Below, one piece after another: positions 1-42,833 of a stretch of 42,833 bases of DNA. How positions within the stretch are numbered: position 1 is the stretch's first letter; each line of letters starts with the position of its first letter. This DNA is from a virus. The notes under the pieces are model-generated. The model did no database searches, was not told where the DNA came from, and worked only from the letters and a program-made list of their open reading frames with translations. The stretch spans positions 1-42,833 of IMG/VR virus record IMGVR_UViG_3300020578_000164; one strand, given 5' to 3'. Both the position numbers and the translations under genes were made by a program.

Positions 1-30
1 ACAAAGAAAGCCCGCGCCCGTAAAGCCTAG
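1..30 (+). CDS. 3' end of a gene cut by the window edge (basic tail)
   Basis: The first bases read in one frame as TKKARARKA followed by TAG. A Lys/Arg/Ala tail right before a strong terminator (63-100) is what the end of a real gene looks like, and such tails are common on nucleic-acid-binding proteins. Only nine residues are visible, so the product cannot be named. Confidence 0.45.
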   Translation, partial: TKKARARKA

Positions 31-62
31 ACGGCGAACACGGCGCAACCGCAAAACCTGGA

Positions 63-100
63 CGCCTGGCGAGCTTTCGCAGCTTGCCAGGCGTTTCTTT
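63..100 (+). terminator. Rho-independent terminator
   Basis: CGCCTGGC (63-70) pairs with GCCAGGCG (86-93). Inside it a second pairing AGCT/AGCT surrounds a TTCGC loop, and TTTCTTT follows. It sits 33 bp after the stop of the truncated gene at 1-30 and should end that transcript. Confidence 0.8.
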
Positions 101-335
101 ATGCGCCGGCAATCACAGCGGTGAGGTTGATAGGCCTGTTTTTCTGCACAAAACCGAGATTTTGCCGCCAGTTCCGCCCGCTCAACCGGCAAACACGATA
201 GGCAAACACGGGAGCGCCGGAGAGAATGGCAGGCCAGGGAAGTTTACAGCCTATAAGAGACCGGGTAGCCGGACCCCGTCGAATCTAGGGGGTTTACTTT
301 GGGTCCACGCCCGGAGTTTCTGAATTTTCAAAAAC

Positions 336-509
336 CGGCAAACACGTGGTAATACCTGGATATGCGGCAAACACGTGGTGATACCTGGATATGCGGCAAA
401 CACGTGGTAATACCTGGATATGCGGCAAACACGTGGTAATACCTGGATATGCGGCAAACACGTGGTAATACCTGGATATGCGGCAAACACGAGGCGATAC
501 CGGGCTACT
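336..509 (+). repeat. 29-bp tandem repeat array, iteron-like (candidate origin)
   Basis: Six head-to-tail units of exactly 29 bp start at 336, 365, 394, 423, 452 and 481. The first five are nearly identical and the sixth is degenerate. Each contains the core GGCAAACACG. The same core occurs singly at 188-197 and 201-210, as GCAAACACG at 568-576, and inverted (CGTGTTTGCC) at 633-642 inside a terminator. There are no spacers. An array of short direct repeats upstream of a replication gene (1201-3453) is the layout of iteron origins, where an initiator binds the repeats. The origin role is inferred. It could also be a repressor operator or partition site. Apart from these repeats I see no gene in 101-619. 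Confidence 0.75.
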
Positions 510-619
510 CCGGCTGATCCTGCCAACACATGTTACCCAAAAAATTTGCAAGTAACCGGATATTCCAGCAAACACGGAGATACCGACGAACCGCGTTCTC
601 CTGAGTTTGGCTCAGCGCA

Positions 620-646
620 TAAAAAATGCCGGCGTGTTTGCCGGCA
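620..646 (-). terminator. Rho-independent terminator for the leftward gene
   Basis: Read on the minus strand, GCCGGC, loop AAACAC, GCCGGC is followed by ATTTTTTATG. It lies about 20 bp past the stop of the minus-strand gene 668-874. The stem and loop together contain the GGCAAACACG core of the nearby array, so the element may have a double role. Confidence 0.7.
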
Positions 647-667
647 AGCCTTCAAAGGCCAAAAGGT

Positions 668-874
668 TTATTTGATCCAAGGCATGATGAAATCAACAAT
701 CTCAGTCGTCGCGTCGTTCAGCAGCTCATGCGTCGACCGACCATGGCTGACAGGTTGAGGTGATACGGCAATACGGTTACCGCTCAGCAGGAAGCTCACG
801 TTGTTGGCCGCATCTGCAGTAGCTGAATCCCGCAGCATCTCGTACAACTCTTTCCGTTTCTGCGCATACGTCAT
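668..874 (-). CDS. Small hypothetical protein, 68 aa
   Basis: I do not recognise this protein. The chosen ATG (revcomp of 872-874) is preceded by AGAGGGG at a normal spacing, which is better supported than a longer start at 916. The product begins MTYAQKRKELYEMLRD, a charged helical start, and ends DFIMPWIK. It shows no membrane segment or cysteine motif. It is transcribed leftward, away from the primase gene, and has its own terminator at 620-646. One of only two leftward genes in the window, it lies between the repeat array and the hairpin region, so a regulatory or copy-control role is possible but unproven. Confidence 0.6.
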   Translation of the reverse strand: MTYAQKRKELYEMLRDSATADAANNVSFLLSGNRIAVSPQPVSHGRSTHELLNDATTEIVDFIMPWIK

Positions 875-926
875 TGTCAGCCCCTCTAGGAATAAACTGG
901 TATTACCGCACACCATTCTCGCCCGG

Positions 927-1010
927 TCTCGCGGCGGCGTAGCGGAAGCGAAGCCGCCAGCGAGAAGCTATACCAGAGCCCGGATGTACCAAGGATAAGC
1001 CCGGTATAGC
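927..1010. other. Two adjacent strong hairpins in the intergenic region
   Basis: TCTCGCGGCGGC (927-938) pairs with GCCGCC-A-GCGAGA (953-965), a 12-bp stem with one bulged A. Directly after it, GCTATACC (967-974) pairs with GGTATAGC (1003-1010) around a loop that contains the repeated motif AGCCCGG. Neither is followed by a T-run, so they are not ordinary terminators. The gap 875-1200 holds these, the hairpin at 1090-1110 and a promoter. I see no gene in it. Confidence 0.6.
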
Positions 1011-1089
1011 CCAATTTTAGATTTCCGGATTTTTGCTCGTCAAGCACCCGGCGGTTTTATTTTGAAAAACAGCAGAAATCGTGATCCGA

Positions 1090-1110
1090 CGAGGACGCTT
1101 CGCGTCCTCG
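1090..1110. other. Hairpin with TTC(G) loop
   Basis: CGAGGACGC (1090-1098) pairs perfectly with GCGTCCTCG (1102-1110) around TTC. It is the third stem in the gap and sits 35 bp upstream of the candidate primase promoter. With no T-run after it, an origin structure or a regulator target is more likely than a terminator. Confidence 0.55.
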
Positions 1111-1144
1111 CCAACTTGATTCCCCTAAATTTGTGGAAAGTCTG

Positions 1145-1173
1145 TTGACAAATCCGAAGCAAACGCTGAGAAT
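1145..1173 (+). promoter_or_regulatory. Sigma70-type promoter for the primase-helicase gene
   Basis: A perfect TTGACA (1145-1150) is followed after 17 bp by GAGAAT (1168-1173), which matches the -10 consensus at four positions including the last A and T. It lies just upstream of the ribosome site and ATG at 1201. Confidence 0.5.
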
Positions 1174-1200
1174 AGGCGTACCTCTGTGCGGAGAGTACGA

Positions 1201-3453
1201 ATGGATCATCAAACCAGCCTCATTGGCACGGCGTCGTGCCTGGCAAACCTCGGGATCAGGGTATTTCCCCTGCAGCCGGGATCAAAACTGCCGAAGTACG
1301 GTCTAAAGTGGGACGTCGAAGCGACGAACCGGGGCAGTGACGTTCAAAAAATGTTCCCTGCCGGCCAGCTCTGGGGTTTGGCCGCTGTCATGGGCCCGAC
1401 ATCCGGGATCATGGACTGCGAGCCGGACAGCGCTGAGGCGTTTGCCCTGCTGGAACAGTTCATTCAGCAGTCTCAGGTGCGTACTGTGGCGTACCGTGCC
1501 TCCCGAGGCAACCACTATTGGTTCCGGTGGGACCCGGATTTGACCGTGTTCGGCAGTTCAGTGGTCAAAGTGGACAACCTGGAGTGCCGTTTAGGGCTGG
1601 ACCAGGCCTCGGTATATTCGGCATGTCCGCCCACTATACACCCGACCAGCGGTCAGTATTACGCCTGGTTGCCGGGTTGTGCCCCCTGGGAAGTGCCGGT
1701 TGCCCCGATACCACAGCCCCTGAAAGCGTGGTTCCTGGCTCACTACCAGAAAAACAAGACGGCTGCTCGGAAAACCACCCAAGTGTCCGCCGAGGACGGG
1801 GGTTTGCTGCCCGAAACAGGTAACCGGCATGAGTATATGCTCCGGCTGAGCAAGCTGTTGGCCGGGGATCTGCGTCTTCCGCGCGGTTTGGTGGTCGATA
1901 TGATGCGACCGTTGGCCGACCGCCTCGGGACGATGCACGAAAAGGGGAGAGGCGAGCAGGAATTGCAGAATTTGGTGGCCAAACTCGCCGTATCCCCGTC
2001 TGCGGTCGAAGATTTCGCTCATATTGACTTCGCTGACGCCCGGCAGACGGTTGTGGAGACCCGCCACGCGGCGGAACTTGCCGAAGAAGCCTCGTATCCC
2101 CCGGAAATCCCGCAAAACGTGTTCGATTCTCGGCTGCAAATCGTCAGTTTGCACGCCAAAGCCGCTCAGTACCCGAGAAACCTGTTCCTGCTCGGGTTGT
2201 TAGGTGTTGCCTCCGGTCTGTTGGGGACGTCCGTGCGGGTCCGCACAACCCCCGACGCCCCAACGACCGGAGTGCAACTGTACATTTTCGGGGTTGGCCC
2301 GTCCGGATCCGGAAAATCCATCACAATCAACGCGGTGACAGGCCCCCTGAAGAATTCTGAGCGGGTCCTGACCGACGCCACCCCTGAAGCGTTTGCTGCC
2401 GGCATGGCAAAGTTCCCCCGGGGCCTGCTTGTCGTGCTCACCGAAGGCAAGGACTTCCTCGGGATGTTCGGCAGGTACTCCCAACAACTGGCCGGAGGAG
2501 CCACGAATACCGGAATGTGGCTTCGAGCGTGGTCCGGAGACCCGATCATTCAATATCGCAAGGGTGGAAACGTCACCGTTCGCGCCCCGTTCGCCTCCAT
2601 CGTCGGGGCGATCCAGGGCGTAAACCTGAACCAGATCCCGGGGATTGACGTGATCGACGGGTTGATCCAGCGAATGCTGCTGTTCCCGCTCGGACGGGTC
2701 CCCGAGGAACCTGCGTCTGACAGCCAGCGGGTACTGTCCCAGTGGTGGGACCGATGGGAGGCGGTCGCCAAACGCCTTGTCACCGTTCGCGAAGCCATCT
2801 CCAGCGTTGATACGCTGAGTCTGGCCGCGGCTGCGGGGGTCCCGGTTGATCCGGTTGTGTTGACCTTAACCCCCGCAGCCAACGCGGTATGGCAGCAATA
2901 CGCCAAACACAAGCGGTCTGATGCGTATCTGGGGCAGTGGCCGGACGAGCACCCTTGGCGAAGCGAGGTTCTTAGGCACGCCGAGGTCGTCCTCCGCATC
3001 GCCGGAGTGCTTCGGCTGCTGGACCAGGCTCTGGAGGAGCACACGTGGAGTGCGATGTGGACCGTCACCAGAGAGCTGGTTGACCCGATTGTGCCCGAAG
3101 CCGGGGTCCAACGAGCGATTGCCCTGGTGGAGTGGCTGTGGCTTCACAAGCAGCGGATGCTGGATGCGACCGTCGACAACGCGTACGCTAAACTTTGCGG
3201 GGCTGCCGGGGCTCAAACCCAGGCGGTTACCGATATGCTGCAGAACACCGCAGCTCAACGTGCGAAGAAACTGCAGGTCCGAGGGTTTGCCGTGTTCACG
3301 CAACGGCAATACCAGAGAGTCAACAACCTCGGTCGCGGCGCGGCAGAGTACGAGCTGGGGTTGTTTACCCAGTTGGGCTGGCTGGAGCAGGTGCCGGAAA
3401 CGGATCCGGTCAGCTATAGGTTCAGGGTTCAGTTCGAACGAAAGGCAGATTGA
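1201..3453 (+). CDS. Primase-polymerase fused to a DUF3987-like helicase/ATPase
   Basis: This is probably the phage replication protein, 750 aa. The N-terminal ~190 residues match the bifunctional primase-polymerase fold: FPLQPGSKLP at 22-31, acidic pair D72/E74 in MDCEPDS, H105 in GNHYWF, and LECR at 127-130, followed by a PP..HPTSGQYYAW segment. The middle holds a P-loop, GPSGSGKS (366-373), and a Walker-B-like VVLTEGKDF, as in DUF3987 helicase-like ATPases. Such fusions lay primers and unwind DNA at the fork. The ATG at 1201 is chosen because GGAGAG (1190-1195) precedes it; a GTG at 1186 would overlap that site. The gene follows the iteron-like array and its promoter. Family calls are from motifs only. 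Confidence 0.85.
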   Translation: MDHQTSLIGTASCLANLGIRVFPLQPGSKLPKYGLKWDVEATNRGSDVQKMFPAGQLWGLAAVMGPTSGIMDCEPDSAEAFALLEQFIQQSQVRTVAYRASRGNHYWFRWDPDLTVFGSSVVKVDNLECRLGLDQASVYSACPPTIHPTSGQYYAWLPGCAPWEVPVAPIPQPLKAWFLAHYQKNKTAARKTTQVSAEDGGLLPETGNRHEYMLRLSKLLAGDLRLPRGLVVDMMRPLADRLGTMHEKGRGEQELQNLVAKLAVSPSAVEDFAHIDFADARQTVVETRHAAELAEEASYPPEIPQNVFDSRLQIVSLHAKAAQYPRNLFLLGLLGVASGLLGTSVRVRTTPDAPTTGVQLYIFGVGPSGSGKSITINAVTGPLKNSERVLTDATPEAFAAGMAKFPRGLLVVLTEGKDFLGMFGRYSQQLAGGATNTGMWLRAWSGDPIIQYRKGGNVTVRAPFASIVGAIQGVNLNQIPGIDVIDGLIQRMLLFPLGRVPEEPASDSQRVLSQWWDRWEAVAKRLVTVREAISSVDTLSLAAAAGVPVDPVVLTLTPAANAVWQQYAKHKRSDAYLGQWPDEHPWRSEVLRHAEVVLRIAGVLRLLDQALEEHTWSAMWTVTRELVDPIVPEAGVQRAIALVEWLWLHKQRMLDATVDNAYAKLCGAAGAQTQAVTDMLQNTAAQRAKKLQVRGFAVFTQRQYQRVNNLGRGAAEYELGLFTQLGWLEQVPETDPVSYRFRVQFERKAD

Positions 3454-3454
3454 C

Positions 3455-4054
3455 ATGGATACAGAGGACGCCAAAACCATGATCTCCGCTTTATGCGTTC
3501 GACACGACAGCGTGTATTACCGCATCCCCGGGGTGGATCCGTGGGATAGTGCAAGAGATTGCCGGAAATGCACCGACAGCCATCCGGTGATCGCACATCC
3601 GCCGTGCGCTCAGTGGGGCCGCACAAAGCCTCTGGCCACCGTTGATCGCGACCAGAAAGCCTTGGCGTTGTTTTGTCTGAATGCAGTCCGCAAACGAGGA
3701 GGTGTGTTGGAACACCCCCTCGCCAGCGGGTTGTGGTCGTGGGGGTGTATACCTTCTGACGGCAATCCCGATATGCATGGTGGCCGGCTGATAATTGTCG
3801 ACCAGTTCGACTTCGGGCATCCAGCTCGAAAGATGACCGGACTGTACATTGTCGGACTACCTCGACACGAAAAACCTATATCAGTCAAATTTTTCTTGTC
3901 GAGGTACTCGCAACCTGCAACGGGGGTACCGGGGCGGCTGATGACCTTGAAACGGCTTGGCCGGGAGGCTACGCCCAAACCCTTGGCCGAGGCTATGGTT
4001 GCGTTGATACGGCATTACGGGATAGGAGGATTGAATAATGAGCAACTATCTTAA
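3455..4054 (+). CDS. HPPC-motif phage protein, DNA cytosine methylase-like
   Basis: A 199-aa protein whose ATG starts 2 nt past the end of the primase gene, so translation is probably coupled. It contains VIAHPPCAQWGR and, about 35 residues on, GGVLEHPLASGLW. HPPC resembles the PC catalytic loop of C5-cytosine methyltransferases, and I recall similar unnamed proteins in many phage genomes. I see no clear SAM-binding glycine motif, so methyltransferase activity is uncertain. Its last codons (PLAEAMVALIRHYG...) lie in a 61-bp sequence repeated at 4781-4841. The end overlaps the next start by 17 nt. Confidence 0.6.
   Translation: MDTEDAKTMISALCVRHDSVYYRIPGVDPWDSARDCRKCTDSHPVIAHPPCAQWGRTKPLATVDRDQKALALFCLNAVRKRGGVLEHPLASGLWSWGCIPSDGNPDMHGGRLIIVDQFDFGHPARKMTGLYIVGLPRHEKPISVKFFLSRYSQPATGVPGRLMTLKRLGREATPKPLAEAMVALIRHYGIGGLNNEQLS
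3980..4040 (+). repeat. 61-bp perfect direct repeat, copy 1
   Basis: It runs from CCCTTGGCC through the GGAGG ribosome site to the ATG at 4038, covering the 3' end of the HPPC-motif gene and the translation start of the next gene. An identical copy lies at 4781-4841. Confidence 0.95.
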
Positions 4055-4748
4055 CGTGAACATTCCAACGTTCTACGCGAAACTCGACTCGGCGTTCCTG
4101 TACGACCTCGCTCCTTCACCAAACAACAAGCAAGTGCCGGTGGAGGTGTTTGCATACACGTCGATACCCCAACGCTGTGGTATGTTTTCGGTAATGACTG
4201 AGTGGGGTTCGCAGCACGCCCGTGTGCCGATTCACTATCTACGGTCTTTGAACACCGAAACAGCCTCGAACTACCCGCTGGATTGGTTGCAGCTTTGGGA
4301 TTCGCTTTCGTATTACGCATCCGTGACAATCCTCGAATACTGCAAGAACCGTGGTGCTATGGTCTGGTTAAAAGATCACACGCAGCATCAAGCCAAGTAC
4401 ATGTTTACTCTTGATTGGTGCATGGGGCCACAATATCAGACAGGCTACGGCGAATACGCGGGAGGACACAAATGCGGACACGTTTTCGAGGGCGAAGGCG
4501 GACAGTTTTTCATTCAACCGAATAACCGGGTGCTGTGGATGGACGGCGGTGCTTGGATATCGAAAAAATTGGACAAGCCGGATTGGAAGGTGTTCAGTCA
4601 AGAGTTCTCTTGCGAACGCACCGGCTCGCGGTGGGTAAGTGAGTCAGACGAAGAACTATACTTTTACGGTTTTAAAAAGCGGGAAGCATCGGGCAAGGTT
4701 GATTTGGACCAACGAGATAGACAACAAAAACTACGGTTTCAGGATTGA
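4038..4748 (+). CDS. Hypothetical phage protein inside a repeat-flanked cassette, 236 aa
   Basis: I do not recognise a function. The start follows a strong ribosome site (AGGAGG) supplied by repeat copy 1. The protein is soluble-looking and rich in Trp, Tyr and Phe. A segment with GGHKCGHVFEGEGG and a conserved-looking NNRVLWMDGGAW lie in the second half, and the tail ends near LYFYGFKK. Base composition looks noticeably more AT-rich than the neighbours. With 61-bp perfect direct repeats at both ends, this suggests a separately acquired cassette (moron-like). Similar proteins occur in other phages from memory, without assigned role. Confidence 0.7.
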   Translation: MSNYLNVNIPTFYAKLDSAFLYDLAPSPNNKQVPVEVFAYTSIPQRCGMFSVMTEWGSQHARVPIHYLRSLNTETASNYPLDWLQLWDSLSYYASVTILEYCKNRGAMVWLKDHTQHQAKYMFTLDWCMGPQYQTGYGEYAGGHKCGHVFEGEGGQFFIQPNNRVLWMDGGAWISKKLDKPDWKVFSQEFSCERTGSRWVSESDEELYFYGFKKREASGKVDLDQRDRQQKLRFQD

Positions 4749-4780
4749 GCACGAGGGCGAGAAAAGGCGAAGGGCCGAAG

Positions 4781-4841
4781 CCCTTGGCCGAGGCTATGGT
4801 TGCGTTGATACGGCATTACGGGATAGGAGGATTGAATAATG
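4781..4841 (+). repeat. 61-bp perfect direct repeat, copy 2 (with gene-end remnant)
   Basis: Identical to 3980-4040. The first ~50 bases are a non-coding remnant of the 3' end of the HPPC-motif gene, and the last part supplies the ribosome site and ATG (4839) of the next gene. The sequences diverge straight after the ATG. It marks the right edge of the cassette containing 4038-4748; 4749-4780 holds nothing else. Confidence 0.95.
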
Positions 4842-5096
4842 TTGAATCAATACGAGCTGGAAATAACGTGTTTGTGCCCGGTGGATGATTTGCCCGACGT
4901 GTATCAGTTGACGATCACGGCACGGCGTGTGCTACCTGTGGAAGCGATTTTGCAAGTGGTCTCTGAGTTGAGTTCGCAGAAGCTTTTTCAGGAGGCTCTG
5001 TGCCAAGCAATCCATCGCAGGGTCAATGCCTGCTGTGTTTTGGTCGGGCACCACAGCGGAGTCAAGGTGCGGACGCAGTGCGGGGGTGCCGATTGA
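4839..5096 (+). CDS. Small conserved phage protein with GHHSGV motif, 85 aa
   Basis: The start is set by GGAGG in repeat copy 2. The product reads LEITCLCPVDDLPDVY near the N-terminus, FQEAL in the middle and LVGHHSGVKV near the C-terminus. This pattern (CPVD...D.Y, FQE, G.HSGV) is familiar from small phage proteins of unknown function next to accessory DNA genes. No fold can be named with confidence. Its stop overlaps the TTG start of the next gene, so the pair is probably translationally coupled. Confidence 0.65.
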   Translation: MLNQYELEITCLCPVDDLPDVYQLTITARRVLPVEAILQVVSELSSQKLFQEALCQAIHRRVNACCVLVGHHSGVKVRTQCGGAD

Positions 5097-5827
5097 TTAA
5101 ATACCACGGGACGCCAATTGGCGGTACAAAACGAGACGCAATGCTGTTTTTGCAGGGAAGGCATGCCTTGGTCAGTTACGCGGCTCCGCTACACTTGCCT
5201 GAAGTCATAAACTGCTGCGAGTCTTTTTGCCTAGACAACGGCGCTTTTTCTGTATGGAAAGCGGGAGAAGGAACGGTCGATGAGTGGGGCTACTACAACT
5301 GGGTATCCAACCTCGTCGACCACCCTTCTTTTGATTTTTTCATAATACCGGATGTCATCGATGGGACGGAGCAGCAGAACAACGACGCAGTCTTTCGATG
5401 GAAAAACATCCGCGGTGGTGTTCCGGTATTCCATCTTTCTGAAGACCCGTCAAGGCTTTTGTGGCTTGCCGGGATGTTCCCAAAAGTCTGTTTGGGGAGC
5501 ACGTCTAAATGGCCGCGAGTTGGGTCTGCCGATTGGTGGCCGTTAATGGCGGATTTTATGGACACCATTTGCCGGGGCGGCTCCCCGCCCTGCAAGTTGC
5601 ACGGCCTCAGAATGTTGAACCCCGCAGTATTTACTAAACTACCGCTGCATTCAGCAGATTCATGTAACGCCGCGATAAACGGCGGATTGTGTCTGTCCGG
5701 AGGAATCCACCCAAGCCTGGAACGGTGGCAAGGGTCGGAGAGAATAGCCCGCCGCATCGAAACGCATCAGTCGGCACCGTTCTGGGATCGACGAAACGTT
5801 GATCTGGAGGTAACTGACTTGCGGTAG
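5093..5827 (+). CDS. TGT/DpdA-like protein (candidate base-exchange enzyme)
   Basis: A 244-aa protein starting at a TTG that overlaps the previous stop. I chose this start because KYHGTPIGG lies immediately after it and is a conserved opening in similar phage proteins. Visible blocks in order are LDNGAFSVW (D48), IIPDVIDG (D87), GVPVFHL, CLGSTSKW (133-140), LHGLRM (H170, R173) and SADS (187-190). The layout recalls the TIM barrel of tRNA-guanine transglycosylases and the phage DpdA proteins that put 7-deazaguanines into DNA. D48 and D87 would be candidates for the catalytic acids. No queuosine-precursor genes are in the window, so a DNA-modification role is inference; an unrelated enzyme is possible. 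Confidence 0.55.
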   Translation: MIKYHGTPIGGTKRDAMLFLQGRHALVSYAAPLHLPEVINCCESFCLDNGAFSVWKAGEGTVDEWGYYNWVSNLVDHPSFDFFIIPDVIDGTEQQNNDAVFRWKNIRGGVPVFHLSEDPSRLLWLAGMFPKVCLGSTSKWPRVGSADWWPLMADFMDTICRGGSPPCKLHGLRMLNPAVFTKLPLHSADSCNAAINGGLCLSGGIHPSLERWQGSERIARRIETHQSAPFWDRRNVDLEVTDLR

Positions 5828-5831
5828 TACG

Positions 5832-5855
5832 TTTTTTTTTTTTTTATTGGGGGGG
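5832..5855 (+). repeat. T14 and G7 homopolymer tracts upstream of the recombinase
   Basis: Fourteen T (5832-5845), then ATT, then seven G (5849-5855), five bases before the ATG at 5861. The G-tract is the only plausible ribosome site. Slippage at either tract would change promoter or ribosome-site spacing, a classical phase-variation arrangement, although no variation is visible in one sequence. Confidence 0.8.
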
Positions 5856-5860
5856 CGGTC

Positions 5861-7369
5861 ATGGCAGCGTACATTTATGCACGGGTGTCGACAGTGGAGC
5901 AGGTTGTTGGGGGGTGCAGCATCGAAGGACAGGTGAGATCCTGTCGACTGTACTGCGAGGCCAACGGGCTTGTGTTGGGTGCGGCTACCAATTGCGACAA
6001 AGCCGGCGTGATTCTGGACGGCGGTCGCAGCGCGTTTTCGAAACCGTTTGCCACACGCCCCGGCGCAATGCTCCTCGCGGGAGCCTTGCAGCAGGGAGAT
6101 ACCGTTGTCGTGACCAGTTTGACGCGGCTGTTCCGCCGAGTCGCCGAAGCCGCCACGATAATGGAGCGGTGGGTTCAGATTGGCGTAAGCGTGACGTTTG
6201 TCGACTACCCGTCGCTTAGTTTCGATTCGGCGAACGGGCGGTGTTTGGTGTACTGCATGGCCGCCGTGGCTCAGCTCAAGAGCGAGTTGATCGCAGCGAG
6301 GGTCCGCGAAGGACGCGCGCGCAAGAAAGGTCTTCCAGCAGAACCGAACAGACCGGCTAAGCCGGCCAAGGTTTTGCTTCCGGCAGCGCAGCAGCCTATT
6401 GCCGAAGTGATTCGGCGTATGGCTGAAAAGCGGCCCTCTTCCCGATCCGGGCGGGTGTGCGTTTACGCCAGAGTTTCGACCGACGAGCAGTCTGTAGACA
6501 CACAACTTGCCATTTTGAGGCAGGCGTACCCGGGCGCTGTTGAGTATGTTGACCACGGGGTCAGTGCGTGGAAGACCTCTTTGCCGGACAGGCCCGAGGG
6601 TGGGCGAATGCTGAGAGAGCTGCAACCCGGAGACACGATTGTTGTTCTGCGACCAGACCGGGTATTCCGGTCCCTGAAGGACGCTGCGACCCAGATCGAC
6701 GCGATTCAAAAAGTTGGGGCGTTTTTGCACATTCACGAGGGTGGAATAAAATCCGACGAGCTGTTTGGTCGGCTGCTGCTGGGTATGTTGTCGGCGTTTG
6801 CTCAGCTTGAAAGCGAGGAGACCAGCAGGGCGACAAAGCACGCGATGGCGATCGCCTGCGGAACAAACGACGCCGCGTTGCAGGCCCGTCTTCCGAAACC
6901 GCTGCTTCGAGACGTGCCGCCGAAAACAAAACACTACGTTTTTGACGATGTGTTTGATTCAGGAGAGCGACAGCAAATGTGGCTGACAGTTCACCTGACC
7001 AAAGCAAACTATTGCAGTTTGGGTGTTTGTATTTTGGATGCCACAAACAGGAGTTTGTACGAGAAAGGGCTCCCGCCACTGACATCGCAATCGATGGACA
7101 TGCGGGACTACCGGCAGGCTTTGCGGGAGGTCGGTACAAAAAAAGCAAAGGCGTTGATACCCAAGATCGAAAACTACGCCCGCGTAGCCTCACCTGTCGG
7201 GTCTTCGCAAAACTTCCCGAAGGCGGAAAAACGGTACGAGCATTTCATGCGGGTGTTTGGTGAACTCCCTCGAGAGCAACGGGACCTGCGGCTACTCACA
7301 ATGATGCAGAGCCCGAAAGCTGTCGCCGCGTTCGCGGATGCAACCAAGCGAGCAGTCGAGACAGTTTGA
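5861..7369 (+). CDS. Double-headed serine recombinase (two resolvase domains), 502 aa
   Basis: Two full serine-recombinase catalytic domains lie in one chain. Domain 1 (about 4-155) has YARVST with R8 and nucleophile S10, then TSLTRLFR with R89 and R92. Domain 2 (about 198-330) has VYARVST with R204 and S206, then RPDRVFR with R267 and R270. Both keep a helix-E-like end (AAVAQLKSELIAARVREG; AFAQLESEETSRATKHA). All key Ser/Arg positions are present twice. The usual invertase HTH or large-integrase recombinase/zinc domains are not seen; residues 331-502 are unrecognised. It may act in integration, excision or resolution, working as a built-in dimer. Its end overlaps the convergent HTH gene by 74 bp. 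Confidence 0.85.
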   Translation: MAAYIYARVSTVEQVVGGCSIEGQVRSCRLYCEANGLVLGAATNCDKAGVILDGGRSAFSKPFATRPGAMLLAGALQQGDTVVVTSLTRLFRRVAEAATIMERWVQIGVSVTFVDYPSLSFDSANGRCLVYCMAAVAQLKSELIAARVREGRARKKGLPAEPNRPAKPAKVLLPAAQQPIAEVIRRMAEKRPSSRSGRVCVYARVSTDEQSVDTQLAILRQAYPGAVEYVDHGVSAWKTSLPDRPEGGRMLRELQPGDTIVVLRPDRVFRSLKDAATQIDAIQKVGAFLHIHEGGIKSDELFGRLLLGMLSAFAQLESEETSRATKHAMAIACGTNDAALQARLPKPLLRDVPPKTKHYVFDDVFDSGERQQMWLTVHLTKANYCSLGVCILDATNRSLYEKGLPPLTSQSMDMRDYRQALREVGTKKAKALIPKIENYARVASPVGSSQNFPKAEKRYEHFMRVFGELPREQRDLRLLTMMQSPKAVAAFADATKRAVETV

Positions 7370-7529
7370 CGTACTTCCGTCCGCCGATCTCAACTCGCGA
7401 TAAGCGATCGCCGTTTCTCCCGCGAGTGCTCCACTTTCGGACAGTGCTGACGTCCAAAGTCAAGCCGTAACGGGTCTGGACAAACGCCACGATTTCTTTG
7501 GCGCTGAGGAGTTGCTCCGGAGTTTGCAT
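7296..7529 (-). CDS. Excisionase-like HTH protein, 77 aa
   Basis: On the minus strand from an ATG (revcomp of 7527-7529); a TTG start at 7553 is possible. The product has LLSAKEIVAFVQTRYG, then STVRKWSTRGRNG and a wing-like RVEIGGRKYVKLS, the layout of winged-helix excisionase/MerR-type proteins and of DUF1580-like small HTH proteins known from Planctomycetes. It faces the serine recombinase and overlaps its 3' end by 74 bp, so it is a good candidate recombination directionality factor. No clear SD precedes the ATG. It may instead be a transcription regulator. Confidence 0.6.
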   Translation of the reverse strand: MQTPEQLLSAKEIVAFVQTRYGLTLDVSTVRKWSTRGRNGDRLSRVEIGGRKYVKLSRLLAWLHPRTRRQLSGSASL

Positions 7530-7609
7530 CGAGGGGGGCCTTATAGAGGACAAACGGGAATGTTGGTAGAATAGCGATTTGCCGGTATTGCTGTCCAGCC
7601 GAGGGTAAT

Positions 7610-7630
7610 GGAGGATTATGAAAATCCTCC
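7610..7630 (+). promoter_or_regulatory. Hairpin in the leader of the capsid operon
   Basis: GGAGGATT (7610-7617) pairs with AATCCTCC (7623-7630) around ATGAA, followed by CCCCTATTCT. It lies 24 bp before the scaffold ATG and just ahead of its GGAG site (7641-7644). With no good T-run it fits a regulatory or mRNA-stabilising stem better than a terminator. The rest of 7530-7654 shows no further gene; a TAGAAT at 7567-7572 could be a -10 box but has no -35 partner. Confidence 0.5.
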
Positions 7631-7654
7631 CCCCTATTCTGGAGCAGTAAAACC

Positions 7655-8701
7655 ATGTCTACATCATCAGCCTTCCCAACCTTTACCGACCTCGCGGCTG
7701 CTCAGAGCGCTCCGGGGGGAGCAACGCCATCGGCACAGCCGGCTGCTTCGGTTGTGCCGGTGGCTGCCCCGGCGGTGACCGCAACACCCGTCGCTGCCGT
7801 AGCCCCTCCGCAGATACCCCCGCCAGCAGCGGTGTCGACAAACGCAATGATTCGACGCCTCGAAGCAAGCGGTACTCTTAACCCCGGTCACGGTTTTACT
7901 GACGACATGCAGGTCTTGGAGTACTTGGCAGTTCAGCAGCAGCCTGCGCAAGAACCGACTTCTCCTGCCGCACAGCCGCCGCAGCCGGCCACTGGCGGTA
8001 TGCCAGCCCCGTCCCACAGTGAACTTGCTGCGGCGGCGGCGGCTTTGCAACAGTCCGGGATGCTGACCTTTGAAGCCGGAACAGGGGTGTGGAAAGCTGT
8101 CAGCCCGTTGGCCGCCACCGTCGCCAACGCTATGAACGAAAACGTTGCCCGTCAGCGGGCAGTGATGACCGAGCTTTCGGACCCGCAGGCATTTATCCGT
8201 AACTACGGCGCGGATGCTTTTTCTGAGTTTATCGCTCCGTTGCAAACGCAGATTCAACAGCTTACGGATGCTCTGCAGCAACAGCGTCAGATGCTTGCGG
8301 CTAATGCTCCGGACCCCGGAAAAGAATTTGTTGCCGCAAACTCTGCGGCCTTAAAAAACCCTGACGGCAGCCTTACTGCGGCAGGCCAGGCCTATTCGCA
8401 AGCGTGGGACGCGGCAGCACGAGCCGGCGTACGCAATCGAGAGGCAGCCCACGATCTGGCGTTTATGGCCGCTCGCCCGTTGATGCCTACGCCAGCAGCC
8501 CAAACCGTCCCGGCGGCACCGTCAAAACAGACGTTGCCGTGGTCCTCCACAATACCGACAACCGCAGTCAACCCTACGTTCTCAGCTCCCGGCCCCCTTA
8601 CGACGTCCGGTCCGGCTCCACTCGGCGTACCGGTCAACAACGCTGGATTTCCCGATTTTACCGCAATGGCGGCACAACGTGCTGCCGGCACCACTTCGTG
8701 A
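7655..8701 (+). CDS. Probable capsid scaffold protein, 348 aa
   Basis: It lies directly upstream of the major capsid gene, the usual place of the scaffold that guides procapsid assembly. The first ~130 residues are Ala/Pro-rich and disordered. The centre (about 150-235) is helical and Gln-rich (FIAPLQTQIQQLTDALQQQR), a likely coiled coil. The C-terminus is again Pro/Ala-rich and ends in a short FPDFTAMAAQRAAG segment that echoes the N-terminal FPTFTDLAAAQSAPG. Such motifs often contact the shell. GGAG precedes the ATG. No protease triad is seen, so it is not a scaffold-protease fusion. Confidence 0.65.
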   Translation: MSTSSAFPTFTDLAAAQSAPGGATPSAQPAASVVPVAAPAVTATPVAAVAPPQIPPPAAVSTNAMIRRLEASGTLNPGHGFTDDMQVLEYLAVQQQPAQEPTSPAAQPPQPATGGMPAPSHSELAAAAAALQQSGMLTFEAGTGVWKAVSPLAATVANAMNENVARQRAVMTELSDPQAFIRNYGADAFSEFIAPLQTQIQQLTDALQQQRQMLAANAPDPGKEFVAANSAALKNPDGSLTAAGQAYSQAWDAAARAGVRNREAAHDLAFMAARPLMPTPAAQTVPAAPSKQTLPWSSTIPTTAVNPTFSAPGPLTTSGPAPLGVPVNNAGFPDFTAMAAQRAAGTTS

Positions 8702-8715
8702 CGAGGATTTAGACC

Positions 8716-9861
8716 ATGGTAGCTCTTGTTCCGCAAAACGTCGCAGGACACGTCAATCTTGTCAGAGACCTCGCGCCGAGTTACTGGAAAGGTGTTTCGG
8801 ACCTGACAGTTCGAAACTTTCTGACCATGTACAACTTGCGGCGGTTTGGGCGGTTGACGTTTAACGCCCGGGGCCATACTCAGGTATGGAATGCGAGGAT
8901 CAAACAGCCGAGCGTTTCTCCGGCAGTTGAGGGGCAACCGCTGCAGTTCGTGAATTTTGATACCGATATTCAGTATTTCATCGGGATCAAGGGCTATCGC
9001 GGTTCGGACTTCATGGGTGAACTCGAATACCTGCAGCGTGACGGTGCGGGCGACATCGCCATTACTGATCGGTATCAGAGAAAAAGCCAAGAGCTGGCGC
9101 AGGCTATGACAGAGCGCATCCAAAAGGCGTTCTGGTGCAACGGCAACGACGCAGCATTCGCCAACGACCTTGCTGGGATCAATACCGCCCTGGCCTATGA
9201 CGACGCGACTCTCACCTCAGCAGACAAGGTCGCAAAGCCAACGGGTACGTACTGCGGGCAGACGACCACCCTCGGCGGGCTCGGCGGAACTTGGTCCGCC
9301 ACGGCGGGAGAAACCAAACCGAATGCCTCTCTTGCCAACGACTGGCCATTCGGGCAGGGCTCTCCGGAGTACGACGGGACGTCCCCCTTGATCGTGAACT
9401 ACGGGCCAAATATCTGGGGCAACGGCGGCACAGGTTTCAGCAAGAATATCATCTCTGCTGCCTCCTTCGCTATGACGGCTATGCTGCACCGCGGCGGGCA
9501 GTCAATGGTCGGTGCGCCTCCGCAGGTCGCGATTGCGTCCAACCTGTTCCCGTCCTTCAAGGACAGTTTCCGAGCCAACAACCGCCAGATCATGCCGTGG
9601 AAGGACGGAGACTTGGGGTATCCCGGCGAAACGCTGATGGTCGACGGCGCCGTGTATTCCATGGATTACGCGATCCCGCAGTCTCAGGCTTACATGTACC
9701 TGCCCCAGTTCCTTGAAGCGTTCTTCCTGCACAACGACATCTACGGCCCAATTGGGCCAGAATGGTCAACCAGCCACACTGGATACTTGTACTACATCAG
9801 CACCTACGGAAACTTCAAGTTCCTGCCGAAGTACCTGTGTCGGTTCGTTAGCAAGACCTGA
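8716..9861 (+). CDS. Major capsid protein (HK97 fold)
   Basis: A 381-aa shell protein, a normal length for an HK97-fold capsid protein. It starts 14 bp after the scaffold-like gene with GAGG ahead of the ATG. It shows the expected mix: an N-terminal helical arm (LVRDLAPSYWKGVSDLT), an extended loop, FDTDIQYFIGIKGYRGSDFMG, a central helix ITDRYQRKSQELAQAMTERI, a Gly-rich variable insertion (about 180-245), and a C-terminal segment with a QVAIASNLFPSFK stretch and FLPKYLCRF. Identification rests on these features and on its position after the scaffold. Confidence 0.8.
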   Translation: MVALVPQNVAGHVNLVRDLAPSYWKGVSDLTVRNFLTMYNLRRFGRLTFNARGHTQVWNARIKQPSVSPAVEGQPLQFVNFDTDIQYFIGIKGYRGSDFMGELEYLQRDGAGDIAITDRYQRKSQELAQAMTERIQKAFWCNGNDAAFANDLAGINTALAYDDATLTSADKVAKPTGTYCGQTTTLGGLGGTWSATAGETKPNASLANDWPFGQGSPEYDGTSPLIVNYGPNIWGNGGTGFSKNIISAASFAMTAMLHRGGQSMVGAPPQVAIASNLFPSFKDSFRANNRQIMPWKDGDLGYPGETLMVDGAVYSMDYAIPQSQAYMYLPQFLEAFFLHNDIYGPIGPEWSTSHTGYLYYISTYGNFKFLPKYLCRFVSKT

Positions 9862-9920
9862 TTTGTTTCCGGTTTTTACCCTCCGATATTCGTCTGATCA
9901 CATTTTTGAGGATGTAGTGT

Positions 9921-10451
9921 ATGGCCGGAAATACTATTTCGATGCGGTTGGGTGGGGTCAATGTTGTTGACGACCCGGCATTCCTCGGGCAAGGTGCCAA
10001 ATTTCAGGATATTGACTACACGAATCCGGAAAACCCGGTGCTCCTGTCGCAGCAGGAGGTGTGTGCGGTCCTCGTGAAGAACGACTCGGGGGCCACGTTG
10101 GCCGCGGGTGCCGGGCTTCGCATGAAGGCTGCGGATACCACCATGACATTGGTTGGCGGACTGTGCGGGGCCAATCAAGCCCTGCACGGAGTTGTTGACC
10201 CGTGGATCTCTGCGCCCGTACCCGTTGGCGGGTTTTTCTGGATGATCGTGGAAGGCCCCACCTTGGTTCTTGCCGGGGTCGGCGGGTTGACTCCAGGTGC
10301 TTTGTTGCAGACGGCGGTGAACGGGACGTTTATCGCAGGTACGGAAGGCACCAACCCTGTCGGCCACAGCGGATATTCGTCGGCAACGACTGCGGCAACG
10401 GCCCGTGGACGTGCGTACGTCCGAACGCCGCTCAGCCCGCTCGATTGTTGA
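9921..10451 (+). CDS. Head decoration-like protein, 176 aa
   Basis: It follows the capsid gene by 59 bp with GAGG before the ATG. It is a compact beta-rich, Gly/Ala/Val-rich protein (GATLAAGAGLRMK; PVPVGGFFWMIVEGP; GGLTPGALLQTAVNG). The phrase VPVGGFFWMIVEGPT resembles the fold used by small capsid cement and DUF2190-type proteins that bind the outer shell. The position after the capsid gene agrees. Without a structure the role remains a prediction. Confidence 0.55.
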   Translation: MAGNTISMRLGGVNVVDDPAFLGQGAKFQDIDYTNPENPVLLSQQEVCAVLVKNDSGATLAAGAGLRMKAADTTMTLVGGLCGANQALHGVVDPWISAPVPVGGFFWMIVEGPTLVLAGVGGLTPGALLQTAVNGTFIAGTEGTNPVGHSGYSSATTAATARGRAYVRTPLSPLDC

Positions 10452-10496
10452 TTGCGGGCCGCAGGTTTTTCCTTTCTTGTTTTTGGAGATCAAATC

Positions 10497-10607
10497 GTGG
10501 GAGACACACCGGTACCGCCGACAGGGATTCACGGCGGCAACAAGCTGGCAAACGTGAAGCCTGGTAATCCGATCCAAAACCCAATCACACCGATCAGCAC
10601 AAAGTGA
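10497..10607 (+). CDS. 36-residue protein between decoration and zinc-finger genes
   Basis: GTG start with GGAG nine bases ahead; the stop overlaps the next GTG (GTGA). The peptide is Pro/Gly/Asn-rich with no hydrophobic core: PVPPTGIHGGNK, then PGNPIQNPITPIS. It is too short to fold alone. A ribosome site and coupled stop argue that it is translated. It could be a capsid-bound peptide, or a leader that carries ribosomes into the hairpin at 10636-10653. Function unknown. Confidence 0.5.
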   Translation: MGDTPVPPTGIHGGNKLANVKPGNPIQNPITPISTK

Positions 10608-11269
10608 CCCGCGAGGGTGACGTTGCTGTTCGGTTGGCGGGCGCAAGCCCGCCATCTTTTTTGGCCGACGCAGAGTTTCCCGGGAAACGGGTATGCTGTG
10701 TTTGCGGACTGCCTTTCACCCCGCACGCTGGCGAGAGGGTATGTATGGCATGTAGCGACGAAGTCGTCCGGACGGCTCAGCAGGTTTTGACGGGCGAAGG
10801 CTCGTGGCGACGGGCGCTCCGTGATGTCCGTCAAAAAGGCCGACCGTTCGTACTGGACGTTGCTGAGACGGTGATGGAAAAACTTGGTGGTCCGGAGAAA
10901 CTGGCCGAGCGGTTGGCTACCGACTTTATGCGGGCTCGCGGAGAGGGCCTTAGCCCGGAGCAAGCGGTATTCCACCAGCCTGACGTAAAGGTCCTGAAGG
11001 GGTTGTACGAACTTCTCAAGGGCTTGATGGACTCTCGAGATGAGCTGGTTGATGACTCGGATCCGTTTGACGGGATGTCCGAGGAGCAGTTGATGCAGGT
11101 CGCGTCAAATGCGGCTATGCTGCGTATTGAAAACGACGCCGGTTTTCGAGACGATGTTTTAGCTACAATCGCACGAGTAGATGCGACTGCTATCACCCGA
11201 GCCGCGATTAAGGTGTTGTCCGCCCCAACCGTCGAGGTGATATATGCCCCTCCGCGACCTTTTGTCTAA
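10604..11269 (+). CDS. Zinc-finger phage protein, possible small terminase or head protein, 221 aa
   Basis: It opens with a GTG overlapping the preceding stop; a TTG at 10661 after the terminator is an alternative. Near the N-terminus CCVCGLPF and, 12 residues on, CMAC form a two-CxxC zinc ribbon. The rest is helical: FVLDVAETVMEKLGG, DVKVLKGLYELLKGLM, NAAMLRIENDAGFRDDVLA. DNA binding plus helices, upstream of TerL, is compatible with a small terminase, but the metallopeptidase-like gene lies between them and no HTH is certain. The 3' end overlaps the next gene by 26 nt. An intrinsic terminator lies in its first codons. Confidence 0.55.
   Translation: MTREGDVAVRLAGASPPSFLADAEFPGKRVCCVCGLPFTPHAGERVCMACSDEVVRTAQQVLTGEGSWRRALRDVRQKGRPFVLDVAETVMEKLGGPEKLAERLATDFMRARGEGLSPEQAVFHQPDVKVLKGLYELLKGLMDSRDELVDDSDPFDGMSEEQLMQVASNAAMLRIENDAGFRDDVLATIARVDATAITRAAIKVLSAPTVEVIYAPPRPFV
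10636..10662 (+). terminator. Intrinsic terminator or attenuator inside a 5' coding end
   Basis: GGCGGGC (10636-10642), loop GCAA, GCCCGCC (10647-10653), then ATCTTTTTT: a 7-bp all-GC stem with a GNRA loop and six T. It lies inside the start of the 221-aa gene and after the capsid block, so it probably reduces read-through from capsid into terminase genes. A 12-bp palindrome TTTCCCGGGAAA follows at 10676-10687. Confidence 0.75.
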
Positions 11270-13346
11270 AGCCCGACCGTACGCGCCGTACGGGGTGTAC
11301 GGATTGACCGCAGGCACTGTAGCCGGCGCTCCCGGAAGCGAGTACTACGGGCCGATCTTGGGGGCTGTTGGGAACCTGTTTGACCTGCCGGGCAGCTCAG
11401 TACGCGATCTGTTGGCCGGAGAAAACCCTTTTGATCAATGGGCTTCGCCGTTGTCCGGAGACAACCGGGCTACGGGTCGCGACGTACTTGAACGGTTCGG
11501 GATGCGGGCTAACCGAGAGACAGGGATGGCGGGGTGGCTGGATGACCCGATGGAAGGCCTGAGAGACTTGGCCGGATTCGGGGTCGAGCTGGCGACCGAC
11601 CCGTTAAATTTCGCGTCGATGTTCAAGCTCGGAAAGCTGTTTCGAACAGGTAAGTCCGCCGCGGCGCATAACGCAGCGCTGGACGCCCTGCAGCGAAACC
11701 CGGAACGCCAGCGCCTTGGTCAGCAAATGTCTGAGGCGTTCGGTGAGTCTGGCGACCACACAATGGCCTTGATCGACGCGGCTACGATTCGCCAGGGTCG
11801 TGATCCCGGTTTGGTGTACGGCAGTCTTACGGTAAAAAACCTGGAGCGAGCGGCAACGGGCGTTGCTGCAGCTACGGCGGCGGCTGAGATGATGATGCCA
11901 GACTCTCCGGGACCAAACCCGTTGACGCTGAACCAGCCGTCACTACCGGACCTATCGCGACCGCTATTCCCGAGACTAATGGAAGACGAGGCTATCGACC
12001 TTTTTTCGGGAAATATAACCCATGACCAGTACAACGCGTTGATAGACACTCCGGGATATGACAGTTCAATCCCCAGAACCCCCCGGTTAAAAACCCCAAA
12101 GTACGTAGATTTTATTGAAAACCTCTGGTCAAAGCGCAGGTATGACAGAGAAGAGCTTCCGAACGAAAACTATCGGAGCGCGCATAAGGAGGTTGAAAAA
12201 GAAGTCGAGGCTATGGGCTTGGTGCCAGGTAGTGCACAGGCAGCTCACGCCTATCATGAAAAAATGCAGCCGAAAATAGAAGCTTTGGGTCGTTTGGGTA
12301 AAAACCCAACTGACGACGTAACTTCTTTTGTTGGTACCAATGTCGGTTCCAGAATTGACATTAAAGAGTTTGCAAGGGGTAACCCGATAGGAACGTTGCA
12401 TTTTAAGGATGGCCCTGTGCAGTATGTTAGGGCTGTACAGTTGCTGCCACAACGCGGCAAAGCGCTTGTAGAGTTCGGGCTTGCAAGCAATAATAAGACG
12501 CAAATCGCAAACCCTTTAGTCGAACACAAGATTGCGGAAAAGAATGTCTCTCTGGTAGCTTCTGGAGAAGGGAGCAAAAATTCGTGGGCTGTGATGTCCG
12601 GGCAGGTTGGGCCGACCGCCACCCGTGAGCAGGTGCGTGAAGCGGTCATGCAGGCAATGCAGGATCCTCAGTGGCAGCAGGTTGGGTTCAACCCCGAACG
12701 GCACAGCTACTTCTATTTGCAAGGCGACCACCGCACACGTGTTACCGGTGCCGACGAAGTGCTTCAATACGGCGATTTGGTCTTAGCCAAAAACCCACGT
12801 ACGGAGATGATGGGTTCGGAAGGTATTCGCCAGAGGCTGCAAGCGGTGGGGCTGATCCCGGACGACGTCTCCCCGCGGGCTTTGTATCAGCAAGCCGCCG
12901 TTGACGGCGACCCCCGCGCTCAGATTCAATTCACTCCGGAGGGGGCGGTCATCACGCCGTTTGCTCCCGACGCGTCGACAGCTCCGCACGAGGTCGGGCA
13001 TTACCTCGACAGGCTGTTACGCCCGCGCAGCCAGCGAACCCGTAATGCTGAAGAGGCTTTTGCCGGAGGCCTCGAAAACTATTTGGCCACTACCCAGACA
13101 AGTAGCCCGGGGATGGCCAATGCGATGGGGTATTTCAATCGCGAGATACCGCGCGTCTACGACCCGCAGTATGGGTTCCGGAATTTACCCGCTCGAGGTG
13201 GCGAGGACTACGGCGACTTGTTCGGGATCACCGACACGACGTCGCCGCTTGACAGGCAGCAAGTGCCTGACTTGGCTACGCCGGCGGGGCAGATGTTGTT
13301 GAGGAACATACTTGCCCGGTTCAACCCGTACGGGGGCGTGCAGTGA
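11244..13346 (+). CDS. Large virion protein with zincin-like HEVGH motif, 700 aa
   Basis: Residues 41-120 (from AVGNLFDLPGSS to ELATDP) match residues 44-123 of the 1842-aa protein at 30796-36324 at about 59 of 80 positions. The middle is more AT-rich and charged. Near 480-510, a WQQVGFNPERHSYFY segment followed by VLQYGDLVLAKNP resembles blocks seen in large polyvalent phage proteins. HEVGH lies at 582-586, with E603/E604 in AEEAFAGG as a candidate third ligand, the layout of zincin metallopeptidases. It may be packaged and injected, or process virion proteins. It overlaps both neighbours (26 nt upstream, GTGA downstream) and lies unusually between the zinc-finger gene and TerL. Confidence 0.7.
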   Translation: MPLRDLLSKARPYAPYGVYGLTAGTVAGAPGSEYYGPILGAVGNLFDLPGSSVRDLLAGENPFDQWASPLSGDNRATGRDVLERFGMRANRETGMAGWLDDPMEGLRDLAGFGVELATDPLNFASMFKLGKLFRTGKSAAAHNAALDALQRNPERQRLGQQMSEAFGESGDHTMALIDAATIRQGRDPGLVYGSLTVKNLERAATGVAAATAAAEMMMPDSPGPNPLTLNQPSLPDLSRPLFPRLMEDEAIDLFSGNITHDQYNALIDTPGYDSSIPRTPRLKTPKYVDFIENLWSKRRYDREELPNENYRSAHKEVEKEVEAMGLVPGSAQAAHAYHEKMQPKIEALGRLGKNPTDDVTSFVGTNVGSRIDIKEFARGNPIGTLHFKDGPVQYVRAVQLLPQRGKALVEFGLASNNKTQIANPLVEHKIAEKNVSLVASGEGSKNSWAVMSGQVGPTATREQVREAVMQAMQDPQWQQVGFNPERHSYFYLQGDHRTRVTGADEVLQYGDLVLAKNPRTEMMGSEGIRQRLQAVGLIPDDVSPRALYQQAAVDGDPRAQIQFTPEGAVITPFAPDASTAPHEVGHYLDRLLRPRSQRTRNAEEAFAGGLENYLATTQTSSPGMANAMGYFNREIPRVYDPQYGFRNLPARGGEDYGDLFGITDTTSPLDRQQVPDLATPAGQMLLRNILARFNPYGGVQ

Positions 13347-15076
13347 GCCTTTCTGATGCCCTGAAAGCGGCAGCCCGCCTTGTACGCCTGAACAACGACG
13401 CGTTGGAGTTGTTTCGACCGACAAAATACCAAGAGCCTGTTGCGATGACCAAGGCGTCGGAATGCTTGGTGCAGGGAGGCACCAGATCAGGCAAGTCCAC
13501 GATTGTTGCTGCTATGGTGGCGGCATACGCCAGAAACAAGCCGATCATATTTGCTGACGGAACGAAACACGATATCCGGGAAAAGGCTTGGGCGAGCCGG
13601 TCAACAACTGTCTGGCTGATCGGCCTGCAACTCAACCACATCGGGCAGACTCTTTACCGTTTGCTTCGCAAACCGGGAGCGTTTGACTGCGTACGGGATC
13701 CGCTTACGGGTAATCTACGTGCGTGGCAGCCGGGGGTTGTTCCCGGGGACGACCAGATTGGGCCGGAGGGTCGGGAGCCTGCGCCAGCGTTTATTCCCGA
13801 CGAGGACGTGGTGCAAGAGACTTGGGAGTCCAAAAGCGAACATAAACTGACTAGCATGACGCTGCGGAACGGCACGGTCATATATGCTTACGCAAGCACG
13901 GCAGAGGTGAAACGCGGCGACCCCGTGAATTTGATTTGGATTGACGAAGAGATTCGATTCTCTGATCACTACGCAGAATGGCAAAGCCGATTGAGTGACC
14001 GCAAGGGCCGACTGTTTTGGACAAGCTGGCCTGACCTGCAGACAGAGGCTCTGCTGAGACTACATGACCGAGCGAATACGCAGGCCTCCGAAATCGCTAG
14101 AGGCAAGCGTAAGACTGCGGACGTTGCCCGGTTTGTATTTGTCGGTAGCAACTCCCCGTTTATCGATTCGGAGGAGCTGCGCAAGCGTGCTGAGGGGTGG
14201 AGTGAGGCCGAGAGGCTGGCTCGAGACTTCGGGGAGTTTCCTGTTGGTACGATTTTGGCGTATCCTGAGTTTTCCGAGGAGCGTCATGTGGTTGACTACG
14301 GAGAAGGTAACCCTTTGAATGACCGCATCACGGCGGTCATGGATGAGCTGAACGGGGGTGTTCCGGATAACTGGCCTGTGGACTTGATCCTCGACCCGGG
14401 AACTACCAGCCCAGCAGTTTTGTGGTGTGCCATACCGACGCCGGATTACTGGGACGGAGGTGTTCCGTACTACGTAGTGTATCGCGAAATGAACGTAGCT
14501 CGCATAGATGCGCAAGATATGGCTGTTCGAATTCGAGCCATCGAACCTGATCGGACGTACTCGAGGTTCATAATCGACAAAAAAGCCGGCGCTCAAACGC
14601 CGATGGGGTTCGCGTGGAAAGTGGCCGAGCAGTACTCCCAAAAATTCAAAGCTGTTGGTGTCAGAAACCTGACAACCGGGTTTGAGTTCCTTCCGGGCGA
14701 GCACGTTTGGGCTGTTCGGACCTTGAAACTGCGTGCGTGGATGCGTGGCCGGCAAGACTGCCCCCGTCCACAACTGCGGATTTACGCAAGGAATTGCCCT
14801 ATCCTGATACAACAGATGAAGTCTGTTCGGAAGACGATCCGCAGGTCCGAAGTGCAGGATAAAATTGCTGACGGGCAGGTCCACGACGTACTGGACACGC
14901 TGGAGTACTGGGCCGGCAGCGACCCCACATTTCGCGTGGTAACGACTAAGGGCACAAGCCCGGGCTTGCGAATGTTCGAGCAAGACGTTAAATTTTGGGC
15001 TGACCTCCGAGCCTCTTCCCCCGGACAAGGCCCGGGCAAACCGATGATTATTTTAGGTGCGCCAGGTGCAATATGA
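13343..15076 (+). CDS. terL: Terminase large subunit
   Basis: The 577-aa packaging motor. Walker A is GGTRSGKST (45-53). Walker B is LIWIDEE with D201 and E202. The nuclease domain shows LILDPG (D351), FIIDKKAG and VHDVLDTLEYW as the expected acidic cluster. The protein cuts concatemers and pumps DNA through the portal (15434-17593). The GTG start overlaps the previous stop and its end overlaps the next ATG, so the three genes are coupled. Length and motif spacing are typical. Confidence 0.93.
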   Translation: MSLSDALKAAARLVRLNNDALELFRPTKYQEPVAMTKASECLVQGGTRSGKSTIVAAMVAAYARNKPIIFADGTKHDIREKAWASRSTTVWLIGLQLNHIGQTLYRLLRKPGAFDCVRDPLTGNLRAWQPGVVPGDDQIGPEGREPAPAFIPDEDVVQETWESKSEHKLTSMTLRNGTVIYAYASTAEVKRGDPVNLIWIDEEIRFSDHYAEWQSRLSDRKGRLFWTSWPDLQTEALLRLHDRANTQASEIARGKRKTADVARFVFVGSNSPFIDSEELRKRAEGWSEAERLARDFGEFPVGTILAYPEFSEERHVVDYGEGNPLNDRITAVMDELNGGVPDNWPVDLILDPGTTSPAVLWCAIPTPDYWDGGVPYYVVYREMNVARIDAQDMAVRIRAIEPDRTYSRFIIDKKAGAQTPMGFAWKVAEQYSQKFKAVGVRNLTTGFEFLPGEHVWAVRTLKLRAWMRGRQDCPRPQLRIYARNCPILIQQMKSVRKTIRRSEVQDKIADGQVHDVLDTLEYWAGSDPTFRVVTTKGTSPGLRMFEQDVKFWADLRASSPGQGPGKPMIILGAPGAI

Positions 15077-15429
15077 CAAACAGAAAACAAGACTCGATCG
15101 TTTCCGCCACACAACCTGCGTTTAAGCCGGCACTTGTGCGGCAGTACACGGTGCCGGGGTTTGGGGGGCCGCAGGCAGTTACGGTAGCCCTCGGAGATGC
15201 CGTGTGGTTTTTCCACCGCGGAGATATGTCGGCCACACCGGCTCCAGCCTTTGTGGTGGAGTTATGTGACCAAGGTCAAGCGCATTTGGCGGTGTACGAC
15301 TTGTCGTCTAACGGCTGGCAGCCACGCCGCGGCGCGTGCATCACCGGCGACAGCCGTCTGGAAAACGAGCACGTGAAGGCCCGTGGTGTCTGGGTTCCGC
15401 GAGTGTTGACCCCGGTTACGGCAGAGTAG
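15073..15429 (+). CDS. Small beta-rich phage protein, 118 aa
   Basis: It lies between terminase and portal and starts in an ATGA overlap with terL. The sequence alternates short strands: RQYTVPGFGGPQAVTVALGD, then AVWFFHRGDM and AFVVELCDQG. It has no membrane segment or recognisable motif. A head-associated or accessory structural role is suggested only by position. Confidence 0.6.
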   Translation: MTNRKQDSIVSATQPAFKPALVRQYTVPGFGGPQAVTVALGDAVWFFHRGDMSATPAPAFVVELCDQGQAHLAVYDLSSNGWQPRRGACITGDSRLENEHVKARGVWVPRVLTPVTAE

Positions 15430-15433
15430 CGGT

Positions 15434-17593
15434 ATGGCTGTGACGTACGAACAAGTCCAACGTTATCTTCTGGGGCCTTTGGTCAGCCAGTGGATAGCGC
15501 GCCTCGAGGCGGCTAAGACCGCCAAGAAGCGGTTCACCGCGTGTGCCAGGCTGTGTCGACAGTTTTACGGCACAGACCCCGGTGCTCAGTGGGGCGACGA
15601 CGTACGTAACGAGTTCTATCCGCAAGTGCCGAAACCACAGTTTGCCGTCTCCATCAACAAAGCCTTCGAACTGGTCTCCGTGATCGGCCCGTCGCTGCTG
15701 TGGAGATACCCGCGACGGCAAGTGCGGTCGATCCAGCCACCTTCGCAGGTGGAGATACTGCAAACTGTTTTTGGTGTTCAGGATGAGGCGTTTCTGCAGC
15801 AGATGTCCGCCATGGAGCAGACCCAAGCGGCGACCGTAGGTGTTCGCAACAGATTGCTGGAGCGCGTGCTGAACCACCTCGCCGACAAGCACCCCACAGG
15901 CACCTGTTTGGGCGAGGCGCAACTGGTTGTGCAGGACGCCATGGTCGCCGGGCTCGGCTTGTTGTGGACTGAAACCTACGTCGACAAGGCGTCTGGCCAA
16001 CCGATGGTGACCTCGTTTGCTGGGCGTCAGGATGAACTGCTGGTGGATCCGGATTGCCGGGACGCCACGCGGGCCACGGCTAAATGGATCTCTCGTACGC
16101 ACGTTGAGCCTGTTTGGGTTGTTGAGCGGAGGTTTGGGTACCCACCGGGGTATCTGTCCGGTAAGGGCACGGGAACCAGTAGCGAGTGGGCGTGGCAGGC
16201 CAGCCAAACACAGACCGCCCATAAGTATTATCAGGATATGATTGAATGGACTGAGATATGGAGCTGTGGCGGAATTGGCGCAAGGGTGCAGGGGATTGAC
16301 CCTGCGATGGGTGAGGCCCTTGACGCTGTGGCGGGCGAATATTGCTACCTCGCGATCTCGAAAAACGTCCCCCACCCGCTGAACCTGCCGCCAACAGTGG
16401 TCGAGGAGGCTCCTCCCGACTTGATACGACAGGCTTTGCTGTGGCGCACGTCACGCTTCGGGGCGGTGTGCGAGTTCTGGAAAGACCGTCGATGGCCGTG
16501 CGAGTTCCTGGAATTTTACCCGCTGTCGGGAAGCCCGTGGCCAATCGCACCTCTGGCCCCGGGGCTGCCGTTTCTGCTCTCTATGAACATTCTGCTGGTC
16601 TCGCAACTGCAGATGTCGTACGACCGCCGACGAGACATCATCGGCGTTTACGAGCACATGGCGCAGCAGGTTAACGAGGCCTTGAATTCTGAGAGCACCC
16701 CGTGCGTCGTAAAACTAACAAGCGCGGCTCAGCAATCAATCGGCGAGGTGATGCAGTTCCTGCAAAGGCCTCCGGTTCAGGGCGATCTGCTGATGTGGAT
16801 TCAGTATCTGGACCAACAGTTTCAGAAAGCGACTGGGCTGGACGACCTGTCGTACGGGATCAGTCAACGGCAAAGCCGGGTTGTTGCTGATGTGCAGATG
16901 CGTCAGCAGAAATCGGCTGTCAGACCGGAGAAGATGTCGTTAGACGTTGCTGACTTTCTGCGGCGGTCTGCCCAGAAGGAGCTATGGTTGACGGCAATGT
17001 ATTTACCCGGGGACGCCTTGGTCCCGCTGTTAGGTATGTACGGTGCTCAGATCTGGGAGCAACAAATCCGCACGATTCCGTTTGAGGTGATGGTCCGGCA
17101 GTTTGACACCGTCGTCGAAGTCACGGAGATGCACCGCCCCGACAACGATAAAGAGATCCAAGACCATGAGCGGATCTTGCCGTTCCTGTTGCCGGTGCTG
17201 CAGGGATACGCACAATCCACCGGGGACACCGCCCCACTAAACGCGCTGTTGCAGCGGTATTTCACCGCAATGCAGCTCACCAACCCGTCAGCGTTTGCGA
17301 TGCAGGGCTGGTCTCAGCGGCCCGACCCTGCGGCTACGCAAATGCAGCAGGCCATGACGCAAGCCCAGCTAGACAGGCTGGCCGCCGAAACCGAAGACAC
17401 GCGAGCCAAGGCGGTAGCGCGTTTGACAGACGCGCAGTACAAATCTCAAGGCTCAACCGCTTCGGGTTTGCAACGTTTGCGGTTTGCTGAGCTTGACCAC
17501 CAACAGCGGATGCGGCAGGCCGACGAGGCCCACCTGCAGAACATGCTGATTACCCAAGAACGTTCTGATTTGGAGCAGCAGTATGTCCGGTAA
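15434..17593 (+). CDS. Portal protein
   Basis: A 719-aa protein directly downstream of TerL, the usual portal place and a normal size for the large portal type. It starts with a helical region (QWIARLEAAKTAKKRFTACA), then PKPQFAVSINKAFELVSVIG and ISRTHVEPVWVVERRFG. Later come LPFLLSMNILLVSQL and YDRRRDIIGVYEHMAQ, typical stem and crown segments. The C-terminal ~100 residues are Gln/Ala-rich helices (MQQAMTQAQLDRLAAETEDT), as in the barrel of large portals. Portals form the dodecamer through which DNA passes. The end overlaps the next gene by 11 nt. Confidence 0.82.
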   Translation: MAVTYEQVQRYLLGPLVSQWIARLEAAKTAKKRFTACARLCRQFYGTDPGAQWGDDVRNEFYPQVPKPQFAVSINKAFELVSVIGPSLLWRYPRRQVRSIQPPSQVEILQTVFGVQDEAFLQQMSAMEQTQAATVGVRNRLLERVLNHLADKHPTGTCLGEAQLVVQDAMVAGLGLLWTETYVDKASGQPMVTSFAGRQDELLVDPDCRDATRATAKWISRTHVEPVWVVERRFGYPPGYLSGKGTGTSSEWAWQASQTQTAHKYYQDMIEWTEIWSCGGIGARVQGIDPAMGEALDAVAGEYCYLAISKNVPHPLNLPPTVVEEAPPDLIRQALLWRTSRFGAVCEFWKDRRWPCEFLEFYPLSGSPWPIAPLAPGLPFLLSMNILLVSQLQMSYDRRRDIIGVYEHMAQQVNEALNSESTPCVVKLTSAAQQSIGEVMQFLQRPPVQGDLLMWIQYLDQQFQKATGLDDLSYGISQRQSRVVADVQMRQQKSAVRPEKMSLDVADFLRRSAQKELWLTAMYLPGDALVPLLGMYGAQIWEQQIRTIPFEVMVRQFDTVVEVTEMHRPDNDKEIQDHERILPFLLPVLQGYAQSTGDTAPLNALLQRYFTAMQLTNPSAFAMQGWSQRPDPAATQMQQAMTQAQLDRLAAETEDTRAKAVARLTDAQYKSQGSTASGLQRLRFAELDHQQRMRQADEAHLQNMLITQERSDLEQQYVR

Positions 17594-18230
17594 ACCTCCC
17601 GAACGGTACCCCAACCGCAGAGACCAAAGCGACTTTGAGGCTGTTTGGCACAAAGGCCCCACCGCTGTGGCGTTTTTTGAGCAGATTGTCGGCGCAGAAG
17701 GCGTGCGTATGGCGGCAATGCTGGCGTCTCGGTCTGCCCCTACGTCCGGTGTCGATGACCGCATGGTGATGGCTAACAGCGGCAGTGTTGAGGAAACGTT
17801 CCGGGGAAGCCCGGAGATGTTGAACCTGTATCGAGCCCAGTATCGACGGGAGACCGGTGAGGATCTGCCGGCAGACGCGGTGGTGTACCGCGGAATCGTG
17901 TCTTACCCTGGAGAGAGCGGGGCGATCGTGACGCACAAGCGGAGTCTGCAGGAAGTCAAAGAGTATTTGAAAGCCCGTGGCCGGGACGTGCATGGGGATT
18001 GGGACGTGACTGGGGATCAAGTTGCTGCAACTCCGCAGGTTGTGCGAATGGGTCCCGACATTATGAGTAGGTACAAGGCGGAGTACCGGGCCGAGGGTGG
18101 GTGGGAGAATGCGACTGACAGAGACCTTGAGGAAGAGATCTTGCACAAGCACGCCCCGGTTGTGACTGCGGATGACGTACATAACGCACCTGCCACGCTG
18201 GACGAATGTGCTAACTTGATGATGCGATGA
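17583..18230 (+). CDS. Hypothetical head/connector-region protein, 215 aa
   Basis: ATG lies inside the last codons of the portal gene. The product is soluble and charged, with FEAVWHKGPTAVAFFEQIVG near the start and a repeated-looking MLNLYRAQYRRETG (about 80) and MSRYKAEYRAEGGW (about 160), each followed by an acidic helix. The two similar halves suggest an internal duplication. I do not recognise a family. Position between portal and connector genes suggests a minor head protein. Confidence 0.6.
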   Translation: MSGKPPERYPNRRDQSDFEAVWHKGPTAVAFFEQIVGAEGVRMAAMLASRSAPTSGVDDRMVMANSGSVEETFRGSPEMLNLYRAQYRRETGEDLPADAVVYRGIVSYPGESGAIVTHKRSLQEVKEYLKARGRDVHGDWDVTGDQVAATPQVVRMGPDIMSRYKAEYRAEGGWENATDRDLEEEILHKHAPVVTADDVHNAPATLDECANLMMR

Positions 18231-18237
18231 GGTCTTG

Positions 18238-19398
18238 ATGTTTACGTACGCCGACGCCATGAGCTTTCTTGCCACGCAACTGGATACAGTGTTGTCCGGT
18301 TCGCTCGAACAGCGCGTACGCAACGCGGTTAATTCCGGGTGGAACAGGCTGCACTCGTTGGCGACGTGGGTGTACTTCCAGCGGTCCGGTGTTTTGCGGG
18401 TATCTCCGGGGCAGCGGACAGGCACGGCATCCTTCTCAGCCTCCACAGGTATTGTGACGCTGACGGGCTCTGTGTTTCCCGCTACGGTGACGGAACAACA
18501 CCTGCTGATCGATCGGACATGGTATCCTGTTTTCCGGCGGGTCAGTGACACCCAAGTCGAATTGTTTCCTGAGACAAGGCCGACGCTGGACCTGACAGAC
18601 GTCGCCTATGTGCTGCAGAAAGTGCTGCACCCGCTGCCCGCAGAAGTTAGTGACGTGTTGGTGGTGTATGAGAGTCAGCAAAACATCCGGATGTGGCGAG
18701 TCAACCCGATGACGGCCTACCAGATTCAAGAAGGTTTTTCTTGGTCGCCGGCACTGCCGACACAGTATAGCATTTTTGTAGACCCTCGCAGCCCGGGGCG
18801 GTGGTGTCTGTGGCTACCGTTCGAGGTAATGCTAGCTACAGAGCTGGCGTACATGTACCAAAGCCGTCGCCCGGCCAACACCCTCGTGCGGGAGGCGAGG
18901 GGTACCGTCACTGTAGTAAACGGGGTGGCGACATTCAGCGAGCCCGTTGTGACTCCCGCCTTTGTCGGGGCCGTACTCCGTTTGTCGGCCAGCGAAACAG
19001 TTCCTCCTGTTGGGCCGTACGGGGATTTTGCGCAGGACCCGAGTGTTGCGGAGACGGTCGTAGAGGAGACTTTGGTTACCGCGTACATCAGCGCGACGCA
19101 GGTGCGGGTTGCAAACGTTTCTGCGGCGGCAACATCGGTTTCGTTTTGTGCGTCCACCCATATAGACGTAGGTGGGGGCGCAATGCTGAACCTGTTCTTG
19201 CGACTGGTCGAGGATGAGTATGGCACAAGACCGGTCGGGAACCACAATGAAAAGTTGGTGACTAAATCGGCGTTGGCAGACGCGGTTCGGGAGGCTATGG
19301 CCGCGGATGGCCGAGCAGTGGTCAACATGCGGGACGAATTGAAATACTGGTATGGACTGCGTCTCAAGGACATAGGCTATGTCAGCTCCGGAAGCTAA
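18238..19398 (+). CDS. Head-tail connector candidate, 386 aa
   Basis: The ATG at 18238 is preceded by GAGG at five bases; an upstream TTG at 18235 is less likely. The N-terminal ~60 residues are helical (DTVLSGSLEQRVRNAVNSGW) and followed by beta-rich segments, with a second helical block at the C-terminus (KSALADAVREAMAADGRA). Helical ends around a beta insertion, and a place after the portal, fit adaptor proteins joining head to tail. It overlaps the next gene by 20 nt. Confidence 0.55.
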   Translation: MFTYADAMSFLATQLDTVLSGSLEQRVRNAVNSGWNRLHSLATWVYFQRSGVLRVSPGQRTGTASFSASTGIVTLTGSVFPATVTEQHLLIDRTWYPVFRRVSDTQVELFPETRPTLDLTDVAYVLQKVLHPLPAEVSDVLVVYESQQNIRMWRVNPMTAYQIQEGFSWSPALPTQYSIFVDPRSPGRWCLWLPFEVMLATELAYMYQSRRPANTLVREARGTVTVVNGVATFSEPVVTPAFVGAVLRLSASETVPPVGPYGDFAQDPSVAETVVEETLVTAYISATQVRVANVSAAATSVSFCASTHIDVGGGAMLNLFLRLVEDEYGTRPVGNHNEKLVTKSALADAVREAMAADGRAVVNMRDELKYWYGLRLKDIGYVSSGS

Positions 19399-19915
19399 AA
19401 TAGCAAAGCGCACCGTAACGCTTTTGCAGGAGCTTGCTGCTCAGAACGTGTTTACTCCGCAGGCCGGGGAGAGATGCCGGCGTGTTCTCCCGTCCGCGAT
19501 TCGGCAGATCCGGGTGCTCGAAGGATCGGAAAACATCCGTACTGCAGTGGGTTTTGCAAACCTCCCGCTGCCGGCCATGCTTGTTTGTGCCATGCCTGTT
19601 GAGACCGCCTCCCCTATGGGGGTCAGTTTAGCGGACGACGAAGTCGTCCGGATAGCAATACAGGTTGTCGAGAACACCCCGCAAGATGCGAGCACCGGAA
19701 TCGCCACGTACGCGTATTGGATGTCAGAAATACGCAAGAGACTGCTCGCGGTACCAAACCCTTTCTTGCAAGACACCACGGCGTCAGAGTATGATCCGTA
19801 CGTTGTCTACGTAGTCAAGCGGTTGTCTGCCGACGCAGCGGCAAAACTACGACACAATCAATCTGTGGGGCTGCTGGTGTTTCAGGTAATGGTTCGACAC
19901 CCGCGAGGAGTGTAA
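19379..19915 (+). CDS. Tail completion/terminator candidate, 178 aa
   Basis: It starts inside the previous gene with AAGGA ahead of the ATG and sits just before the tail-tube gene, where siphophages encode the tail terminator that caps the tube. The sequence has alternating helix and strand (EVVRIAIQVVENTP; YAYWMSEIRKRLLAV; GLLVFQVMVRHP), compatible with that alpha/beta fold. Assignment is mainly by gene order. Confidence 0.5.
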   Translation: MSAPEAKIAKRTVTLLQELAAQNVFTPQAGERCRRVLPSAIRQIRVLEGSENIRTAVGFANLPLPAMLVCAMPVETASPMGVSLADDEVVRIAIQVVENTPQDASTGIATYAYWMSEIRKRLLAVPNPFLQDTTASEYDPYVVYVVKRLSADAAAKLRHNQSVGLLVFQVMVRHPRGV

Positions 19916-19917
19916 CA

Positions 19918-20799
19918 ATGGCAGTATCTACAGGCGTCAGCTCACAGGTTTCAATCGGCGGCAGCGCGTTTTGCTTTGCATCTTTCCAAGACGGCAGCAC
20001 GGTCGAGCGGGTATTCAACCCAAACGCTATTTGCGGTAGCCGCGACCCGATAATCCAGCGAGTAGTCGCAGGCCGCAAGACCATACAGTTCCAGTTGACC
20101 CACGACGCGACGCGACCGATTCTGGATATTTTACTCGGGCTGTGCGGTGCGACCCGTACCGGCAGTGGGACCACGCAGGCTCCATGGGTGTACACGGCAA
20201 ACGAGGCGGTCAGCACAACAGAGATAATCGTAAACAAGGTCGGCCAAAAACACCGGTACACGTTGTGCCGCCTCGCTCGGTTGGTGCTGCGAGGACAAGT
20301 CGGGACGCAACCGATTCAAGCGGAGAGCACGTGGGTCGCAGCCGACGAGATTGAGTCCCCAGCGTCGGAGTTTACCGCAGGGACGGTGGACAATCTGATT
20401 GCCTTCAACGGCAGTTCTGTGACTATCGGCGGCGTTGCGGTTGACCACGATAGGTACGCGATCGTGATCGACAACAAACTGGTGCCTAGTTGGAACGCCA
20501 GCGCCACTGTGACTGACGTTGGTCCTGGGCCGCGGCAGGTCCTGCTCGCCTTTGCCTGCCCATACATTGCGGCGAACAAGGATCAGTATTGGACAAACTT
20601 GGCAGTAACTCCTCGTGCGCTGGTACATACGATTTCAAACGGAAACGACACGCTCACGTTCGACATGGGTTATGGCGTCCTTGTACCGAAAAGCCCGGAC
20701 ATCCTAGGTGCGTCCGAAGAGATTCGATTGCAGCAGACGTGGGAGGCATACCGTGATGGTGCCAACCCCGCATTTACATTTTCTCTGAGTGGAACCTGA
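19918..20799 (+). CDS. Major tail (tube) protein, 293 aa
   Basis: GAGGAG precedes the ATG. The protein is beta-rich throughout and opens with VSSQVSIGGSAFCFASF, then VAGRKTIQFQLTHD and LARLVLRGQVGTQPIQAEST. Two similar halves are visible, as in two-domain tail-tube proteins. It follows the tail terminator candidate and precedes chaperone-like genes, the normal siphophage order. It would polymerise into the tube guiding DNA. A long tail is therefore likely. Confidence 0.65.
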   Translation: MAVSTGVSSQVSIGGSAFCFASFQDGSTVERVFNPNAICGSRDPIIQRVVAGRKTIQFQLTHDATRPILDILLGLCGATRTGSGTTQAPWVYTANEAVSTTEIIVNKVGQKHRYTLCRLARLVLRGQVGTQPIQAESTWVAADEIESPASEFTAGTVDNLIAFNGSSVTIGGVAVDHDRYAIVIDNKLVPSWNASATVTDVGPGPRQVLLAFACPYIAANKDQYWTNLAVTPRALVHTISNGNDTLTFDMGYGVLVPKSPDILGASEEIRLQQTWEAYRDGANPAFTFSLSGT

Positions 20800-20801
20800 C
20801 A

Positions 20802-21725
20802 ATGTTAATCCCCCCGGATTTGGATGACGGTTTAACTGTGGCGGTGAGCATACCACCACAGGCCCCCACGTACTGCTCCGTCCTGTACGTCAGGTCTGCG
20901 ATAGGCCTCGCTGAACCGACCGAAGCGTCTAGGCTGTACCTACAACAGCGCGGTTTGGGAGGAGGGGGAGACGATGATTTTCCACTACTGTCCCGGCTGT
21001 TTCGACCACCGTTCGTGTTTGCGGATATATCTGGGAGTAGCCAGATGAAGCAGTATACGCCGGCGATCTCGCAGCCCGGGTACTTGCATAAAGTGCTGAC
21101 AGGGTTGTTGGCTGCTTTTGGTACCCAGCCGCTGCGGAACGTGCTTCAAGCATTAGCAGGCCCAACGATCTCGCCGGAGGTTGTGCAAAGCCACGCACGG
21201 CTCCAGGTCTTATACCCGAAGGCCAGCACGTTCGACTGTGCCTTGTGCATGAAATACTCCGTCAACGTGGAGCCGGAGGTCTTCGAACTCGAGCGAGATC
21301 ACTCAGGACAGCTTCGGCTGCTGGCTGAAAACGCCAAGCCTCTCTGTGATTTGCGCCATGGGCGGTGCGTGAAAGGACACCACACCAATCCGTTAGGCGT
21401 ATTGCACCGCGTTTTCGGCAAGATCTGGCAACACTACTGGACGTACCGAACGTCAGGCAGTAGACTGAGCGACATCACCGGCCCTTGTCCCCGGCACGCC
21501 CTTCACCGCGCTGTTATTGACCATGTGGTGACTTATGGACCCCACGATCGACGATTTGATCCGCTTGCTGGCCGAGGCACCCCCGGAAGAGAGAGTGTTG
21601 CCGGACCCGGTGGGCCTGATGCAGGCGTCGCAATTTCTTCGGAGCACACAGCCCGATCAAAATGCGTCTTCTGCGGGTCCAGCCAGTGCCGAGAGGCTGA
21701 GTGCCGAGCCGTCGCAACGGGGTGA
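20802..21725 (+). CDS. Cys-rich tail-assembly-region protein, 307 aa
   Basis: It starts 2 bp after the tail-tube gene. Two cysteine sets are visible: FDCALCMKY with PLCDLRHGRCVKG (about 145-195), and near the end SKCVFCGSSQC with EAEC. These look like zinc sites. Its place is that of tail-assembly chaperones. The last 191 nt (21535-21725) are also read in the +1 frame by the next gene, and both readings look protein-like, so this may be dual coding. Alternatively the true functional end is earlier, or a frameshift joins the two products. Confidence 0.6.
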   Translation: MLIPPDLDDGLTVAVSIPPQAPTYCSVLYVRSAIGLAEPTEASRLYLQQRGLGGGGDDDFPLLSRLFRPPFVFADISGSSQMKQYTPAISQPGYLHKVLTGLLAAFGTQPLRNVLQALAGPTISPEVVQSHARLQVLYPKASTFDCALCMKYSVNVEPEVFELERDHSGQLRLLAENAKPLCDLRHGRCVKGHHTNPLGVLHRVFGKIWQHYWTYRTSGSRLSDITGPCPRHALHRAVIDHVVTYGPHDRRFDPLAGRGTPGRESVAGPGGPDAGVAISSEHTARSKCVFCGSSQCREAECRAVATG

Positions 21726-22491
21726 GACGGCTTCTGCCCCCGCGGCGGTGGCAGAGAGGCAGACATCTACATCGAGTGCAGCAACGCCCGCCCCTGCCGG
21801 GGAACTCCTTGGGACGTCGGCGTCTGTAATACCCGGCACCCGCGTGGTGGGTGCGGCTGCCGGGCCGAGCGAACGTGGCGGTGTGTCTGGTGAGCCTGCT
21901 GTACCGACACCGCCACGCTTTGCCTCAGCACAACAGGCCGGGTTTAGCAGGCACGACTGGTTTTCGGAAGAGCCCGCCAACCCCCGCCCGAGATCACAGG
22001 AAATTGGCTCCGCGGCGGATCCCGCCGCTAACCGTTTGGTGGATGCGGTGCCGGCCAACCCAGTGTGGCGTGAAGACTTTGCAGGTACGGCAGCCGAGGC
22101 TTTGCGGCGGGCGGAGTCGCAATACCCCGGCGCGCAGGTGGTGTCTCCAGAGTACATGGCGGGGCAGCAAGCTGTTGCGGAGTTAGCCCGGCAGCAAACG
22201 GGGCGGCCAGCGGACCTTACGGACAACCCCGTGTTTGTGAGCGCGCAGGTGACACCGACCCACCGCGTCGAGTTTGTGGTGCCCGCAGCAATGCCGGTTG
22301 ATCCGGTCCAGTTATTTGCTGCCGCGGATAGGTATACCATGCAGACCGCCCCGGCAGCGGCACCGTCTCCACCCTACCGGGATTTGTTTACCGGCACCAT
22401 TAACGCTCGGGTGCAGCCCACCGCAGAGACGGCGGTTCAGCATTTTTCGAATCAACAGCCTCCGGAGTATGTGGATCGGAGGAGCCTGTGA
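21535..22491 (+). CDS. Ala/Pro-rich tail-region protein overlapping the previous gene, 318 aa
   Basis: The frame opens at 21532 just after a TGA, and the ATG is at 21535, so an independent start is plausible. The protein begins MDPTIDDLIRLLAEAP, a helical start, then runs through a long Ala/Ser/Pro-rich linker (about 45-150) into a more ordered C-terminus (TPTHRVEFVVPAAMP). I do not recognise it. It stands where siphophages carry the second chaperone product and the tape measure, but is too short and disordered for a tape measure. The first 191 nt overlap the previous gene out of frame. Confidence 0.6.
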   Translation: MDPTIDDLIRLLAEAPPEERVLPDPVGLMQASQFLRSTQPDQNASSAGPASAERLSAEPSQRGETASAPAAVAERQTSTSSAATPAPAGELLGTSASVIPGTRVVGAAAGPSERGGVSGEPAVPTPPRFASAQQAGFSRHDWFSEEPANPRPRSQEIGSAADPAANRLVDAVPANPVWREDFAGTAAEALRRAESQYPGAQVVSPEYMAGQQAVAELARQQTGRPADLTDNPVFVSAQVTPTHRVEFVVPAAMPVDPVQLFAAADRYTMQTAPAAAPSPPYRDLFTGTINARVQPTAETAVQHFSNQQPPEYVDRRSL

Positions 22492-23240
22492 TATTCAAAT
22501 ACGGTAACTACGCGCACGATAACTGCGAGTGCGGGTTGCGGGTTGCGGCTTCCGCGATTATGGACCAGTACCGTCGTCGGATCGGCACGGTATTTGAGTA
22601 CACCGTGGTTGGCGTAAAGATCGTGCCCGACAACCCGAACCCGGTAACGACAAAGGCTGCTCTCACTGCAGCCTTGCAGGCTATGGAGTCCGCCTATTCG
22701 GCGGACAACCTAAACTGCGGGCTGTACCTTCCGGACGGAACAACCCCGACAGCCCACACGCTGGTGTCGGCAAACACTTTCGGCGGCGTGAAGGTGATGC
22801 AACCACCAACCTACATTGATGGGCCTTGGACGGGGCAGATCGAGTACCTGAATCGACGAACGTACTCGATCGTGCTTCGTGCCGAGGTGCGTACAGGGTC
22901 CGGGTACTACGGGTACAAAGAGCGGCTTACGGTACGCGGGAACGGCGGTGTCAAGTGGCGGTACTCTCCTCGCGAAATCGGCGACGCGCAAAAGCAGGAT
23001 CTGCAAAGCACCACCACAATCATGTACGTGCAGGAGGGTCAGGCGATTGGACGCCAAGCCTATCCGGCAGTGCCTGCCCCTGTGTTTCCGCTGTACGAGC
23101 ACGGTGAGATGCGGGAGTTAGCGTATGATTCTCCGCAGGACCTGAACGCCAGCGGTAACCCCGAAATGTACCCCATCAGTTGGCGGTACGTGATGGAGGC
23201 TACCGCCAGTCAATCCTTCTTGGGTTTCACCCCTCCGTGA
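22488..23240 (+). CDS. Tail protein, distal-tail-like, 250 aa
   Basis: GTG start in a GTGA overlap with the previous stop. The N-terminus has NYAHDNCECG; the middle has long beta segments (TGQIEYLNRRTYSIVLRAEV) and KERLTVRGNGGVKWRYSPR. It directly precedes the tail hub, where distal tail and baseplate components lie. No catalytic motif is seen. The assignment is mainly positional. Confidence 0.5.
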   Translation: MIFKYGNYAHDNCECGLRVAASAIMDQYRRRIGTVFEYTVVGVKIVPDNPNPVTTKAALTAALQAMESAYSADNLNCGLYLPDGTTPTAHTLVSANTFGGVKVMQPPTYIDGPWTGQIEYLNRRTYSIVLRAEVRTGSGYYGYKERLTVRGNGGVKWRYSPREIGDAQKQDLQSTTTIMYVQEGQAIGRQAYPAVPAPVFPLYEHGEMRELAYDSPQDLNASGNPEMYPISWRYVMEATASQSFLGFTPP

Positions 23241-23247
23241 GGTACAC

Positions 23248-24888
23248 ATGCCCTGGTCGTTCCCCGGCATCTCGTACCCTGCACAGATGCTGTACACACA
23301 ACATGCAGGATTCGACGCGGACAAGGTTCAACTCCGCGCGTTGCCGCAGCCGACAAATTTCCCCACGTCAGGCACCTTAACCTTGGTGTGGGGTGCCACC
23401 ACAATCACGCTACCGAATTGCGTTGTTGACGCCGGTACTTTCCGACTCACCGCCGATGGTAAGTTCTTGGACGTGATCTTGCTGGACAGGCGGGACCATT
23501 GGACACGCACGGCGACTATCAGTGCCGATTACAACCTGATGTTCGGCGGAACACGCGTAGCAGCTACGCAAAAGAATTTGCGACAGATCGCCCAAATACT
23601 TTTCGCGGCCATGGGTGAACCCTCCGCCAACGTGTCTGTTTTACCGACGAATGTTTACCCACGGGTTACGTTGAAGCAGGAGCAGCCTGTTGTCCACTTG
23701 CGAAAACTGTTGGAGGACCGAGGGTACACGGTCGTTCTTGGTTTTGATAACGAGCCGGTCAAAGTCGTTCGGCTTGGTCAGGGTGCGTCTTTGCCGACAA
23801 CCGATGCGTTTTTGCGGACCGAGGGTTTGGACCCGAAGGTCGCCCCGAGATACGTGAGAACATTTTTTAAGGAGACGGTGCTGCAGTGCCGCTTGGCGCT
23901 GGAGGCGGTTGGGTTGGACACGGACGGGACGTGGAAACCAATAGACAGCCTGTCGTACGCACCCGCCGGCGGGTGGGGTGGGGTGCAACCTTACTCGCTA
24001 CAAGATGACGACAACACTATGTCGCGACCGGAGGAGGCTGGTTTTGTACGCCGCGCGTACAGAATCAAGGGGTTTGTCAACGACACCGCGGAACCCGCAA
24101 GTTGGTTGCTGCCGTACTTTGGCACTACCGTTCCCGGATTGGACTACATCCTGCCAATTGAGCAAGGGTTGTTGGAGAAGCAGACAATCCGCACATGGGA
24201 CAACCGCGGGTGGCCCCGGGTATATGGTAAGTACACAAAACGTTTGTGGACGCAGGACAGTACGCTTGACCCAAACCAAACCGTAAACACGGCGGTGACA
24301 GATAAGTATTCAGATTTCTTCCGGCTTGAGCATGAGTACGGCTTAGTGATATTCAACGAGCCGGTGTACTTATTCGAGGCGAACTACTACAAGCAGGCAG
24401 AACTGTATTTGGAGGCGACCGTACTGATAAGAGACCCGACGACTTTTGCGAGGTACCAACACACAATCGACGTGGATGTCTACCCGCAGGGGAGTGGGTA
24501 CGTGAACATCCCGGGCGACAACCGTCTGGAAGTCATAACTACGTACTCTGGAAACCACGCAATCTCCGGAAACACCACAAACATTGCGGATTTGCAAACA
24601 GCGGCAGACACCAACGCAACATCCGCAGCAGGATTGTATAACACAGACGCCACGCAAATGATCGTGTATAGCCAACCACAACTCGACCTCCGGTGCGACG
24701 GCTCTATACTGCAGGTGCAGCACGTGCTCACGTGCGGAGAGTTCGAGCATCAGCTCGACCGAACAGTGGCGTCAAAAAATTGGGAATTCGACCGGGGCAT
24801 ACCGACCAGACGAGAACGTCGTGTGGCGGCAAGGGCGGATTTCTCCAACACTGCTATCGCGTCAGAGAGGGTTGTTGTCGATGGATAA
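23248..24888 (+). CDS. Tail hub/baseplate protein, 546 aa
   Basis: The stretch from KNLRQIAQILFAAMG through VHLRKLLEDRGYTVVLG to EPVKVVRLGQG is typical of the hub fold (gp27/gpD-like), where a helical domain with a buried Leu/Ile pattern is followed by a small beta sheet. Hub proteins close the tail end and carry fibres. The rest is beta-rich with YDxxF and Tyr-rich loops. It overlaps the next gene by 8 nt (ATGGATAA). No peptidase or lysozyme motif is evident. Confidence 0.6.
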   Translation: MPWSFPGISYPAQMLYTQHAGFDADKVQLRALPQPTNFPTSGTLTLVWGATTITLPNCVVDAGTFRLTADGKFLDVILLDRRDHWTRTATISADYNLMFGGTRVAATQKNLRQIAQILFAAMGEPSANVSVLPTNVYPRVTLKQEQPVVHLRKLLEDRGYTVVLGFDNEPVKVVRLGQGASLPTTDAFLRTEGLDPKVAPRYVRTFFKETVLQCRLALEAVGLDTDGTWKPIDSLSYAPAGGWGGVQPYSLQDDDNTMSRPEEAGFVRRAYRIKGFVNDTAEPASWLLPYFGTTVPGLDYILPIEQGLLEKQTIRTWDNRGWPRVYGKYTKRLWTQDSTLDPNQTVNTAVTDKYSDFFRLEHEYGLVIFNEPVYLFEANYYKQAELYLEATVLIRDPTTFARYQHTIDVDVYPQGSGYVNIPGDNRLEVITTYSGNHAISGNTTNIADLQTAADTNATSAAGLYNTDATQMIVYSQPQLDLRCDGSILQVQHVLTCGEFEHQLDRTVASKNWEFDRGIPTRRERRVAARADFSNTAIASERVVVDG

Positions 24889-25513
24889 CACCGTTTCCAC
24901 ATCACGCCCTCGCGCTGCTACGGAGTACGCCATTCGGTTCTGGAACCGATCGGGTGAAACAATACCTCCGCACGGGGTTGTTAGCCTGCGAGAGAACGGC
25001 ACAAACGGAATCTCTCGCGGTAGAAAACCGATCGCGGGGTCTTCCTTACACTTGGTGAACGGCCCGCGAGAAGTGGCCGCCAACAAGTACGGGGAGCTGT
25101 TTTTGTGGAACACCCCGAGGCGGGTAAAAATTATCGGAGCCCCTGACGTAGGCTCGCTTGTTGGCCCTATTCCGGGGTCTTGGGGGGTGGGCCGGGGCGG
25201 TGGCGGATTCCGTGTTTTGTTCCAGCCGGCAGCGGCGAACACTACCGCGGTTGTCATATTCACCGGCGAAGCGACCCCGCGTTTTTTGGCAAAATTGGAT
25301 GGCAACCTGCCGGCAGCGGCAAATCCGGCAACGACGCCCGGGACAGCAGTGGCTTCCGTGTGGCGAAGAACGCCGGGAGGCATCTTCGAAGACAGTGGAG
25401 ATAACGTCAACGTCGTCAACCGGATGAGAAACATATCTGTTATCTCCGGCGCGTGGGTCGAAGTCCACGAGGTTGACGGGGAGTTTCGATTGTACGTAGC
25501 GGATTGTGGGTGA
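24881..25513 (+). CDS. Tail-tip protein, 210 aa
   Basis: The ATG overlaps the hub stop; GAGAGG lies about 10 bases upstream. The protein has a compact opening (AATEYAIRFWNRSGETIPPHG) and a Gly-rich loop (GVGRGGGGFRVLF), then mostly beta strands. It resembles small baseplate-associated proteins sitting between hub and fibres. No specific family is recognised. Confidence 0.5.
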   Translation: MDNTVSTSRPRAATEYAIRFWNRSGETIPPHGVVSLRENGTNGISRGRKPIAGSSLHLVNGPREVAANKYGELFLWNTPRRVKIIGAPDVGSLVGPIPGSWGVGRGGGGFRVLFQPAAANTTAVVIFTGEATPRFLAKLDGNLPAAANPATTPGTAVASVWRRTPGGIFEDSGDNVNVVNRMRNISVISGAWVEVHEVDGEFRLYVADCG

Positions 25514-25516
25514 GCC

Positions 25517-26941
25517 ATGCAACTCGGTCGGTGCTGTAAGTGCAACAGCAACCCACTCACCGCGTGCATGTATCGACACTTACGTGCTGTCGGACCGTTG
25601 CCGCCGGAGTTGGGGTACGACACCGGGTTGTACGGGTGGGGTACTTTCACCTTGCGCCGTCCGGTCCAGCAGTACGGGGAGTTGGAGAAATACGCCAACC
25701 GCGTCGGGTATTACCTAACAATACCTCCAACCGCCGTACCGTTGGCAGGGGTCATATATGTCACGGCACAACCGTTCAGGTACGCCCTGCATTCTTGGGG
25801 TGAAGGTTTTTACGGCTCTTTGCAAAGGCAAGATAGCCCTGACTTTTTTCCTGGGTACACTACTGTAGCAAGCAGGCACCCTCAGCCTTTTAACCACATA
25901 AGAGCACTAAGCAGTATGGGTAGCGGCTTGCTCCCGGACGCTGCCGACGTATCTCCTTTTCAAGTAGTCCCGCCGACAAATAAGTTTTTGGACTCTCAAG
26001 CAAACCACATCTTGAGTTTTCAGTCGGAAGGGCTGGCTTTTTCCCCGTTCTACAACAATTGGCTGGCTGCAGGTTTGTCGTTCCCGCAACTAGGCCAAGT
26101 GTATATTAACATAAAGGGCGTACAACAACTGCAGGCAACTATACAAAACGGTATGACGAAAGGTAGGGTTTGGGTAAACGGTGTCGATGTAACCGGGGTA
26201 GTGGATTTAACATCTCCTCCGTTTGGTGGCACCGGATGGACTGGCGTTCCGGTAAATCTATCAAGCGTTAGGGATGCAGAGGTATGGTTAGATTTGTGGC
26301 ATACTGCTACAATCAAGCTGGCTGCCGGCGGCGGAGGGCCAATAGACCAAATCGGATACATCGGGTCGTGGCCGGGCGAAAACATAGTATCGATCGGTAA
26401 ACACAACCTGACAAATTCTTTTCAGGGTCTCCGCTTGACAACAAGCGGCAACACTGTCGGGGGGTCCACAGAGTTTGTTGTCGGCGTGTCCGGGTTTGGG
26501 CCTTCAGGCTATTACCAAAACACGGGCCGTTCGGAAACGTTTGGCAACCCGGGCTTTTCAAGCCTTACGTACAACCAAGGTGAAGGATTTCTGCTTACAG
26601 CAAACGCCGAGATACCGTGCATTCGGGTAGTAAAGCCGATACCCGGTGCCGTGAACGGGTCCTTGGCAAAAAGGGTTGTGTGGTACATGCCGCAGAACAA
26701 CGACAAGTACGATCCTGTCGTTATGCCAAACGGTGTTTCCCACAAACCCGGGCTGTGGAGCCAAAACGCCCCTACAACGTTCGTGCCTTACGGGTACGGT
26801 TTTCGGTACCAACAGTCATTAAATTCGTCTCCGACACAGTGGCTCGACTTCAAAAGCTCTGGCGATACTCCGCCGCAGTGGTCACCAGGTGACGCCGTTT
26901 ACTCTGATTTTCCAACGTCCATTTTAGTGAGCCCCCCGTAA
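25517..26941 (+). CDS. Tail fibre/receptor-binding candidate, 474 aa
   Basis: It begins CCKCNSNPLTAC, a cysteine cluster probably binding metal near the attachment end. The remainder is Gly/Asn/Ser/Thr-rich with beta repeats typical of fibres and receptor-binding domains. The central ~700 bp (about 25.8-26.5 kb) looks more AT-rich than both flanks, a sign of domain exchange common in host-range genes. It joins the next gene by TAATG. Confidence 0.5.
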   Translation: MQLGRCCKCNSNPLTACMYRHLRAVGPLPPELGYDTGLYGWGTFTLRRPVQQYGELEKYANRVGYYLTIPPTAVPLAGVIYVTAQPFRYALHSWGEGFYGSLQRQDSPDFFPGYTTVASRHPQPFNHIRALSSMGSGLLPDAADVSPFQVVPPTNKFLDSQANHILSFQSEGLAFSPFYNNWLAAGLSFPQLGQVYINIKGVQQLQATIQNGMTKGRVWVNGVDVTGVVDLTSPPFGGTGWTGVPVNLSSVRDAEVWLDLWHTATIKLAAGGGGPIDQIGYIGSWPGENIVSIGKHNLTNSFQGLRLTTSGNTVGGSTEFVVGVSGFGPSGYYQNTGRSETFGNPGFSSLTYNQGEGFLLTANAEIPCIRVVKPIPGAVNGSLAKRVVWYMPQNNDKYDPVVMPNGVSHKPGLWSQNAPTTFVPYGYGFRYQQSLNSSPTQWLDFKSSGDTPPQWSPGDAVYSDFPTSILVSPP

Positions 26942-27783
26942 TGGCAATCTCCGCAGGACTGTCTTCGTCTTGGTGGACAGCATCGGACTGGCTTAACCCT
27001 GCCAGCCCAACGTTTTCTTTGGCAGGCTCTGGCTCCGTCGAGTACGCGTGGTCCGCAGGGACCCCACCATCGACGTTTCCCGGAAGCCCTCTTGTATCTC
27101 CAAACGCGTACGGTATGTACGCACCGATCGCCGGAGTCACGCTCTACCTGCGAGTTGTCTCGGGAACAGCGACCATCTACTACGACAAGGCGGACGGCCC
27201 GACGTTCTCCGCGTCGTTGTCAGGTAACGCGTTTTCCGGAGGGGCGGGTAGCGATACTGGGTGGGTGCAGACGCCGACGCCGTCTGTCGGCTACGATAAC
27301 GTTACTACGAGAGCGGCGGCAAACCCGTACGAGTTTGTGACATACGCGCATATACCGGCGACGGGTTTATCGGCTTCCGACACGATCGCGTTCGCGATCG
27401 CTGTTCTAAACGCCAGTTGGTTTGTGCCGGGCAGGACGATCCGTATACGGGCACTGAAGTACGCAGCGGACCAATCAGGGTCTATCAGTAGCTGGTCGTC
27501 TTTGATGGCAAAGACGCTGACCACGGCGTACGCTGACTGTGTGACAAACACCACCCCCTTTATGACTTTTGACATTAAATCGATCCTGAATGAGCTGCAA
27601 GCTGTATCGGGGTGGTCGACATCGTCGCCGGTGCAGCTCCTTATTCGCGACATCGGGTCTGCGGCTGCGGGATTAGACACTCGGGCGGTTCTTGACTTGT
27701 CTGCTGTTGGTGCCCGGATGGCGATAACGTTGTCCTCCGGCGGTGGGCCGACACCACCAGACCCGGGTTTAGGCGGACCCTGA
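26941..27783 (+). CDS. Adhesin-like fibre protein, 280 aa
   Basis: The start overlaps the previous stop (TAATG). The product is Ser/Ala/Gly-rich and beta-patterned. Its second half (MTFDIKSILNELQAVSGWS, then PVQLLIRDIGSA and AVLDLSAVGARMAIT) resembles carbohydrate-binding or DNRLRE-type jelly-roll domains used as adhesins. The end is a flexible GGGPTPPDPGLGGP tail. Together with 25517-26941 it probably decides receptor binding. Followed by a promoter for the next genes. Confidence 0.5.
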   Translation: MAISAGLSSSWWTASDWLNPASPTFSLAGSGSVEYAWSAGTPPSTFPGSPLVSPNAYGMYAPIAGVTLYLRVVSGTATIYYDKADGPTFSASLSGNAFSGGAGSDTGWVQTPTPSVGYDNVTTRAAANPYEFVTYAHIPATGLSASDTIAFAIAVLNASWFVPGRTIRIRALKYAADQSGSISSWSSLMAKTLTTAYADCVTNTTPFMTFDIKSILNELQAVSGWSTSSPVQLLIRDIGSAAAGLDTRAVLDLSAVGARMAITLSSGGGPTPPDPGLGGP

Positions 27784-27790
27784 CAGCCTC

Positions 27791-27819
27791 TGGACACTGC
27801 CTGTTTCGGTTGGTACACT
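27791..27819 (+). promoter_or_regulatory. Sigma70-type promoter before the two very large genes
   Basis: TGGACA (27791-27796), 17-bp spacer, TACACT (27814-27819); the start codon at 27853 follows after 33 bp with GGAG at 27843. Each box differs from consensus at one or two positions. It lies in the only real gap between fibre genes and the large virion genes. Confidence 0.5.
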
Positions 27820-27852
27820 GCGAAAAACCGTTTCCCTTATTTGGAGTTTGGC

Positions 27853-30771
27853 ATGCCTCCGCGACCGATCACTATGCTTCTGCCTGTTCCCGGAGGCGCC
27901 AGTCCGCCTAGACCACCGGTCAATGCTGCAGGTAAAGCCGTAAGCAAGGCTGCAGGTAAAGCCGCAAGCGGGGCCCCGCCAGCACCCAAAACCGGCACAC
28001 CAAAGAAGGCGGCGAAGTCTGCCAGTACTCCCGCCTCAACACCGGCGCCAAAACCCGCCACACCAAAGAAGGCGGCGAAGAAAACCCCGCGATCGCAGAC
28101 AGCCTCGAAGGAACTGACCGAGGCCCAAATCCAAGACAAATATGCGATCAACATGCCCGGGAACCCAAGTCTCGATTTGAGCAATCCGGTCCAGCCGCCG
28201 ACATCTGTCGCTCCGGTACCGCCTAGGACAACACCGGCACCAACGCCTGCGCCGGTATCTCGTCAAACTAATAGCCGCATGCTGGATTTCTTCAAAAACG
28301 CGCAGGGTTCATCCCGCAGTACTTCCGTCGACATGAGCAGCCCTGTTGATTCGGCAGCACCAGCACTGGCCGGTCAAACCCAAGGACAAGACGTTTTTGG
28401 CTTTGGTCGTTCCGTGCAAAACTACTTACAAAGACCGCAGAGTAACCCTGTCGCACCAGCACCAGCACCAGCACCAATGCCTGCGCCGGCAATGGCACCA
28501 GCACCAGCACCACCGCTAGTACCGCGTTTTGGGGGGCGGGGTGCTGCTTCGTCGCCCCCGGCAATGGCCCAAACGTACGGTCCGCCAGCACCACCGCCAC
28601 GAAGCTACGCCCCTGGGATTCCGCTGCCGAGCGGGGCGAGAACGTCCTCAGCGGGTTTCGTATCGCCGTATGGCGGTCCGGCAGGGGATTTCAACATGGA
28701 CTTTAACCCTCTGCGGGATCTTGCTGACCTTGCAAGGTCGAGCAACGTAGGGGAAAGGGCCGCTTTGCTTGGCACAGGCGCAGCCGTTGCCGCCGGGGCG
28801 TACGGTTTATCGGGCGGTTCTCGTAACCCGGCGCAAACCGCCGAAACGCCTGGGCAGACATCCGCAAGGTTGCAGAAACTGGTGGAGTTTGGCAACACGT
28901 TGAGCGGCCAACCGCGTCAGGTATTATCTTCGGTGCCTTCGATGCCTATGGTACCGCAACAGGGGTCGCTTCAGGGTTTGAGCCAAAACCCCGGGCCTCG
29001 TGAACAGTCTATTGCTTCCGGTAGCAACCCTTTGACGGGTACCTCTCCCGCACCTGTATCGCAGTCTTTGTCTGGCGAAGATTATCGACCGAGGTTCTTG
29101 GGCTCATTCGAATCCAATACGCAGGCAGTACCCGGAGCCGAGCGGGTCTCCTTTTCTTACACCCCTCCCGAGCGGCGGGCTCCGCACCTTTTATCTTTGG
29201 GTGCGTTTGGGGGTCCGGCTGCAGGTCTAGCCAGTGCCGTCCAGACAGGTCAAAACCTGGCAGGGTTTGCTGAGGAGGACTTGCGTAGGGGGGTGTATAG
29301 AAGCACAAGAGCAACCCCGGTCGGACAACGCCCGCAAGTTACGCCACCCCTCGGACAAGCCCCATACCCGCCGGCGGACACCATCGACGCCCTGGTTTCC
29401 CAGTCTCGCTTAGCCAATCCAATACCTCAACAGGGTGGAGTATATCCGCTCGCTCCTCCGCAAGGGGAGTATCCCGCCGTTGCGGGAGCGAGAGCAGAAG
29501 CAAGCAATCGGTACGACACCCGAACACGCCTGGGCGGAGAGTTTACCCCCGGCACAGACGCCGTCGGGGCTGACCAGATGGCACGCATCCGGGCAAACGA
29601 ACAGTATCGCCAAGGCTCTATGACCACACCGGGCGGGCTCGTTAGCCGGTTTGGGCGTGGCGGTCCAATGGGGTTGGATGCTCTGGCAATGGCTGATGCC
29701 GAGAGGCAATATGAACAGCAAGCCCGTCTGCAGGCCCGAGTACGGGCGGATCAGGACTTGATCAACGCGTCTAACCCGCTGACTGAACAAGGTGCGGCAA
29801 ACGTTTCGCAGGGGTTCATACCCGCTGCGACGGATGACCCGTTCCAACGTCAGAGCCGAACGTTTGCTTTTCAGCGGGAAGCCAACAGGTCAGCGGCCAA
29901 CCCTCTCGGCACAACCGGCACAAACCAGCTCGGCATGCTGCGCATGATGCAGGCTCAAGCCGCAGCGCAGGGTGGATCGTTGAGTGAGGGGGACGAGGCA
30001 ACACTCAAAGCTCTGAAGAGTCAACAGGAAGCACGGGATAGGATTAAACAAAGCTCGGAACGGCGTGAGCTGGTGCGCGATGCCTTACGAGAGCGGGGTA
30101 ACCGAAGAGAGGACCAGGCCTTTTCGCGATACCTCAAGCAGGGGTACAGCCCGACAGATCCGTTCCTGCAGCAGAGGTTCCCGGGCGCTGTGCAGCGGTG
30201 GGCGGATAGGTTGCCTCCGGGCCAGCGAAAACTGTACGGGTACGACGATCAGGCCGGTGCTTCGCAGGACATGACGAGCCCGCTGAACGAGGTCACAGTC
30301 GGGGGCCAAGTATCTCCCGATCAGGTGTTGGAGGCAAACACGTTTATTCAGGCGGTACACGACCCGACACAGTCTTTGGACAGCATCCCCGGCGGCGCAG
30401 TGTTTGACGCCATAGCGACCCGCTCTCGTGTTGGACGTGAATACCTTGATGTAAGCACCATAAACGCTCAGTTGGAGCAGGGTTTAGCGGACGACTTGAT
30501 GCGTACGCCCGGGTCTTTGGTTTTGGGGGTGGATGAACTGAAGGCGTTAAAAACGTACGCCCAAGCTAACTATGCTGCCGGAGGACTTCAGCAAGAGGCA
30601 ATCGATTCGTCGCCGGCTCTAGTCGCTTTGCTGGGGGTTGATTTAGACGGGCTTTCTCTTCCAGAGGTTATGCAGAAAATGCGAGAGACCGCGGCGAAAT
30701 ACAAGCAGAGAACAAAAGGTATCCCATCTGACGGTATGAGCTACGAAGGCACCGGCGCAACGCTTTTCTGA
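27853..30771 (+). CDS. Low-complexity virion protein, possible tape measure or ejection protein, 972 aa
   Basis: ATG with GGAG six bases ahead; an in-frame TTG at 27841 lies upstream of that site. The N-terminus resembles histone H1 tails: Ala/Lys/Pro with two TPKKAAK motifs, encoded by a 21-bp direct repeat. A PAPAP-type repeat follows (about 200-225). A hydrophobic segment (ALLGTGAAVAAGAYGLSGG) is at about 305-325. The rest is Arg/Gln-rich and helical (EDQAFSRYLKQGY). The basic tail may bind DNA. With the 1842-aa neighbour it may serve as tape measure or as injected internal protein. Function unproven. Confidence 0.55.
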   Translation: MPPRPITMLLPVPGGASPPRPPVNAAGKAVSKAAGKAASGAPPAPKTGTPKKAAKSASTPASTPAPKPATPKKAAKKTPRSQTASKELTEAQIQDKYAINMPGNPSLDLSNPVQPPTSVAPVPPRTTPAPTPAPVSRQTNSRMLDFFKNAQGSSRSTSVDMSSPVDSAAPALAGQTQGQDVFGFGRSVQNYLQRPQSNPVAPAPAPAPMPAPAMAPAPAPPLVPRFGGRGAASSPPAMAQTYGPPAPPPRSYAPGIPLPSGARTSSAGFVSPYGGPAGDFNMDFNPLRDLADLARSSNVGERAALLGTGAAVAAGAYGLSGGSRNPAQTAETPGQTSARLQKLVEFGNTLSGQPRQVLSSVPSMPMVPQQGSLQGLSQNPGPREQSIASGSNPLTGTSPAPVSQSLSGEDYRPRFLGSFESNTQAVPGAERVSFSYTPPERRAPHLLSLGAFGGPAAGLASAVQTGQNLAGFAEEDLRRGVYRSTRATPVGQRPQVTPPLGQAPYPPADTIDALVSQSRLANPIPQQGGVYPLAPPQGEYPAVAGARAEASNRYDTRTRLGGEFTPGTDAVGADQMARIRANEQYRQGSMTTPGGLVSRFGRGGPMGLDALAMADAERQYEQQARLQARVRADQDLINASNPLTEQGAANVSQGFIPAATDDPFQRQSRTFAFQREANRSAANPLGTTGTNQLGMLRMMQAQAAAQGGSLSEGDEATLKALKSQQEARDRIKQSSERRELVRDALRERGNRREDQAFSRYLKQGYSPTDPFLQQRFPGAVQRWADRLPPGQRKLYGYDDQAGASQDMTSPLNEVTVGGQVSPDQVLEANTFIQAVHDPTQSLDSIPGGAVFDAIATRSRVGREYLDVSTINAQLEQGLADDLMRTPGSLVLGVDELKALKTYAQANYAAGGLQQEAIDSSPALVALLGVDLDGLSLPEVMQKMRETAAKYKQRTKGIPSDGMSYEGTGATLF
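27997..28080 (+). repeat. 21-bp direct repeat coding the Lys/Ala motif
   Basis: Two perfect copies of a 21-bp sequence at 27997-28017 and 28060-28080, both giving TPKKAAK. They account for the histone-like tail and could drive expansion or contraction. Confidence 0.85.
28453..28514 (+). repeat. GCACCA microsatellite coding Pro-Ala repeats
   Basis: Interrupted runs of GCACCA inside the 972-aa gene give the PAPAPAP stretch. A hexamer repeat keeps the frame when it slips, so length should vary between relatives. Confidence 0.85.
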
Positions 30772-30795
30772 TAGCCTTTATCAGGCAGTAACGTA

Positions 30796-33700
30796 ATGGC
30801 CACGATTCGCGAACTGTTATCTCGGGCGCCTGCGGCTGGCGTAAGCCAGCCGCAAACCTCGGCAGACGATACAGTACCGGGACTGCTCTCGCAGATTGGG
30901 TCCACCGGCCTCGGGGCCGTCGCGACTGTTGGCAATTTCCTGGACCTGCCCGGCAGCTCTGTGCGCGACCTGCTTGCCGGCGAAAACCCGGTCGATCAAT
31001 GGCTCACGCCTTTCAGCGCAGAGAACCGCGTCAGCGGTCGCGACCTGCTCGAGCGGTACGGGATGCGGGCTAACCGGGAAACCGGTATCCTCGGTTGGCT
31101 GAAAGACCCCGGCGAAGGCCTGCGGGATTTGGCGGGGTTTGCTGCCGAAGTCCTGACAGACCCGTTCGGGCCGGTGGGGGGAGCCCTTGCGAAAGTCACT
31201 GGCTTAACCCGTGCCATGCAGACCGCACGTACTGCTGCAACCGCGGCGCAGCGAGCACAAGTGCCGCTGATCCTGCAGCGTATGCCGAAGATGTCTCGAC
31301 CCGAACAGACACTGCACCCGTTGGTGTACGGTCTCGGCGCCGCGGCTAAGGCGGCGTTCGACCCCCTGTCGCCAACGGGGCGGGATGCTCTGGCGACGGC
31401 GTTCAAAAGCGTGAAGGGTAGAGCACGGGCTGTGTTCGACAAATACGGCTGGGGCGTCACCGATCCGTTGATACAAGATGTTGCGGCAATGACCCGCGAA
31501 AGTTTCCGGGCGATATCAGATAAAGAGACCGCAGACATTGCGGGCTTTTTCTTGCAGACCGAACGGCAGTACGGACTGAAGTTCCGCACAGACGACGCCG
31601 TGGACTTCCGGGTTCCCGGAAACGAATTTGTTGAGGGATCTCCTGCGAGGGTTGAGGCAAACAAGCGAGCTGTCCGAAACTATCTGGAAAACCCAGAGTA
31701 CAGAGATGCGGTGAACGCTGCCTTGGGGCCAACACCGGCGTCTGGAAAATCCCTGCCGTTCGTGCCGTTTGATAACCGGTCCACGTTTGACACTGGCGAC
31801 TATGTGACGTTTGTTGGGTCCTCGGATTTGCGGCAGGTGGAGTCCAGCCTCCGACTACCTGATGGCCGTTGGCGTGTTCGGCTGCGGGGCTCTGCGGATG
31901 AGGTTGACCCGGAAAGATTGGTCGCCAAGTTTCGTGCAATGGATGTTCTGCTTCCCGCAGAAGCGTATCGATTCCTCGACAGGGTGATAGCGAAGAACGC
32001 GGCGGCGCGGGCCGAAGCGGTAGACGCCGGATGGAACGTCCCCGACCTGTACGACCCGTACATAGAGCACATGCCGCGACAAAAGTCGGACGTAACGCGA
32101 ACCGGTGAGGTACTGACAGGGCAGTCCCCGCAAAGTTTTGCCAAACCCCGGCAAGGCGTTGCCCAGGCTTTGCAGGTATCGGGCGGGCGGGAACAACTGT
32201 TGTCCGGGTTTCGAGAAGGCACGCCGGGGGTTGAAAAACTTTTTCGCGATCCCGAGTTTGAGCAAATCGTCCGGGAGTACTTGCCTCCGAGCCAAGGCGG
32301 GACCGGCACGCTGGTGTCAGACCCGACACTGGATTCGCCTTCCCGCGTAAACGACATCGGCGGTATGCCCGTGGTCGGTCGCAAGCACGTCGAGGATATT
32401 GCCGACCTGTTGGGCAAAGACCCCGATGAGTTGTGGGCAGAGCTGTGGGAGTTGGCCGGCGACCGACGCCCGGACCGGTTTGTCGGGCAGCCCTACTCCG
32501 GCCCCCTCGGGCCAATGTTCTCCGTGTCTGACAAAGGTTTGTGGGACGGGGTCAGCTCGTCATACCCAACAACTGCGGCGTTTGTACCTCCGTCGATATT
32601 GCCGACAAGCACCGAGGTTGTACTCAACCCGGGCGAGATGTTTTCCATCTCCGCGTCAGGGGCATTTCCTCTGTACCGAGCGATCACTCCCGACTCTTCC
32701 GACGTTGTTGACGCCTACCTTGCAGCACTGCGAAAATCTCCCAGCTACTTCAGCGCTAAGGGGATATCCTCTGTACGTGCGGTTGACGTGCCCGCAGGTG
32801 TCGGCGACGTCATATACCGCAGGCTGGGCTTTGACCCGCTGCCGGCCCGCTCCGGTTTAGCCGGGCATGAGGACTGGGTCAAGTCAGTACATAACAACCC
32901 GGTTGGTCAAATCACCTCGACGGTCGACAAACGCTTTGTGTTTCCGATGGCGTTGGAGCGGGGTCTGTACGACAAAGTCATCGCCCGATACCTCGACCGG
33001 TTGCATACTCAAGGCGTGCCGGTGCTGCCGCACTCGGCTATGACGCAATTTGTGTTTGGCCGGACGGCAATGTTCAATCATATCAACAGCCCCCGCCTGA
33101 CGGGTGCAGCGTCAACGCCGGTTTTACCGAGCGTGTACCTGGACCACTACATCCCAGACCCGGCAACAGGTCTCGCAGCACCGGTCGCCATAAGCCACAC
33201 GCTGACGCCGGGTGCAAGTACCACAACGCCTTGGAACACTATCCCGTCCAGCACGGACCCCGCGTTTTTGAGCTGGGCTACCGTGAACGGAGTGAACCTG
33301 TCTTCTCCGGACATGGTCACTTTACTGGCTAAAATAGACCGCAAAGTGGACCCCGACGCTATCGGGTACTACGGGATGCACAAAGGGCGACCGTACGTTG
33401 TGCAGCCCGCGCTTCGCCCGCGGATTACGCACCCTGCGATAATGGGGCACCTCAACGCCAGGATGGATACTCTGACAAAAGAGAACCCTTTACTGCAGAC
33501 GGATATTGTGCAGGATAGGTTCGAGTCGCTCATCGGCAGTAAGTACGGATCTGCGGGATTGGTTGATGAGTGGATGGCGGTGCCGGATAATACCACGAAG
33601 GGTTTTATCGCCCGCAACGCGGACGGTACGCCGCTGAAAAACCAATCTGACGCCCTGCTATCGATGTCGCGACCGCATTGGGGGCGTGCCGTAACCTCCG

Positions 33701-36324
33701 TCATTGACTTGTGGGATAAGACACAGCGCACTATCGCCGGCGGGCTCGACGTGCAGGTCAGTCACTTCCTTGACGAACTCCGACGAAGCCCGTCACTGCA
33801 CTCCGCCTTTCGGTTTGACACTAAAGCCATGCAAGGCCTTGGGGTTCCGCAAGTGACGCTGGGGCTTCTTGACACCGTGCGGTCTGATATCAACAGCGCG
33901 ATATCGGCGGGGATTGTCCCGGGGATTGTAGATGAAATACCCTTTGATCACACAATCGAGGTGGTGTCTCGGTACAAGGGGTTAGCTTATGAGTTGGCGG
34001 AGCTTCCGTTACGCCGGCTGACCGGGCTGTTCGGCAACGATCCGCTGGTTGACGCAGCGGATGGTATTTCAAAACTGCGGATGCAGACGTCGTACATTAA
34101 CGGTGCTGTTGGGGCGCTGACAAACCTGTTCAAGGCACAGGCTCCTACAGTGTACTCGACAAGGACGGACATTCCCGGGGCGGTACGCCTCAGAGACTGG
34201 CTGTACCCGCCGGAAGACGCGCTGGGGCAAACACGCCGGCAGGGGTTGTGGCCCTCGAATCTTGTCGCCGGTACGTTCCTTGACAACCTACTGCGAAGTA
34301 TCCTCGAGAGCCGTGTTTTTGGTGGCACGATGGATATCACCCCCGCGGATGCGACCAAACTCTTTGTCGATACGAAGCCCCCGTACAAGTACTCTTTAGA
34401 CAGCTCGGCGATGTTTGTCGACGCCGCAGGCAAACCCTTAGACGGGGGAGCCTTGGAAGAGGCGAGAAAGTTCGCGCATGAAAAACTTCTGGAGATGGAG
34501 TTACCTGCGGATCAGGCCGAACAGTTGCGTACCTTCACGGAGACCCCAATGGCGGCACAGTTGCCGGAGCTTGGGGCTTTCCTGCAATCAACAGCTAACT
34601 TGACGGGCGCGCTGAAGTCCGGCTATTTGTTGTCTGTTAGCACGGCTGTACGAGACGCGCTGGGGTCAGCAATCAACGCGTATCTGATGGGCGGGGCAAA
34701 CCTCGGGGTCGTGGCTAAGTACGCCAAGGACGGGCTGAACTTCGCTCGTGGAGCCCCGATCGATCCGACGACTATCACAGGTCTTCGAATACCGGAGATA
34801 GACCAGTACCTTGCCAGAAACGGTATGCAGGACACGGCCACAGACAGGGGCCGGGCTTTTCAGGCTCTGTTCGCAGCACATCACCGAGCCCCGTACCGAC
34901 ACGCCAGCACGATGAACGCGGACGTTGACGCGCAGGCGATATCAGGGTCCGCCGAAGCTGTTATGACCGCTGTGCCCGGGCAAGGTGCCGGACAAGTGCG
35001 AGGTGGAGCAGGTGCTTTGGCAGAGGCCGTTGTTGGTGGGACGGCAGCGACCGTTGCCGATATCGGGGCCCGCCTGCGACGTGCTCGACAGACGCCTACC
35101 GGCGCCTCTCGCGGGGTCGTCGGCACAACGACAGGGGTTCTGCATGAGTTCTTCAATCCGATGAACGTAAGCGGTAGGTACGTTAATGAGCCGGCGGTAA
35201 AATCGTGGGAGGAAGCTGCAGCCAGCACCGGCAATTTAGCCGTGGCCCCGAAAGTGTTGCAGGGTACAGAGACGCGGACGGTAAGGTCGTCCCGGTCAAA
35301 CTTCTTTGCCGAGTCCCTCAACGCGTTCCGCGGCACTCTCGACACGACGACGCGGACGGCGGTGATCCTCGACTACCTGCGCCGGCAAGGCTCAAAGGCT
35401 AACCTGCAAGACGCATTCGCCTTCGCCGATCGAGTACTAACGAACAACGACCCGCGGAACTTTTCACGGTTCGAGAACCAGTGGATGCGTACGCTTGTCC
35501 CGTTCTACTCGTTCCTCCGGCAGTCAATGCCGATGTTCCTGAAAGAGTTGACGTTCAACCCTGGTGGGCGGTTGGGCATGACTGTTCGAGCCACACGGTT
35601 AGCGCAGGGGGACGAGGAGGCTTACGTACCGTTCCACCTCCAAGACTCCGCGGCAATCCCGCTCGGCGTTTACGAAGACGGTCGGGCTAAATACCTGTCT
35701 AGTCTCGGGCTCATGCACGAGGATGCGGTCCGGTACGCCGGGAACATTTTGCAGGGTGACATTCAAGGCCTGTTGCAGAAAGTGATCAGCTCGACAAACC
35801 CGGCGATCAAACTGGCCGTTGAACTGTCCACTAACACCAGCCTGTTTGCGGCCACCCCCATGGGCGGCAGACGTCTGGATGAGCTGGACCCAAACATTGG
35901 GCGACTGCTGGTCAACCTGGGTGTTCAGGACCAGACCCCGGGAGGTAAAGCTCCGCCGTTCTTCTCCCCAACCTTGGAAGCCGTTGCCGCGGCCTCACCT
36001 CTCAGCCGCGTGCTTAGTACGGCCAAGATTGTGACAAACCCAGAGGATCGAACAACTGCTTTGGAAAAGGTCATGCGTACATTGATCGGGACTAAAATCG
36101 ACACAATCACCCCCGAACAGACACTCCGGGAAATTCGGGACAGACTCAACGCGGTCGAGATTGCCGCCGGCGCGAGACCGCTTACACTGGCCACCGGAAC
36201 AAAGAACCTACGCGAGCGGCTCAAAGAAATCGGATCAACCGAAGAACTTCGTCGCCTCGAAAAGATCGATAAGCTGCTGAAGATCTTGCGCAAGCAAGAG
36301 CGGGCTCGGCAACAGTCACCTTGA
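30796..36324 (+). CDS. Giant virion protein sharing a module with the 700-aa protein, 1842 aa
   Basis: Residues 44-123 (VGNFLDLPGSSVRDLLAGEN onward, then GMRANRETG and EGLRDLAGF) match 41-120 of the protein at 11244-13346. The remainder is Ala-rich and helical with globular parts. Near 1565-1580, PFYSFLRQSMPMFLKEL resembles a block I associate with very large injected or polyvalent phage proteins. A hydrophobic stretch lies around 1280. The C-terminus is a charged coiled coil (LRRLEKIDKLLKILRK). It could be the displaced tape measure or an ejection protein. The stop codon overlaps the -35 box of the next promoter. Confidence 0.65.
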   Translation: MATIRELLSRAPAAGVSQPQTSADDTVPGLLSQIGSTGLGAVATVGNFLDLPGSSVRDLLAGENPVDQWLTPFSAENRVSGRDLLERYGMRANRETGILGWLKDPGEGLRDLAGFAAEVLTDPFGPVGGALAKVTGLTRAMQTARTAATAAQRAQVPLILQRMPKMSRPEQTLHPLVYGLGAAAKAAFDPLSPTGRDALATAFKSVKGRARAVFDKYGWGVTDPLIQDVAAMTRESFRAISDKETADIAGFFLQTERQYGLKFRTDDAVDFRVPGNEFVEGSPARVEANKRAVRNYLENPEYRDAVNAALGPTPASGKSLPFVPFDNRSTFDTGDYVTFVGSSDLRQVESSLRLPDGRWRVRLRGSADEVDPERLVAKFRAMDVLLPAEAYRFLDRVIAKNAAARAEAVDAGWNVPDLYDPYIEHMPRQKSDVTRTGEVLTGQSPQSFAKPRQGVAQALQVSGGREQLLSGFREGTPGVEKLFRDPEFEQIVREYLPPSQGGTGTLVSDPTLDSPSRVNDIGGMPVVGRKHVEDIADLLGKDPDELWAELWELAGDRRPDRFVGQPYSGPLGPMFSVSDKGLWDGVSSSYPTTAAFVPPSILPTSTEVVLNPGEMFSISASGAFPLYRAITPDSSDVVDAYLAALRKSPSYFSAKGISSVRAVDVPAGVGDVIYRRLGFDPLPARSGLAGHEDWVKSVHNNPVGQITSTVDKRFVFPMALERGLYDKVIARYLDRLHTQGVPVLPHSAMTQFVFGRTAMFNHINSPRLTGAASTPVLPSVYLDHYIPDPATGLAAPVAISHTLTPGASTTTPWNTIPSSTDPAFLSWATVNGVNLSSPDMVTLLAKIDRKVDPDAIGYYGMHKGRPYVVQPALRPRITHPAIMGHLNARMDTLTKENPLLQTDIVQDRFESLIGSKYGSAGLVDEWMAVPDNTTKGFIARNADGTPLKNQSDALLSMSRPHWGRAVTSVIDLWDKTQRTIAGGLDVQVSHFLDELRRSPSLHSAFRFDTKAMQGLGVPQVTLGLLDTVRSDINSAISAGIVPGIVDEIPFDHTIEVVSRYKGLAYELAELPLRRLTGLFGNDPLVDAADGISKLRMQTSYINGAVGALTNLFKAQAPTVYSTRTDIPGAVRLRDWLYPPEDALGQTRRQGLWPSNLVAGTFLDNLLRSILESRVFGGTMDITPADATKLFVDTKPPYKYSLDSSAMFVDAAGKPLDGGALEEARKFAHEKLLEMELPADQAEQLRTFTETPMAAQLPELGAFLQSTANLTGALKSGYLLSVSTAVRDALGSAINAYLMGGANLGVVAKYAKDGLNFARGAPIDPTTITGLRIPEIDQYLARNGMQDTATDRGRAFQALFAAHHRAPYRHASTMNADVDAQAISGSAEAVMTAVPGQGAGQVRGGAGALAEAVVGGTAATVADIGARLRRARQTPTGASRGVVGTTTGVLHEFFNPMNVSGRYVNEPAVKSWEEAAASTGNLAVAPKVLQGTETRTVRSSRSNFFAESLNAFRGTLDTTTRTAVILDYLRRQGSKANLQDAFAFADRVLTNNDPRNFSRFENQWMRTLVPFYSFLRQSMPMFLKELTFNPGGRLGMTVRATRLAQGDEEAYVPFHLQDSAAIPLGVYEDGRAKYLSSLGLMHEDAVRYAGNILQGDIQGLLQKVISSTNPAIKLAVELSTNTSLFAATPMGGRRLDELDPNIGRLLVNLGVQDQTPGGKAPPFFSPTLEAVAAASPLSRVLSTAKIVTNPEDRTTALEKVMRTLIGTKIDTITPEQTLREIRDRLNAVEIAAGARPLTLATGTKNLRERLKEIGSTEELRRLEKIDKLLKILRKQERARQQSP

Positions 36325-36350
36325 AAATGGTTAGTCTTTTCAGATAAAAT
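36321..36350 (+). promoter_or_regulatory. Strong sigma70-type promoter for the right module
   Basis: TTGAAA (36321-36326), 18-bp spacer, TAAAAT (36345-36350). Both boxes match consensus at five of six positions. The -35 box overlaps the stop of the giant gene. It would start a transcript with a leader of about 130 nt. Confidence 0.6.
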
Positions 36351-36380
36351 AGCAACGAATGGATGGAACTGCTGTCTTCT

Positions 36381-36465
36381 AAGCCATTTCAAACAACCTT
36401 GGCTTCCTGCAGCCCGCATTACTGCCACAATCCCCCGTGGCGGTCGCCTGGTGCGGTGCTGCAGG
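36381..36465 (+). ncRNA. Structured leader RNA (two stacked hairpin domains)
   Basis: AAGCCA (36381-36386) pairs with TGGCTT (36400-36405). Next to it CCTGCAGC (36406-36413) pairs with GCTGCAGG (36458-36465). Inside that, CCGC (36414-36417) pairs with GCGG (36453-36456), and GCCAC (36424-36428) with GTGGC (36437-36441). GTTTT follows, and the ribosome site of the nuclease gene is at about 36474. It may be a regulatory leader, an attenuator, a small RNA or a terminator of the upstream unit. It matches no riboswitch I know. Confidence 0.55.
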
Positions 36466-36487
36466 GTTTTACTGGGAGTGAATTAGA

Positions 36488-36835
36488 ATGGCATGGAATT
36501 ACGAGCATGTTGACGTGATCAGAGTGATCGACGGTGACACTGTTCAGTTGAGGATCGATTTAGGGAATCGGTGCTCATGGTGCGAGCATTTTCGGCTGTA
36601 TGGCTACAACGCACCAGAGCCTCGCGGTGAATCGAGAGTCGAGGGAATGTCTGCAACTCAGCGTTTGCGCGAACTGTTAGCCAATGGCGTTGTGGCGGTG
36701 GAAACGCTGCGCCCAGACAAATACGGACGCACTCTCGCAAAGGTTTGTATTATGCAAGACGGTTTGCTGGCTGATGTCGCTGACATTATGGTTACCGAGG
36801 GTCACGGCGTGGCGTATGTAGGGGCCAAACAGTGA
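36488..36835 (+). CDS. Staphylococcal-nuclease-like protein, 115 aa
   Basis: Compact SNase fold: VIDGDTVQL with D15 and D17, FRLYGYNAPE with R36 and E44, and DKYGRTLA with R81. These correspond to the metal ligands and the two arginines and glutamate of the Ca-dependent nuclease. One ligand, the Asp of the usual D-x-P-E motif, is Asn41 here, so metal binding may be altered. There is no signal peptide, so it acts in the cell unless carried by the virion. GGGAG precedes the ATG. It could degrade host DNA. First gene after the structured leader; GTGA overlap with the next. Confidence 0.8.
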   Translation: MAWNYEHVDVIRVIDGDTVQLRIDLGNRCSWCEHFRLYGYNAPEPRGESRVEGMSATQRLRELLANGVVAVETLRPDKYGRTLAKVCIMQDGLLADVADIMVTEGHGVAYVGAKQ

Positions 36836-37236
36836 AAGAACCCTTGCGTGCGACTAACGACAGATTGCCTGTTTGCCTAATTGGTAACAGGCTGACTTTT
36901 GTTACGCGGCATACGCTGCAGATTGAGACGGGCGGCACAGTGCTGACTATCGAAATCCCAGAAGGCTACAGTTGGGACGGTGCGAGTATTCCGCGACTAT
37001 GTTGGCCGATTGTCGGACATCCGCTCGAAGCGGATTTGCGGCTGGCCAGTCTGGTGCATGATTGGCGGTGCGAGAACGCAACCACACCAGCAGAAAGAAT
37101 GGTGGGGGATGCGTTGTTTTTAGAGTTGCTGCATGGTGCAGGATTGCCGCGATGGCGGCGAGTTGCAATGTGGATTGCAGTGCGGTTGTATTCACTTTTA
37201 TGTTGGAAGGCTAAGGGCAATGGCGAAACCGATTGA
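36832..37236 (+). CDS. DUF1353-like phage protein, 134 aa
   Basis: GTG start overlapping the previous stop. The core is EIPEGYSWDGASIPRLCW, then LASLVHDWRCEN about 35 residues on, which is the signature of DUF1353 (a P.G...DGASIPR block and a HD block). These proteins are frequent near phage lysis and tail genes, with unknown biochemistry. The C-terminal WRRVAMWIAVRLYSLLCW is amphipathic to hydrophobic and may be membrane associated. Confidence 0.75.
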   Translation: MKEPLRATNDRLPVCLIGNRLTFVTRHTLQIETGGTVLTIEIPEGYSWDGASIPRLCWPIVGHPLEADLRLASLVHDWRCENATTPAERMVGDALFLELLHGAGLPRWRRVAMWIAVRLYSLLCWKAKGNGETD

Positions 37237-37690
37237 CAAGTTTGCAAATGCTGTCGCAAATAATTGCGGCGGGCTGACGGGAACGTCAGACAGCGGAAAA
37301 CGGGTTAGCTTTGATCCGATTACCATCGCGACATTGATCACCACAATTTTGCCGATGATTACTGGTTTTTTTAAGGCGTGCAGAGAACGTCGCCAGCAGC
37401 GTCAGCAAGACCAAGACACACCGCAGCAGCAGATTGCTGCTGCACATGCCAGCCCGGCAGCGCGTGCAAAAAACGTCGCGCAGCTAAAGGTGCAGGTACT
37501 GAAGGCGTGCAAGGACGGCAAGGCCGCAGAAATCCGCCGAGCAAAGCAAACTGGGTTGCCAGCCGACATCGGGCGTTTTGCAATTGATGACCAGTCTGCC
37601 GAGCGAGTGGCAGACCGGCTGCACACTCAGTTTGCGACGATGCCCGCAAAGGACGCTGATTCTCTTTGCCAGTCTTGTGGGGTGCGATAA
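37220..37690 (+). CDS. Single-TM protein with a basic cytoplasmic tail, 156 aa
   Basis: The ATG at 37220 with AAGG ahead is chosen over an upstream in-frame start; it overlaps the previous gene by 17 nt. Residues 33-51 (PITIATLITTILPMITGFF) form one membrane helix, followed by a highly charged KACRERRQQRQQDQD segment and a soluble helical domain. Location in a lysis-like cluster makes a holin or membrane-anchored lysis regulator possible. No family is recognised. Confidence 0.55.
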   Translation: MAKPIDKFANAVANNCGGLTGTSDSGKRVSFDPITIATLITTILPMITGFFKACRERRQQRQQDQDTPQQQIAAAHASPAARAKNVAQLKVQVLKACKDGKAAEIRRAKQTGLPADIGRFAIDDQSAERVADRLHTQFATMPAKDADSLCQSCGVR

Positions 37691-38385
37691 TGAGCCTGCT
37701 GCTGGCGGTGATGTTGGCACTGCAGGAGGGCACGCCAGCAATTGTATTTCCGGTGGGGCCGGCAGCGCAGGATGCGCAGCCGGTCCCACCAGCAGTGGAC
37801 TCAATCAGCACTGACGAGTGGTATCTGATCGAGTCGGACGTTGCTCTTGTTGTGCTGGATTCGCCGGCGGGTTTGGTGCAGGTCAGGCAGACCAAACAAG
37901 GGGCAGTGCTGCTGGGCAAATTCGCCGGCGTCAAGGGGATTACCGAACGCACAATTGAACGCCAATTCGGCTATTTGGTCAGGGGCATGGCTGAAGGGCA
38001 AGTAGAGTTGCTGGTGTTTCCGTCTGGGGGATTAGATCCGGCAGACCTGCGACGGCGACGGCTGACCGTGCAGGCGGTCGTCGATCCGGACTTGCCGGGG
38101 CCGGTGCGACCGTTGCCGACCGATCCGGTGTCCGTGGCGTTTCGCCAGTATGAGCAGGAATGGAGGACGGCACAGGGCGAAATGGCTGACAGGTTGGATA
38201 GCGGGTTGTTGGCAAGTGAGGCAGCAGCGGCAGAGTGGTTCGCAACTGCAAATCTTGAGGCCCGAAAACAGGCATTCACTCCGGTGCTAAAGCTGGAGGC
38301 CGAGGCATTCGGTGGGGATTTGTGGACGGCAAAGAAACACGCTGATTTCGTGCGACGGTATGCAGCAAGGCAGGTGACCCCATGA
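37690..38385 (+). CDS. Probably exported protein, 231 aa
   Basis: TAATG start at the previous stop. The N-terminus (MSLLLAVMLALQEGTPA) resembles a short signal peptide, although it lacks a clear basic n-region. The body has ESDVALVVLDSPAGLVQVR and many Pro and Asp residues, then a helical C-terminus rich in Ala and Glu (ASEAAAAEWFATANLEARKQ). Function unknown. It lies next to the papain-like peptidase gene, with which it is coupled by an ATGA overlap. Confidence 0.55.
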   Translation: MSLLLAVMLALQEGTPAIVFPVGPAAQDAQPVPPAVDSISTDEWYLIESDVALVVLDSPAGLVQVRQTKQGAVLLGKFAGVKGITERTIERQFGYLVRGMAEGQVELLVFPSGGLDPADLRRRRLTVQAVVDPDLPGPVRPLPTDPVSVAFRQYEQEWRTAQGEMADRLDSGLLASEAAAAEWFATANLEARKQAFTPVLKLEAEAFGGDLWTAKKHADFVRRYAARQVTP

Positions 38386-39239
38386 GTGCTGGCGAAAACT
38401 TACACCCACCCACAGATGCCGAGCGTGAGGCCGTGGCACGACTATGCAGCGTGACCGTCAATGCTGATGAGTTTAGCGGATACGTCGATGTATTACGCGA
38501 TCCGAAAAACAGTCCGATCCCGCACATGCAGGTTGAGCGGCAGCAACGCAGCGACTGCCAAGGCAACGCCTTAGCGAACGGTGAAGAGTATCGGACGTGG
38601 TACTGTTCAGGCCGTCGTGTGATGCCGCAGTTGAGCGAAATGTACGCCTACAACTGCAGCGAGTATCTGATGCAACCGAGCCAAGTTGGACGCGATCAGG
38701 GCACCAGCATCAACAGCGGTGTGCGTGTGCTGCAGATTGGGGCGGAAGATCTTGGTGTACCCGGTGGACTACCACTGGAGTCGGTCTGGCCGTATTCGCG
38801 CTACTGCCGGAATGCCGCGCAGTTTCGTGCAGCGTGCAACGGTCTGGAAGTTGAGACGCCGCACGTTACCGAGGTTGGCGACATGCCGGAGTCATTCGAC
38901 GACATGCTGGCAGCAGTCGCCGCAGGTGGCACAGGTCACATCGGCACGAAATGGGGCGTTAGTTGGCAGACGGTGCCGGGTTCACCGAAACGGCTCATGG
39001 ATAAGATGCCTACGTCAGGCGGCGGTCATGCGACCGAGATCTTATGGGCTATTGAACTCAACGGCGTGTGGTATTTGGTCGTATGGAACAGTCACGGCGA
39101 TGGGTACTACCTTATGAGTCGGCGGTGTTACGATCAGTTGACAAAGGCGAAGTGGGAGCCATTTGGCGGCTACCTGCTGACGCCTGACAGGATGGTCGAA
39201 CGGTATGACCGCATCACCCAGGGCGGAGGGTATTTCTGA
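38382..39239 (+). CDS. Papain-like cysteine peptidase, 285 aa
   Basis: The C1-type triad is visible: Q54/Q55 and C59 in QQRSDCQGNALANG, H216 in GGGHATEI, and N236 in VVWNSHGDGY. Spacing and order agree with papain (Gln oxyanion, Cys, His, Asn). There is no signal peptide. It may act on a host protein, on virion proteins, or on the cell envelope as an unusual endolysin. Two additional cysteine-rich bits (CRNAAQFRAAC) may stabilise the fold. The next gene encodes an exported thioredoxin-like protein. Confidence 0.7.
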   Translation: MSAGENLHPPTDAEREAVARLCSVTVNADEFSGYVDVLRDPKNSPIPHMQVERQQRSDCQGNALANGEEYRTWYCSGRRVMPQLSEMYAYNCSEYLMQPSQVGRDQGTSINSGVRVLQIGAEDLGVPGGLPLESVWPYSRYCRNAAQFRAACNGLEVETPHVTEVGDMPESFDDMLAAVAAGGTGHIGTKWGVSWQTVPGSPKRLMDKMPTSGGGHATEILWAIELNGVWYLVVWNSHGDGYYLMSRRCYDQLTKAKWEPFGGYLLTPDRMVERYDRITQGGGYF

Positions 39240-39670
39240 TGAAATGGTTGCTTGCTTTTGTTTTGGCGTCGTCATGCATTGTGCCAGCGTGCGCGTTCAC
39301 GGACGAACCTGCAAACGTAGCCGATTGGCAAACGCTACTGAAACGAATGGAAACATTGGAGCGACGGGTCGATTCGTTGCAGCAGGCAAATGTGCCGGTT
39401 ACATCTCAAGCACCCGCTCCCGCTAAAACGAAGCCAGTGCTTGAGGTGCATTCTGAGACGTGGTGTGGCCCGTGTCAGGTGTTCAAGTCAGATCTGCTGG
39501 CTGCCGGTGAAGTGCCAGTTGAAATACGTTACATACGATTCTCTAATCGCGTTCCGGCATTCCGATGGACTGGGTCGGACGGTCGGAAAGTTGTAAAGAC
39601 AGGGTATCAGCGCGGTAGCCTGCAGACGTTGCTAACACAGGTCGTTGCAGCAGCGACACCAAAAGAGTAA
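39239..39670 (+). CDS. Exported thioredoxin-like protein with WCGPC, 143 aa
   Basis: A signal peptide (MKWLLAFVLASSCIVPACA) is followed by a coiled-coil (about 30-50), a Pro/Ala linker and a short thioredoxin-like domain with W75-C76-G77-P78-C79. The domain is shorter than full thioredoxin, and the usual cis-Pro is not obvious in the visible C-terminus. VPAC near residue 18 could be a lipobox. It probably works in disulfide exchange outside the cytoplasm. TGATG overlap with the peptidase gene. Confidence 0.75.
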   Translation: MKWLLAFVLASSCIVPACAFTDEPANVADWQTLLKRMETLERRVDSLQQANVPVTSQAPAPAKTKPVLEVHSETWCGPCQVFKSDLLAAGEVPVEIRYIRFSNRVPAFRWTGSDGRKVVKTGYQRGSLQTLLTQVVAAATPKE

Positions 39671-39715
39671 AATTTACGGCGACATTTGAAAAAAAAAAAC
39701 GAGGCCGAGAATGCG

Positions 39716-39916
39716 ATGGCAGACAAAAAACAGCCTGACGACGATAATGACGACGTGGTGCATTTTGAAATGCCCGGTCTGTCAGTACGAATCACTGATC
39801 GAACACTGGAAACGATTGGCAAATACACTGGCAAATCGTGGATGGCGGTCGTGTTTGCACTCGCCATTGCAATCATAGTTTACGCGATGACGGCTTTTGC
39901 AAGGGGTTCCATGTGA
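39716..39916 (+). CDS. Small membrane protein, holin-like, 66 aa
   Basis: The ATG at 39716 with GAGG upstream is chosen over a TTG at 39686. An acidic N-terminus (DKKQPDDDNDD) and a linker are followed by one C-terminal membrane helix (42-61, WMAVVFALAIAIIVYAMTAF). Size, single TM and partner with a two-TM protein suggest a holin or antiholin pair. The stop and next ATG overlap. Confidence 0.6.
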   Translation: MADKKQPDDDNDDVVHFEMPGLSVRITDRTLETIGKYTGKSWMAVVFALAIAIIVYAMTAFARGSM

Positions 39917-40194
39917 TGGATATTACGACGGAATTTTACGAGACTGCAGCGGTCGCGTGGGCATGTGGATTGATTAGCGTGTTGTGCGCGGTAGAGGCAT
40001 GGCGACAGCGGCAGATTCGATGGCAGGCAATTGGGTGCATCCTAGCGGCTTTGAGTGGCGTGCTGTGCCCAGCAACATTGACCCGAGGATATTATGACGC
40101 AGTTTGCGCGAATCAGCAGTTGGCGTCATTGATGGTTCAGACAGAGACCGACGAGCAGCAACCGCGTGTACAAATCGTGCAGTCGGAATACTAA
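39916..40194 (+). CDS. Two-TM membrane protein, holin-like, 92 aa
   Basis: It starts at the ATG sharing a base with the previous TGA. Two hydrophobic helices (11-28, AAVAWACGLISVLCAVEA; 37-54, QAIGCILAALSGVLCPAT) flank a basic loop RQRQIR, and a charged C-terminal tail follows. That architecture fits class II holins. No endolysin with a known catalytic domain is adjacent except the papain-like peptidase. Confidence 0.6.
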   Translation: MDITTEFYETAAVAWACGLISVLCAVEAWRQRQIRWQAIGCILAALSGVLCPATLTRGYYDAVCANQQLASLMVQTETDEQQPRVQIVQSEY

Positions 40195-40196
40195 CA

Positions 40197-41729
40197 ATGG
40201 GCATTTCAGCGTTCCCATATACCGCCGTTCTCGACGTGTCGGCAAACACTCTGCTTGGCAACAACACCGGCAGCTCCGCAGCGGCAATCGCACTGACGGC
40301 AACGCAGGTGCGGACGCTGCTGTCCGTTTACACGTCCGCCGAGGTTGACACACTGCTGGCGGCATATCAACCGCTGGACGGCGATCTAACAGCAATCGCA
40401 GCACTGACGACTACCGCATTTGGCCGATCATTACTGACGCTAGCAGACGGTGCGGCGACTCGCACAGCAATCGGTGCAGGCACATCCTCGTTTAGCGGAT
40501 CTTACGGGGATTTGAGCGGGGTTCCTGCGACGTTCACGCCAGCAAGTCACACGCACGGCAACATCACAAATGCAGGAGCAATTGGCGCAACAGCAAGCCT
40601 GCCAATCATTACCGGGGCGTCTGGTGTTTTGACGGCGGGGGCATTCGGCACAACGTCTGGCACATTTTGTGAGGGCAACGACAGCAGGCTTGCAGACCAA
40701 CGCACGCCGACAGCACACAAAACAAATCACGCAACAGGCGGCAGCGATGCACTGACCGCAGCCGACATCGGAGCAGCAGCCACAAGTCACACGCACGCAG
40801 CATCAGACATTACCAGCGGCACGATTGCTACGCCGAGACTCGCTAGTGGCACGGCTGATGCGACGACGTTTTTGCGTGGTGATCAAACGTGGGCAGTGCC
40901 AAGTGGCGGTATTACAAGCTTGAATTCGTTGACCACGGCTACGCAGACATTTGCCATAGGCACAAGCGGCAGCAATGTTGCGTTTTCGTCGGCGTCTGGA
41001 GTTCACACCCTGAACATTCCTGACGCATCGGCTTCGGCAAGAGGAGTCATCACTACAGGCACACAGACGATTGCAGGCAAGAAAACATTGAGCGAGGTGC
41101 ATGTTGTTGGTTCGAGCAATCTCACGCAAATCGACATCACACCGGCAAGCAGCCAATCGGTCAATCAGCAAATTTGGCGCACAAGTGCCGGTGCGGCTAT
41201 TGGTGTCATTGATTCGGCGGGTCGTCCTGTATTTGGGAGCGGCAGTTGGACACTGAACAGTGCGTTCCACGCCGTCGCATGGTATGGTGCTACAATTGGC
41301 TGGTCATCAGCCGGAATCGTGACCGGAACATCAACTCATGACACTGGGCTCGTTCGTGATGGCGGTGCAGGCATTGTTGGTCTGCGAGCGTCTACAACAG
41401 CGCATACGCTGCGCATTTACAACACCTATACCAGTGCTACCAGCTTTGATCGGCTGAACATTGCGTGGGCGAGCATCTCAGGAACACCAGTCTGCACCAT
41501 TGAAACAGACAACGCAGGCGGCACGCTGAAAGGTCTACGCATCGGCGGCTCGGCGTCTGCACTGCTCGGCATGTACGGTGCAACACCGATTGTTCAGCCG
41601 ACTACAGCAGTAGATTCAGCCAGTCATGAACTATTTGCTGGCAACACACTCAGCGATGCTGACACCTACGATGGCTACACAATTGCTCAAGTCGTCAAAG
41701 CCCTGCGAAATCTAGGAGTTCTTGCATAA
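40197..41729 (+). CDS. Tail fibre with histidine motifs, 510 aa
   Basis: ATG at 40197. The first ~90 residues are Ala/Thr-rich (LGNNTGSSAAAIALTATQ), then HTHGNITNAG and SHTHAASDITSG, HxH motifs like those binding iron in long fibre shafts of phages such as T4. A FLRGDQTWA block follows, typical of fibre tips. C-terminal third is beta-rich and ends with NTLSDADTYDGYTIAQVVKA. Fibres adsorb to the host. It connects to the next gene by TAATG. Confidence 0.65.
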   Translation: MGISAFPYTAVLDVSANTLLGNNTGSSAAAIALTATQVRTLLSVYTSAEVDTLLAAYQPLDGDLTAIAALTTTAFGRSLLTLADGAATRTAIGAGTSSFSGSYGDLSGVPATFTPASHTHGNITNAGAIGATASLPIITGASGVLTAGAFGTTSGTFCEGNDSRLADQRTPTAHKTNHATGGSDALTAADIGAAATSHTHAASDITSGTIATPRLASGTADATTFLRGDQTWAVPSGGITSLNSLTTATQTFAIGTSGSNVAFSSASGVHTLNIPDASASARGVITTGTQTIAGKKTLSEVHVVGSSNLTQIDITPASSQSVNQQIWRTSAGAAIGVIDSAGRPVFGSGSWTLNSAFHAVAWYGATIGWSSAGIVTGTSTHDTGLVRDGGAGIVGLRASTTAHTLRIYNTYTSATSFDRLNIAWASISGTPVCTIETDNAGGTLKGLRIGGSASALLGMYGATPIVQPTTAVDSASHELFAGNTLSDADTYDGYTIAQVVKALRNLGVLA

Positions 41730-42106
41730 TGCCACTACCAGTACCCGAGATCCCCGAAAACCGAGCGGCACAGTATGCCGCGAACATTATCCTTCGAGCC
41801 AATCAGGCCGAGGAAAACGTAGGGCGTGAGTACATCGCCACCTACCAGCATACCTGGGGCGTGAGTCAGCTTGGCGGCGGCAGTATACACACTCAGCAAC
41901 AGATGCAGGACATTATCGATGCTATGCCGCCAACTACAGTGTTACTGTTGCTCGGTATGGGGCGGCAGTTTGTATCAACATACGGTACTTTGCTGCCTGT
42001 AGAGTATCACAAAGCAGCATGGGCATTTGAGGTCGGTGCAAACAACAGAGTCGTGATCGGTGAACTACTGCCCGTTTGGCAATCGGCATCAACAGAGGCG
42101 ACGTAA
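41729..42106 (+). CDS. Small fibre-associated protein, 125 aa
   Basis: It begins PLPVPEIPENRAAQYAAN and contains a helical body with NQAEENVGREYIATYQHTWG. A hydrophobic segment (TTVLLLLGMGRQF) is present but too short for certain membrane insertion. It may be a chaperone or base component of the fibre just upstream. The next gene starts one base after its stop. Confidence 0.5.
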   Translation: MPLPVPEIPENRAAQYAANIILRANQAEENVGREYIATYQHTWGVSQLGGGSIHTQQQMQDIIDAMPPTTVLLLLGMGRQFVSTYGTLLPVEYHKAAWAFEVGANNRVVIGELLPVWQSASTEAT

Positions 42107-42833
42107 ATGGCTACGCAGACCATTGAATTTGCAGCCCCATCCGGCCAGACAATCACAGCGAAACTATTCGATGCAGGGTCTGACACGATCGAGGCGACAG
42201 CCAGCAGCGTCACGGCCAGAACAAATGCCGCAGGCGTGTACGTCGCAACGGTGACAAGCACGCTTTCAGGCGTGTATCGATTGGTGGCGACAAACCCAGC
42301 CGGCACGCTGCTTGCACAGTGGTGGGTCAGATTAGCGAATGCCGATGGCACATACATAGCATATGAAAGCCCGAACGCCGACTATCTTGATGCAACAGTG
42401 AGCAGCAGGCTCGCAACCTCGGGCTACACAACACCACCGACAGCGGCAACGAATGCAACGGCAGTCAGAACGGAATTGGCAACCGAATTGGGTCGCATCG
42501 ATGTTGCAGTCTCTACGCGATCAACATTTGCCGGAGGTGCTGTAGCGTCGGTGACTGCAGGCGTCACAGTCACCACAAACAACGACAAAACCGGCTACGC
42601 ACTGACTGCAGTCACTGGATTAGGCAATCAGACGGCAAACATTACAGGCAACGTGAGCGGCTCCGTGGGCAGCGTGACGGGGGCCGTAGGAAGCGTGACG
42701 GGGGCTGTAGGCAGCGTGACGGGGGCTGTAGGCAGCGTGACAAACAGAGTCACGGCAAATACGGATCAATGGAACGGCGTGACTGTAACAGGAATGCCGA
42801 TGCCTACCTATGTGCAGCCGACTGGTTTTCTCG
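42107..42833 (+). CDS. Fibre-like protein with GSVTGAV repeats, cut by the window edge
   Basis: ATG one base after the previous stop, open to the window end (at least 242 residues). The N-terminus has a small beta domain (SGVYRLVATNPAGTLLAQWW) of the kind found in baseplate and fibre proteins (BppU-like folds). Then come GNVSGSVGS and three GSVTGAV repeats. Such stalk-like glycine repeats occur in other phage fibre proteins. Function is probably adhesion. Confidence 0.6.
   Translation, partial: MATQTIEFAAPSGQTITAKLFDAGSDTIEATASSVTARTNAAGVYVATVTSTLSGVYRLVATNPAGTLLAQWWVRLANADGTYIAYESPNADYLDATVSSRLATSGYTTPPTAATNATAVRTELATELGRIDVAVSTRSTFAGGAVASVTAGVTVTTNNDKTGYALTAVTGLGNQTANITGNVSGSVGSVTGAVGSVTGAVGSVTGAVGSVTNRVTANTDQWNGVTVTGMPMPTYVQPTGFL
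42668..42742 (+). repeat. 21-bp tandem repeats coding GSVTGAV
   Basis: Units at 42668-42688, 42689-42709 and 42710-42730, nearly identical, with a partial fourth (42731-42742). Because 21 is a multiple of three, copy number can change without breaking the frame. Confidence 0.9.

Follow-up and report, generated by a model that had tools for sequence, protein, structure and literature searches.

A phrog_3704 gene between two copies of a start-codon junction in a freshwater phage: a probable single-gene insertion

The window analysed here is a stretch of 42,833 nucleotides from a freshwater phage (IMG/VR record IMGVR_UViG_3300020578_000164). Two copies of one sequence, J1 and J2, enclose gene X between genes A and Z (Table 1). 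A preliminary description had claimed perfect direct repeats of 61 bp that hold the 3' end of the preceding gene, a ribosome site and a start codon, so that both following genes use the same start signal, and this was borne out: J1 and J2 are identical at a start-to-start distance of 801 bp, and X and Z both begin at the ATG of J. Each copy is composed of the coding 3' end of A, GGAGG, 8 nt and ATG; in the reading frame of A, the J1 portion reads PLAEAMVALIRHYGIGGLNN, and the stop codon of A sits 17 nt inside X. On the right, identity stops exactly at the G of the ATG. With two mismatches allowed the match comprises 66 of 68 bp (3973-4040 and 4774-4841), to the left of which similarity is no better than that of shuffled sequence.

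Table 1. Features of the A-X-Z locus, with positions in the window
Feature	Position	Strand	Remarks
Gene A	3455-4054	+	phrog_12600, E 3.8e-43; protein of unknown function; source of J
Repeat copy 1 (J1)	3980-4040	+	A coding end + GGAGG + ATG of X; 61/61 against J2
Gene X	4038-4748	+	phrog_3704, E 5.3e-41; intact, purifying selection to about residue 214
Tail of unknown origin	4682-4780	+	X homology ends near 4667-4681; gives about 20 extra residues and the X stop
Hairpin AAGGGC-CGAA-GCCCTT	4770-4785		Arises only from the tail/J2 junction
Repeat copy 2 (J2)	4781-4841	+	Non-coding duplicate of A end + GGAGG + ATG of Z; 3' of X stop
Gene Z	4839-5096	+	85 aa, weak phrog_37496, profile 4-79 of 84, E 1.6e-4; full length from J2 ATG
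DpdA/TGT-like guanine transglycosylase gene	5099-5827	+	phrog_887, E 2.6e-51; in same variable slot
Double serine-recombinase protein	5861-7369	+	502 aa; PF00239, 2 stretches; right border of slot

Since the longest other dispersed exact repeats in the window, tandem arrays left out, measure only 22 and 18 bp, a chance origin of J is excluded. An array of 29-bp tandem repeats (CGGCAAACACGTGGTAATACCTGGATATG) lies near the left end of the window, at 336-507. No further copy of J was found in the rest of the window or in loci L125 and L126, and an exact 20-mer of J had no match in IMG/VR. When 1.03 Mb of loci were compared, exact dispersed repeats of at least 40 bp with a spacing of 150-5000 bp occurred in this phage group only. 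J is plain A coding sequence and contains no inverted repeat; considered as an RNA structure, it was rejected, having no fold better than shuffles. No sigma-70-like promoter was found in window positions 3400-5900.

The alignment of the A family passes through J1, so J is derived from A and J2 is the duplicate. J2 was also considered as the remnant of a duplicated gene A and rejected, there being no homology past 68 bp. The C-terminal alignment of A with its relatives extends through J, and in the two nearest relatives A runs about 20-27 residues past the J end point, so that the end of A in the window is itself altered. Inside A, at 3855-3909, is a 20-nt inverted repeat, 90% complementary, with a 15-nt loop.

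Gene X is not a duplicate of any neighbouring gene. Its residues 4-218 align to positions 3-217 of the 223 in the phrog_3704 profile. Scanning IMG/VR with a profile yielded 194 relatives, the best 80 of which were kept; among these 80, identity in the aligned segment reached 84%. In many phages the relatives of X adjoin unrelated genes, and judged by these contexts X appears to be a wandering gene that moves between phages. In none of about 90 X-family loci tested was there a border repeat like that of the window (score 63 in the window, at most 14 in all other loci, shuffle maximum 12). Of the suggestion that the structure arose by insertion or duplication, the second half is true of the 61-bp junction and not of gene X. 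At other places in the window, two genes (11365-11605 and 30926-31166) have a 73% identical stretch near the start and are likely paralogues.

As for composition, X is indeed AT-richer overall, as had been remarked (50.1% vs 57.4% GC, within the bottom 6 of 843 700-bp windows). At third codon positions the difference disappears: the GC fraction of X is 0.59-0.61, equal to that of A (0.59), the DpdA gene (0.59) and the terminase gene (0.61), and composition is therefore no mark of foreign origin. Public phage records (H1-H30) label phrog_3704 proteins ferredoxin or PurM (phosphoribosylaminoimidazole synthetase). Neither label found support for X, which had no Pfam hit above the cut-off and no convincing PDB sequence match; its fold model (mean pLDDT 59.7) was too poor to judge and had no PDB match at E 0.001. 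A link to 7-deazaguanine modification was considered because a QueC gene lies 3' of X in locus L002 and the DpdA gene lies 3' of Z in the window, and was rejected because relatives of X elsewhere have other neighbours.

The 3' end of X differs from that of its family. In the nearest relatives, DNA similarity to X (blastn) begins directly after the ATG and stops at 4667-4681, and X comprises 236 aa vs 213-223 aa in the full-length relatives examined. These two observations indicate that the native end of X was replaced by about 100 bp. The tail was searched for in other phage loci and in the remaining half of the phage, with no significant match; its interpretation as a fragment of another gene was thus rejected, and no donor carrying it was found. 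The hairpin at the tail/J2 junction may be a chance product.

The age of the duplication can be set against that of X. J1 and J2 differ at 0 of 61 positions (95% upper bound on divergence 4.8%), and J2 is free of coding constraint over most of its length. Between X and its nearest known relative, dN is about 0.10 vs a dS of about 1.8 or more, which indicates purifying selection on X. With no differences in a mostly unconstrained J2 against such a dS, the duplication would be young relative to X's own divergence, unless gene conversion keeps the copies alike. The event that had been called recent is recent in this relative sense, and gene conversion could also hold the copies identical.

The region between A and the recombinase gene was compared with that of related records (L012, L013-L016 and L022-L024, some of them fragments), in which the primase is 71-72%, A 50% or the recombinase 58% identical. 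In L012 and L013-L016, A is followed by a gene of 72-75 aa and a PEP-CTERM gene and then by the recombinase gene. X, Z and DpdA were looked for in the related records, some of them fragments, and none was found. The different gene content of this region indicates that the slot is variable. It had been proposed to look for phages with a single repeat or with other genes in the same slot; the latter were thus found, while no phage with one J and without X was found among the records. As search baits, Z and DpdA yielded no relatives, and the primase profile had no match in bacterial and archaeal genomes.

The double serine recombinase is encoded 1 kb from the repeat, and J might therefore be thought of as a site at which this enzyme excises X. 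This seems very improbable. The protein with both domains is conserved in relatives, but those whose recombinase is 58% identical (the L012/L015 counterparts) have no J-like sequence, and J, as plain A coding sequence, lacks an inverted repeat. An integron gene cassette would be marked by an attC site and the tyrosine recombinase IntI; the recombinase encoded nearby is of the serine type. A transposon with target-site duplication was rejected too, X being a phrog_3704 gene and the insert having no inverted repeat at its ends. Directly 5' of the recombinase gene, at 5832-5860, a T14 run is followed by G7.

Taken together, the other contexts of X in other phages, the failure to find it in the related records and its damaged 3' end support an insertion, and we consider it probable (roughly 0.6) that X entered at the start-codon junction of A with duplication of J, by template switching or short-homology recombination. 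The ancestor would have had the order A-J-Z, with J being the A end together with the ribosome site and start codon of Z. A DNA end or a replication strand that stopped at the ATG of J could then have been joined to another phage's phrog_3704 gene at its start codon, and nearly the whole of this gene, plus about 100 bp of other sequence, would have been copied. Rejoining of the phage 61-68 bp upstream of the departure point would have duplicated J; X and Z would thereby have identical start signals, and translation of the operon would be preserved.

The order of insertion is not fixed by the data. Conversely, A-J-X may have come first and J2-Z may have been added behind X as the inserted unit. 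The two ATG junctions are symmetrical, and Z and DpdA, like X, were not found in the related records, both of which suit such an order; but it would leave the lost native 3' end of X and the foreign tail without explanation, and of the two it is X that has a history of transfer between phages. We therefore regard the addition of J2-Z as rather unlikely, and prefer the insertion of X before Z, since it is X that is mobile in other settings and whose 3' end is damaged.

If X was so inserted, the direct repeat would make it deletable in one step by homologous recombination or strand annealing, as the preliminary description had proposed for an exact deletion that keeps the operon intact. When the flanks were joined in a script, recombination between the J copies removed X exactly and left Z unchanged and A open, but the end of A became VESIRAGNNVFVPGG in place of EQLS. 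About 30 bp is taken as the minimum for Red-beta recombination (PMC3945230), and at 61 bp J is in principle long enough.

A second contig, IMGVR_UViG_3300020198_000019 (57,551 bases), matches window positions 5844-14366 at 100% and the last 490 bases of the window at 490/490, and is therefore the window's own phage or one almost identical to it. This contig begins in the T14 run (5832-5845), at position 5844, and extends about 20.5 kb beyond the window; the repeat lies outside it. The repeat site is thus covered by a single metagenomic assembly and crossed by no second contig, which leaves room for an artefact: a chimeric join, or A-J-Z genomes mixed with a separate X-J circle, which would look the same in a short-k graph. 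Usual reads and large assembly k values exceed 61 bp, and X fits the ATG of J with a proper ribosome site. An artefact is thus hardly to be expected.

In the other part of this phage, at locus L126 of contig IMGVR_UViG_3300020198_000019, two families of connectors were recognized. Connector 1 (~60 bp) consists of a GC-rich hairpin, a T-run, SD and ATG; its model gives 13 hits in the whole of L126, 12 of them within 3.4 kb on the minus strand (L126:424-3867), between small, mutually unrelated genes. Connector 2 has the form TAACGCRGAAAGCAGGTC ... CCCGGCGACGYTGTGTCGCCGGG TTTTT ... GGAG ... ATG and occurs in 6 copies in the window's phage (L126:5506-8966) and in 9 copies each in the relatives G013 and G014 (L129:362-8015 in the former); the conserved box TAACGCRGAAAGCAGGTC precedes the terminator. 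Searches of the window and of 601 kb of other phage loci found neither connector, and the connector 1 pattern was not found in bacterial and archaeal genomes.

G013 (L129) and G014 (L131) are 95-99% identical over aligned blocks. One gene (L129:12139-12615), lying within about 490 additional bases of G013 (L129:12137-12624), is absent in G014. The empty site of G014 (L131:12393-12458) holds one hybrid connector, whose left part corresponds to the G013 connector before the gene and whose right part to the connector behind the gene; 18 bp are shared at the point of crossover. In addition, in an allele pair (L129:9473-9923 and L131:9742-10210) divergence begins 12 nt after the ATG. Gene gain or loss together with this allele break indicates that start-codon junctions are break points in this group. 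Single-gene swapping at start signals would thus seem to be a habit of the phage's other genes and of its closest relatives too, on the strength of these comparisons, and it lends weight to the insertion of X in the window, as context and not as proof, J not being a connector.

One may ask whether J is itself a kept element, that is, a young or divergent connector through which single genes are swapped by homologous recombination. The numbers of connectors 1 and 2 in this group against none in 601 kb, and the two near-identical phages that differ by one gene between connectors, speak in its favour. But J fits neither family, has no terminator, exists in only 2 copies and is A coding sequence. 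We judge it improbable that J is such an element. A pair of close relatives differing by the gene between the J copies was not found.

The arrangement resembles several known systems. PeSL-type repeats at the T4 internal-protein loci were reportedly noted by Repoila in 1994. The PeSLs of T4-like phages, as summarised in PMC4503421 (which cites Arbiol 2010 and Comeau 2014), are repeats located where genes begin and have been proposed to drive shuffling. In so far as that summary describes them, both they and J flank single genes with about 60-70 bp repeats bearing expression signals, and both are repeats thought to allow gene gain, loss and shuffling by recombination. But PeSLs there comprise a promoter and a stem-loop, whereas J has neither a promoter nor a terminator stem-loop, and they flank different genes in many copies, whereas J has 2 copies and equals a neighbour gene's coding end with SD and ATG. 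On the same account, the connectors of L126 and G013, with GC-rich hairpins followed by T-runs (in L126 and L129), their copy number and gene gain or loss, are much nearer to PeSLs than J is. In the haloarchaeal tailed virus HGTV-1, repeats at gene starts have likewise been proposed to serve shuffling (PMC3950731): in this non-T4 virus a motif with an inverted repeat precedes the majority of genes in one part of the genome, but it has a TATA-like box, where the connectors of the window's phage have a terminator, SD and start codon. The Start-Associated Sequences (SAS) of Cluster K mycobacteriophages (13 bp, 11-19 copies; PMC3203893) also lie just 5' of start codons, and J contains GGGATAGGAG of the SAS consensus GGGATAGGAGCCC, but its next three bases do not fit, CCC being absent; exact matches to GGGATAGGAGS in the window are the two J copies only. 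J thus shares the layout of PeSL, HGTV-1 and SAS repeats, and not the sequence, copy number or promoter/stem-loop of any. X also resembles morons and other single-gene phage insertions, being one foreign gene between two conserved genes and missing in relatives, but no promoter or terminator of its own was found, and it is the duplicated junction that provides its expression signals.

The uptake of single genes by phages into dense operons without breakage is rarely caught in the act. Here, the insertion of X appears to bring a duplicated start signal that would leave both neighbours translatable and reversal possible. Because one gene between connectors is there in one relative and missing in another, the connector arrays of this group make start-signal cassette exchange directly testable outside T4-like phages. 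Tentatively, and with less confidence than we place in the insertion itself, much of the accessory genome of this phage group may be an array of interchangeable single-gene cassettes on stop-terminator-SD-start connectors, with start-codon junctions as general joints and J as a fresh joint. If so, J would have been caught before divergence and would show how an ordinary gene's end can give rise to connectors.

Follow-up and report, generated by a model that had tools for sequence, protein, structure and literature searches.

A phage serine recombinase gene encoding two conserved catalytic domains in one chain, a possible single-chain pseudo-dimer

A single open reading frame at positions 5861-7369 of the window (the whole 42,833-nucleotide stretch of phage DNA analysed here, a virus record of IMG/VR) encodes one protein chain with two conserved serine-recombinase catalytic domains. 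Both halves of the chain have PF00239 homology and carry the equivalents of the catalytic Ser, Arg8, Arg68, and Arg71, which places the protein in the known serine-recombinase superfamily as a variant that is itself new. We read it, with about even confidence, as a phage serine recombinase whose catalytic domain was duplicated in frame and which acts as a single-chain pseudo-dimer. The reading frame, whose start, stop, and length are as an earlier note on this DNA had given them, is divided as follows.

5861..7369, plus strand: tandem-domain serine recombinase gene, 502 aa, a single uninterrupted ORF
5861..6325, plus strand: catalytic domain 1, residues 1-155 (Pfam, AF2 model, alignment)
6326..6448, plus strand: linker, residues 156-196, about 40 aa (AF2, alignment)
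6449..6868, plus strand: catalytic domain 2, residues 197-336 (Pfam, AF2 model, alignment)
6869..7366, plus strand: C-terminal domain, family unrecognised, helical (clade conservation, AF2)

Pfam matched PF00239 (Resolvase) in two stretches of the 502-aa chain (E 3.3e-51, whole protein), and the PHROGs label, DNA invertase or integrase, likewise falls on two stretches. When the halves were searched separately, the Resolvase match was kept by the second half (E 4.8e-27) and by a truncated first half (E 5.4e-17). The conserved residues are Y6, R8, S10, Q24, D53, R66, R89, R92, and R147 in domain 1, and Y202, R204, S206, Q215, D231, R244, D266, R267, R270, and E317 in domain 2. The eight active-site residues listed in the earlier note (R8, S10, R89, and R92; R204, S206, R267, and R270) all lie where it had put them and, like Y6/Y202, Q24/Q215, and R66/R244, are invariant in 10/10 aligned proteins; in Tn3 resolvase numbering, the equivalents of Tyr6, Arg8, Ser10, Gln19, Arg45, Arg68, and Arg71 are invariant in both halves of the 10 proteins. 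In resolvase structures, Arg8 and Arg68 touch the scissile phosphate and Arg71 has been proposed to do so (PMC4499144). The description of both domains as complete thus holds for the listed serines and arginines but not throughout, as half 1 lacks D67 and E118 and half 2 lacks R125. In half 1, the D67 position is taken by T88 (T/H across the window's clade, 10 proteins) and the E118 position by K140 (K/R across the clade, 10 proteins), and the Arg125 equivalent is invariant in the 10 aligned proteins. In half 2, R125 is replaced by A/S/M/L, and an Arg (R323) directly precedes that position. The R119 position is Ser in both halves. As read from the alignment, the two halves are diverged in complementary ways.

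The whole-chain AF2 model has a mean pLDDT of 69 and a pTM of 0.37, and its inter-domain arrangement is thus unreliable. Each half shows the resolvase-type order of strands and helices (moderate confidence), so that failure of one half to form the catalytic fold, which would have told against two catalytic domains, was not seen in this prediction, and each is closed by a long helix (124-155; 301-335) where a helix-E-like segment had been proposed. The best PDB fold matches of the model are gamma-delta/Tn3 resolvase and TP901-1 integrase. The linker (156-196) is variable in sequence, fast-evolving, and of low pLDDT, with a predicted helix near 180-189. The usual DNA-binding domains, noted earlier as missing, were indeed not found by Pfam and fold searches of the 502-aa chain, be it a resolvase HTH, the LSR 'Recombinase' domain, or a zinc ribbon. 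Profile searches also left residues 331-502 as unrecognised as before, with no family match in Pfam or PHROG and none in PDB folds or BFVD. Modelled alone, the C-terminus reaches a mean pLDDT of 79 (core 87-96), and within the C-terminal domain T380, Y384, N396, L399, K402, G403, and P405 are invariant. The top hit of its PDB fold search was 4kis (LSR), at a non-significant E of 2.0, and hhalign against LSR C-terminal parts gave a probability of 0.3%, compared with 96.7% for the positive control; a hidden LSR Recombinase domain is therefore unsupported by either profile comparison or fold. From its position in the chain, the C-terminal domain is presumably DNA-binding.

The gene is found unchanged in an independent contig of 57,551 bases (G001), which encodes the identical 502-aa protein and matches window positions 5844-42833 at 99.94%. 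Internal stops are absent from the tandem gene in 16 further related records, and no tested record of the 21 tandem carriers has a stop between or within the domains; a relative with two separate genes, named earlier as grounds for rejecting a single chain, was not found. Just 5' of the recombinase start and outside the gene, positions 5832-5852 contain T and G homopolymer runs. The G run is longer by two bases in G001, whose contig starts there, and the homopolymer run is probably the cause of that contig end.

Both catalytic domains are under strong purifying selection, judged from the closest pair of tandem proteins (L062/L065), in which half 1 shows the protein's lowest dN/dS (0.017), half 2 follows with 0.030, and the linker and C-terminus reach about 0.10. 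In a tree of 60 catalytic domains, all first halves group together (98/92), as do all second halves (99/78), the deep relative L162 included in each, and the two groups are sisters (91/92), a grouping whose support is moderate and not decisive in a tree with several long branches. The nearest single-domain sequences to both halves are those of an Oscillatoria plasmid, L116, G235, and L071 (85/91 grouping). Since the halves are sisters and L162 falls in the clade of each, a single internal duplication likely preceded the split of the L162 lineage. A smaller first tree gave a long-branch warning, and this inference rests on the fuller 60-domain tree, in which the sister relationship of the halves also disfavours a fusion of two unrelated recombinases.

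Relatives were sought through the neighbouring genes, of which the scaffold-position and MCP-like genes take their names from position.

7296..7553, minus strand: small HTH-like protein, 85 aa, convergent with the recombinase and overlapping its 3' end
7655..8701, plus strand: gene in scaffold position, syntenic in the clade, L162, and L166
8716-9861: MCP-like gene, directly after the scaffold-position gene
13343..15076, plus strand: terminase large subunit (phrog_2, E 2.4e-16)

Metagenome contigs were searched with the terminase and the MCP-like protein, followed by further scans, and the tandem recombinase was found with conserved synteny in 21 virus records (11 distinct proteins, window included; one record, L134, begins inside the gene). 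The carriers are a group of freshwater phages, and within the window's clade every phage found by terminase or MCP whose contig reaches the place has the tandem recombinase. Patterns from P0001 alone recovered G001 only, and nothing in the bacterial genomes scanned. The deep relative L162 (MCP about 29% identity) has the same tandem architecture with both serines and the active-site Arg set kept. Its half 1 retains D67 and its half 2 appears to retain R125 (alignment read by eye), which implies that some of the losses in the window's clade came later. In L162 and in L166 (MCP 29% and 30%, respectively), a two-domain ORF lies directly 5' of the scaffold-position and MCP-like genes. In L166 (IMGVR_UViG_3300028592_000008, 5021-6358) this is an intact 445-aa ORF from which the N-terminal Ser/Arg motif has gone in both halves, together with most of the Arg68/Arg71 pair; it is possibly a dead recombinase with a retained role, or one in decay. 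A search for relatives of L166 found none, leaving a single record. The contigs L163, L165, and L168 have no PF00239 match, the record of L168 ending near the MCP.

Outside these phages, searches of 50,697 phage and 72,556 plasmid records gave no tandem protein (at least 80% query coverage). With the family profile, only single-domain proteins were among the matches listed for the phyla of G018 (a Pseudomonas) and G019 (Salsuginibacillus), 399 genomes each, with no more than three candidates scored per genome in both, and none reached the cut-off in 42 genomes of the phylum of G020 (Sabulitectum); cyanobacteria and planctomycetes lie outside the sample. The search for other proteins with two resolvase domains, which the earlier note had proposed, was thus positive for the clade, L162, and L166 and negative for the phages, plasmids, and 840 sampled bacterial genomes, results that suggest, and do not prove, the rarity of the tandem protein. 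A literature phrase search for double or tandem resolvase domains found no paper. Some architectures with two resolvase domains may be listed in protein-family databases.

Known serine recombinases work as tetramers of chains with one catalytic domain each, which cut both sites and rotate one half by 180 degrees (PMC9943657, PMC11607074). Two catalytic domains per chain would allow a synapse of two chains. In the pseudo-dimer that we propose, the two catalytic copies would have diverged after duplication inside one reading frame, and the halves would pair within the chain on one crossover site, with the single C-terminal domain providing one-sided DNA recognition. Two such chains would build the four-catalytic-domain synapse for which other serine recombinases use four chains; the serines would cut the DNA and the ends would be exchanged, with the linker limiting or guiding rotation. 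A linker joining halves on opposite sides of a single site would span the interface at which rotation takes place and should restrain it, whereas no such restraint is expected if both halves belong to one rotating half. A fuller version, in which two chains form the synapse, each of the two diverged domains of a chain takes one side of an asymmetric site, and strand exchange is held to one half-turn by the linker, we hold only tentatively. The most likely job would be site-specific recombination of the phage's own genome (integration/excision or resolution), since among the annotated genome parts no further site-specific recombinase was seen: neither a tyrosine integrase nor another integrase, a partition gene, or a repressor is among the families listed for G014 (its first 25 PHROG families, some ORFs spanning locus ends left out) and G001. 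Strict patterns retrieved no provirus in bacterial genome scans, and neither an inversion nor an obvious recombination site was seen between close relatives. A role as invertase of a visible segment was rejected, as close contigs show no inversion and the indels read between G002-G005 bear no site-like signature. Against a pseudo-dimer, one half may not cut, given the absence of D67 and E118 from half 1 and of R125 from half 2, and in L166 the tandem fold persists although both halves have lost their motifs.

The complementary losses are also compatible with a chain in which one half cuts and the other assists. A division of labour, in which one half, more likely half 2, cuts and the other is a tethered structural or regulatory subunit, is possible but doubtful; it draws on the replacement of D67 and E118 in half 1 of 10/10 proteins, on the retention of D266 and E317 in half 2, and on the known architectural roles of accessory-site resolvase dimers (PMC9943657). 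However, the Ser, Arg8, Arg45, Arg68, Arg71, and Arg125 equivalents of half 1 are all invariant, its dN/dS is the lowest in the protein (closest pair), and half 2 itself is without R125. Changes at the D67 position may, moreover, be tolerated, as some large serine recombinases have S/T there. It is improbable that the protein is mainly no recombinase and has put the fold to a new use in binding DNA, as an architectural or regulatory factor of the late-gene region. The intact two-domain ORF of L166, which occupies the same position but lacks both catalytic motifs, and the position of the gene upstream of capsid genes throughout are in line with such reuse, but the window's clade and L162 keep both serines and the active-site Arg set, selection in the window's clade is strong, and L166 is a single record that could be decaying. 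An artefact, in which an assembly error or a lost stop fused two genes, has nothing in its favour, since the homopolymer that broke one assembly sits outside the gene, and is rejected as having next to no probability by the identical independent contig and the unsplit tandem in 21 records.

The 85-aa HTH-like gene is a conserved neighbour of the tandem recombinase in the clade, with weak matches to DUF1580 (E 6e-4), HTH_33, HTH_17, and the phrog_66 excisionase (E 0.046), and is a candidate Xis-like factor or regulator. We do not accept it as a proven directionality factor, given the weak matches and its divergent orientation to the capsid genes. Because of this orientation, and because a conserved promoter-like and hairpin region lies between, it may regulate the capsid genes rather than the recombinase. 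Comparison by eye shows this region (7554-7654, HTH gene to scaffold-position gene) to be conserved throughout the clade, with a promoter-like motif pair and a partly palindromic stretch (TATTGC...); the hairpin differs in sequence between clades yet still pairs, and is followed by a C-run. The DUF1580 match, from a family with a planctomycete distribution, hints at a Planctomycetes host.

The terminase and the MCP-like protein had no tblastn match in the 50,697 phage records, and the lineage is apparently an unsampled one. Complete relatives are about 64-68 kb, and several records are self-closing: G014 (about 64.7 kb) is bounded by an 87-base terminal repeat, and in G007 and G008 the opening bases recur close to the end of the record. 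Among DNA-replication genes, a SNF2-type helicase, an exonuclease, and a single-strand binding protein are encoded by both the window's phage and G014, and G001 has a DNA polymerase A gene. The gene upstream of the recombinase (5051-5827) is queuine tRNA-ribosyltransferase-like (phrog_887, E 1.4e-51), suggesting 7-deazaguanine-type DNA or RNA modification. Elsewhere, the window contains a pair of repeats of about 68 bases, 97% alike (3973-4040 and 4774-4841), of which G001 has several diverged copies (48139-50694 and 52951-56359), as well as, near its start, a tandem array of units about 29 bases long (336-514), and a tRNA-Ser gene (anticodon tga; 36350-36423, minus strand).

The relatives of this protein are assemblies of separate single units, and a duplicated chain would offer a natural test of how the machinery moves: with a linker of about 40 residues, the relation of linker length to rotation number, and which domains share a site, would be directly testable. 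As mutations can be placed in either half of the same chain independently, it would also be a natural start for asymmetric-site recombinases. If one half is only structural, the family would show how chemistry is lost from a duplicated recombinase domain, and L166 may stand at the end of that process.

Compared with known systems, the protein shares the catalytic fold and the Ser/Arg active site with the small serine recombinases (Tn3/gamma-delta resolvase, Gin/Hin invertases), which are among its best PDB matches and are without an N-terminal insertion, as is half 2. Whereas these combine a single catalytic domain with a small C-terminal HTH in about 180-200 aa, the window protein is 502 aa long and has two catalytic domains, and no HTH was detected in its C-terminus of about 170 aa. 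The large serine recombinases (A118, phi105, and TP901-1 integrases) are phage-borne too and have the N-terminal insertion in common with half 1, and the TP901-1 catalytic domain is among the fold matches; in contrast, their single catalytic domain precedes Recombinase (PF07508) and zinc-ribbon domains, to which the window protein has no Pfam match. The proteins of the Oscillatoria plasmid pOSCIL6304.02 (L013), G583 (L116), G235 (L111), and L071 have one catalytic domain each. Those of the plasmid, G235, and L071 share the FR of the Arg68-Arg71 motif with both window halves, but their C-terminal parts are LSR-like by profile, unlike that of the window protein. Chitinibacter and Pseudarthrobacter plasmids encode two different serine recombinases in adjacent but separate genes, pairs that the trees do not group with the window halves; CcrA/CcrB of SCCmec are analogous adjacent, separate recombinase genes. 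The IS607 transposase (TnpA) is also an unusual serine recombinase with atypical dimers, and consists of an N-terminal DNA-binding domain and one catalytic domain (PMC6188088), whereas in the window protein a catalytic domain starts at the N-terminus.
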